Source: Gammaproteobacteria bacterium (lineage in GTDB: Bacteria; Pseudomonadota; Gammaproteobacteria; GCA-001735895). From it: a DNA stretch of 49,427 nt. The DNA lies in assembly GCA_029862005.1 (NCBI GenBank), contig JAOTYD010000023.1:1-49427 (forward strand), given 5' to 3'. The translations under genes and the position numbers were made by a program. Every line of letters begins with the position of its first letter. The stretch's first letter is position 1. Shown here one piece after another: positions 1 through 49,427 of the stretch. The notes beneath the pieces are model-generated. The model made no database searches. It saw only the letters and a list, made by a program, of their open reading frames with translations, and had not been told where the DNA came from.

Positions 1-196
1 CCCACAATCGTGCGATTGCTCAGGGTGCGGGACGCTCTAGCCTGTTATTAAGAACACTCTAGTTCCCAGGTAGTCTCTGCACCTTCCAGAAGTGTACTTC
101 TGGCTTGGCTCAGGGTTACCTTCAGCCCGGCTGTTAAGGGTTCCCTGAATTCATCCCGTTCATCCAATATCTTTCGATATAGGCGCACCATGTTTG
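1..196 (-). ncRNA. Group I self-splicing intron in tRNA-Ile(CAU), 3' end off the window
   Basis: The intron begins at 196, right after the anticodon. P1 forms as exon CAU plus intron CA pairing with UGGUG (190-186), a 4-nt loop between, which puts the expected U·G pair at the 5' splice site. P2 (183-164) is closed by a GAAA tetraloop. A P-like element with CAGGG (151-138), a P5 hairpin with CAGC/GCTG, a Q element with CCCTGAGCCAAG (117-102), a P6 hairpin CCAGAAG/CTTCTGG (103-86) and the R element GGTGCAGAGACTA (83-71) follow in canonical order. P4 pairs CAGGG with CCCTG. The P7 3' strand, P9 and the 3' splice site lie beyond position 1. Introns of this kind at the tRNA-Ile anticodon are known, for example in Azoarcus. 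Confidence 0.88.
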
Positions 197-233
197 ATGA
201 GTCCCCTGCTCTAACCAGCTGAGCTACAGGCCC
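197..233 (-). tRNA. tRNA-Ile(CAU), 5' exon only, split by a group I intron
   Basis: On the minus strand, positions 233 down to 197 read as the first 37 nt of a tRNA: acceptor strand GGGCCTG, TA, D stem GCTC/GAGC around an AGCTGGTTA loop, anticodon stem GGGGA, then CT and the anticodon CAT. The sequence resembles bacterial tRNA-Ile(CAU), whose wobble C is modified to lysidine by TilS, although elongator tRNA-Met cannot be fully excluded without the 3' half. After CAT the sequence stops being tRNA and becomes intron. The 3' exon is not in the window. Only the first part of the gene can therefore be annotated here. Confidence 0.88.
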
Positions 234-246
234 ACATACGCGGCGT

Positions 247-252
247 ATTCTA
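247..252 (-). promoter_or_regulatory. Likely -10 element of the tRNA-Ile promoter
   Basis: On the minus strand TAGAAT sits 13 bases before the tRNA 5' end and is followed by the G+C-rich run CGCCGCG. Such a discriminator is typical of stringently controlled stable-RNA promoters. No good -35 box was found, so the call rests on the -10 and the discriminator. Confidence 0.45.
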
Positions 253-338
253 GCACCATGAAATTGAGCAGTCTTCTGAATTCAATTGCATACGAAAATA
301 AAGTAATATTCGATTAAGAAAATTTTCATAATCCGTTA

Positions 339-704
339 ATGAATTGCATTGTATGTAACAAACCGCTGCGAGGCCGGCAAAGTAAATTCTGCTCTCGTGA
401 ATGTAAGAACAAGTCGGGTAACCTGGCCTACCAAAGTTACCAGGCGCAACAGAAGCGAGGTCGGCTTAGAAAGCTGGAGTTAGTGAGAATGAATAGGGGG
501 GCCTGTGATAAATGCGGCTACGACAGAAATTACGCCGCTCTCGAATTTCATCATTTGGATTCAGGCAAAAAATCTTTTCAGCTGGATCTTCGTTCACTGT
601 CAAATCGCAAATGGTCGGTCATTGTGAAGGAGGCGGAGAAATGCATTCTACTTTGCTCGAATTGTCATGCGGAATTGCATAATCCTGCATGTATCATGGA
701 GTGA
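339..704 (+). CDS. HNH endonuclease, free-standing, beside the split tRNA gene
   Basis: This 121-residue protein has two metal-binding parts. Residues C3, C6, C18 and C22 form an N-terminal zinc knuckle of the FCSxxC type. Residues C56 and C59, the H71-H72 pair, then C106, N108, C109, H110 and H114 form an HNH nuclease fold with a structural zinc. The middle (about 25-50) is basic and probably contacts DNA. No clear Shine-Dalgarno sequence precedes the ATG, and the upstream region is more A+T-rich than the rest of the window. The gene is divergent from the intron-containing tRNA gene, about 105 bp from its 5' end. HNH enzymes of this size often act as homing endonucleases; a role in mobilising the neighbouring intron is an inference. 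A restriction or repair role is the alternative. Confidence 0.8.
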   Translation: MNCIVCNKPLRGRQSKFCSRECKNKSGNLAYQSYQAQQKRGRLRKLELVRMNRGACDKCGYDRNYAALEFHHLDSGKKSFQLDLRSLSNRKWSVIVKEAEKCILLCSNCHAELHNPACIME

Positions 705-774
705 TATTTCGACATCCCTATCGGGATCGTGTGACGTTTAATTGGCGGAGCAGTGCCTACGCAGAGAGGCCTGG

Positions 775-802
775 TAAAAAGTGTCCCCGCAGGTGCGGGG
801 AC
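775..802 (-). terminator. Rho-independent terminator after rpoD
   Basis: On the minus strand an 8-bp perfect stem GTCCCCGC/GCGGGGAC with a 4-nt loop is followed by AC and five T residues (780-776). It lies about 80 bp past the rpoD stop codon and points the right way. Confidence 0.75.
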
Positions 803-816
803 GGTTTATTGGCTGG

Positions 817-883
817 ATCCCGCGGTCAAGCCGCGGGATGACATGCTTCGCAGCGGGATGACATGCTTCGCAGCGGGATGACA
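817..883. repeat. Dispersed palindrome plus 2.5 tandem copies of a 20-bp unit
   Basis: A perfect 9-bp inverted repeat ATCCCGCGG / CCGCGGGAT with a 5-nt loop (817-839) runs into a direct repeat. The unit starting GCGGGATGACATGC is 20 bp long and occurs at 833-852 and 853-872, with an 11-bp partial copy at 873-883 just before the rpoD stop codon. A related palindrome lies at 18598-18622. The tandem repeat looks like local duplication of one arm of the palindrome. Confidence 0.8.
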
Positions 884-884
884 G

Positions 885-2684
885 TTAATCGGCGTCGATG
901 AAGCTACGCAATTGCTCGGAACGGCTCGGGTGACGCAGCTTGCGTAACGCCTTGGCTTCGATCTGACGTATCCGTTCACGCGTGACGTCGAACTGCTTGC
1001 CGACCTCCTCGAGCGTGTGGTCGGTATTCATATCGATACCGAAGCGCATCCGCAGTACCTTGGCCTCGCGCGGGGTCAGGCTCGACAGGATTTCACGTGT
1101 CGATTCAGACAGGCCGGCATTGGTTGCCGTATCGGCCGGCAGCAGCACGTTGGTATCTTCGATAAAATCACCGAGATTTGAATCTTCGTCATCACCGATC
1201 GGGGTGGCCATGGATATCGGTTCCTTCGATATCTTGAGTACCTTGCGCACCTTGTCTTCGGGCAGATCCATGCGCTCAGCCAGTTCTTCCGGCTGCGGGT
1301 CACGCCCCAGTTCCTGCAACATCTGGCGCGAAATGCGGTTCAGCTTATTGATGGTCTCGATCATATGCACCGGGATGCGGATGGTGCGTGCCTGGTCCGC
1401 GATTGAACGCGTGATGGCCTGGCGTATCCACCAGGTGGCGTAGGTCGAAAATTTATAGCCCCTGCGATACTCAAATTTATCCACTGCCTTCATCAGGCCG
1501 ATGTTGCCTTCCTGGATCAGGTCGAGGAACTGCAGTCCGCGATTGGTGTATTTTTTCGCGATCGAGATGACCAGTCGCAGGTTGGCCTCGATCATTTCCT
1601 TTTTCGCGCGGCGTGCCTTGGCTTCGCCGATCGACATCTTGCGATTAATCTCCTTGATTTCGTGGATCGACAGGTTGGAGGCCTTTTCGATGTTTTTCAG
1701 GCGCTTCTGGTAACGCAGAATTTCCTCTTTGCAGCTTCCAAGAGTCTTGACATATTTCTCTCCTGACTTCAAGTGGGTATCGATCCAGTTAAGATTGGTC
1801 TCGTTGGCCTTGAAGGTTTCGATGAATGTCCGGCGCGGCATATTCGCCTGTTTCACGCAGATGTCAAGAATGGTACGTTCGTTGGTCCGGATGCGGTTGA
1901 TAACGTCTTTCAGGTTGATGCTGAGCCTGTCGATAAACAGCGGTAGCAGCTTAATCTCCATCAGTTCGTTAACGGCGCGGTTCATATTGCGCTCGTATCC
2001 CTTGACGTCACCCTTGGGGATACAGTTCATGGCGCGGTTAAACGCGCGCTCAATGGTAGTGAAGCGTTTTGCGGCTTCCTCCGGGTCCGGGCCGGTATCA
2101 TCGACGTCAGCGTCTTCATCGTCTTCGCTGACCTGCGCTGCCGCTGGCAGGGGGATAGAGTTGGGATCTTCAGTCGGGTCGACGAAACCTACCAGCAGAT
2201 CGCTCAGCTTGGCCTTGTCTTCCTTCACCTCGTTATAGCGTTCGAAGATCAAGCGCATCGTGTCAGGATAGCGAGCGAGCGAGCTTATCGCCTGGTTGAG
2301 GCCGTTTTCGATGCGGCGGGCGATCTTGATTTCACCCTCGCGGGTAAGCAGTTCGACCGTCCCCATTTCACGCATGTACATGCGCACCGGGTCGGTAGTA
2401 CGTCCGAACTCGCTGTCGAGTGAAGCTAACGCTGCGGCCGCTTCCTCGGCCGCGTCTTCGTCCGGCTCGGTCTCGGTATCGCTCAGTATGTCCGTGGATT
2501 CTGTCGGTGCTGACTCATGGACCTTGATGCCCATGTCGTTGATCATACGGATGATGTCTTCAATCTGCTCCGGTTCAACGATCCCTTCAGGCAAATGATC
2601 GTTTACTTCGGTGTAGGTCAGAAAGCCCTGTTCCTTGCCTTTGGCAATGAGTTCTTTAAGCCGGGATTGCTGATCTTGATCCAT
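885..2684 (-). CDS. rpoD: RNA polymerase sigma-70 (housekeeping sigma factor)
   Basis: RpoD directs core RNA polymerase to housekeeping promoters. The 599-residue protein is full length for the family. Region 1.1 occupies about residues 1-80 and region 1.2 about 97-127. A long acidic non-conserved segment follows, with an Asp/Glu-rich patch at 187-203. Region 2 lies at about 363-432 (-10 recognition and melting, with the [10 protein letters not shown] stretch), region 3 at about 442-515 and region 4 at about 532-585. The region 4 helix-turn-helix (557-578) reads [18 protein letters not shown]. The start is supported by a purine-rich GAGG 6-7 nt upstream. It is the last gene of an apparent gltB-dnaG-rpoD unit and also has its own candidate promoter at 2723-2752. 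Confidence 0.98.
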
Positions 2685-2722
2685 GATGCCTCGAATTTGG
2701 TAAAAGTTTCAGTGAACACCCC

Positions 2723-2752
2723 AGTATATAAGACTTTATTTGGATTTTCCAA
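2723..2752 (-). promoter_or_regulatory. Sigma-70-type promoter for rpoD
   Basis: In the 81-bp gap between dnaG and rpoD the minus strand carries TTGGAA (2752-2747), an 18-bp spacer and TATACT (2728-2723), which would start transcription about 30 bp before the rpoD start codon. It would let sigma-70 be made independently of primase. Confidence 0.6.
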
Positions 2753-2765
2753 GATAAGGAGTGTC

Positions 2766-4487
2766 TTATATTTGATTAGTGAACAATTTTTTATGTTCCA
2801 GCTTTTCCGCGTCGGAAAGCGTTTCACCCGATTGTAGTTTGGTTATCAATTGCCGCTGTCGATGATTGACATACTGGTTCTGGAGCCTTTCCAGGCAATC
2901 GGCAAACATCCGCTCCAGGCTTTCGTCATCCTCTACCGGCGGTTCCATCGCGGCGAGCTTGTAAAGGTGGGTTTCGTGATCGTCACCTTTGAAGCGATCA
3001 AGCAGGTTCTGGGTGCTGATTTCAGGCTCATCGTGGATACGATCGAGAAGCTTGAGCAGGAGATCAATCCCGGGTATACCGCTATCGGCAAGTTCGTCGT
3101 GAGTGCCGGTCGACAGCGCCAGCGCGGGTTTCTTCAGCAGCAGGTTAATGGCGAGTCGGGTGGGGGTCCAGTGCTGCTCGGGCAGCCTGTTAAAAGCCGC
3201 TGTAGCGGGCTTCTCCTCGCCGAGCAGCCGCAACATACGCGTATCGATCCGCTGTCCGATACGCTGCTCGACCTCGGCCAGTATCTGGTCCTTCAGGCTC
3301 TGTAGCGGAATCTGCTTGAAGTAGGGTCGCAGGCGGTCGAGAAGCTGTGCCCGGCCCTCGGGTGTCCTGGTGTCGCATTCCGCCAGCAGGGTTTCAAACA
3401 GGTACTCGGTCAGGGTGGAGGATGCATCTACTTGCTGGTTGAATGCCTTGCTGCCGAATTCGCTGATAAAGCTATCCGGATCCTGGCCCTCAGGCAGGAA
3501 CAGGAATTTCGCCAGACGCCCCTCCTTGAGTGAGGCCAGGCATTGTTCGAGCGAGCGCCAGGCCGCTTTCTTGCCGGCGGCATCGCCATCGAAACAAAAC
3601 ACGAGGTTTTTACAGACGCGAAACAGCGTCTCGATTTGCCGATTATTGATCGCGGTACCGAGCGTCGCCACCGCGGTTTTCACCCCGTGTTCGGCGAGCG
3701 CGACGACGTCCATGTATCCCTCGGTTATAAAGATACGTTCGATATTGGTGACGTCTCTCTTGAGTTCATAGAGCCCATAAATTTCATCACTTTTATGGAA
3801 CAGTGGCGATTCCGGAGAGTTCAGATACTTTGGATTGTCCTCGGGATTGATCACGCGCCCGCCGAAGGCAATGGTGCGGCCGCGACGATCCCGAATCGGA
3901 AACATCAGCCGATGGCGGAAGCGATCATAAGGTTTACCCGTCTCTTTTTTTACCAGCATGCCGGTGTCGACAAGCTGCTTCTCATCGCCATCGAGGTTGT
4001 TCCAGCCCGGTGGCGCGTAGCCGATGGTAAACGCCTTCGCGGTCTGGCCGCTGATGCCTCGATTTTTCAGGTATTCGATCGCATCCGGAGTCTGCTTCAG
4101 CCGGTCTTGAAAATGTTTCGCGCATTGCTCCAGTGACTGGTACATTGATTCGAGCCCCGGCGCCGGCTTGGGCGGCGCGCTGCCCTTTTCATAGGGAACC
4201 TCGAGTCCGAGCGATTGTGCCAGCGCCTCGACGGCCTCGACGAACTCCATGTGGTCATAGTCCATCAGAAAACCGACCGCGTTACCCGATTTCTGGCAGC
4301 CGAAACAATGGTAAAACTGCTTGGTCGAGCTAACCGAAAAAGACGCGGTTTTCTCACCATGGAAGGGACAGCAGGCCCAGTACTCGCGACCTTTCTTCTT
4401 TAACGGCACGCGGCTGTCGATAACCTCGACAATATCGACCCGGTTGAGCAGGTCATCGATAAAATTACGCGGAATCCTTCCTGCCAT
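2766..4487 (-). CDS. dnaG: DNA primase
   Basis: DnaG makes RNA primers at the replication fork. The 573-residue protein starts with the zinc-binding domain, ligands C40, H43, C61 and C64 (CPFH ... CFGC). The RNA polymerase core follows, with a TOPRIM fold at about 250-335 containing E256 in the EGYMDVV motif and the D300-G-D302 acid pair. The C-terminal third, less conserved, is the DnaB helicase-binding domain. The gene starts 24 bp after the gltB stop, with no terminator between them, so primase is probably co-transcribed with glutamate synthase. That is unusual: in most gammaproteobacteria dnaG follows rpsU. Confidence 0.97.
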   Translation of the reverse strand: MAGRIPRNFIDDLLNRVDIVEVIDSRVPLKKKGREYWACCPFHGEKTASFSVSSTKQFYHCFGCQKSGNAVGFLMDYDHMEFVEAVEALAQSLGLEVPYEKGSAPPKPAPGLESMYQSLEQCAKHFQDRLKQTPDAIEYLKNRGISGQTAKAFTIGYAPPGWNNLDGDEKQLVDTGMLVKKETGKPYDRFRHRLMFPIRDRRGRTIAFGGRVINPEDNPKYLNSPESPLFHKSDEIYGLYELKRDVTNIERIFITEGYMDVVALAEHGVKTAVATLGTAINNRQIETLFRVCKNLVFCFDGDAAGKKAAWRSLEQCLASLKEGRLAKFLFLPEGQDPDSFISEFGSKAFNQQVDASSTLTEYLFETLLAECDTRTPEGRAQLLDRLRPYFKQIPLQSLKDQILAEVEQRIGQRIDTRMLRLLGEEKPATAAFNRLPEQHWTPTRLAINLLLKKPALALSTGTHDELADSGIPGIDLLLKLLDRIHDEPEISTQNLLDRFKGDDHETHLYKLAAMEPPVEDDESLERMFADCLERLQNQYVNHRQRQLITKLQSGETLSDAEKLEHKKLFTNQI

Positions 4488-4511
4488 CGCGACTAAGCCT
4501 GAGCCCGTCTG

Positions 4512-8996
<4,485 letters not shown>

Positions 8997-9091
8997 GTTT
9001 CCAAATCGGTCATTACACAGGGACGCCATTGCAGTCCGCTGTCCGATGGGCCAGGGTGAAGCGGAATTTTCACGCGGCCAAAAGGCTAAGT

Positions 9092-9097
9092 AGTATA
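9092..9097 (-). promoter_or_regulatory. Possible -10 element upstream of gltB
   Basis: The minus strand reads GGG then TATACT, about 95 bp before the preferred gltB start, in the aroB-gltB gap. The matching -35 is weak (TTCTAA at 17 bp), so an activator or read-through from aroB may be needed. Confidence 0.35.
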
Positions 9098-9168
9098 CCC
9101 GCGAGTTTCGGATATTAGAAATCAGGTGGTCAGGTTAAACCGGAGTTGCACCGAATTGGTGCGCCAAT

Positions 9169-10254
9169 TCAGGGGCCTAGCGTCTGCACTAGCTTGTCAT
9201 GGTTATAATCAGCGGTCACGAAGGCATCACCAATCGCTTTTAATAAAACCAGGTTGATCTTGCCGTCAACCGCCTTCTTGTCGATCGACATGGTCTCGAG
9301 ATATTGCTCGATCGAGATGTCGTCGGGCGGCGTCACCGGCAATCCTGCCTGCTGCAACAACGCGATAGTACGCTGTCGGACATCCTCGTCGATCCATCCC
9401 TCGCGAATCGATAAGTCGATGGCCATGACCATGCCGGCCGCCACGGCCTCGCCATGCAGCCAGATGCCGTACCCCTTCACGGTTTCGATCGCGTGCCCGA
9501 AGCTGTGCCCGAGATTCAGGATCGCGCGCAGTCCTGCCTCGCGTTCGTCCTGTTCAACCACGCGCGCCTTGTCCTGGCAAGAGACCATGACCGCTTGTGC
9601 GAGTAATTCCTGATCCAGTTTCAGCAGGCCTGCCATGTTGCTCTCGAGCCAGTTGAAAAAATCGGCATCGCAAATCAAACCGTACTTGATCACCTCGGCG
9701 AGACCGGCGCTCAACTCCCTTGCAGGCAGGGTCTTCAGGGTATTGATATCGGCGATCACGCACTGTGGCTGGAAGAAGGCACCGATCATATTTTTACCGA
9801 GTGGATGATTAACACCGGTTTTACCGCCGACCGACGAATCCACCTGTGACAGCAATGTCGTCGGGATCTGGATAAAATTCACACCCCGCTGATAAATGCT
9901 CGCCGCAAAACCGGCAATATCGCCAATCACACCGCCACCCAGCGCGATGAGCGTCGTACGTCGATCATGTCGCCGGGTAAGCAGCAAATCGATGGTAGAC
10001 TCTACCGCCGCCATCGTCTTGTATTGCTCACCGTCCTCGAGAATGATCTCGTCGCGACGAATGCCTGCGCCATCGAGTGCCTGCTGAACAGCATCAATAT
10101 AAAGCGGCGCGACGGTGGAATTGGATACGATTAACGCCGAGCGGCCGTGGATGTGCTGCTCGAATATTTCGGCTTCACCGAGCAAGTCGGTGCCGATATA
10201 AATCGGGTAACCGCGATCGCCAAGATCTACCTCAAGCCTGTGGTTGATGTGCAT
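9169..10254 (-). CDS. aroB: 3-dehydroquinate synthase
   Basis: AroB converts DAHP to 3-dehydroquinate, the second step of the shikimate pathway, using NAD and a divalent metal. At 361 residues it is normal length. Family signatures are visible: the DGEQYK segment, the nucleotide-binding [14 protein letters not shown], the catalytic stretch [31 protein letters not shown] and the metal-binding [11 protein letters not shown]. It starts 2 bp after the aroK stop, so the two are co-transcribed and probably translationally coupled. In many gammaproteobacteria a DamX-type SPOR gene follows aroB. None is present here, and gltB comes next after 140 bp. Confidence 0.97.
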
Positions 10255-10256
10255 GT

Positions 10257-10778
10257 TTATTTCAAACTGTCGGGCAACTGGTTAATGATATCAGCTGCGA
10301 GGCGCCGCGCCACGCGCTTGTCGGTTTTAACCACCAGGTCTGCAAGATCAAGATAAATCGGTCGTCGATCCGCCAACAGCGATTCAAGTCGTTCTCGTGG
10401 ATTCTCGGTCTGTAGCAGTGGTCTTTTCTTGTCACGCCGCAGGCGTTGTAGCTGTTGGTTTACCGTTGTGTCGAGAAACACGATGTACCCTCTTTGTTTC
10501 AGCAGTTGCCGGTTTTCACTACGCAATACGGAGCCACCGCCGGTCGCGATAACGCAATTATTTTCGCTCAGCAGCTCGCGCAGCGCATTGGATTCGCGGT
10601 CACGAAATCCCTGTTCACCTTCGATGTCGAAGATCCGTGCGATATCAACGCCGGTGCGTTCCTCGATGTAGTGATCGCTGTCCCGGAATTCGCGGTGTAG
10701 ACGCCCGGCAATGATATTGCCAATCGTCGATTTGCCGGAACCCATCGGGCCGACCAGGATGATGTTGCGTTGGTTCAT
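10257..10778 (-). CDS. aroK: Shikimate kinase
   Basis: AroK phosphorylates shikimate at the 3-hydroxyl with ATP. The 173-residue protein is a compact P-loop kinase: Walker [10 protein letters not shown] at residues 10-18, the shikimate-binding DSD ([11 protein letters not shown]), the FRDRE motif, and the GGG loop (ATGGGSV) contacting substrate. It is the first gene of the aroK-aroB pair. A strong terminator-like hairpin ends only 21 bp upstream of its ATG, so transcription from pilQ is probably attenuated there, and the source of the aroK transcript is not obvious. Confidence 0.96.
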
Positions 10779-10799
10779 GCGGCTATGATAACCGCAAAC

Positions 10800-10830
10800 A
10801 AAAAAAAGGCAGCCACCCGGGCTGCCTTTT
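10800..10830 (-). terminator. Terminator or attenuator between pilQ and aroK
   Basis: On the minus strand the stem GGCAGCC/GGCTGCC, extended by four A-T pairs around a 5-nt loop, is followed by an eight-T run (10807-10800). The hairpin lies 20 bp after the pilQ stop and 21 bp before the aroK ATG. The sequence is symmetric enough to work in both directions. Confidence 0.75.
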
Positions 10831-10849
10831 AATCGCCTGATTTTCCGGC

Positions 10850-12982
10850 TTAACGGATATCGAGGTTTGCACCCTGCAGGATTTTCGGTGTAACAAATAT
10901 CAGTAACTCGGTGCGGTCATCAACTTCAATCGTTGACTTGAACAGGTTTCCGATGAATGGCAGATCGCTGAAGAATGGTACCCGGGTCACCTGGCTTGTT
11001 TTTTCGGTTTCATAGATACCGCCGAGCACTACGGTTTGACCATTATCGACCAGTAGTTGCGATTGTACTTCGCGCGTATCAATACTCGGCGCTGATAATC
11101 CGGCACCAAAGGCCACGGTTTCACCGACGTTATCCTTGTGTACGTCAAGATCCATGATAACGCGGTCGTCCGGCGTGATTTGTGGTGTAACCTCGAGCGA
11201 GAGGACGGCTTTTCTAAATTTCAAAGTCGCGTCGCCGTCGTCGAGTTCGAGATAGGGAATCTCCACACCCTGCTCGATACGCGCGGTATGTGAATCAGCC
11301 GTGATGACGCGTGGGCTCGATACGACTTCGCCACGGCCTTCAATTTGCGCGGCCGAAAGTTCCAGTTCAAGCAGGGTTCCAAGCGGTAGCTTGGCCAGCG
11401 CCAGTGCGAAGCTACCGGCCGGGTTTTGCACCGGCAGGTTAACATTCAGTCCATCCAGTGCGTTGAAGGTATTGTCATTCACCAGGCTTGTAATACCGGT
11501 AAGGTTGCCGGCGGTAACGGTGGTTTCTCCCGGTACTTGCAGCGCTCCCTGGCTATCGTTGCTGATACCGAAGCGCACACCCAGCTCCTTGCTGAAGTCA
11601 TCGTTGGCAATGACCACCCGGGATTCGATTAATACCTGGCGCACCGGGATATCCAACTCGGCAAGCAGTATGCGAACATTCGACAGGCTGGAGTTGGTGT
11701 CCTTGATCAGCAGGGTATTGGTGCGTTCGTCGACGCTGACCGAACCGCGCGGTGACAGGATCGCGTTATCCTTCAATTTCAGAAGATCAGCCATGTCAGC
11801 CGCCTTGGCGTAGTTGACCTTGATAAACTCGGTCCGCAGGCGCTCGAGTTCTTCCACCTGCTTGCGCGACTCGAGTTCGAGCTTTTCGCGTGCCGCTATT
11901 TCATCAGTCGGTGCGATCAGGATTACGTTACCGGCCTTGCGTTGATCCAGGCCCTTGGTCTTGAGGATGATATCCATCGCCTGGTCCCAGGGTACATTTT
12001 TCAAACGCAGTGTCAGGTTTCCTTCAACCGAGTCTGAAACAACCAGGTTGAGACCGGTGAAATCGGCGAGCAGCTGCAGCACCGAACGTACTTCGATATC
12101 CTGGAAGTTAAGTGACAGTCTTTCGCCGGTAAAGCCGAATTTTTCTTTCTTCTTCTTTTCCTCTTCTTCCTTCGATATCGGGGCAACTTCAATCGTATAA
12201 ACTCGATCGGTCTGGTAGGCGAGATGTTCGAAATCGCCGAGCGACGAGATCGCCATACGAATATTGGCGCCTTCCTGAATGGCGTCGATGTAGCTGATCG
12301 GTGTTGCAAAGTCACTAACGTCCATGCGACGCTGCAATTCGTTGGGTAACTGTGAACCGATCATCTCGACATAGACAATATTATTTTCACGCCATACGTC
12401 GGTACTGATAGAGGTAGACGTGAGATCAATTATGACGCGTCCCTCTCCATTCGGACCGCGTTTGAAATCAACATTGGTGACGCCCTTGGCGATAGCCGAT
12501 ACCGCCGGTGTGGATTCGGTAATACTTGTGGTTCCGCTGGCAGCGGGTTGGGAGGCAGACGCAGGCAGAACGCTTTGATCTCCGCCAGCGAGGGTCAGGG
12601 TAACCTGGTTGCCACTAACACTGGTGGCGTAATCAGCCTTCTGGGAAAGGTTGAGTACGACGCGGGTTCGATTCTTGGAGGCGGCGGTTATGATACTTTG
12701 CATCGAACCGATGCCTACCTGCATGCTGCGTTGCTGCAGCTTGTTTTCGGTTTCGCTAAAATCGAGCGCGATACGGGCGGGTTCGTCGATTGTAAAAGTG
12801 CGTGGTGCAACAGCGGTATCGTCGAAGGTAAACACCACCTGGACCGTGTTGCCCGTCATCACCGAGTAATCGAGACCGATCAGTGCCCGTGCCGAAGCGT
12901 CGCCAAAGGCCAACAGGAGCAGTCCCGCCAGCGAGGCTTTCAGTAATCCCGTTATTTTCATTTTACTACTCACACTTTTCAT
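10850..12982 (-). CDS. pilQ: Type IV pilus outer-membrane secretin PilQ
   Basis: PilQ forms the outer-membrane ring through which the type IV pilus passes. The 710-residue precursor has a signal peptide (about 1-33, hydrophobic core ending at ASA-RA) and two AMIN domains (about 38-115 and 170-255) that bind peptidoglycan. A Lys/Glu-rich linker (about 272-284) leads to the secretin short N-terminal domain (about 290-345), a NolW-type N domain (about 375-450) and the C-terminal secretin domain (about 520-705) with the VPFFSDLPFIGNLFK signature. It closes the pilMNOPQ operon, starting 14 bp after pilP, and is followed by a strong terminator. Confidence 0.97.
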   Translation of the reverse strand: MKSVSSKMKITGLLKASLAGLLLLAFGDASARALIGLDYSVMTGNTVQVVFTFDDTAVAPRTFTIDEPARIALDFSETENKLQQRSMQVGIGSMQSIITAASKNRTRVVLNLSQKADYATSVSGNQVTLTLAGGDQSVLPASASQPAASGTTSITESTPAVSAIAKGVTNVDFKRGPNGEGRVIIDLTSTSISTDVWRENNIVYVEMIGSQLPNELQRRMDVSDFATPISYIDAIQEGANIRMAISSLGDFEHLAYQTDRVYTIEVAPISKEEEEKKKKEKFGFTGERLSLNFQDIEVRSVLQLLADFTGLNLVVSDSVEGNLTLRLKNVPWDQAMDIILKTKGLDQRKAGNVILIAPTDEIAAREKLELESRKQVEELERLRTEFIKVNYAKAADMADLLKLKDNAILSPRGSVSVDERTNTLLIKDTNSSLSNVRILLAELDIPVRQVLIESRVVIANDDFSKELGVRFGISNDSQGALQVPGETTVTAGNLTGITSLVNDNTFNALDGLNVNLPVQNPAGSFALALAKLPLGTLLELELSAAQIEGRGEVVSSPRVITADSHTARIEQGVEIPYLELDDGDATLKFRKAVLSLEVTPQITPDDRVIMDLDVHKDNVGETVAFGAGLSAPSIDTREVQSQLLVDNGQTVVLGGIYETEKTSQVTRVPFFSDLPFIGNLFKSTIEVDDRTELLIFVTPKILQGANLDIR

Positions 12983-12996
12983 GGTGTTTCCTCTCG

Positions 12997-13545
12997 TTAC
13001 TCAATCAGCGCGACCGCCGATGAGCGCTCGATATAGTTTCCCAGACCGTCAGGGACAATTTCTGTTAATTCAATAATCTGGTCAGTAACCGAAAGAATTC
13101 GGCCATGGTTCTGTCCCATGTAGTTACCCTCGATCACACGATGAATCGTATTATCGGGTGCAAAAATAAGGCCCCATTTGATGCCGTCTTTATCGTCGAT
13201 AGTGCCCTTCAGGCGCAGCGTATCAAGAGGGAAGTCTTCAAGCGGTTCTCTCACTCGATCGATGTCGGGTCTAAGGCCCGAGGCGAGTTCGTTAATTTCT
13301 TCAGGATTTTCGTCGGGACGCCTGAAATCGACCAGCTTGAAAGGGTCACGTAAATCGTGCGAGGCGTACTCAAAATTCTGGTACGGTTGAAACTCCGGGA
13401 TCGGTTCGATCCGTCCGGGCGGACGCTCCCTGATCTCCTGCACGAATTGTTGCAGATCCCCGAGACCGGCACCGCAGCCTGAAAGCAGCGTGGCAAGAAT
13501 ACCCAGAAGAATAAATTTCGGAGAGGCTTTTGAGCGTCCTGTCAT
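12997..13545 (-). CDS. pilP: Type IV pilus assembly lipoprotein PilP
   Basis: PilP is an inner-membrane lipoprotein that links the PilMNO platform to the PilQ secretin. The 182-residue precursor has a lipobox LLSGC with the modified cysteine at residue 24. A Pro-rich flexible linker follows (about 40-65, with the DLRDPF motif), and then a compact beta domain (about 100-175). Its start overlaps the pilO stop by 4 bp (ATGA), which suggests translational coupling. The RPPG and IPEFQPY segments in the linker are typical of the family. Confidence 0.94.
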   Translation of the reverse strand: MTGRSKASPKFILLGILATLLSGCGAGLGDLQQFVQEIRERPPGRIEPIPEFQPYQNFEYASHDLRDPFKLVDFRRPDENPEEINELASGLRPDIDRVREPLEDFPLDTLRLKGTIDDKDGIKWGLIFAPDNTIHRVIEGNYMGQNHGRILSVTDQIIELTEIVPDGLGNYIERSSAVALIE

Positions 13546-14141
13546 TGCTCATCCTCCTGAAGGTAACGATAGGTCTTGGCAGTCGCTGCCATTTTCAGCT
13601 TCCCGCTCAGATCATCCTTCTCGAACGGCTCCAGCTTCATATCGCTGATGGTGACAATACGGGGTAACGCAGCGATGCCGCTGATAAAAGTGGCAAGCTG
13701 GTGGTAAGAACCCGAGACTTCGAGAGAAATCGGCAATTCGGCGTAAAATCCTTTCTTTTCTTCTGCGCTGGGCTTGAACTTTTTGATCTCGAGACCCGCG
13801 GCAAGACCAGTTTGCGACACGTCAACCAACAGGGACTCTACCTCGGTGGTTTCCGGTAACTGTCGCAACAACGCGCCGAAAGAGGCTTCCATTTCGGCAA
13901 GTTGCTCTTTATATAGTTCAAGCTTTGCAGCCTGGTCTGCCTTGACCTTGAATTCTTCTTTAAGCTCAACTTCCTTCTTTTCGTGTCGTTCCAGGACTTT
14001 CAACTGGTCCAGGGTGAGGAAGTAAATGCCCGCGCCAATGATCGCCACCATCAAGAAGAGGCATACGCTAAGCTTGATACCCTTCGGCGCAGAGCCTATG
14101 TTGTCGGGTTCAAGGTGATGCTGGATCTCTTCCCAATTCAT
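13542..14141 (-). CDS. pilO: Type IV pilus inner-membrane protein PilO
   Basis: PilO pairs with PilN in the inner membrane and holds the alignment complex of the pilus machine. Of its 199 residues, about 23-45 form a single transmembrane segment, about 50-100 a coiled coil rich in Lys and Glu, and the rest a periplasmic ferredoxin-like domain. The N-terminal cytoplasmic part is short. The gene overlaps pilN upstream and pilP downstream by 4 bp each. Length, topology and position all agree with PilO. Confidence 0.94.
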   Translation of the reverse strand: MNWEEIQHHLEPDNIGSAPKGIKLSVCLFLMVAIIGAGIYFLTLDQLKVLERHEKKEVELKEEFKVKADQAAKLELYKEQLAEMEASFGALLRQLPETTEVESLLVDVSQTGLAAGLEIKKFKPSAEEKKGFYAELPISLEVSGSYHQLATFISGIAALPRIVTISDMKLEPFEKDDLSGKLKMAATAKTYRYLQEDEQ

Positions 14142-14725
14142 TTCAGACCTCCATCATCGCTTTCCTCTTCAGTCGCATTCGGCGATGTCTGTTTTACCGT
14201 CAGGGTGAAGGTGCTGATGCGATTAACCGTGATATCTTCAATCTCGATAACGGTTAGATTCGGATCCTTGAGCCAATCCGAAGCGGACAGGTTGCGCATA
14301 TAGGTTGAAACCCGAGCGTTGGATTCTGCTTCGCCGTTGATCAACAGGTTACTCCCGGTCTGGGTTAGCGATTCGAGGTAAACACCATTCGGAACCGTTG
14401 AAACAATTTCGCTGAACAGATGTACGATTGAAGGACGGCTTGCCTGCAAATCCTGGATAACCTCCATACGTTCAACCAGGCTACGTCGTACTTTTTGCAG
14501 TTCCCGAATTTCCTTGATTTCATCATCAAGTTTTTTGATTTCATTGGTCATGAAATTATTGCGCGATAGCTGGTAGTCTATTTTTGACTGCATCTGGAAA
14601 TAAACTAAACCGTAAATGGCTCCAGCCAACACAATGCTCATAAACGCCATCATGAAGAATTCTTTTTTCTGCTCCTGGCGCAGCTCTTCGCGCCAGGGGA
14701 GTAGGTTGATCTTGGTAATGATCAT
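14138..14725 (-). CDS. pilN: Type IV pilus inner-membrane protein PilN
   Basis: PilN binds cytoplasmic PilM through its N-terminal tail and dimerises with PilO in the periplasm. The 195-residue protein begins with the diagnostic INLLPWREE motif (about residues 6-14), the peptide that docks in the PilM groove. A transmembrane segment (about 25-45), a coiled coil (about 55-90) and a ferredoxin-like periplasmic domain follow. It overlaps pilM and pilO by 4 bp each, as in a tightly coupled operon. Confidence 0.96.
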   Translation of the reverse strand: MIITKINLLPWREELRQEQKKEFFMMAFMSIVLAGAIYGLVYFQMQSKIDYQLSRNNFMTNEIKKLDDEIKEIRELQKVRRSLVERMEVIQDLQASRPSIVHLFSEIVSTVPNGVYLESLTQTGSNLLINGEAESNARVSTYMRNLSASDWLKDPNLTVIEIEDITVNRISTFTLTVKQTSPNATEEESDDGGLK

Positions 14726-15789
14726 GAGTATTCGACTCCTCGGATGGCTAGTCCCGCAGCAATCAGGAAGGCGGGTGCATCTGCTTCGAGATTAGCCTTG
14801 TTGACGCGACTCGTGGCAGACATGTCCGCAAAAGGGTTTGCAATCGAGGTCGGAACACCAATGTGGGATTCGGTCAGTTCTGCCAGATTTGGCAATGCGG
14901 CGGTGCCACCGGCCAGTACCAGGTGATCAATATCACCGATCGGGCCTCCAGCCGAGTAAAAGAACTGCAGAAAACGGCTAACCTGCTGGGCGGTGGTCTC
15001 TTTAAAGGGCTCGAGTACTTCGGGTTCATAGTTATCCGGCAAACCACCCTGGCGCTTGGCGAGCCCGGCCTCTTCATAGGATAAGCCGTAGCGGCGCATA
15101 ATTTCTTCGGTCAACTGTTTGCCGCCAAAATTCTGTTCACGCGTATAGATCAAGTTGTGATTGTGAATCACGCTGAGACTGGTCATGGTCGCACCGATGT
15201 CAACAATGGCAATGGTCTTGTCCATACCTTCGTCCGGCATTTGAGACGCCATTGCAGAGAATACGGTTTCGACCGTGTAGGCCTCGATATCGACAATTTT
15301 GGGTGTCAGGCCGGCAAGTTCGACCGCCGCGACGCGATCGTCGACGTTCTCGCTGCGACAGGCAGCCAGCAGAACGTCAACAGTTTCGGGATTGGTATCG
15401 GTTTCACCGATAACGTGGAAATCAAGATTTACTTCCTCGAGGGGATATGGAATATACTGGTCGGCCTCGAGCTGGATCTGGCCTTCCATCTCGTCTTCGG
15501 AAAGACTGGCAGGCATGGTGATTTTCTTCGTGATGACCGATGAACCGGAAACAGCAATGGCACAATACTTGGTTTTTATTTTTGACTTGGCGAGCGCACG
15601 CTTTACACTCTCGCCTACTGATTCGACTTCGGCGATGTTTTTCTCGACGACCGCGTTAGCTGGAAGGGGTTCTACCCCGATACCTTCTATTCGGTAACTG
15701 GAACCGGTTTTGCTGAGTTCCATCAACTTGACCGATGTAGAACTGATATCTAGCCCAATAAGCGGCGGTTTTTTACGCGATAAAAACAC
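14722..15789 (-). CDS. pilM: Type IV pilus actin-like ATPase PilM
   Basis: PilM is a cytoplasmic actin/FtsA-like protein that forms the inner ring of the pilus machine and binds PilN. The 355-residue protein shows the FtsA-like phosphate 1 segment (GLDISSTSVKLMEL, about 12-25), the second phosphate loop (VDIGATMTSL, about 195-205) and a C-terminal adenosine motif (LVLAGGTAALPNL). Translation starts at GTG, preceded by GAGGGA at good spacing. It heads the pilMNOPQ operon and is divergent from ponA across 178 bp, the usual arrangement in gammaproteobacteria. Confidence 0.96.
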   Translation of the reverse strand: MFLSRKKPPLIGLDISSTSVKLMELSKTGSSYRIEGIGVEPLPANAVVEKNIAEVESVGESVKRALAKSKIKTKYCAIAVSGSSVITKKITMPASLSEDEMEGQIQLEADQYIPYPLEEVNLDFHVIGETDTNPETVDVLLAACRSENVDDRVAAVELAGLTPKIVDIEAYTVETVFSAMASQMPDEGMDKTIAIVDIGATMTSLSVIHNHNLIYTREQNFGGKQLTEEIMRRYGLSYEEAGLAKRQGGLPDNYEPEVLEPFKETTAQQVSRFLQFFYSAGGPIGDIDHLVLAGGTAALPNLAELTESHIGVPTSIANPFADMSATSRVNKANLEADAPAFLIAAGLAIRGVEYS

Positions 15790-15905
15790 CGGTATCCCTC
15801 GTCAATGTGCCTGTGATACTCGATCTTACTATGATAAATTACATTAAGATCTAGTCGTAAGTATTTAAAATGTTAAATTATTCTGATTAAACAAAAAGGA
15901 GTCTA

Positions 15906-15968
15906 GTGCAAGAATCTATACTTGTCGATACTTTTCATGTAACCGTTTATGTGTATAGCCTAACTTAA
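15906..15968 (+). CDS. Possible 20-codon leader ORF coupled to ponA
   Basis: A strong AAGGAG (15896-15901) lies too far from the ponA ATG to serve it directly. It is 4 nt from a GTG that opens a 20-codon frame ending in TAA at 15966-15968. That stop overlaps the ponA ATG as TAATG, a classic coupling junction. The peptide (starting MQESILVDT) resembles nothing I know. The layout suggests that ponA, which lacks its own Shine-Dalgarno sequence, is translated by re-initiation. This is inference from sequence layout alone. Confidence 0.4.
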   Translation: MQESILVDTFHVTVYVYSLT

Positions 15969-18562
15969 TGAAAAAGCTAGTAAAAATTGTCTCTTGGTTG
16001 TTTGCCGCGGGTTCGATCGTTCTGATCGCAGGGGCGTTTTATATCTATGCTGTTTTGGTTCCCACGCTGCCTTCCATCGAGCATCTTGAAGATGCCCAGT
16101 ACCAGGTGCCGTTGCGCATTTATGACAAGAATGAAATCTTGCTGGCCGAGTTCGGGGAACATCGTCGTATCCCCGTGAATTTCGACAAGATTCCGCGTTA
16201 CCTGATTGATGCCGTGGTCGCGGTTGAGGATGATCAATTCTGGAATCATTCGGGCATCGATTTTTATGCGTTGGGTGCTGCTGCCTACGAGGTTGCGACC
16301 ACCGGCCGAAAAACCCGCGGCGGAAGTACCATAACCATGCAGGTCGCTCGAAATTTTTTCCTGAGCCCGGAACAGACCTATGCACGCAAGTTCAATGAAA
16401 TCCTGCTCGCGTGGAAGATCGAAAGCGAATTGGACAAGGAAAAGATCGTAGAGCTTTACCTCAATAAAATTTTTCTCGGTCATCGTGCATATGGCATAAG
16501 TGCAGCATCGCAGGTTTACTACGACAAGCAGCTTGGGGACCTGACCCTGGCGCAGGCAGCAATGATTGCTGGGTTACCCAAGGCGCCGTCCAAGTACAAT
16601 CCGATATCCAACCCGGATCGGGCGCTGATTCGCCGTAACTACATTCTCGGGCGCATGCGTATCCTGAATTATATCGAGGAGGAGGAATTCCAACTGGCGC
16701 TCAACGAACCGATAACCGCCGAGTTACATAAAACCCGAATCTCTGCCGAGGCCCAGTATGTGTCCGAGCAGGTGCGGGCGCAGTTATTCGAACAGTATGG
16801 TGAAGAGGTTTACAAGGCAGGCCTCAAGGTTTACACAACGATAGATGGTGAACTTCAGGCAGTCGCTAACCGTGAGCTGCGTAGTGCCTTGCTCGATTAC
16901 GATCGACGACACGGTTACCGTGGAGTGATTGACAAGATCGATTTGACCGAGGTTATCGAAGACCCTTTTGAAGAGGAGATGGTGCTCGACGAGCAAATTG
17001 GGGGATTACGCAAGGGTGTCGTAATCTCGATTAACGAGGCCATCCCCCCGAGCGCAGATGGTAGCACCGAGGGTGTGCCCGAGAGCGCGACCGTACTGAT
17101 TTCGAATTATGAGCAAATTGTCATGCTGTTCGAGGGTGGTATCGATTGGGCCGCAAAGTTTATCGATGTTGACAACCAGGGACCGAAACCGGAAAAAATT
17201 GAGGACGTGCTCGCGGTCGGCGACGTGATATGGCTCGAGTGGCGTGATTCAAAGTGGTTACTCGCTGACGTGCCCACGGTAGATGGCGCCCTGGTGTCGA
17301 TCGATCCCTCGGATGGGGGCATCCAGGCAATGGTGGGTGGTTTCGATTACTTCAAGAACAAGTTTAATCGTGCAACGCAGGCGCGACGTCAACCGGGTTC
17401 GAACTTCAAACCGTTTATATACTCGGCTGCCCTGGAAAAAGGCTTTACCGCGGCGACTATCATCAATGATGCACCGGTGGTTTTTGACGATGACTCGCTG
17501 GAGGCCACCTGGCGTCCGGAAAATTACTCGGGAAAATTCTACGGTCCTACGCGAATGCGAGAAGCGCTCGTTAAATCGCGTAACCTGGTCTCTATCCGCA
17601 TATTGCAGTCGATCGGTCTGCGCTATGCCACCAGTTACATCCAGCGCTTTGGATTCGAACGCGAGCACATGCCATACGACTTATCGCTGGCTCTCGGTAG
17701 CGGAACATTTTCGCCCTTGCAGATGGCCCGGGCCTACGCGGTGTTCTCCAACGGCGGCTATCTGATAGATCCCTATATTATAAGTAGGGTCGAGTCGGGC
17801 ACCGGCGAGGTAATTTACCAGCATAATCCCCAAACCGTTTGCCAGGGATGCGAAACGGAAAGCCTGGACCAGCTAACGGCAATTGAAGCCGCGGCCATTG
17901 CACAACAGGAGGTGGAACAGGAGGCCGCAGCGGTTAAGGCAAGCGACGAAAGTCAGCCCTCGGCTGATGGCACAGATGAACTCGAGAGCGGTATTGCTGT
18001 CGCGATTGAAGGGTCGTCCGCAGAACCGGGGCGCCGATATGCGCCACGCGTGATATCAGCACAGAATGCCTACATCATGCGATCGATGATGCGTGAAGTG
18101 GTGCAACGCGGTACCGCAGTGCGCGCGAAAGCATTGGGTCGCAACGATATCGCGGGGAAAACGGGAACCACCAACGATCAAATTGATGCCTGGTTTAGCG
18201 GTTTTAATGACCAGGTAGTGACGACTACCTGGGTGGGATTTGATAACCAGCGTCATATGGGTAACCGTGAAACCGGAGGGCGCGCGGCCCTGCCCATGTG
18301 GATCGGTTTTATGCGTGCTGCGCTTGAAGGGCGGCCGGAAAATTTGCAGGAACAACCCGAAGGCCTGATCACCATTCGTATCGATGGTGAAACCGGAAAA
18401 CGAGCGGATGTTGATACCCGTAACAGCCTGTTCGAAGTTTTTCGTGTTGATAATGCGCCAAAAGAAAAAACCCTGGCGAGATCGAATAGCAGTAGTAGCT
18501 CGGGCGGGGTGGTAGTCAACGCTCCCGAGACTGAAGATGAGATCGTCGAAGACATCTTTTGA
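15968..18562 (+). CDS. mrcA: Penicillin-binding protein 1A (bifunctional transglycosylase/transpeptidase)
   Basis: PBP1A polymerises and crosslinks peptidoglycan. The 864-residue protein starts with a short cytoplasmic tail and one transmembrane helix (about 8-30). The glycosyltransferase domain follows, with the catalytic Glu in VEDDQFWNHSG (about 85-95) and the GGSTITMQVARN motif (about 118-129). An OB-like insert lies between the two enzymatic domains. The transpeptidase has the nucleophile in SNFK (about 477), SRN (about 536) and KTGTT (about 730). A 75-residue Glu/Ala/Ser-rich low-complexity insert (about 630-700) precedes the KTGTT region, and the C-terminus carries a Ser-rich linker. 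The gene is divergent from pilM, as is usual. The symbol ponA is used for the same gene in Pseudomonas. Confidence 0.97.
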   Translation: MKKLVKIVSWLFAAGSIVLIAGAFYIYAVLVPTLPSIEHLEDAQYQVPLRIYDKNEILLAEFGEHRRIPVNFDKIPRYLIDAVVAVEDDQFWNHSGIDFYALGAAAYEVATTGRKTRGGSTITMQVARNFFLSPEQTYARKFNEILLAWKIESELDKEKIVELYLNKIFLGHRAYGISAASQVYYDKQLGDLTLAQAAMIAGLPKAPSKYNPISNPDRALIRRNYILGRMRILNYIEEEEFQLALNEPITAELHKTRISAEAQYVSEQVRAQLFEQYGEEVYKAGLKVYTTIDGELQAVANRELRSALLDYDRRHGYRGVIDKIDLTEVIEDPFEEEMVLDEQIGGLRKGVVISINEAIPPSADGSTEGVPESATVLISNYEQIVMLFEGGIDWAAKFIDVDNQGPKPEKIEDVLAVGDVIWLEWRDSKWLLADVPTVDGALVSIDPSDGGIQAMVGGFDYFKNKFNRATQARRQPGSNFKPFIYSAALEKGFTAATIINDAPVVFDDDSLEATWRPENYSGKFYGPTRMREALVKSRNLVSIRILQSIGLRYATSYIQRFGFEREHMPYDLSLALGSGTFSPLQMARAYAVFSNGGYLIDPYIISRVESGTGEVIYQHNPQTVCQGCETESLDQLTAIEAAAIAQQEVEQEAAAVKASDESQPSADGTDELESGIAVAIEGSSAEPGRRYAPRVISAQNAYIMRSMMREVVQRGTAVRAKALGRNDIAGKTGTTNDQIDAWFSGFNDQVVTTTWVGFDNQRHMGNRETGGRAALPMWIGFMRAALEGRPENLQEQPEGLITIRIDGETGKRADVDTRNSLFEVFRVDNAPKEKTLARSNSSSSSGGVVVNAPETEDEIVEDIF

Positions 18563-18597
18563 GCCCAGTTATCATTCCGCTGAGCCCAGCCGTTGTC

Positions 18598-18707
18598 GTC
18601 CCGCGGTTTGACCGCGGAATCCCCATTTACAATTTACCTTCGATGTTACTTCTGGATCCCGGATAAGAGCTGGCGCACTCTCCGGGATGACGCCGCTTTT
18701 GGCGGCG

Positions 18708-18709
<2 letters not shown>
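18598..18709. repeat. Palindromic repeats between ponA and hemE
   Basis: Three hairpin-forming elements fill this convergent gap. A CCGCGG-TTTGA-CCGCGG palindrome (601-617 of the 18-kb block, with matching flanks 18598-18622) is about 85 percent identical to the reverse complement of the element at 817-839. The segment CTGGATCCCG ... CGGGATGACG (about 18651-18691) shares the same outer ends with a different core. A perfect 8-bp stem GACGCCGC/GCGGCGTC (18689-18709) reaches into the hemE stop codon. The last may serve as a weak terminator for ponA; there is no good T run. Confidence 0.65.
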
Positions 18710-21642
<2,933 letters not shown>

Positions 21643-21653
21643 GGCGCGCCGGT

Positions 21654-21869
21654 TTAATAGAGACGTCTGCGAGTACCGAAATCCTTGGAAATGCGCTTGA
21701 AGTTGCGCTTTACTGCGGCGGCTGATTTGCGCTTGCGAACGGCGGTGGGTTTTTCGTAGTGTTGACGACGACGGGTTTCGGTGAGGACACCCGCTTTTTC
21801 ACAAGAGCGCTTGAAACGACGCAGTGCGAAATCAAATGGTTCGTTGTCCTTTACTTTAACTGATGGCAT
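21654..21869 (-). CDS. rpsU: 30S ribosomal protein S21
   Basis: S21 is a small basic protein of the 30S platform, needed for mRNA binding during initiation. The 71-residue sequence matches the family throughout: [20 protein letters not shown] at the start, the SCEKAGVL core, and the [16 protein letters not shown] basic tail. In most gammaproteobacteria it is followed by dnaG-rpoD. Here yqeY, gltD and hemE follow instead. A strong sigma-70 promoter lies 65 bp upstream. Confidence 0.98.
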
Positions 21870-21933
21870 ATTTATTGATCCAGTAAGTTAACGGTGGCGC
21901 CATGTTACTGGCTCCGGCTTCAAGAGCCGGCCA

Positions 21934-21961
21934 ATTATAAGGAGGCAGCACCAAATATCAA
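21934..21961 (-). promoter_or_regulatory. Strong sigma-70 promoter for rpsU-yqeY-gltD-hemE
   Basis: The minus strand shows TTGATA (21961-21956), a 16-bp spacer and a perfect TATAAT (21939-21934). A hairpin CCGGCT/AGCCGG (21930-21914) falls at or just past the expected start site, so the rpsU leader may begin with a stem-loop. This is the best-matching promoter in the window. Confidence 0.75.
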
Positions 21962-21990
21962 TCTCAAGCGGTAATTAATAGCCTGTTTTT

Positions 21991-23010
21991 ATGAAAGTTT
22001 TGGGTATCGAAAGCTCCTGCGACGAGACCGGTATCGCGGTTTACGATAGCGATAGCGGACAGATCTGGCAGCGTCTCTACTCGCAAGTTGCAAAGCATCG
22101 CGAGTACGGTGGAGTCGTGCCGGAACTTGCTTCACGTGATCATGTTGTCAAGGCAGCGCCGATGCTCGGCGAGATCCTGGACGAAATCGGCGGTATCGAT
22201 GCGATTGACGCCATCGCCTATACCCGGGGCCCGGGATTGATCGGGGCCTTGATGGTCGGCGCCAATCTCGCCCATGGGTTGGCCTGGGCGCTCGATAAGC
22301 CGTTGCTCGGTGTGCATCACATGGAGGGACATCTGCTGGCACCGATGTTGGCCGATGAACAACCTGAATTACCCTTCGTCGCGTTGTTGGTATCGGGCGG
22401 ACATACGCTATTGGTAGATGTCAGAATGCTCGGTGACTATCGTATTCTTGGTGAATCGCTCGACGATGCGGTCGGGGAAGCCTTTGATAAAACCGCGAAA
22501 TTGATGGATTTGCCATACCCGGGTGGCCCTGAACTGGCGGCTCTTGCCGATTCGGTGACGCAATCCCGATTCGAATTCCCGCGACCGATGACCAAACGCC
22601 CCGGACTTGATTTCAGTTTCAGTGGACTGAAAACGGCGGCGCTAAATATCGTTAAACAACATGCACCACTCGACGACAGGTTGCGGGCCGAGATCGCATT
22701 TGCCTTCCAGCAAGCCGTTGTCGATACGCTGTGTATCAAGTGCAAACGCGCACTGGAGGAGACTGGTTACCGGAATCTCGTCGTTGCCGGCGGCGTCGGT
22801 GCGAATCGACGATTGCGGCAGGTTCTCGACAAGCTGGGACAGGTGCAAGGTACCCGGATTCACTTCCCGGCGCTGGAATATTGCACCGATAACGGTGCAA
22901 TGATCGCCTATGCCGGAGCATTGCGCCTGTTACATGGCCAGGTCGATGACCCGGCCTGCGATGTGCTGGCTCGCTGGTCGCTCGAAACGTTACCGGTCAT
23001 TCCAGCGTAA
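21991..23010 (+). CDS. tsaD: tRNA N6-threonylcarbamoyladenosine transferase TsaD
   Basis: TsaD joins threonylcarbamoyl to A37 of tRNAs that read ANN codons, working with TsaB and TsaE. At 339 residues it is full length. It opens with [10 protein letters not shown], the metal ligands are in HHMEGH (about 108-113), and LLVSGGHT and [16 protein letters not shown] follow. The late [10 protein letters not shown] segment supplies another metal-binding Asp. Its place divergent from rpsU is the usual one in gammaproteobacteria. No clear Shine-Dalgarno sequence precedes the ATG. Confidence 0.98.
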
Positions 23011-23067
23011 GCGGCCCCACGCATACCCGGGATTGACGTATCGAAATAGCTGTATATAAGGAATTAA

Positions 23068-23643
23068 TCAGGATTCGGAACCCTGTATCAGACGCTGGAT
23101 ATTGCCCTTGTGACGCCAAATCAGGATCACCGAGAGCGCGACAAATACGATGCAGACTTCGAGGTTTTGCGTACGCCAGTAGACCAATACCGGTAACGCG
23201 CAAAATGAGATAATTGCAGCCAGTGACGATATCTTGAATACCCCCGCAAAAAGCAGCCAGATCGCGATCAGAATTGCACCGACAATCCAGTTAAATCCCA
23301 GCGCGGCCGCGATCGCTGTAGCAACGCCCTTACCCCCTCGAAACCCGAAATAAAGAGGAAAACAGTGTCCGATGAACGCGGCGAAACCGGTTAATGCCAG
23401 GGTGAGAAGCTCGGGTTGCAGCCAGTGTGCCAGCAGGACGGGTAACAGGCCTTTCAGAAAATCACCGACCAGGGTAAGAAACGCCGCTTTCTTGCCGGCG
23501 ATCCGCAGCACATTGGTGGCACCAGGATTATTCGAACCCTCGCTGCGTGGATCCTTGAATCCCATTATTTTACTCAGTACGATCGCGGACGAAATCGATC
23601 CGAGTAGATAGGCCCACACGATTAATGCAAGGGTTTCGACCAT
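23068..23643 (-). CDS. plsY: Acyl-phosphate glycerol-3-phosphate acyltransferase PlsY
   Basis: PlsY acylates glycerol 3-phosphate at position 1 with acyl phosphate, the first step of phospholipid synthesis. The 191-residue protein has about five transmembrane segments and the three PlsY motifs: GSISSAIV near the N-terminus, GSNNPGATNVLR (about 37-48), and FPLYFGFRGGKGVATA (about 94-109). It converges on tsaD, with 57 bp between the stop codons. tsaD and plsY are common neighbours in this class. Confidence 0.97.
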   Translation of the reverse strand: MVETLALIVWAYLLGSISSAIVLSKIMGFKDPRSEGSNNPGATNVLRIAGKKAAFLTLVGDFLKGLLPVLLAHWLQPELLTLALTGFAAFIGHCFPLYFGFRGGKGVATAIAAALGFNWIVGAILIAIWLLFAGVFKISSLAAIISFCALPVLVYWRTQNLEVCIVFVALSVILIWRHKGNIQRLIQGSES

Positions 23644-23867
23644 GGTTTAACGGGTAGTCGCGATGGCCAGACTCTAACAGATATGGAATGGCCTTACAGC
23701 CCGCGGCCGCGACCCAGCGACAAATCGCTGATGTTGCCACGAGGTTTCAGGTAGAATCCGACGCCGGCATCGTGAATACACCATTATTATCAGATTAAGG
23801 TTGCAGTCGCCCCTGCGCCGTAAAATGTGCCTGCTCGGCAAGCGTGAAATTTAGCCCAGGAGTCTCG

Positions 23868-24683
23868 TTGGACCTGCTCAATATACCACGGCTGGATAAA
23901 CGGTCGATCAAAAAGTTCGCTAATCGTGCGTCTAAAAGTTACGATAATGCAGCGATATTGCACGAAGAGGTGCTAAATCGGCTATTAGATCGCTTGCAGT
24001 ACATACGTCACCAGCCGGAGACAATTATTGATGTCGGCAGCGGCACTGGCAAGGGTGTCCGGGGTTTGCAAAAGTCCTACCCGCGCGCACGGATCTATGC
24101 CGTGGATATTGCCCACGAAATGCTGTTGCAGGCTCGTGCCAGGTTTCGTTTATTGTCGAAAAAACGCGTGGTCGCAGCAGACATGGAGCGCCTACCTTTT
24201 ACGGATCAGAGTTTTGACCTCGTATTCTCATCGCTGGCCATGCCCTGGAGTAATGATGTCGGCACAATGCTGAAAGAATTGGCACGTGTCTCCCGACAGG
24301 GCGCGCTGTTGATGTTCTCGAGTTTTGGCCCCGGCACGTTATCGGAACTTGCCGAGGCCTGGCAGGCGCTGGATAGTTACCCTCACATGCACCCGTTTGT
24401 CGATATGCACGATGTCGGCGATGCCATGGTTGCAGCCGGTTTTGCGCAGCCGGTTGTCGATTCAGAGACAATCCGGCTGGAATACCCTGCGTTTCGACCG
24501 TTGCTCGAAGACCTGCGCAATGTCGGGGCGAGTAATGCCGATGTCAGTCGGCGCCGCGGATTGATGACACCGGCGCAGTTGCGCAGACTGGAGGCCGGTT
24601 ATCGTGAGCATGGATTTGAAGATGGAAAGTTCGTTGCATCCTACGAGGTCGTCTACGGGCATGCCTGGCTCGATACCCGGTAA
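23868..24683 (+). CDS. bioC: BioC-type malonyl-ACP O-methyltransferase
   Basis: BioC methylates the free carboxyl of malonyl-ACP so that fatty-acid synthesis can build pimelate for biotin. The SAM-binding motif is VGSGTGKGV, followed by the acidic AVDI and DMERLPF segments. The BioC-specific parts FSSFGPGTLSELAEAW and FVDMHDVGDAMVAAGF are clear. The family N-terminus appears as FANRASKSYDNAA. A GTG at 23844 is in frame, but TTG at 23868 is preferred because AGGAG lies 6 nt before it; this gives a 271-residue protein. No other biotin gene is in view, so this is an orphan bioC. Another class I methyltransferase role is possible but less likely. Confidence 0.82.
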   Translation: MDLLNIPRLDKRSIKKFANRASKSYDNAAILHEEVLNRLLDRLQYIRHQPETIIDVGSGTGKGVRGLQKSYPRARIYAVDIAHEMLLQARARFRLLSKKRVVAADMERLPFTDQSFDLVFSSLAMPWSNDVGTMLKELARVSRQGALLMFSSFGPGTLSELAEAWQALDSYPHMHPFVDMHDVGDAMVAAGFAQPVVDSETIRLEYPAFRPLLEDLRNVGASNADVSRRRGLMTPAQLRRLEAGYREHGFEDGKFVASYEVVYGHAWLDTR

Positions 24684-24776
24684 TGAAATTGATACCCGGA
24701 AATTTACTATTGAAACGCTGCGTGTGAGGCCCATTTATGCGGTTGTGATTCCACCTTAACTTTCAGTTAAGACCGG

Positions 24777-24998
24777 TCAGGAAGCCGGGGGGACGATTCC
24801 GTGGGGCTGGATCCAGCCCATGTAGAATGAGAATACGATGAAAACGAAAGTTACGATCGACAGGACAATGCGGATCGTCAGGAACTTAACGGTGGTATTG
24901 GAGTCGCTGCGACCCTTGACCAGGCTCAGCATACTGGCGCCGAGACTTAGCACGATTAAACCGAGCAACACGGCGATAATAATTTTGACGATAGTCAT
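24777..24998 (-). CDS. Twin-transmembrane DUF2909-family protein
   Basis: This 73-residue protein consists of two transmembrane helices (about 3-26 and 41-63) around a short basic loop (VKGRSDSN), ending with a conserved GWIQPHGIVP tail. That layout fits the DUF2909 family, found beside cytochrome c oxidase genes in gammaproteobacteria. It is divergent from the SURF1 gene across 57 bp, as in Pseudomonas. Function is unknown; association with oxidase assembly is inferred from context. Confidence 0.85.
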   Translation of the reverse strand: MTIVKIIIAVLLGLIVLSLGASMLSLVKGRSDSNTTVKFLTIRIVLSIVTFVFIVFSFYMGWIQPHGIVPPAS

Positions 24999-25055
24999 GG
25001 TGATTGGACACTATACGCTGGAGACTAGTTTACCGGATCATGAGCTGTTGTCGAT

Positions 25056-25772
25056 ATGATGATCGGGACGCGCAAGTTCAAACCCGCCCGGTGGTCGATC
25101 GCACTGACCGCAGTGGGTGTTTCGCTGTTCATTGGCCTGGGGCTTTGGCAGCTGGAACGCGCGGCCCTGAAGGCGTCGATCGAATCAAAATTCGAGCAAA
25201 GGCTGGGTGAGCCATACCGGGAGTATTCACCGGGTGATGGGCTGGACGATATCGAGTACCGCAAACTATTGCTGCAGGGAAGCTTCGACAACGCCCACCA
25301 TTTCCTGGTCGATAACCAGCTGTATCGGGGCAAAGCAGGATATTACGTACTGACCCCTCTGAAACTAAGAGACAGCGACAGCCTGATCCTGGTCAACCGC
25401 GGTTGGTCAGCCTGGGGCGAATCCCGGCAGGAGATATCGCCGATACCAGAGGCCGAGAGCCTGAACGGCGTCAGGGGCATCGCAAATTTTCCAAACGAGC
25501 CCGCGTTGCGCATGGGCGGATTAACACTTTCCGATCGCTGGCCACAGCTCATTCCTTATATTGATATCGAGGCCCTGCGGGCACAGTTCTCGAATCGACT
25601 ATTGCCCGTGGTGTTATGGCTGGCGCCTGAGCAGGACGATGTTTACGTGCGCGAGTGGAACCCGGTCTGGATGAAGCCTGAAAAGAGCCGGGCCTATGCA
25701 ACGCAATGGTTTGCGTTTGCACTGCTTGCGTTCGTGTTTTTTATCATTTTAAACCTGCGGAAAGCTGAATGA
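25056..25772 (+). CDS. SURF1-family cytochrome oxidase biogenesis protein
   Basis: SURF1 proteins help insert heme a into subunit I of aa3 oxidases. The 238-residue protein has the family topology: an N-terminal transmembrane helix (about 13-32) leading into GLGLWQLERAALK, a periplasmic beta domain with GYYVLTPLKL and LVNRGW (about 95-120), and a C-terminal transmembrane helix (about 210-232). It overlaps the next gene by 4 bp. Two ATG codons start the frame; either is possible. Confidence 0.94.
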   Translation: MMIGTRKFKPARWSIALTAVGVSLFIGLGLWQLERAALKASIESKFEQRLGEPYREYSPGDGLDDIEYRKLLLQGSFDNAHHFLVDNQLYRGKAGYYVLTPLKLRDSDSLILVNRGWSAWGESRQEISPIPEAESLNGVRGIANFPNEPALRMGGLTLSDRWPQLIPYIDIEALRAQFSNRLLPVVLWLAPEQDDVYVREWNPVWMKPEKSRAYATQWFAFALLAFVFFIILNLRKAE

Positions 25773-26374
25773 ACGAGGAAGAACCCAAGCGATTGCTCTG
25801 GTACCGGATTAAGCTGCTGGCGCTGATCGCTATATTCCTGTCTCCGTTTATCGGTGGCTGGCTTGCACTTTACGTATTTGATCTCAAGCCCACGAGCGGC
25901 AATTACGGTACCCTGGTCGAACCGGTGAAAAGGCTTGACTGGCCGGTACTCGAAACGCTGGATGGCGAACGGTATCAGGCAGGGTTCGGGCGCAAATGGA
26001 CATTCCTGATGTTCGCCGGCGCAGACTGCGATGAGCTTTGTCGTTCCAACCTGTTCTACATGCGCCAGATCAGGACCCTGCTCGGGCGTGACACGTTGCG
26101 CTTGCAGAATGTGTTGATCAGCTCGAAGCCGCTCAGTGAAACGACCAAAACCTACCTCAAGGATTTTCCCAACTTTAAAGTAGTCGAAGACAATCGTGAC
26201 CCGAACCTTTACCGTCAGTTTTACCTGGAAGGGTACGGCGAGGTCGGCGATTTGCCCAAAATGTACCTGGTTGATCCTGATCAGAACCTGATGATGCACT
26301 ATCCCGCAGAGAGTGATCAGGATCGAGTGCTGGAAGATCTTAAAAAACTAATGAAGTTATCGCAGATCGGTTGA
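25769..26374 (+). CDS. Membrane-anchored SCO/thioredoxin-like protein of the cox cluster
   Basis: The 201-residue protein has one N-terminal transmembrane helix (about 14-36) and a periplasmic thioredoxin-like domain. A CxxxC pair (C87 and C91, in ADCDELC) sits where SCO1/SenC proteins bind copper, and the late YLVDPDQNLMMHYP segment is also SCO-like. No obvious counterpart of the third, distal His ligand of SCO1 was found, so copper delivery is not proven; a thiol-redox role is possible. An equivalent gene follows SURF1 in Pseudomonas. Its start overlaps the SURF1 stop (ATGA). Confidence 0.75.
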   Translation: MNEEEPKRLLWYRIKLLALIAIFLSPFIGGWLALYVFDLKPTSGNYGTLVEPVKRLDWPVLETLDGERYQAGFGRKWTFLMFAGADCDELCRSNLFYMRQIRTLLGRDTLRLQNVLISSKPLSETTKTYLKDFPNFKVVEDNRDPNLYRQFYLEGYGEVGDLPKMYLVDPDQNLMMHYPAESDQDRVLEDLKKLMKLSQIG

Positions 26375-26393
26375 GTCTGTTATCATCGCGCGA

Positions 26394-26422
26394 TTGAATC
26401 GCCGCGAGAACGCCTGTATAAC
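26394..26422 (+). promoter_or_regulatory. Sigma-70-type promoter for the heme O synthase gene
   Basis: TTGAAT (26394-26399), a 17-bp spacer and TATAAC (26417-26422) lie in the 87-bp gap, about 40 bp before the start codon. Confidence 0.55.
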
Positions 26423-26461
26423 GGCCGCTTTTTACGAAGTAGCTTAATCCGGCTAACTTAA

Positions 26462-27364
26462 ATGACCACGCTAACCCTCGACGCCTGCTCGCAATACTAC
26501 AAGCTGACCAAGCCCAAGGTTGTCTACCTGATCGTGTTTACCGCGATGGTAGGTATGTTGCTTGCCGCCGAAGGTGCGGTACCACTGGATACCTTCGTCT
26601 TCGGTTTGCTGGGTATTGGCCTGGCCGCTGCGTCCGGCGCAGCCATCAATCACGTGGTCGACGAACATATTGACCGGATCATGGAACGTACGCGTAACCG
26701 TCCGCTGGTGAGCGGGGAACTGGACCAGAAATCGGCCCTGATTTTCGCGCTATCGATCGGTACGCTCGGTATTACCTTGTTGCTGGTGTTTATCAACCTG
26801 CTCACCGCAGTGTTAACCTTGTTTTCGCTGGTTGGTTACGCGCTGATTTATACGATGTACCTGAAACGCGCGACGCCGCAAAATATTGTGCTTGGTGGTG
26901 CCGCGGGTGCCGCGCCGCCATTGCTGGGCTGGACCGCGGTAACCGGGAGTGTGGATACCGAGGCTTTACTGCTGTTTCTGATTATATTTGTCTGGACTCC
27001 CCCGCATTTCTGGGCGCTGGCAATCCGTCGACGCAAGGAATACGCCAAGGCGGACATCCCGATGTTGCCGGTGACCCACGGCGTTAATTTTACCAAGATC
27101 CAGATTTTGCTCTACACCATATTGTTGGTTGTCGTAACAATGATGCCCTTTATCGTGCAGATGAGCGGCTTGATCTACCTCGCCGGTGCGCTTGCGCTGG
27201 GAATGGGATTTTTGTACTACGCGATCAAGCTGTACTACGACAAGAAGCCCGACGTGATTGCGATGAAAACCTTCGGTTACTCGATTTTTTACCTGAGTCT
27301 CCTGTTCGCCTTCCTGCTTGCAGATCACTACGCCCGCGTTTTCATTCGCGGCTGGTTTCTCTAG
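26462..27364 (+). CDS. cyoE: Protoheme IX farnesyltransferase (heme O synthase)
   Basis: The enzyme (CtaB/CyoE) adds a farnesyl chain to protoheme to make heme O, the precursor of heme A. The 300-residue polytopic protein belongs to the UbiA superfamily. The first Asp-rich motif reads NHVVDEHIDRIMERTRNRP (about 62-80). A second active-site region, RRRKEYAKADIPMLPVTHG, lies in the loop near 187-206. The RATPQNIVLGGAAGAAPPLLGW stretch is typical. Heme A synthase (ctaA), usually just upstream, is absent from the window. The stop overlaps that of the convergent DUF2970 gene by 3-4 bp. Confidence 0.96.
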   Translation: MTTLTLDACSQYYKLTKPKVVYLIVFTAMVGMLLAAEGAVPLDTFVFGLLGIGLAAASGAAINHVVDEHIDRIMERTRNRPLVSGELDQKSALIFALSIGTLGITLLLVFINLLTAVLTLFSLVGYALIYTMYLKRATPQNIVLGGAAGAAPPLLGWTAVTGSVDTEALLLFLIIFVWTPPHFWALAIRRRKEYAKADIPMLPVTHGVNFTKIQILLYTILLVVVTMMPFIVQMSGLIYLAGALALGMGFLYYAIKLYYDKKPDVIAMKTFGYSIFYLSLLFAFLLADHYARVFIRGWFL

Positions 27365-27594
27365 CGGCCAGTCAGGTACAGTACCAGCTGTACCACGCCG
27401 ACCAGCATCAGCACAAACACGAGCCCGAATAGCAATCCCATCCAGATAAAATGGGACATCTTGCCGTGTTTGAAATCACGCTCACGATTGGCGCTGCTTT
27501 GCACACCGAGGAATGCCGCCAAAGTACTTTTAACCAGCTGTCCAAAGGTCAACTGGACTGCTTCCGGGGGTTGATCGTCTGGTTCTTTGTTCAA
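27361..27594 (-). CDS. DUF2970-family small membrane protein
   Basis: The conserved DUF2970 core is clear: LTFGQLVKSTLAAFLGVQSSANRERDF with the HGK motif, then one transmembrane helix at the C-terminus (about 51-74). A longer frame starting at 27756 would overlap the divergent DUF2244 gene and adds only low-complexity sequence. The TTG at 27594 is preferred because AAGGA lies 8 nt before it, giving a 77-residue protein of usual family length. The function is unknown; the family commonly sits in cox clusters. Confidence 0.8.
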   Translation of the reverse strand: MNKEPDDQPPEAVQLTFGQLVKSTLAAFLGVQSSANRERDFKHGKMSHFIWMGLLFGLVFVLMLVGVVQLVLYLTGR

Positions 27595-27688
27595 GATTGA
27601 ATTCCTTGTATTATTACCTGTTCGAGTATTGTCGCAGCTGGACTTAAGTGGTGAAATATCCAATCTAGAGTAGGGCTTTAATCCAATT

Positions 27689-28168
27689 ATGGTCAATATC
27701 AGTAAACAAGATTCCGGAGATAGCTTCCGCATCGTGCTATCCCCCAACTGTTCCATCAGCTGGCACGAGCTGGTGATTTTCTACCTGTTTACCTGCGTGA
27801 TCGCAATCGCTGTCGGTCTGTTCTTCACGCTGCAGGGCATGTGGTTGGTGCTGCCTTTTTCCGGGCTCGAAATGCTGGCCCTGGGTATCGGACTCTACGT
27901 GACGTCTCGCAAGGTATATCGTAAGGAAGTAATCACCCTGGATCCGGATCGAACCAGAGTAGAAAAAGGGGTACAACGGGTCGTTCAGAGCTGGGAATTC
28001 AAAACGCCCTGGGTGCGGATTATCGACGAAACCACGGGCACCCGTAACCCGGCTCGCAGGCTTGCTATCGGCATGCGTGGCACTGCGGTCGAAGTAGGCA
28101 GTTTTCTGGCTAATTCGGAAAAGGATGAGCTAGCCTTTAAATTGAAAGACTGTATAATTCGCGTGTGA
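27689..28168 (+). CDS. DUF2244-family membrane protein
   Basis: The 159-residue protein has two adjacent transmembrane helices (about 28-48 and 51-70) and a C-terminal cytoplasmic beta-rich domain ending in the AVEVGSFLANSEKDELAFKLK segment typical of DUF2244. Members are frequent next to coxB in proteobacteria; their function is unknown. It overlaps the long but unlikely upstream frame of coxB by 4 bp. A terminator hairpin lies directly after the stop, separating it from coxB. Confidence 0.85.
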   Translation: MVNISKQDSGDSFRIVLSPNCSISWHELVIFYLFTCVIAIAVGLFFTLQGMWLVLPFSGLEMLALGIGLYVTSRKVYRKEVITLDPDRTRVEKGVQRVVQSWEFKTPWVRIIDETTGTRNPARRLAIGMRGTAVEVGSFLANSEKDELAFKLKDCIIRV

Positions 28169-28174
28169 TTAAGC

Positions 28175-28208
28175 GCCGTCTGAATGTCCAGATTCAGATG
28201 GCATTTTT
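28175..28208 (+). terminator. Rho-independent terminator after the DUF2244 gene
   Basis: The inverted repeat GCCGTCTGAAT / ATTCAGATGGC (28175-28202, one G-T pair, 6-nt loop) is followed by a five-T run. It lies 7 bp past the stop and inside the gap before coxB, which therefore needs its own promoter or read-through. Confidence 0.7.
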
Positions 28209-28278
28209 GTGTTTAAATACCGGTGCATCTAACACAACTTGCACCAATGTTGTGATCGTGTGGTTCAGGGGGATAAGA

Positions 28279-29412
28279 ATGATTTTTAATAAATGGTGCC
28301 GACGGTTCTCAGTGATCTTCACGGGCGTGGCTTCGATGTTTTCGATGTCTGCTGCTCGTGCCGAATACGAGTTGAACATGACTCAGGGCGTTACCCCGAT
28401 CAGCCAGGAAATCTACGGCTTGCACATGCTGGTTTTCTGGATTTGTGTCGCTATTGGGGTGGTTGTTTTTGGCGCGATGGCCTGGTCAATTCTTCATCAT
28501 CGAAAATCCAAGGGTGCGGTAGCCGCAAACTTCCATGAAAGCACTACTGTTGAAATCATCTGGACCGTCGTGCCCCTGTTAATTTTGATTGGTATTGCGA
28601 TTCCGGCGACTGGAACCTTGCTCGACCTGGAAGACGCCAAAACCGATGCCGACATTACGCTGCAGGTAACCGGCATCCAGTGGAAATGGAAATACACCTA
28701 TGTGGATGAAGATGTCAGCTTTATTAGCAGTCTCGCGCAATCCAGCCGCGATGTAATCAGTGATCCAACCGGCTATGAAAACTACCTGCTCGAAGTTGAT
28801 GAGCCGGTGGTACTACCGATCAATAAAAAAATTCGTTTCCTGTTCCACTCGACTGACGTCATTCACGCGTGGTGGGTGCCTGAACTTGCGGTCAAGCAGG
28901 ATTCGGTCCCGGGATTTATCAACGATTCCTGGGCGACGATTGAAAAGCCCGGGATTTACCGCGGCCAGTGTGCCGAGCTCTGCGGTAAGGATCATGGTTT
29001 CATGCCGATTGTCGTGCATGCGGTAACAGAATCAGAGTATCAGCAGTGGCTGGTAAGCAAGAAAGAGGAAGCGGCTGCCGCGGCGGCTTCGGCGGAGCAG
29101 GAATGGTCTATGAAAGACCTGCTCGCGCGCGGTGAAACGGTTTACCAGGCAAACTGCTCGGCCTGTCATGGTCCGACTGGTGCCGGGATCCCCGGGGCCT
29201 TCCCGGCGATGACCGGTAGTGCCATCGTTCTTGGCGATCCCGCGGGTCATATCGACATCGTCGTCAACGGCAAGGCGGGCACCGCGATGGCAGCCTTCAA
29301 GGGACAGCTCAACGATGTTGATCTCGCTGCCGTAGTGACTTACGAACGTAATGCTTTAGGTAATAGCGTGGGTGATATGGTTCAGCCATCCGCGATCAAG
29401 AATGCAAGATAA
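28279..29412 (+). CDS. coxB: Cytochrome c oxidase subunit II with fused cytochrome c domain
   Basis: Subunit II receives electrons at the CuA centre and passes them to subunit I. The ATG at 28279 is chosen over the upstream frame opening at 28165 because CAGGGGGA lies just before it and a signal peptide follows (cleavage near AARA). The 377-residue product has two transmembrane helices (about 45-67 and 86-108) and a cupredoxin domain with CuA ligands in CAELCGKDHGFM (first Cys 231). An Ala/Glu-rich linker leads to a C-terminal class I cytochrome c domain with CSACH (first Cys 293). The fusion makes this a caa3-type oxidase. coxA follows after 10 bp. Confidence 0.95.
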   Translation: MIFNKWCRRFSVIFTGVASMFSMSAARAEYELNMTQGVTPISQEIYGLHMLVFWICVAIGVVVFGAMAWSILHHRKSKGAVAANFHESTTVEIIWTVVPLLILIGIAIPATGTLLDLEDAKTDADITLQVTGIQWKWKYTYVDEDVSFISSLAQSSRDVISDPTGYENYLLEVDEPVVLPINKKIRFLFHSTDVIHAWWVPELAVKQDSVPGFINDSWATIEKPGIYRGQCAELCGKDHGFMPIVVHAVTESEYQQWLVSKKEEAAAAAASAEQEWSMKDLLARGETVYQANCSACHGPTGAGIPGAFPAMTGSAIVLGDPAGHIDIVVNGKAGTAMAAFKGQLNDVDLAAVVTYERNALGNSVGDMVQPSAIKNAR

Positions 29413-29422
29413 GGGGAAATAG

Positions 29423-31018
29423 ATGTATACCGATACGACACACGATGCAGCTCACGGCGAGCACCATGATCATGGCCCTGCCAAGGGTTTGATGCGATGG
29501 GTTACCACAACCAATCATAAGGATATCGGCACGCTTTACCTGTGGCTGGCATTCATAATGCTGCTCTACGGCGGATCCATGGCGATGATAATCCGGCTTG
29601 AGCTGTTCCAGCCTGGACTGCAGTGGGTTGAACCGCATTTTTTCAACCAGATGACCACAATGCACGGCCTGGTAATGGTGTTCGGCGCGATCATGCCGGC
29701 CTTCGTTGGCCTCGCCAACTGGTTGGTACCCATAATGATCGGTGCCCCGGACATGGCCTTGCCACGCATGAATAACTGGAGCTTCTGGATTCTGCCGTTT
29801 GCATTCACGATCCTGGCTTCCACCACCTTTATGGAAGGCGGTGCGCCGGCGTTCGGATGGACCTTCTATGCGCCACTCTCTACCACTTTTGCGCCGGACA
29901 CGACCGACTTTTTCATTTTTGCGGTGCACCTGATGGGAATTTCGTCGGTAATGGGTGCCATTAATATAATCGCCACCATATTGAACATGCGTGCCCCAGG
30001 TATGACGCTGATGAAAATGCCGCTGTTCGTCTGGACCTGGTTGATTACTGCCTACCTGTTGATCGCGGTCATGCCGGTACTCGCCGGTGCGGTCACGATG
30101 ATGTTAACCGACCGCCACTTTGGCACCTCGTTTTTCGATGCCGCGGGCGGTGGCGATCCGGTCATGTTCCAGCACGTATTCTGGTTCTTCGGACATCCCG
30201 AGGTTTACATCATGATCCTGCCGGCCTTCGGTGTGATTTCCGCAATTATCCCGACCTTCGCGCGCAAACCGCTGTTCGGTTACAGCTCGATGGTGTATGC
30301 AACCGCTTCGATTGCGATCCTGTCGTTCATGGTCTGGGCGCACCACATGTTTACCGTGGGCATGCCGGTTGCAGGCGAACTTTACTTTATGTACGCGACG
30401 ATCCTGATCTCGGTGCCGACCGGGGTCAAGGTCTTCAACTGGGTAACCACGATGTGGAAAGGCTCGATGACCTTTGAAACCCCGATGCTGTGGGCGCTGG
30501 GATTTATCGTCATGTTTACCATCGGTGGATTTTCCGGCTTGATGCTGGGGGTTGCCCCGGTAGACACGCAGTATCATGACACCTACTTTGTCGTCGCACA
30601 CTTCCACTACGTGCTGGTAACTGGTGCCTTGTACTCGATCATTGCCGCATTCTACTACTGGGTGCCGAAGTGGACCGGCCATATGTACGACGAGAAACTG
30701 GGCAAGATCCACTTCTGGTGGTCAACCATTGCGGTCAACGTTTTATTCTTTCCGCAACACTTCGTTGGCCTGGCGGGTATGCCGCGCCGGATTCCTGATT
30801 ACTCGTTGCAGTTTGCCGAGTTCAACATGATCTCGAGTATCGGTGGTTTCGCCTTCGGCCTGGCACAGATTTTCTTCCTGTATATCGTTATCAAGACGAT
30901 CAAGGGTGGGGTCAAGGCTACTGATCAGGTCTGGGAAGGGGCAACCGGCCTCGAATTCGAGCACCTGCCGTCGCCACCGCCGTATCACAGCTTTACCGAA
31001 GCGCCGCCGGTTAGGTAA
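29423..31018 (+). CDS. coxA: Cytochrome c oxidase subunit I
   Basis: Subunit I reduces oxygen at the heme a3-CuB site and pumps protons. The 531-residue protein has twelve predicted helices. Key residues are present: GHPEVY with the D-channel Glu and the His-Tyr pair, WAHHMFTVG with the CuB histidines, VPTGVKVF with the K-channel Lys, and HDTYFVVAHFHYVL with the heme ligands. The N-terminal GAPDMALPRMNN also fits. The D- and K-channel motifs make it an A1-type pump. A Shine-Dalgarno AAGGGG lies about 8 nt upstream. Confidence 0.98.
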   Translation: MYTDTTHDAAHGEHHDHGPAKGLMRWVTTTNHKDIGTLYLWLAFIMLLYGGSMAMIIRLELFQPGLQWVEPHFFNQMTTMHGLVMVFGAIMPAFVGLANWLVPIMIGAPDMALPRMNNWSFWILPFAFTILASTTFMEGGAPAFGWTFYAPLSTTFAPDTTDFFIFAVHLMGISSVMGAINIIATILNMRAPGMTLMKMPLFVWTWLITAYLLIAVMPVLAGAVTMMLTDRHFGTSFFDAAGGGDPVMFQHVFWFFGHPEVYIMILPAFGVISAIIPTFARKPLFGYSSMVYATASIAILSFMVWAHHMFTVGMPVAGELYFMYATILISVPTGVKVFNWVTTMWKGSMTFETPMLWALGFIVMFTIGGFSGLMLGVAPVDTQYHDTYFVVAHFHYVLVTGALYSIIAAFYYWVPKWTGHMYDEKLGKIHFWWSTIAVNVLFFPQHFVGLAGMPRRIPDYSLQFAEFNMISSIGGFAFGLAQIFFLYIVIKTIKGGVKATDQVWEGATGLEFEHLPSPPPYHSFTEAPPVR

Positions 31019-31027
31019 CTGGGAACG

Positions 31028-31174
31028 ATGGCTCTGTTGATGCAAGAGAATCAGTCAGGTGATTATTTAACCTCCGCCGAGCGACGCAAGCGGACCTGGC
31101 GCATCGTGATTGCGCACGTCATCATTGTTGCAACGTTTTTCATCGCAACCTTTTTCTGGGGTAATTTCCAGTGA
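31028..31174 (+). CDS. Small single-helix membrane protein of the cox operon
   Basis: A 48-codon frame sits between coxA and ctaG. It starts at ATG 31028, 9 bp past the coxA stop, and ends at TGA overlapping the ctaG GTG start (GTGA, 31171-31174). The product has a polar N-terminus, a basic patch AERRKRTWR (about 18-26) and one transmembrane helix (about 27-43) ending FFWGNFQ. The tight spacing and coupling argue that it is real. Its topology recalls the short cytochrome oxidase assembly or CoxIV-like subunits found at this position in other proteobacteria, but no specific family can be assigned. Confidence 0.75.
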   Translation: MALLMQENQSGDYLTSAERRKRTWRIVIAHVIIVATFFIATFFWGNFQ

Positions 31175-31683
31175 AAGTGAGCCCACTCAGGCTGGCCGCG
31201 ATTCCATTGCTGATGTTTGGCTTCGGCTTCGCGCTGGTGCCGCTTTACGATGTATTTTGTGACATCACCGGGCTCAACGGTAAAACCGGCCGCATTGAGG
31301 CCTCGGAAATCGACAGCAGCCAGGTGGATACCTCGAGGACGATAGAAGTACGTTTCCTGGCAAATACCAATACCGGATTACCCTGGGATTTCCAGCCGCT
31401 GGTCAAGAAAATGGAAATTCATCCGGGACAGGTTTACGAAGCCGTGTTCCGAGTGCGCAGCGCCAGCGATAAGACAACCCTCGGGCAGGCGATTCCGAGT
31501 GTATCGCCAGGACTTGCCGCGGAGTATTTTAACAAGACCGAATGTTTCTGTTTTACCCAGCAGGAACTGGCGGGGCGTGAGACACTGGATATGCCGGTGC
31601 GATTTGTTGTCGGCACCGGTATTTCAGAAAATATCGAACAGATTACATTGTCCTACACGTTTTTCAGTCTGGACAAGGGCTAG
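31171..31683 (+). CDS. ctaG: Cytochrome c oxidase assembly protein CtaG/Cox11
   Basis: CtaG (Cox11) delivers copper to the CuB site of subunit I. The 170-residue protein starts at GTG and overlaps the small gene before it. One N-terminal transmembrane helix (about 6-25) runs into the family signature FALVPLYDVFCDITGLNGKT. The periplasmic beta domain carries the copper-binding CFCF pair (about residue 125) followed by TQQEL. The N-terminal cytoplasmic tail is shorter than in many homologues; an upstream start is excluded by the preceding gene's frame. Confidence 0.95.
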   Translation: MKVSPLRLAAIPLLMFGFGFALVPLYDVFCDITGLNGKTGRIEASEIDSSQVDTSRTIEVRFLANTNTGLPWDFQPLVKKMEIHPGQVYEAVFRVRSASDKTTLGQAIPSVSPGLAAEYFNKTECFCFTQQELAGRETLDMPVRFVVGTGISENIEQITLSYTFFSLDKG

Positions 31684-31721
31684 AAACTCTAACGCTTTAT
31701 AGAATATAGAGAGACAATTAC

Positions 31722-32597
31722 ATGAGCAGTGCAAGCAACCAAGACTATTATGTACCCCATGGCACTCATTGGCCGATTATCGGCTCGGTCGGGTTATCCC
31801 TGACCGTGGTTGGCGCCGCCAATTTCCTGCACGGCACCTGGAGCGCAACGCCGATATTTGTCGGCCTCGCGATTCTGGTTTTCATGATGTACGGCTGGTT
31901 TGGTACCGTGGTCAAAGAGTCGCTGGCTGGCACCTATAACCCACAGGTTGACATGTCATTCCGCTGGGGCATGGGCTGGTTTATCTTCTCCGAGGTCATG
32001 TTTTTCGCAGCCTTCTTCGGCGCCCTGTTCTATGCACGTATGTACTCGATACCCTGGCTTGACGGTGGTTCCAATAACGATGCAACTGCGCAATACCTGT
32101 GGCCCGATTTTGAAGCCGCGTGGCCGTTATTGACCCCGCCCCTGGCAGACAAGTTCGAGGTTGCCAGGCAGGCCATGGGCGCCTGGGGGCTACCGGCACT
32201 CAATACGGTTATCCTGCTGACCTCGGGCCTGACCGTGACGCTCGCGCACTGGGCGCTCAAGCGCAGGGACAACGTCTGGCTGGTGTACTGGCTGTTCGCG
32301 ACCGTCGCACTGGGATTCGGCTTCGTCATTCTGCAAGGTATTGAGTACGCCCATGCTTACGAGGAATTAAATCTGCGCCTCGATTCGGGCATTTACGGCA
32401 GTACATTTTTCATGTTAACCGGATTTCATGGTTTCCACGTCACCATGGGTGCGACCATGCTGTTAATCATCATGATCCGCGCTGCCAAGGGGCACTTTTC
32501 ACCGGAGAATCATTTCGCGTTCGAGGCCGTTGCCTGGTACTGGCATTTCGTGGACGTGGTATGGCTGGGACTGTTTATTTTTGTTTACTGGCTATAA
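31722..32597 (+). CDS. coxC: Cytochrome c oxidase subunit III
   Basis: Subunit III stabilises the oxidase core and its proton uptake. The 291-residue protein has seven transmembrane helices. It starts with the YYVPHGTHWPIIGS segment and contains RWGMGWFIFSEVMFFAAFFGALFYAR (split across helices 2-3), GFHGFHVTMGATMLLI, and the C-terminal FEAVAWYWHFVDVVWLGLF. These match the family closely. A terminator follows the gene and closes the operon at 32621-32647. In other gammaproteobacteria DUF2909 and SURF1 come after coxC; here they lie at the far end of the cluster. Confidence 0.97.
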   Translation: MSSASNQDYYVPHGTHWPIIGSVGLSLTVVGAANFLHGTWSATPIFVGLAILVFMMYGWFGTVVKESLAGTYNPQVDMSFRWGMGWFIFSEVMFFAAFFGALFYARMYSIPWLDGGSNNDATAQYLWPDFEAAWPLLTPPLADKFEVARQAMGAWGLPALNTVILLTSGLTVTLAHWALKRRDNVWLVYWLFATVALGFGFVILQGIEYAHAYEELNLRLDSGIYGSTFFMLTGFHGFHVTMGATMLLIIMIRAAKGHFSPENHFAFEAVAWYWHFVDVVWLGLFIFVYWL

Positions 32598-32620
32598 CGC
32601 AGCCAGTGAGGTTATCGAAG

Positions 32621-32647
32621 AGCACGGCCTAGGCCGTGCTTTTTTTT
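32621..32647 (+). terminator. Rho-independent terminator of the cox operon
   Basis: A perfect 10-bp palindrome AGCACGGCCT/AGGCCGTGCT is followed by an eight-T run. It contains the stop codon of the convergent GGDEF-EAL gene (TAG at 32631-32629), so the two genes share these bases. Confidence 0.85.
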
Positions 32648-34467
32648 GTCCGGCGCTTTGGTTTTTTACAGGGTTCGCCCAGTAGTGCTTCGAAGTCTTT
32701 GGCCGCTACCGGCCTTGAATAAAGGTAACCCTGGCCATAGTCACAGTCGAAATCCTTCAGCAACTGGCCCTGGGTTTCGGTTTCAACACCCTCGGCAATC
32801 ACTTTAATTCCCAGTTTGTGCGCCATCACGATGATGGCTTCACACAGAGCAAGATCGTTCTTGTCATGATCCAGGTTGCGTACGAAGGACTGGTCGATTT
32901 TCAGGTAATCGATATCAAACTGCTTCAGGTAGGATAGCGATGAGTAGCCGGTGCCAAAGTCGTCGATGGATACCTGTACTTCCGCATCGCGAAAATCCAG
33001 CAACCGATTGGTTATCTTGTCGTTGGCATCCATCAACAAACCCTCGGTGATTTCGACGGTCATTGCCTGGCCGCTGAGCCCGATTTGTTGAAGATGCGAA
33101 AACCACTGGTTCATGGCCGCAGCCTCGTCTATCCATTGTAGCGGGGAAGTGTTAATGCTGACCTGGAAGTCGATATCAAATTGATCTCGCCAGCGGCTTG
33201 CCTGCTCGGTTGCACTGTAAAATACCCAGTTGCCGATATCGGCAATCAAGCCCGTTTCTTCCGCGATGGGGATGAACACGGAAGGGCTTACCATCCCCGA
33301 TTCGGGATTATGCCAGCGCAGCAGGGCTTCGGCCTTTGTCAGCTGGTTATTTTTCATATCGACGATTGGCTGGTAATAAATCTCGAACTGCTCCTGCTGC
33401 ATTGCGTCGCGCAGGTCCTTGATCATTTTGCGCTTTCGAACTGCACGCTCCTGGAGTTCGGGTGTAAAAAAATGAAAGCTGTTACGTCCGTTTCCCTTCG
33501 CCGCATACATCGCCTGGTCACCGTTACGCTGGAGTACATCAATATCTTTTGAATCCTGCGGATAGAAGGTGACGCCGATACTCGCCGTCAGGAAGACTTT
33601 TTCATTGTCGAGCTGGTAGGATCGTGCGAGCTCATCCAGCAATTGCTGGCACAGGGGTTGTACCGACAGCGGATCGTCGATCTGTCCCAGAATTACCGTG
33701 AACTCGTCCCCGCTAAGGCGCGAGACGGTGTCAGTTTCACGCAATGTTTTCTTGAGACGACTCGAGATTTCGATCAACAACAGATCTCCCATGTCGTGGC
33801 CCAGCGTATCGTTTACGTCCTTGAAACGGTCGAGATCGATGTAAAGCAGCGCCAGCGAAAGGTTACTGCGATCGCAGGCGCGCATTTCATGTTCCAGCTT
33901 TTGTAAAAAAAGGTTTCGGTTCGGCAGGCTCGTCAACGCATCGAAATTAGCCTGGTTCCAGATAACAGTCTCGGCGTGTTTACGTTCCGAGATGTCGCGG
34001 ATATAGGCACTGAATTCCTGCAGGTCTGCCGAATCGATAACCGAGATCGACAATTCGACAGGAAACTCATAGCCGTCGCGATGCAGGGCGTGAATCTCGA
34101 TCAGTGTGTTCATAACCGAAGACTTACCGGTTTTCAGATACTTTTTCATGCCCTTGTTATGGGCATCCCGATAACGTTCCGGAATGATGGTTTCGACAAT
34201 GGTCTGATCGAGAATTTCCTCGGCGCTCCAGCCAAAGATCTTTTCGGCCTGCTGGTTCCAGCCGGTAATGTGACCGTCAAAATCCATTTGTACCAGGGCG
34301 TCGATTGACGACCCAAAAAAGGCCTCCAGCTTGGTGTGCTGTGCCAGGATAATTTCCTTTTTCTGGCGCAGGTCAACTTCCAGCGCTTTCAGTCTTGCTT
34401 CGAGTAAAGCCCGTTCGTCATTCTCTTCTTCGGGAGAATCGCTATCCGACATCTTCAGTGGGTCCAT
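32629..34467 (-). CDS. PAS-GGDEF-EAL cyclic-di-GMP signalling protein
   Basis: The 612-residue protein has a short coiled coil (about 15-45), a PAS sensor domain (about 47-160), a GGDEF domain (about 171-335) and an EAL domain (about 345-600). There are no transmembrane segments, so it is cytoplasmic. The GGDEF motif is SGDEF (252-256), a variant that can be active. An inhibitory-site motif RETD (243-246) lies five residues before it. The EAL domain has E380-A-L and the later NTSPLQW, EITEG, DDFGTGYSS, LKIDQSF and AEGVETE motifs, so phosphodiesterase activity is likely. Start candidates are codons 1 and 6. The ligand sensed by PAS cannot be told. Confidence 0.95.
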   Translation of the reverse strand: MDPLKMSDSDSPEEENDERALLEARLKALEVDLRQKKEIILAQHTKLEAFFGSSIDALVQMDFDGHITGWNQQAEKIFGWSAEEILDQTIVETIIPERYRDAHNKGMKKYLKTGKSSVMNTLIEIHALHRDGYEFPVELSISVIDSADLQEFSAYIRDISERKHAETVIWNQANFDALTSLPNRNLFLQKLEHEMRACDRSNLSLALLYIDLDRFKDVNDTLGHDMGDLLLIEISSRLKKTLRETDTVSRLSGDEFTVILGQIDDPLSVQPLCQQLLDELARSYQLDNEKVFLTASIGVTFYPQDSKDIDVLQRNGDQAMYAAKGNGRNSFHFFTPELQERAVRKRKMIKDLRDAMQQEQFEIYYQPIVDMKNNQLTKAEALLRWHNPESGMVSPSVFIPIAEETGLIADIGNWVFYSATEQASRWRDQFDIDFQVSINTSPLQWIDEAAAMNQWFSHLQQIGLSGQAMTVEITEGLLMDANDKITNRLLDFRDAEVQVSIDDFGTGYSSLSYLKQFDIDYLKIDQSFVRNLDHDKNDLALCEAIIVMAHKLGIKVIAEGVETETQGQLLKDFDCDYGQGYLYSRPVAAKDFEALLGEPCKKPKRRTKKSTA

Positions 34468-34510
34468 CAGGAATTACGTTCGAGTATAGTATTTATATGT
34501 GAGCGGACAT

Positions 34511-34537
34511 AAAAAAAGCCCGGTCATGCCGGGCTTT
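34511..34537 (-). terminator. Rho-independent terminator after rpoH
   Basis: On the minus strand the stem AGCCCGG/CCGGGCT with a 5-nt loop, extended by two A-T pairs, is followed by a run of seven T residues. It lies about 20 bp past the rpoH stop. Confidence 0.85.
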
Positions 34538-34558
34538 CACTTGAAGGATGTCGCAGTC

Positions 34559-35425
34559 TCAGGCGATGAATGAAGACTTCATCGATTTGAAGGCATTACT
34601 TTCAATTTGACGAATCCGCTCTGCCGAGACGCCGTATTCGTCGGCAAGTTCGTGCAGCGTTGCTTTGGGTTCGATTAACCAGCGCCGTGTCACGATGGCT
34701 TTGCTGCGGTCGTCGAGATTTTCAAGTGCTTCACCGAGCATGTGAGCGTTATTCTGTTCGGTGTCCTGTGCTTCGAGCAGTAACTCTGGCGACGGTGTGT
34801 TGGATGTCAGCGAATTAGCAGGTGCCAGGTAAGCGGTGTCATCGTCATCATCGCCGGATATATCAAACGCGACGTCATAATTGTTGAGCCGGTTTTCCAT
34901 TTCAATCACGTTTTCACGGGTAACACCGAGCGTTTCTGCGACGTGATCGATTTCTTCCGACTTGAACCAGCCTAGGCGTTTTTTCTGGCTGCGCAATTTA
35001 AAGAACAGCTTTCGCTGGGACTTGGTCGTGGCCACTTTTACGATGCGCCAGTTTTTCAAAATATACTCGTGAATTTCGGCTTTTATCCAGTGCACCGCGA
35101 AAGAAACCAGGCGCACACCGACTTCAGGGCGAAAACGTTTAACGGCCTTCATCAAACCAATACTGCCTTCCTGGATTAAATCGGGGACCGCGAGGCCGTA
35201 ACCCGCGTAATTATTTGCGATCTTGATGACGAAACGCAGGTGTGGCAGAACCAGCTTTTGGGCCGATTCGATATTGCCGGTCTCCTGCAGATCCTTTGCC
35301 AGCGCATACTCTTCTTCGGCGCTCAGGATAGGCACGCTTCTGGCGGCCTGAATATAGGCGTCCAGATTCGAACTGCCCCGTAGTACGGGCATTGTATTGC
35401 GTGTATTAATCACTTCTGTGCTCAT
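34559..35425 (-). CDS. rpoH: Heat-shock sigma factor sigma-32
   Basis: RpoH directs transcription of chaperone and protease genes after heat shock. The 288-residue protein has region 1.2/2 with LRFVIKIANNYAGYGL and DLIQEGSIGLMKAVKRF (about 63-105). The RpoH box follows region 2 as QRKLFFKLR (about 137-145) and separates it from other sigma-70 proteins. A region 4 helix-turn-helix lies at about 255-280 (VSAERIRQIE). A GAGGT lies 6 nt before the ATG. A CIRCE-like inverted repeat sits 24 bp upstream. ftsX, its usual upstream neighbour, is separated by the slyD and response-regulator genes. An Asp-rich run (193-197) is unusual. Confidence 0.97.
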   Translation of the reverse strand: MSTEVINTRNTMPVLRGSSNLDAYIQAARSVPILSAEEEYALAKDLQETGNIESAQKLVLPHLRFVIKIANNYAGYGLAVPDLIQEGSIGLMKAVKRFRPEVGVRLVSFAVHWIKAEIHEYILKNWRIVKVATTKSQRKLFFKLRSQKKRLGWFKSEEIDHVAETLGVTRENVIEMENRLNNYDVAFDISGDDDDDTAYLAPANSLTSNTPSPELLLEAQDTEQNNAHMLGEALENLDDRSKAIVTRRWLIEPKATLHELADEYGVSAERIRQIESNAFKSMKSSFIA

Positions 35426-35449
35426 TAATGACCTCGATTTAGGTGTTAT

Positions 35450-35476
35450 TTAGCACTCAAGCTTACCGAGTGCTAG
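35450..35476 (-). promoter_or_regulatory. CIRCE-like operator (HrcA binding site) upstream of rpoH
   Basis: The sequence TTAGCACTC (35450-35458), a 9-bp spacer and GAGTGCTAG (35468-35476) matches the CIRCE consensus TTAGCACTC-N9-GAGTGCTAA at 17 of 18 positions with exact spacing. It lies 24 bp before the rpoH start codon, ahead of the ribosome-binding site, with an A+T-rich region further upstream that could hold the promoter. HrcA is known to repress heat-shock genes through CIRCE; direct control of rpoH here is inferred. No hrcA gene is in the window. Confidence 0.8.
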
Positions 35477-36012
35477 CTATTAGAGCATAATTATCGCAAT
35501 CAGTTCAAGTTTATTAGCAAATATTAATATACTCTTTAACTGCATGGTTATTAAAGAAAAATACCACATATATACGTCCAGATCCCTGCTGTGGATCAGT
35601 TGAGAGCGGGATATGGCGTAACTTCCACAAGTTTATATATAGCTACCTGAACCAGGGGAGTCCGAATACCGCATATTCACAGTGTTGGTGAAGCATGACT
35701 ATCCATTCCGGTGGTATAGCCAGCATGCAGGGTTTTGCGTTCTGGCGGGATGCCTCCGGTCTCGGCGGCAATTGGTAACAGTCCCGGGCTGTTGCATGCA
35801 GCCTGAATTCTGGAATACTTTCTTGTCCCCGGCTTTATCTTGGCAACACGATTGGTATACTGCGAATTCGCACAGCCCGTCGAAATATCCAAGCACGCCC
35901 GTCTGTCTATGCGATCAACGTCTCCCTACGCTGCACCCGGTTAAAATGCGCCGACGGTGCAAACCGGAGTTACCCACTGCCGACCCAGGAAACAGATACG
36001 GGAAAGACCAAC
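35477..36012. other. Long rpoH-slyD intergenic region
   Basis: This gap of over 500 bp between divergent genes has no convincing coding frame. Its left part (35477-35580) is A+T-rich and should hold the rpoH promoter; TTGAAC and GATAAT-like boxes occur on the minus strand, but no pair has ideal spacing. The right part is G+C-richer, with the octamer GCATGCAG twice (about 35733 and 35795) and several short inverted repeats. A long 5' leader for slyD is implied by the promoter at 35853-35861. A structured RNA cannot be excluded. Confidence 0.5.
35853..35861 (+). promoter_or_regulatory. Extended -10 promoter for slyD
   Basis: TTGGTATACT contains a TG upstream of TATACT (35856-35861), the extended -10 form. 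No good -35 is needed for such promoters. It would give a leader of roughly 145 nt before the slyD ATG. Confidence 0.5.
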
Positions 36013-36498
36013 ATGACTATTAGCCAACAGAAGGTTGTCACGATCCATTACAAGGTTGTCGATGTTGCCAGCGATGAAGTTATTGATTCATCCGAGGGCG
36101 ATGATCCGATGACTTACCTGCATGGTGCCAGAAACATTATTCCGGGACTCGAGCAGGAGTTGGAGGGGAAGGCGGTTGGAGAGGAATTCGAAGTCACGGT
36201 GGAACCGGGTGAGGCCTACGGCGAGTATAGTGAAGACCGCGTTCAGGTCGTGCCAAAAGAAGCTTTTCAGGAAATGGAAACGATAGAACCCGGCATGATG
36301 GTCACCTCGCAAACCGACCAGGGCCAGATCAACCTGGTTGTCACCGAAGTCGATGAAGCCACGGTGACGGTCGATGCCAATCATCCGCTTGCTGGCAAAT
36401 CGTTAAAATTCAGTGTCAAGGTCGAGGCGGTACGCGATGCCAGCGAGGAAGAACTGGCGCACGGCCATGTGCACGGACCGGGAGGTCACGACCACTAG
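36013..36498 (+). CDS. slyD: FKBP-type peptidyl-prolyl isomerase, SlyD-like
   Basis: The 161-residue protein is an FKBP-type prolyl isomerase and chaperone. The FKBP half has the VVTIHYKVVD strand, the DPMTYLHGARNIIPGLEQELEGK segment (split by the IF domain) and the VEPGEAYGEY motif. The insert-in-flap domain occupies about 70-125, and NHPLAGKSLKFSV follows. The tail (about 150-161) is His-rich (HGHVHGPGGHDH) and may bind nickel or zinc, as in SlyD, though it is shorter than in E. coli. It converges on the response-regulator gene with only 10 bp between them. Confidence 0.9.
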   Translation: MTISQQKVVTIHYKVVDVASDEVIDSSEGDDPMTYLHGARNIIPGLEQELEGKAVGEEFEVTVEPGEAYGEYSEDRVQVVPKEAFQEMETIEPGMMVTSQTDQGQINLVVTEVDEATVTVDANHPLAGKSLKFSVKVEAVRDASEEELAHGHVHGPGGHDH

Positions 36499-36508
36499 CC
36501 CTGCCGGA

Positions 36509-37336
36509 TCAGGGATTTAATGCTTCGCTTTGGCGTTTGATATTGACCAGCGTCTGCAGGCGTGTCAGTAAATCTTCTTCGTCGATCGGCTTGGTAATGA
36601 AATCATTTGTTCCGGCGCCGAATATTGCTGTGAAATCGGTGCGTTCGTCCTCGCCGGGTTCGATAGTCATCAGCAGAATCGGCAGCGTGAGGTAGTCAAG
36701 TTCAAGTTCGTTACGGATGGTCTGGATCAATTCGTAGCCGTTCACGTCGCTGGTCAGCATCAGGTCAGTAATCATGACATCGATACTACAGTTGCCATTG
36801 TCAGCCAGGTCCTGTTTGAGAAATTCGATCACTTCACCGGCGTCACGAAAATGGAAATACTCGATGCCGTTTTTTTCAAGTATTCCGGTGGTGATGGCGG
36901 TTGAGGTGGCACTTTTATCGACGTATAGAATTCGAACCGGTAACTCGTTCTGCGTTCCAAGGAAGTTAAGAATGAAGTTAACCAGTGGTTTCGTCCCATC
37001 GGCCTTGTCGAAGTAAGCCGTTACGGCGTCGGTGTCTTCCATGTCGCCACCCACAATGCGAGGTTCGGTGTCACCCGAGACGACGAAAATGGCGGTTTCT
37101 TTATTCTTTGGCGTTTGTCGAATCTGCTCGATTAATGCATAACCATCGATATCGGGTAGCGTGATACCGGTAGTGATGATTTCAAATTCGTACCGTTTGA
37201 CAGCCGTCATTGCCTCCTTGCCGTTAGCGCAGGCGATGATGTCAAGATCGGGTGCGCGGCCCGAGATTTCCTTGAAAAGAATCGCGCGTGCTGAATCTGA
37301 AGTATCAATCAGTAATAGTCGACGTTTTGCGGGCAT
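36509..37336 (-). CDS. Double-receiver (REC-REC) response regulator
   Basis: The 275-residue protein is made of two receiver domains and nothing else. The N-terminal one (about 5-125) has Gly57 where the phosphorylated Asp should be (ITTGITLPDIDG), so it is probably a pseudo-receiver. The C-terminal one (about 135-270) keeps the acidic Asp140, phospho-acceptor D191 (ITDLML), a Thr at the usual switch site (LLMT) and Lys249 (TKP). No output domain is present, so it should act through protein contacts. The gene follows ftsX by 6 bp and has no linked sensor kinase. It stands where rpoH usually starts. Confidence 0.9.
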   Translation of the reverse strand: MPAKRRLLLIDTSDSARAILFKEISGRAPDLDIIACANGKEAMTAVKRYEFEIITTGITLPDIDGYALIEQIRQTPKNKETAIFVVSGDTEPRIVGGDMEDTDAVTAYFDKADGTKPLVNFILNFLGTQNELPVRILYVDKSATSTAITTGILEKNGIEYFHFRDAGEVIEFLKQDLADNGNCSIDVMITDLMLTSDVNGYELIQTIRNELELDYLTLPILLMTIEPGEDERTDFTAIFGAGTNDFITKPIDEEDLLTRLQTLVNIKRQSEALNP

Positions 37337-37342
37337 TTTATT

Positions 37343-38302
37343 CTAGGTTGGCTCTATTTGATTCAAGTGCCGCGCCACTGCGATCCAGGACCCGGCTAGC
37401 CCGAGTAGGGTACTTGATGTTATCAGGATGATAAAGTCGTTAAACGAAAATGTGATCAGGCTCATATCAGACTTATATAGCAGATTTAGACGTTCGAGTG
37501 GGCCCGAAATCGAAAGGTAACCAACCTCGACGATCAACCACGAAATGATACCGCCCAGTAAGCCATACCAGACACCGCCGTAGAGAAATGGTCGCCGGAT
37601 GAATGCGTCGGTGGCACCAATTAGCTTGGTGACTATTATTTCTTGGTAGCGATTCTGGATATCGAGCCTGATCGTGTTACCAATGATCAGCAGCACTGCG
37701 CAGGAGAACAGTATCGTAATAATCACGACCGAGCGCCGGGCGATTTCAATAATTGTATAAAGTCGCTCCAGCCACTCCGTATCTAGCTTGGCGATATGAA
37801 CCTCGGGCATTTTCTGCAGATTATTAAGCAGGTTGCGAACTGTAAAAGTATCGGCCTCGCCAGGTTCGACGATAATAGTATGCGGCAGCGGGTTGGTACT
37901 CAGCGTATCGATGCTCTTGCCAAATCCCGAGTCCTGCCGAAATTTTTCGAGCGATTGATCACGCGAGATAAATCGGGTTGAATCGACATGCTCCATTTTG
38001 GCGATCCGCTTGTCGATTTCACGCGCCTTTTTTTCACTGATTTTGAGATCAAGAAACAGGCTGATCTGGGAGCTCGAACGGAAATCGCCGGAGATTGCGT
38101 CGACATTTTTTAGGAACAGGTAGAAACCGCCCGGCAGCGACAGTGTTATGCCGATCACGGCAACTGTCATAATGGTGGTTGCCGGGGCCGCGTAAATCTT
38201 GCGCAGGCTGAAAATCAGCGACTGCAGGTGATGTAGCAGGTAGGCTGAAATGCGATTTGAAGTCGCTGGCTTGTGGCGACGAATATTACTGCCTGCCACC
38301 AT
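37343..38302 (-). CDS. ftsX: Cell division protein FtsX
   Basis: FtsX is the permease half of the FtsEX complex that activates amidases at the septum. The 319-residue protein has four transmembrane helices in the usual arrangement: one near residues 35-60, then an extracellular loop of about 100 residues, and three in the C-terminal half (about 165-190, 215-240 and 275-300). The frame opens at 38332, but the ATG at 38302 is preferred. It has GGAG at good spacing and leaves only a 17-bp overlap with ftsE instead of 47 bp. The ftsE-ftsX pairing with ftsY upstream is canonical. Confidence 0.93.
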
Positions 38303-38984
38303 CTGTCTCCGTGCGATTGTCTTCGAGGTCATTCAGAACCAGTTTGCCCCGGTTGAGCGTCATGCGGGGTTTATCCAGTTCATCGATCAGGTCAAGATCG
38401 TGGCTTGCGACCAGCACCGTGACACCGACCTGGTTGAAATCGACAAAAATATGCATGATTTCCCGCGATAGCTCCGGATCGAGGTTGCCGGTGGGTTCAT
38501 CGGCAAGCAGTAACATCGGCTTATGCACCACCGCGCGCGCGATCCCGACGCGTTGTTGTTCACCGCCGGAAAGCGTAATCGGCATCGATTTTTCCTTGTG
38601 CCGCAGACCGACCTTATCGAGTGCAGCGCGTGTACGCTTGGCAATTTCCTGGGGACGATAGCCCTGTATATGCAGGGGCAGGGCCACGTTATCGAAGACG
38701 CTGCGATCAAACAGTAGCTGATGATCCTGAAAGATGATACCGATATTACGCCGAATATAAGGAACGCGATAACGTGGCATGTTGTTGAGGTTGATGCGGT
38801 TTAACAGCGCCTGGCCGCGAGTCGGTTTCTCGATCAGCGCGATGATTTTCAGTAACGTGCTCTTGCCTGCGCCCGAGTGCCCGGTGATAAAAGCCATCTC
38901 GCCGTCACCCAGCTTGAGAGATACATCGCTAAGCGCCTCGTAGCCACCCTCGAAACGCTTGGTTACATTGTGAAATTCAATCAT
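38286..38984 (-). CDS. ftsE: Cell division ATP-binding protein FtsE
   Basis: FtsE is the ATPase that powers FtsX. The 232-residue ABC protein has Walker [10 protein letters not shown] (35-43), a Q-loop near IIFQDHQLL, signature LSGGEQQRV (about 137-145), Walker [12 protein letters not shown] and the switch His in ASHD. The C-terminal extension is Asn/Asp-rich and slightly longer than in E. coli. It is 15 bp after ftsY and overlaps ftsX. Confidence 0.97.
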
Positions 38985-39000
38985 GGAGTTGGAGTCGGCA

Positions 39001-39969
39001 TCAGGCGTCGGTCAACAGGGCGTCGACAAATTCCGCGTGATCGAAAGGACGCAGGTCATCGACCGTCTCGCCAACGCCAATATAGCGGATCGGGGTATGC
39101 AACTGTTCAGCCACGTTAAAAATCATGCCCCCTTTGGCGGTGCCATCGAGTTTGGTCAGAATTATCCCTGAAATCCCGATTGTGTCTCGAAAATTGCTTG
39201 CCTGCGCGAGGGCATTCTGCCCGGTTCCGGCATCGAGCACCAGCAAGGTTTCCTGAGGTGCGCCTGGATCGAGCTTGCTCATGACGCGTTTAATCTTCTC
39301 CAGTTCATCCATCAGGCTTGATTGCGTATGTAATCTCCCTGCAGTATCGGCGATCAGCACATCAATTCCGCGGGCCTGCGCGGATTGTAGGGCATCAAAG
39401 ATCACCGACGCGGAATCTGCGCCCTGGCCCTGGCGGATAACCGGCACGTCGAGGCGCTCACCCCAGGTCTGCAACTGCTCGACCGCCGCGGCGCGAAAAG
39501 TATCACCGGCAGCCAGCATTACCTTTAGTCCCTGGTTTTTGAATTGCCGGGCTAGCTTCCCAACCGTGGTAGTCTTGCCGGCGCCGTTGACGCCGACCAT
39601 CAGTATTACGAAAGGCTTTTTGCTGGTATCGATCTCGAGCGGAATAGAGCAGGGCTCGAGAATTTCCATCATCGTATTTTTAAGCGCACCGATCAGGCTA
39701 TCACCATCATCCAGTTGTTTACGTTGCAGCGATTCGGTCAGGCGCGAGGTAATTTTCTGGGTTGCCTGGATACCGACGTCAGCCAACAGCAGCTGGTCTT
39801 CCAGTTGCTCGAGCGTGTCCGCATCAATCTGTTTCTTGCCGAGCAGCAAATCGGCCAGTCCAGTCGACAGGTTTTCCCTTGTTTTCGAGAGGCGCTGGCG
39901 CAGTGACGCAAACAGGCCTGTCGGCGCTTGCGTTTCGTTTTTGTTCGCAGATTTAAATCCGAACATCAT
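39001..39969 (-). CDS. ftsY: Signal recognition particle receptor FtsY
   Basis: FtsY receives the signal recognition particle and its ribosome at the membrane. The 322-residue protein contains only the N and G domains, with a short basic start (about 1-25) instead of the long acidic A domain of E. coli. The SRP-GTPase motifs are present: GVNGAGKTTTVGKLA (P-loop), DTFRAAAVEQL, DTAGR, and TKLDGTAKGG. The NG domain is of the FtsY type (ATQKITSRL, not the M domain of Ffh). It is divergent from rsmD, as in most gammaproteobacteria. Confidence 0.97.
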   Translation of the reverse strand: MMFGFKSANKNETQAPTGLFASLRQRLSKTRENLSTGLADLLLGKKQIDADTLEQLEDQLLLADVGIQATQKITSRLTESLQRKQLDDGDSLIGALKNTMMEILEPCSIPLEIDTSKKPFVILMVGVNGAGKTTTVGKLARQFKNQGLKVMLAAGDTFRAAAVEQLQTWGERLDVPVIRQGQGADSASVIFDALQSAQARGIDVLIADTAGRLHTQSSLMDELEKIKRVMSKLDPGAPQETLLVLDAGTGQNALAQASNFRDTIGISGIILTKLDGTAKGGMIFNVAEQLHTPIRYIGVGETVDDLRPFDHAEFVDALLTDA

Positions 39970-40060
39970 TTTTCCGGCAATCAGAATTCAGGCACAATAT
40001 GCTAACAGAAAGCGATTCCATCTGTGCACCTCTGAACCGCATTTAAGTTCCAACCGGACC

Positions 40061-40630
40061 ATGAATATGAAATCTCAAGTCAGGATTATCGGCGGCAAGT
40101 GGCGCGGGCGTAAACTCGAGGTCGTCGACGGGGCGGGTTTGCGTCCAACACCTGATCGTATCCGCGAAACCCTGTTTAACTGGCTGGATCCGATGTTAAG
40201 AGACGCTAATGTGCTCGATTGCTTCGCGGGCAGCGGTGTGCTTGGTTTTGAGGCACTTTCGCGGGGTGCCAGCCGGGTTACTGCCCTCGAGCGCCAGCAA
40301 CGGGCACTGGCAAACCTGCGTGACCAGGCAGAGCGTCTGGAGACTTCCAGGTTTGAAATTATCGCGGGTGACAGCCGAAAATTAATTGGGCAATTGAGGC
40401 AAAGATTCGACATTGTCTTTATTGATCCTCCCTATGCAAAACCACAATTGCGCGCCCAGGCTTTTGAGCAGCTGGAAATCCACGATTGTTTGCAGCCCGG
40501 TGCAATAATCTATTTTGAATGGCCGCTGTCCGATCATTTTGACTTACCGTCCGCCAGCCTGCGGTGGTTGAAACAGAAAAGTGCAGGCCAGGTCAAATAT
40601 GCTATAGCCGAATGGCAGGGAAGCCGTTAG
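40061..40630 (+). CDS. rsmD: 16S rRNA (guanine-966-N2) methyltransferase RsmD
   Basis: RsmD methylates G966 of 16S rRNA on the assembled 30S body. The 189-residue product has VRIIGGKWRGRKL at the start, the RPTPDRIRETLFNWL motif, the SAM-binding DCFAGSGVLGFEA and the catalytic FIDPPYAKP. The reading frame stays open far upstream on the opposite strand of ftsY, but only the part from ATG 40061 (or 40067) is RsmD-like. The usual order with coaD and a ferredoxin gene follows. Confidence 0.96.
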   Translation: MNMKSQVRIIGGKWRGRKLEVVDGAGLRPTPDRIRETLFNWLDPMLRDANVLDCFAGSGVLGFEALSRGASRVTALERQQRALANLRDQAERLETSRFEIIAGDSRKLIGQLRQRFDIVFIDPPYAKPQLRAQAFEQLEIHDCLQPGAIIYFEWPLSDHFDLPSASLRWLKQKSAGQVKYAIAEWQGSR

Positions 40631-40682
40631 AATCGGCCAATCATTCAGCCCGGCACCCGATGCTGGAACACAGAGGTAATCC

Positions 40683-41171
40683 ATGACCGGTACTGCAATT
40701 TATCCGGGCACTTTCGATCCAGTAACCCGCGGTCATATCGATATCTGCGAGCGTGCTTTGCAAATGTTCGATCATGTCGTGATCGGGGTTGCCGACAGTC
40801 TCGCCAAGGAACCTTTCTTCAATATCGAAGAGCGCCTCGATATGCTAAGAATCGTTTTTAACGAAAATGATCAAATTTCGGTAAAACCTTTTTCGGGTCT
40901 GCTCATCGACTTTGCGCGCGATTGTGGCGCCGATGTCATTGTGCGCGGTCTGCGCGCGATTTCAGATTTTGAATACGAAGTCCAGTTGGCGGGTATGAAT
41001 CGGTCCCTTGCGCCGGAAATAGAAACGGTTTTTCTGACTGCAGCGCAACGCTATGCTTTCGTGTCATCAAGCCTGGTGCGTGAAATCGCCCGCTTGAACG
41101 GGGATGTCTCGGAGTTCTTGCATCCGGAAATCCTGCGTCGATTGACTGAAAAACTGGAGGCCAGTAAGTAA
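40683..41171 (+). CDS. coaD: Phosphopantetheine adenylyltransferase
   Basis: CoaD transfers AMP from ATP to 4'-phosphopantetheine in coenzyme A synthesis. The 162-residue protein is full length. It opens with AIYPGTFDPVTRGHIDI, which holds the nucleotidyltransferase T/HxGH site, and continues with GLLIDFARDCGADVIVRGLRAISDFEYE. The C-terminal ISSS-like adenylate loop reads FVSSSLVREIA. An AGAGGT Shine-Dalgarno lies before the ATG. Confidence 0.97.
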   Translation: MTGTAIYPGTFDPVTRGHIDICERALQMFDHVVIGVADSLAKEPFFNIEERLDMLRIVFNENDQISVKPFSGLLIDFARDCGADVIVRGLRAISDFEYEVQLAGMNRSLAPEIETVFLTAAQRYAFVSSSLVREIARLNGDVSEFLHPEILRRLTEKLEASK

Positions 41172-41447
<276 letters not shown>

Positions 41448-41494
41448 AATAGCGCCCCGTATTTGTCCAGTGATTAAGGCGGTCTCCCGGTGAA

Positions 41495-43210
41495 TCAGTA
41501 GCCACCGACGGCACCTTCGCTGCGATTATCAAAACTCGCCTCGAGATAGTTCTTGTCGTTTAAGCGGACCGCCTTGATCCTGCCCATCCTGCCGGGTTTA
41601 TACGCCACGATCTCATGCCCGCGCTGCTGCAGGCCAGTCACCAGTTCCGGTGAAAATTTAAACTCATCGATGAAAACCTTGTTCGGTAAAAACTGGTGAT
41701 GCACCCTGGGGAACTGCACCGCGCGATCGATATCGAGACCGGTGACCAGCACCCGGTAAATGGTTTGAATGACGCTACTGATTATCCACGGACCGCCGGC
41801 AGCACCCAGGGTCATGACGATCTTGCCGTCTTTTTCGACCAATGTCGGGCTCATTGAACTGAGCGGTCGTTTGCCGGGCTGCACCCGGTTGCCAAAACCC
41901 TGTACCAGGCCAAATGCGTTGGGTTCGCCGGGCCGCGTCGTGAAATCGTCCATTTCATTGTTGAGGGCAATACCGTATTTTTCTGAAACCACCCCGGAAC
42001 CGTAGCTGCCGTTCAGGGTTACCGTAAGACTGATCGCATTGCCATCGGCATCCAGGATCGAAAACTGGGTAGTTTCTTTGGAATCATCGGCAGGCTTGTC
42101 GACCAGCGGCTCTAATTGCACGGCCCGATTGATATCAATACTTTGCGCCATTTCACCGATATATCCGTCCGACAGTATTTTATCGAACGGGTTATCGTGA
42201 TAGTCCGGATCGCCCAGCAGGGCACGTCCTCTGAATGCACGATTCAAAACTTCTGCCATTAAATGGATTTCATTAACGCTAAGCGGTGCCTGCTGTTGAA
42301 TGTTAACCCTGTCGAACAGCTCAAATGCGGTCTTGATGACAGCACCACCACTGCTTGGTGGTGGCATCATGTAAACCCTGTGCCCTTTAAATTCAGTCTC
42401 CAGGGGTTTCAACCAGCGTACCTTGTAGGCTGCCAGGTCTGCCGTCGTAATCACGCCGCCCGCAGCCTGGACCGAATCGGCGACGTCCCTGGCGACGTCA
42501 CCCGAGTAAAAACCATCCGGGCCCTGGTCCCGATAAAGTGTCAGGGCTTGCGCCAGCGCAGGCTGCTTCAGTATTTCACCCGGCTTGTAGTGCTGTTGCG
42601 GGGTTTTGTAAAAATGTCGAATCCCGGCGCTGTTGAATCGATCTTTTTGTTTTTCCGAGTAGCGTGATTCGGTTCCCGAGAATTCGATGCCGTCCCGGGC
42701 AAGCTCCATGGGCCTGTCGAACAGCTCCTCCCATTTTAACTTCCCGTACCTTTGATGCAGCGCCCACAATCCGGCGGCGACTCCGGGAACCCCCACGGCC
42801 GTGCCACCATTCCACGAAGCGCCCTTTTCCCGATCAACGTAAAATTCAGGCGAGGTTGCCGCCGGTGCAGATTCACGGAAATCAAGTACCTCGACGCCCT
42901 GACCCATACTCACCAGGGCAAAACCCCCGCCGCCGAGCGTGGCGTTTGACGGATTGGTGACTGCCAGCGTGAGACCAACCGCGACCGCAACATCGATGAG
43001 GTTGCCACCCTTTACCAAGATGGCTTTGCCGGCATTGACCGCATAATTCGACGGTGCGGAAATCATGATCCTGGTGCCTTCGCCGGGCACGGCCTGTGCC
43101 GAAGCGACGAACGTTATTGCAAACCCGAGAACAAGAATGCGAGGCATGATTTTGAAGAACATAAGATTTAACCTGAGTTTGCGAGAGTTCCGATGGTAAA
43201 GAAGCGACAT
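41495..43210 (-). CDS. ggt: Gamma-glutamyltranspeptidase
   Basis: GGT cleaves glutathione and transfers the gamma-glutamyl group in the periplasm. The frame gives 571 residues. A signal-like hydrophobic stretch occupies about 22-40 (cleaved near AQA), so translation probably starts at codon 17 or 22 rather than 1. The autoprocessing site and nucleophile are at Thr380, in ETTQFS. KRPLSSMSPT and GAAGGPWIISSV complete the active site. Large and small subunits should form by self-cleavage. Neighbours suggest no pathway; it converges on the ferredoxin gene. Confidence 0.94.
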   Translation of the reverse strand: MSLLYHRNSRKLRLNLMFFKIMPRILVLGFAITFVASAQAVPGEGTRIMISAPSNYAVNAGKAILVKGGNLIDVAVAVGLTLAVTNPSNATLGGGGFALVSMGQGVEVLDFRESAPAATSPEFYVDREKGASWNGGTAVGVPGVAAGLWALHQRYGKLKWEELFDRPMELARDGIEFSGTESRYSEKQKDRFNSAGIRHFYKTPQQHYKPGEILKQPALAQALTLYRDQGPDGFYSGDVARDVADSVQAAGGVITTADLAAYKVRWLKPLETEFKGHRVYMMPPPSSGGAVIKTAFELFDRVNIQQQAPLSVNEIHLMAEVLNRAFRGRALLGDPDYHDNPFDKILSDGYIGEMAQSIDINRAVQLEPLVDKPADDSKETTQFSILDADGNAISLTVTLNGSYGSGVVSEKYGIALNNEMDDFTTRPGEPNAFGLVQGFGNRVQPGKRPLSSMSPTLVEKDGKIVMTLGAAGGPWIISSVIQTIYRVLVTGLDIDRAVQFPRVHHQFLPNKVFIDEFKFSPELVTGLQQRGHEIVAYKPGRMGRIKAVRLNDKNYLEASFDNRSEGAVGGY

Positions 43211-43304
43211 AGGTCAATCAAGATCTCAATAGAGTCTCCAGGTTACAGGTGAGGTATCGAGGGGGTATTTTACCGTGGAATTTGTGGCCTGGTACGATTG
43301 ACGA

Positions 43305-44114
43305 TCAGGACTGGCATCCGGGACAGTAGTAACTGGAGCGTTGCCCCTGCACCACGTGCTTGACTGGGCGTGCGCAAACCTTGCACTCGCCGCGGTTGGC
43401 ATAGACCTGCAGCTCATGCCTGAAATAGCCGGGCTTGCCATCCGCCTGGGTAAAGTCCTGCAGGGTGGTGCCACCATGTGCGATTGCCGCTGACAGGGTG
43501 TCGCGCACCGCGCCGACCAGTTTCTCGATCCGTAGCTTGCTGATCCTTCGCGCCGCGCGCGTGGGCCGAATACCGGCGAGAAATAATGCTTCACTCGCGT
43601 AGATATTGCCAACGCCAACGACGATGTGACTGTTCATCAACACGGTTTTTATGGCCGCATTGCGATTTCGGCAACGGTCGTAGAGGTAGTCTGCGTCGAA
43701 CGCATCGCCCAGGGGTTCCGGTCCCAGTTGTCGCAACAGCCGATGCTGTAACGGGTCCCGGTGGCAGTAGAGCAGGGCACCGAAACGACGCGGATCACGG
43801 TATTTCAAGGCCTGCGCGTTGCCGAGCTGCAACTCGACATGTTCATGGTCTGCAACAGTCGAGCCGACCGGCAAGATACGCATACTGCCCGACATCCCGA
43901 GGTGCCAGATCAGGTTACCGCGGTCGAGTTCCATCAAGATGTACTTGCCGCGTCGCGATACCTCGCGTATACGCCGGCCCGCCAGGGTAGAAACCTGCGC
44001 ACTGATTGGCCAGCGCAGCCGGGTTTCGCGCAGGATGACCTTTTCTATTCGTTGACCAAGCAGGTGATTGCGGATGCCACGCCGGGTGGTTTCGACTTCG
44101 GGAAGTTCAGGCAT
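43305..44114 (-). CDS. mutM: Formamidopyrimidine-DNA glycosylase
   Basis: MutM removes 8-oxoguanine and formamidopyrimidines from DNA and nicks the strand. The 269-residue protein begins MPELPEVE with catalytic Pro2 and Glu3. The helix-two-turn-helix segment (VGNIYASEALFLAGIRP, about 165-181) and a C-terminal zinc finger, with ligands in CKVCARPV and YYCPGC, are present. It sits 5 bp after the MipA-like gene, as the last gene of the GldA-like ABC operon, although nothing obvious links them. Confidence 0.97.
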   Translation of the reverse strand: MPELPEVETTRRGIRNHLLGQRIEKVILRETRLRWPISAQVSTLAGRRIREVSRRGKYILMELDRGNLIWHLGMSGSMRILPVGSTVADHEHVELQLGNAQALKYRDPRRFGALLYCHRDPLQHRLLRQLGPEPLGDAFDADYLYDRCRNRNAAIKTVLMNSHIVVGVGNIYASEALFLAGIRPTRAARRISKLRIEKLVGAVRDTLSAAIAHGGTTLQDFTQADGKPGYFRHELQVYANRGECKVCARPVKHVVQGQRSSYYCPGCQS

Positions 44115-44119
44115 GATGA

Positions 44120-44905
44120 CTAGATTTCGTGAAATACCCAGGCCAGCGCAATGCCGCCCGTCCAGGAACCGTTATCCGAGACCAGCGGGCTATCCTCGAT
44201 TTCCGAGTTACCCAGGTCGTCATACCGCAGGAATCCGCCGAGCCAGTACTGGCCGATTCGCCGGCTGTAGGTAAATTCGGTACGATAACCGCTGAAACCA
44301 GCGTCGGCTTCGAACGCCGGCCGGGAAGGGGTGCTGTCCTCGTCGTCAACCGAGTAAAAATAGGCATGATGTTCGTCGCTGGCATACAGGGGGCCGACAT
44401 TGAATCGCAATTTCCATTCGCCAAGGCGCCTTGCCGGCTTGCGCCAGGAAAGTCGAGGTTGAAATACCCAGCCAATGTTATCCAGGTCGCCATTCACCGT
44501 ATAGGCATAACGAAGCGGTAAATCGATCCACCAGGCACTGCGTTGCCGACGCGAGAAGCGATAGTTCAGCGCCGGTCCGATTTCGATTATGGCATCCAGT
44601 TCATCCATACCTTCACGCTCAGGCGTGTCTTCATCTGCCGGCGGCGAGAGGTTGCCACTCAAGGTAAACAACAGGTCATCTGACTCGAAAATGACACCCT
44701 GCGCGCCCTCGTCGACACGCAGGCGCTCGCCACGGTACTTGATGTAGGGAGCCGGCAGCAAATAGCTCGACGACTCGTTTGAGCCCCGGTAGTCGGGTGC
44801 ACTTAGCGCAAACAGGCCGGCGCCGAGTTCGAGACGCGGCAGCGGTTTCTGCGCGAGGGCACTGCCGACGCTCAGTACCAGAACCAGACTAACCGGAAGT
44901 CTCAT
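44120..44905 (-). CDS. MipA/OmpV-family outer-membrane protein
   Basis: The 261-residue precursor has a signal peptide (about 1-19, cleaved near ALA-Q). A predicted beta-barrel follows, with alternating hydrophobic residues and a C-terminal aromatic strand (GGIALAWVFHEI). The family marker GAGLFALSAPDYRGS (about 28-42) matches MipA/OmpV, which includes the E. coli scaffold protein for murein enzymes. It starts inside the DUF4340 gene (17-bp overlap) and ends 5 bp before mutM. A link with the ABC transporter upstream is suggested by context only. Confidence 0.88.
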   Translation of the reverse strand: MRLPVSLVLVLSVGSALAQKPLPRLELGAGLFALSAPDYRGSNESSSYLLPAPYIKYRGERLRVDEGAQGVIFESDDLLFTLSGNLSPPADEDTPEREGMDELDAIIEIGPALNYRFSRRQRSAWWIDLPLRYAYTVNGDLDNIGWVFQPRLSWRKPARRLGEWKLRFNVGPLYASDEHHAYFYSVDDEDSTPSRPAFEADAGFSGYRTEFTYSRRIGQYWLGGFLRYDDLGNSEIEDSPLVSDNGSWTGGIALAWVFHEI

Positions 44906-45743
44906 CTGTGCGTAACGAAATCAGTTGGTAGTAGAGATCTGCGGGGAAGTGATATTGCAGACTGATCTGTGGATTCGCGATAACAATTTCCGGATCGATC
45001 GACATCACGAAGAAGTCGTGGTTTCGACCATCGGCAAGTCGAGTCGTGATTTTCTGCTGGGGTATTTTCTCGGCTGAGAACGGTTTCACGCGCAATGCCT
45101 GCAGGTTTTGCCAGTTGTCGACGAGCTTCGCGATTTGTTCCTGGCCGATACCTTTAGCATCAATCAATCGCCAGGTATTATTGGCGTCACGGATTATCTC
45201 GTGGCCAGGCAACTTAAGCGCACTAAGCTCGAATCTGCGTGGCAGCAGGCTTTGGTCAACGATGCCGGTCAAACCCTGCGACATGAAAGGCAAAAGCATG
45301 TCGGGCAGCAGGTAAACGGTGGAACCGACCATAGTGTAGCGCCTGGCACCGATATTATTGGTGTCTCCAAATAGCACCAGGGTTTCGTTTAATCGCAATG
45401 AAGCTTTGGGGAACTGTAACCCGAGCGTTTCCAGGTCGATCTCCTCGGCCGCTAGGCGGGAATCGGTTTTCACCGAGGTGATACCGAGCAGGCGTTCGAC
45501 ATCACCGTCGTTAGCGGGCCAGCGGATCGGGGATTCGAGCATCCAGCCGTCTTCTTCTCGCCTCAGTATCAGTTTTGCATCGGCAGTTTGAATTTCCATG
45601 GTTCCGATACTTTCCGGCTTGAGCGAGGTGACGCTCTGTTGCGGTTGATACCCTGTCTCGACATCGAATCGATTACCGATATAGGTGAACAGCACGATTA
45701 AAAATATCAGTATGTAGTTGATGATCCAGCGGCGTGAAAACAT
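44889..45743 (-). CDS. DUF4340-domain protein of the GldA/F/G-like operon
   Basis: The 284-residue protein has one N-terminal transmembrane helix (about 8-26) and a large periplasmic beta-rich part. The repeated motif GWMLESPIRWPANDGDVERLLGI (about 67-90) is the DUF4340 hallmark; proteins of this family occur beside GldG homologues in many bacteria. The start codon shares its A with the stop of the gene before (TGATG). The function is unknown; the placement suggests a periplasmic partner of the transporter. Confidence 0.85.
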   Translation of the reverse strand: MFSRRWIINYILIFLIVLFTYIGNRFDVETGYQPQQSVTSLKPESIGTMEIQTADAKLILRREEDGWMLESPIRWPANDGDVERLLGITSVKTDSRLAAEEIDLETLGLQFPKASLRLNETLVLFGDTNNIGARRYTMVGSTVYLLPDMLLPFMSQGLTGIVDQSLLPRRFELSALKLPGHEIIRDANNTWRLIDAKGIGQEQIAKLVDNWQNLQALRVKPFSAEKIPQQKITTRLADGRNHDFFVMSIDPEIVIANPQISLQYHFPADLYYQLISLRTDETSG

Positions 45744-47107
45744 CAGCGCTTACGTCTCTTAAGCCAGATTCGCAGGCCACTGACCAGCAAACCAAGCGGT
45801 AATACCAGTAAAAATACCAGGGCGATTGCCAGTTGTGCGGGCTGCGATAATTCGAGGCGAGTATCGGGCGCCGGTCGCGGATTGATCGCAATCAAGTTGT
45901 CATCATGGCTTAACCAGTTCACCAGGTTGAGCCCGATCTCGAGATTGCTACCGTTGCCGAGATAACGATTCGATACAAAATCTGCATCCCCGATGATAGC
46001 GGTTCGTTGTTCGGATGGTTCGCCGTTGTCGCTCTGGAGGCTGCGCATCAGCGTCAGCCCGATATTCAAGGGTCCTGAACTCTCGTCATCGTCGTCACCT
46101 TTAAAGATTTCGCCACGCAGTTCGCCGGTTTCGTTCCAGCTGCGCTCATCGCTTTGCAGAAATACCTGTAGTTGCCAACTCTCGTCGCCGTTGAACTCCA
46201 GCGCCTGCGCCTGGGGAAACAGTGACAGGCTGCTCAAATTCTGTGTTATCGGATGGCGTGGATACTCTGTAACCAATGCGAAATCGACCCTGTTGAGCCC
46301 CATCAGCTGGCTATTGGGATCGACGATAATGCCGGGTAAAAAACTAATCCCGAACTGCTCCTCGAGTAGATAGAGCCCGTCACTCGCCTGCTCGGGATCG
46401 GCGAGCCACAGCAGGTTTCCGCCCTGTTCGATATATGTCCGCAAAATTTTAACTTCTCCGGGCAGCAGCGGTACCTTGGGACTCGCCAGAATCAACACGT
46501 CGGTATTGTCCGGGACGCTGCTGGCCTGGGTGAGGTTCAAGCTCTCGATAGTGTATCCCTTGCTCGCCAACTCCGTTGCCAGCAGACTGAAATCGTAGTT
46601 AGCCTCGCGATAGGGGTGGCGTTCGCCATGTCCCTCCAGGAATACCAGCCAACGCTCTCCCTGCCGCATCAGGCGCTGAATCGCGCTGGTCACCGTGGTT
46701 TCTGTGACCTGGGAGACCTTTTCGCTACGCCCCTGGTACTCGAGTAAAACTTCACCGGGATAACGGATATCGTGGCGGCGCAGTAAATCCGGATACAAAT
46801 CCGGATTCAGGCTTTCGAAACTGATATTCGGCTGGTGCTGTTGATAGCGCTCGAACAGGGCTTCGAGTAACGGCTTGCTCTCGTTTATCGGTGAAACGAA
46901 CAACGTTACCTCGAGTGGGAACTCGATGCTTTCGATGAGGCGCTGAGACTCCTGGGACAGGCTATTGCGCTGGTTTGCACTCATGTCGATTGTCATCGGG
47001 TATCGATTTGTCAGCCATGCAATGGCGACCATCAGTGCGACAAACAACAACAGGAAGACCCCTGACTGGATGCGAAACTGCAGACGCGCGCGGGCATTGA
47101 CCTTCAC
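45743..47107 (-). CDS. GldG-like ABC transporter auxiliary protein
   Basis: The 454-residue protein belongs to the GldG family, named for gliding motility in Bacteroidetes but also common in non-gliding proteobacteria. It has an N-terminal transmembrane helix (about 15-35), a periplasmic domain with FLEGHGERHPYREANYDFSLL (about 160-180), a DxxxxWLADPEQ segment, and a C-terminal transmembrane helix (about 425-448) with a basic tail. It overlaps the permease gene by 4 bp. The substrate is unknown. Confidence 0.85.
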   Translation of the reverse strand: MKVNARARLQFRIQSGVFLLLFVALMVAIAWLTNRYPMTIDMSANQRNSLSQESQRLIESIEFPLEVTLFVSPINESKPLLEALFERYQQHQPNISFESLNPDLYPDLLRRHDIRYPGEVLLEYQGRSEKVSQVTETTVTSAIQRLMRQGERWLVFLEGHGERHPYREANYDFSLLATELASKGYTIESLNLTQASSVPDNTDVLILASPKVPLLPGEVKILRTYIEQGGNLLWLADPEQASDGLYLLEEQFGISFLPGIIVDPNSQLMGLNRVDFALVTEYPRHPITQNLSSLSLFPQAQALEFNGDESWQLQVFLQSDERSWNETGELRGEIFKGDDDDESSGPLNIGLTLMRSLQSDNGEPSEQRTAIIGDADFVSNRYLGNGSNLEIGLNLVNWLSHDDNLIAINPRPAPDTRLELSQPAQLAIALVFLLVLPLGLLVSGLRIWLKRRKR

Positions 47108-47853
47108 AGCAGGCGTTCCCGATCGAGTTGACGAATCGTCAGCACCAGGAAGCCGATAATCAACAGCAGGTAGTAGGCGATATCGCTACTATCAAATACG
47201 CCTTCCAGCATCGACTGGTGGTGTTGCAGTATCGAGAGGTACGAAAGCACGGAATGCCCGTTGCTGAGTGAGGCGCTGACCCAGTCGATTATCCACAGCA
47301 TCAACAGCACACCGAAGGTGCCGATCGCGGCGATGGTCTGGTTTTCGGTCAGGCTCGACAGGTACAGGCCGATCGCCGCAAATGAAGCCAGCAGTAACAG
47401 CATGCCAAGATAAATTGACAGCAGCTTGCCGCTATCCGGGCTGGTGCCAAGGTACAGAGACAGCGGCATGAGCATCAACATGCTCACCAGGACGAACACG
47501 AACAGCAACAGTCCCAGGAATTTACCGAGCACGATTTCCGTTATGCTGAGCGGTGAAGAAACCAGCAGGGTCAGGGTACGATTGCGTTTTTCTTCGGCGA
47601 TTGAGCGCATCGTCAGCAACGGCATGACCATCAGCGAAATGATAGCCGCCACCTGCATTAATGGGGTTATCACCACGTCGGTCACGCCAGGTGTATTTTC
47701 GAGCTGAATGAGCTGGGGTTGTAGTACGAAAAAGTTATCCAGGTTGGTTAGAAACATGTAACCCAGGATGGTCTGGATCACGGCCAGAATGACCCAGGCC
47801 AGCGGCGACAGGAACATGGCGCCGAATTCACGTCGGGCGATGATCCAGATCAT
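47104..47853 (-). CDS. GldF-like ABC-2 type permease
   Basis: The 249-residue protein has six transmembrane segments. The order of TM helices, IARREFGAMFLSPLAWV at the start and EEKRNRTLTLLVSSPLSITEIVLGKFLG in the cytoplasmic loop (about 87-115) fit ABC-2 exporter permeases and the GldF family. It overlaps both neighbours by 4 bp. It should pair with the ATPase encoded just before it. Confidence 0.9.
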   Translation of the reverse strand: MIWIIARREFGAMFLSPLAWVILAVIQTILGYMFLTNLDNFFVLQPQLIQLENTPGVTDVVITPLMQVAAIISLMVMPLLTMRSIAEEKRNRTLTLLVSSPLSITEIVLGKFLGLLLFVFVLVSMLMLMPLSLYLGTSPDSGKLLSIYLGMLLLLASFAAIGLYLSSLTENQTIAAIGTFGVLLMLWIIDWVSASLSNGHSVLSYLSILQHHQSMLEGVFDSSDIAYYLLLIIGFLVLTIRQLDRERLL

Positions 47854-48782
47854 TTGACGTTGGACTCTTCGGTCAGGGTAAGCTCGATGAACAGGTCCTC
47901 GAGGGATTGCTGTTCAGGCACCAGTTCGTAAAGCCCCCATTGCTGCCGTGCCGCTGCTGTAACCAGTGCATCCGGATTAGCATCGGGCGCGATAAAAACC
48001 CGGTAGCGACCATTATCAAGTGCCTCGGCATGATCGATGCCTGCGAGCGAACTCAAAACTTCGGGATCGACGGGATTCCTCAATGCAACCTTGAATGAGC
48101 TTTCGTGCCCCTGGTTTAGTGCTTCGGTCGATGCGCTGTAGATAATTTCCCCGGCACGAATAATTTGCACCCGGTCGCAGGTGGACTGAACCTCGGACAG
48201 GATGTGGGTCGATAAAATGACGCTGTGCTGGTCTCCCAACGAGCGTATCAAGGCGCGAATCTCGCGAATCTGTATCGGGTCAAGACCGACCGTCGGTTCG
48301 TCCAGGATAATCACTGGCGGATCGTGAATGATCGCCTGTGCAATCCCGACCCGTTGTTGGTATCCCTTGGACAGATTACCGATCAGGCGCCTGCCAACAT
48401 CTTCGAGGCCGCACTGCTGCTTGACCCTGTCTAACGCCGCTATTACCCGTGCCTGTGGAATCCGGTGCAGGCGTGCACAGTAGGCAAGATACTCGTCGAC
48501 ACTGGCATCGCGGTAAACCGGTGGATGCTCGGGTAAATAGCCAATTTGCTTCTTGGCGGCGCGCGGTGCCTCGAGGATATCGTGGCCGGCGATGCTGACT
48601 TCGCCCTCGCTGGGTGCGAGGTTGCCGCTGATGACCTGCATCGTGGTAGATTTCCCGGCACCATTCGGGCCCAGGAATCCGAGTACTTCACCGGCTTTCA
48701 GGTTAAAAGTCAGGTGGCTGATCGCGCAGTTATTCTGGTAATAGCGAGACAGGTTTTCAACCTGAACGAGTACGTCTGACAT
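47850..48782 (-). CDS. GldA-like ABC transporter ATP-binding protein
   Basis: The ATPase subunit of the exporter encoded by this operon. The frame opens at 48815, but ATG 48782 is preferred because CAGGGA lies 7 nt before it; the product is then 310 residues. Walker A GPNGAGKST, Q-loop near GYLPEHPPVY, signature LSKGYQQRVGIAQ, Walker B VIILDEPTVGLDP and the switch His STHILSEV are all present, as in GldA and NatA-type exporters. A C-terminal regulatory domain (about 215-310) follows. The operon then runs permease, GldG-like, DUF4340, MipA and mutM with overlaps. Confidence 0.92.
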   Translation of the reverse strand: MSDVLVQVENLSRYYQNNCAISHLTFNLKAGEVLGFLGPNGAGKSTTMQVISGNLAPSEGEVSIAGHDILEAPRAAKKQIGYLPEHPPVYRDASVDEYLAYCARLHRIPQARVIAALDRVKQQCGLEDVGRRLIGNLSKGYQQRVGIAQAIIHDPPVIILDEPTVGLDPIQIREIRALIRSLGDQHSVILSTHILSEVQSTCDRVQIIRAGEIIYSASTEALNQGHESSFKVALRNPVDPEVLSSLAGIDHAEALDNGRYRVFIAPDANPDALVTAAARQQWGLYELVPEQQSLEDLFIELTLTEESNVK

Positions 48783-48866
48783 GGATTCCCTGGGGATTTC
48801 TATGGCGCTAATCATACTCTACTGGAGGCGATATGAAAGCCTGATACACAGGATTCCTGCGCCCAT

Positions 48867-48894
48867 AAAAAAACCGGTTTGCACCGGTTTTTTA
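48867..48894 (-). terminator. Bidirectional terminator after rpmG
   Basis: The palindrome ACCGGT-TTGC-ACCGGT is flanked by seven A and six T residues, so it can end transcripts on either strand. On the minus strand it lies 23 bp after the rpmG stop and keeps ribosomal transcription from the ABC operon. Confidence 0.85.
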
Positions 48895-48916
48895 ATGATT
48901 TGAGGAAGCAGTACGT

Positions 48917-49072
48917 CTACTTGATCTTGGCCTCTTTATATTCGACGTGCTTGCGCACCACCGGGTCGTATTTCTTGAACACCATTTTGTCGGGAGTGTT
49001 CTTTTTGTTCTTATCCGTGGTGTAGTAATGGCCGGTGCCCGCGGTCGAAACCAGTTTTATCAAATCTCTCAT
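48917..49072 (-). CDS. rpmG: 50S ribosomal protein L33
   Basis: The 51-residue protein runs from [12 protein letters not shown] to the conserved [13 protein letters not shown] end. It has no CxxC pairs, so it is the zinc-independent form of L33. A longer frame upstream runs over rpmB and is not L33-like, so the ATG at 49072 is used. It starts 10 bp after rpmB; the two genes are co-transcribed as in most gammaproteobacteria. Confidence 0.97.
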
Positions 49073-49082
49073 GATCCTACTC

Positions 49083-49319
49083 CTAGCACTTGATGCCGCG
49101 CTTGCGCATATCGGCGATGACCGCGTCAATGCCGTTTTTATCGATAATTCGCATGCCCTTGGCAGACAGGCGCAGCTTGACCCAGCGATTCTCGGAATCA
49201 ACCCAGAACTTGTGGGTATGCAGGTTCGGCAGAAAGCGACGACGCGTCCTGTTATTCGCGTGCGACACATTGTTTCCGCTAACCGGTTTCTTGCCGGTTA
49301 CTTGACAGACCCGAGACAT
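49083..49319 (-). CDS. rpmB: 50S ribosomal protein L28
   Basis: The 78-residue protein matches L28 throughout: [21 protein letters not shown] at the start, [16 protein letters not shown] in the middle and a basic end RKRGIKC. A longer frame begins at 49388, but the ATG at 49319 has GGAG 8 nt upstream and gives the usual length. It heads the rpmB-rpmG operon. Confidence 0.97.
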
Positions 49320-49359
49320 CGTGGAACTCCGTTGGTACAAGATAAGCTTGAGGGCGCGA

Positions 49360-49388
49360 ACTCTACCAGAAGCATATCGAGGATTCAA
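49360..49388 (-). promoter_or_regulatory. Sigma-70 promoter for rpmB-rpmG
   Basis: On the minus strand TTGAAT (49388-49383), a 17-bp spacer and TAGAGT (49365-49360) are followed by a G+C-rich discriminator (CGCGCCC), typical of growth-rate-controlled ribosomal promoters. The leader to rpmB would be about 35 nt. Confidence 0.6.
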
Positions 49389-49427
49389 GCCGCTTCAGCC
49401 CTGATTATTGCTGTCTTTGAGCGATTT

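Follow-up and report, generated by a model that had tools for sequence, protein, structure and literature searches.

The window, the whole stretch of 49,427 nucleotides analysed here, is contig C23 of the gammaproteobacterial genome G000, and the contig end falls inside a group I intron. The split tRNA gene lies on the minus strand, which corrects the strand of an earlier note on this DNA. Its 37-nt 5' exon (197..233, minus) belongs to a tRNA-Ile(CAU) and ends in the anticodon CAT, and the joined and spliced gene reads as a CAU tRNA. The exon is followed by the first 196 of the 239 nt of the intron (1..196, minus), recognised by the RF00028 match, a 127-nt overlap with a second contig and covariation. 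Within it the P7.1 element (intron nt 127-156; 41..70, minus) lies between the 5' strand of P7 and the 3' strand of P3. On the other side of the exon, a free-standing gene for an HNH endonuclease-like protein of 121 aa (339..704, plus) runs divergently from the tRNA gene, with its start codon 105 nt from the tRNA 5' end. Beyond it follows an ORF of 599 aa (885..2684, minus), presumably an rpoD-like gene, a name that we take from familiar sigma-70 sequence. This gene is kept beside tRNA-Ile in relatives, and we use it as the conserved neighbour that marks the locus and as context outside the element. The HNH gene thus sits between the rpoD-like gene and the tRNA.

The RF00028 model matches the window from 209 to 1 with 45.8 bits (E 1.2e-10), the match being cut off at its 3' end. 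The earlier note had claimed that the tRNA breaks off directly after CAT, that a group I intron comes next, and that a P1 U.G pair, a GAAA-capped P2 and the elements P, Q and R are present. The first two claims are borne out by the sequence and the RF00028 match, and P1, P2 and the P3-P7 core by the sequence, the alignment and the covariation. In the covariance-model check that it had proposed, the partial gene stays below the gathering score of 50 bits, and no match for the window passed default thresholds in the covariance-model and tRNA search. Whole-model matches in eight loci of relatives (L008, L009, L010 and L012-L016) reach 72.7-88.9 bits.

The missing part of the gene is found on another contig. 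An 18-mer from the window end occurs once more in G000, on contig C81 (L006), and the ends of C23 and C81 share exactly 127 nt. The two contigs look like neighbours in the assembly graph, and their unmerged state suggests a branch there. C81 supplies the last 43 nt of the intron, with the 3' strand of P7, P9 and the terminal G, followed by the 3' exon AATCCCTTGG...GGGCCCACCA, starting AATCCC; these are the features that the earlier note wanted looked for in the flanking sequence. The joined intron has 239 nt, with no room for an ORF of the size of the HNH gene, and the spliced tRNA has 77 nt and a CAU anticodon (ARAGORN). The window holds 196 of the 239 intron nucleotides, about four fifths and not the two thirds estimated before. 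The join is supported because relatives carry the whole gene on one contig. The G007 gene (L016) is 97.5% identical to the joined gene over all 316 nt, and whole-gene identity is 93% in G030 and G002, 90% in G013 and 82% in G018. CAU tRNAs are labelled Met by ARAGORN; our assignment to Ile assumes the tRNA features that we know for it and the rpoD-side position, which we take to be the neighbourhood of E. coli ileX. Some 310 nt beyond the 3' end of the tRNA on C81, a 94-aa ORF (L006, 3509-3793, minus) resembles by eye the joined ends of a tyrosine recombinase, and it matches no Pfam family.

The copy number of the gene was assessed in the whole assembly. All 32 tRNA matches over the Rfam cut-off in G000 were read, and two have a CAU anticodon, which we take by their sequence to be the elongator and the initiator tRNA-Met. 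A search of G000 for an intact tRNA-Ile(CAU) junction, allowing up to three mismatches, found none. No tRNA-Ile(CAU) other than the intron-bearing gene was found in the assembly, and this gene looks essential and single-copy; a second copy could have been missed because the assembly is 97% complete. Since ARAGORN finds no tRNA in the window, tRNA annotation can overlook an essential gene. Beyond two genes of PF01171 (TilS/TtcA type) in G000, we found nothing that bears on the suggestion of the earlier note that splicing could control the decoding of AUA, which at present is a conjecture. In two relatives the intron-bearing gene is followed by a further tRNA-Ile(CAU)-like copy, an intact one in G007 (L016, 263-339 and 425-740) and a weaker one in G013 (L013, 1476-1872; 40.6 bits, uncalled by ARAGORN), so splicing need not be essential for every carrier.

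The intron family

A scan with the intron core pattern gave at least 120 matching stretches in viral contigs and at least 120 in named genomes. Most of the latter bear the title Gammaproteobacteria or Proteobacteria, and a few belong to other groups. In a class sample, 20 of 369 genomes match the pattern exactly, including our own genome and one tRNA-CUU case, a count that contradicts the earlier statement that such introns are rare in gammaproteobacteria; the pattern also misses variants such as that of G071. Among the 120 named loci listed (at least 120 exist), 87 were used and 33 were dropped, either because both exons were unrecognised by our regular expressions or because they are not tRNA loci. 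L061 and G002, and likewise L148 and G030, are probable duplicates between samples.

The intron alignment contains 78 rows, kept from 117 (116 loci and our own gene) after dereplication at 90% identity. With the structure drawn on the sequence of the window, both partners vary in 46 of 68 pairs, compared with 30.4 in shuffles. Paired cells amount to 91.4%, compared with 81.0% in shuffled alignments and at most 44.6% when the structure is slid. The covarying helices are P2, P5, P6a, P7.1 and P9. P6 and P7 are neutral as covariation evidence because they never vary, and the distal helix of P8 is a poor fit, with 33.6% paired. The P1 U-G pair is present in 76 of the 78 rows and the terminal G is invariant. 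Excision restores a CAU tRNA in 73 rows and a CUU tRNA in one, the remaining four being uncalled by ARAGORN. The identity of the tRNA-Ile(CAU) insert as a group I intron is confirmed; taken by itself, the intron adds a member to a known kind.

P7.1 bears on the class of the intron. Its two helices (9 and 10 of the drawn structure) are 100% paired, with double changes in five of eight pairs. A P7.1 between P7 and P3 marks the IA class and excludes IC3, and to our knowledge IC3 introns have no P7.1 at this place. The covarying P7.1 argues against the Azoarcus IC3 type for this intron, by a class criterion that is general background. The accessible text of PMC3984707 names P7.1 as a group I class feature, giving no details there.

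Other introns were met in the same material. At a matching position, the same intron family splits a tRNA with a CUU anticodon (tRNA-Lys) in L012 (G046, 1454-1767, minus). The 3' part of a tRNA-Ile intron in L020 (G036, contig C149, 1450-1823) has a P7.1 region that runs on into a sequence ending, by eye, with an ORF of about 74 aa; P7.1 may hold an inserted ORF here. Different group I introns of relatives lie in tRNA-Leu(UAA) (L017, L019) and in 23S rRNA (L011). The other RF00028 matches in G000 were considered as copies of the tRNA intron and rejected: the one on C68 is a tmRNA intron and the one on C18 is weak, with 19 bits. An origin from phage tRNA-Ile introns was likewise rejected; 134 pattern matches were found in the 120 viral loci listed (at least 120 exist), two passed a crude tRNA filter, and both lie by eye in protein-gene contexts.

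The HNH gene and its company

The HNH gene and a reading as a mobile element are absent from the earlier note. Against the PHROG HNH endonuclease families, the protein has a best E value of 6e-22, and its Pfam HNH match of 18 bits lies below the cut-off of 21.4 bits. Paired His and Cys residues are invariant in an alignment of 14 HNH rows. The AlphaFold2 model has a pLDDT of 92.2, and its structure matches are mostly HNH nucleases but weak, with no Foldseek E value below 0.09 and a best Z of 5.2. A PDB sequence search gave no match below E 0.03, and an NCBIfam search named nothing useful. For one pair of HNH genes dN/dS is 0.108, which indicates purifying selection.

The gene keeps company with the intron. 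In the genus sample the tRNA-Ile intron is found in 6 of 31 genomes and HNH in exactly the same six (broken in G007 and G030); Fisher's test gives p 1.4e-6, uncorrected for kinship. G005 and G029 of this sample carry other group I introns, not the tRNA-Ile one. Among the 25 genomes lacking the intron, an intact tRNA-Ile junction was recognised by pattern in 12, and in the ten intronless relatives whose analysed stretch reaches rpoD, rpoD is followed by tRNA-Ile and no HNH gene is seen. In four intronless loci (L029, L031, L032, L035), the intact tRNA is preceded by 5' tRNA-Ile fragments of 22-40 nt that resemble remnants of an integration or duplication at this tRNA. In the class sample HNH is found in 3 of 369 genomes, each time adjoining an intron-bearing tRNA-Ile (in G071 with a variant intron outside the pattern); against the 18 other intron carriers p is 1.6e-4, a value which, like that of the genus, overstates independence because the genomes are related. 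HNH is present in 1 of 398 genomes of the phylum sample, our own, and in the families of G344 and G071 only in the centre genomes (1 of 20 and 1 of 3).

The 87 named loci among the matches listed include 10 with a full HNH gene, 4 with a partial one, 68 with none and 5 with too little sequence. The intron persists, and perhaps spreads, without HNH, since 68 of the 82 listed loci with enough upstream sequence lack it. Outside these 87, L058 has a full HNH gene and L069 one of 33% identity to our own. Identity to our HNH is otherwise 50-73% in named loci with a near full-length match, save L061 with 80% (probably G002). HNH homologues hold the same position beside the tRNA in other families. The distance from the start codon to the tRNA was measured in 14 loci (L058 is unmeasurable); it is 61-129 nt in 12 of them and 235-239 nt in the other two. 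In four named loci the HNH open frame overlaps the tRNA. Broken HNH copies occur in G007, G030, L053, L101 and L149.

Viral relatives of the HNH protein are also associated with tRNA genes. We collected 84 of them, the best 80 of 548 together with four chosen phage matches. Within 300 bp, ARAGORN finds a tRNA for 46 of these 84 and none for 38. A tRNA within 50 bp is found for 37 of the 84; the corresponding counts are 95 of 570 for the remaining ORFs of these loci and 7 of 1618 for the ORFs of a comparison set of other viral loci. The nearest tRNA has a CAU anticodon in five of the six top-scoring relatives with a tRNA within 100 bp and in 0 of the 39 others, again among the best 80 of 548 and the four chosen; the cut was chosen post hoc, L305 and L308 score as high and were left out as having no ARAGORN tRNA, and these CAU tRNAs may be Ile or Met. 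An HNH tree of 100 rows, with few columns and many weak forks, was labelled CAU, Asn-GUU, Arg-UCU or bacterial. These labels require 5 changes on it, compared with a mean of 21.4 after shuffling, and none of 200 shuffles came down to 5; five of the six CAU rows group with the bacterial clade. On the viral contig L208 (about 2757-3560) a tRNA-Ile(CAU)-like gene appears split, and by eye an HNH relative ends in the anticodon region of its 3' half. Close to the start of this HNH ORF stands an in-frame TGA, which may be a recoded stop.

A proposed homing pair and its alternatives

We propose that the two genes are probably a collaborative-homing pair in a bacterial chromosome, consisting of a free-standing, tRNA-targeting HNH endonuclease and an intron with no ORF; splicing, cleavage, the target site and joint copying are what we infer beyond the observed arrangement. 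Our basis is the anatomy, the covariation, the co-occurrence, the fixed layout, the tRNA association of the HNH family and the broken HNH copies. Group I introns in general self-splice, and the present one would excise itself from the pre-tRNA. The HNH protein would cut intronless tRNA-Ile(CAU) alleles near the anticodon, and repair off the donor locus would copy the HNH gene together with the intron, both being copyable because the HNH gene and the exon are no more than about 105 nt apart. The donor would be safe because the intron splits the target site and so destroys it. After spread or fixation the HNH gene would decay and the intron would stay, as the broken copies suggest. On the turnover reading taken up below, HNH may instead re-invade intron-bearing loci, the intron giving immunity rather than moving each time. 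Intron and HNH gene may spread as a two-part selfish element.

A more specific proposal can be offered tentatively. The HNH clade, akin to phage tRNA-gene endonucleases, could have the anticodon arm of tRNA-Ile(CAU) as its specific target and could travel with an intron that makes its insertion harmless and blocks its own site. The wider family would then perhaps hold one nuclease per tRNA species, retargeted between tRNA genes.

It is also conceivable, though in our judgement rather unlikely, that the intron is a long-time resident and that HNH separately and repeatedly invades the spacer between rpoD and the tRNA, targeting the tRNA region and not moving the intron. Such turnover of homing endonuclease genes (HEGs) is offered as an alternative in the accessible portion of PMC10448857. 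Over 11 loci, the distances of intron and HNH show no significant correlation (rho 0.19, Mantel p 0.14), while those of intron and rpoD are weakly correlated (rho 0.34, p 0.02). The absent intron-HNH correlation is evidence against the two always travelling together and fits HNH turnover or re-invasion, and the many listed loci with the intron and no HNH point the same way. However, the HNH clade is seen only with the intron in the sampled cellular genomes, in all six carriers of the genus and all three of the class, whereas independent invasion would be expected also beside intronless tRNA-Ile genes, unless the intron is needed for immunity.

An explanation by shared neighbourhood, in which intron and HNH were inherited together from an ancestral rpoD-tRNA locus, with HNH playing no present homing role, is improbable. 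It would fit the gammaproteobacterial loci, where rpoD adjoins the tRNA-Ile locus in all whose available sequence includes it, and the presence of the intron, which clusters on the rpoD tree (3 changes, with 3 of 500 shuffles as low). But the HNH distances do not track rpoD (rho -0.16, p 0.76, 11 loci), and we rejected a descent of HNH with the host on this ground. In the bacterial clade of the HNH tree, moreover, the G018 protein groups with a Woeseiaceae protein and our own with one from Granulosicoccaceae, and the purifying selection in one HNH pair speaks against a loss of role.

That the gene is a decayed tRNA pseudogene or an assembly artefact is hardly credible: the contig stops inside the intron and the unmerged overlap suggests a branch, but the complete 3' part lies on C81, in relatives a single contig holds the whole gene, nearly all alignment rows give a CAU tRNA once the intron is removed, and the second intact tRNA-Ile(CAU) which, with a missing 3' half, the earlier note had named as the mark of a pseudogene was not found in G000, whose other CAU tRNAs are presumably Met.

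If the homing-pair reading is true, it provides a chromosomal case in a tRNA gene that looks essential and single-copy, and one genus displays its intact, broken and empty stages; the homing cycle and the origin of a composite mobile intron would become testable. With clades that track the tRNA species next to them, the HNH family would lend itself to studying how homing enzymes change target.

Comparison with known systems

The pairing of the intron with a tRNA-associated HNH gene in a bacterial chromosome appears new as far as our literature search goes, which worked on titles and abstract openings, covered few subscription papers and found no description of this tRNA-Ile intron with an adjacent HNH gene.

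The Azoarcus intron also splits a CAU tRNA and has the same CAU/GUG contact in P1. As at our locus, this IC3 intron of the pre-tRNA-Ile of Azoarcus sp. BH72 is a group I intron in a tRNA-Ile gene (PMC3984707, accessible text). The present intron differs in its P7.1 between P7 and P3, Azoarcus being set apart here by the general description of its class, and in the HNH gene that adjoins the intron-bearing gene.

In the I-Ssp6803I type the endonuclease of the tRNA-fMet intron is encoded inside the intron, whereas our HNH gene is outside. The group I introns in the T-loop of tmRNA are likewise in a structural RNA gene, at a different site, and according to the accessible sections of PMC11915505 their HEGs lie inside the intron. 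One such intron is present in G000 as well, in the T-loop region of its tmRNA (L007, contig C68, minus, 3' end at 6412; RF00028 28.3 bits, below the cut-off; RF00023 105.2 bits; uncalled by ARAGORN). A LAGLIDADG-type ORF of 142 aa (C68, 5893-6321, minus) starts 90 nt downstream of this tmRNA, outside the intron. In its tmRNA, G000 has another RNA gene that carries an intron and is adjoined by a homing-type gene standing free of it.

Collaborative homing is described from phages in the accessible parts of PMC3984707, PMC10448857 and PMC2988022, and the first two apply the term there to the layout of a free-standing HEG beside an intron with no ORF. In the same texts, collaborative homing in T7-like phages and a cyanophage, and homing in trans by T4 MobE, likewise involve an endonuclease gene that stands free and adjoins a gene whose intron encodes no endonuclease. 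Our pair differs in lying in a bacterial chromosome and in a tRNA gene, and its cleavage at the intron site is a prediction. T4 SegB is likewise a free-standing homing endonuclease in a tRNA gene region (PMC2988022, as far as its accessible text goes), but it is a GIY-YIG and not an HNH enzyme, is encoded by a phage and has no intron. By analogy, and within that text, SegB offers a precedent for such an enzyme at work in a region of tRNA genes.
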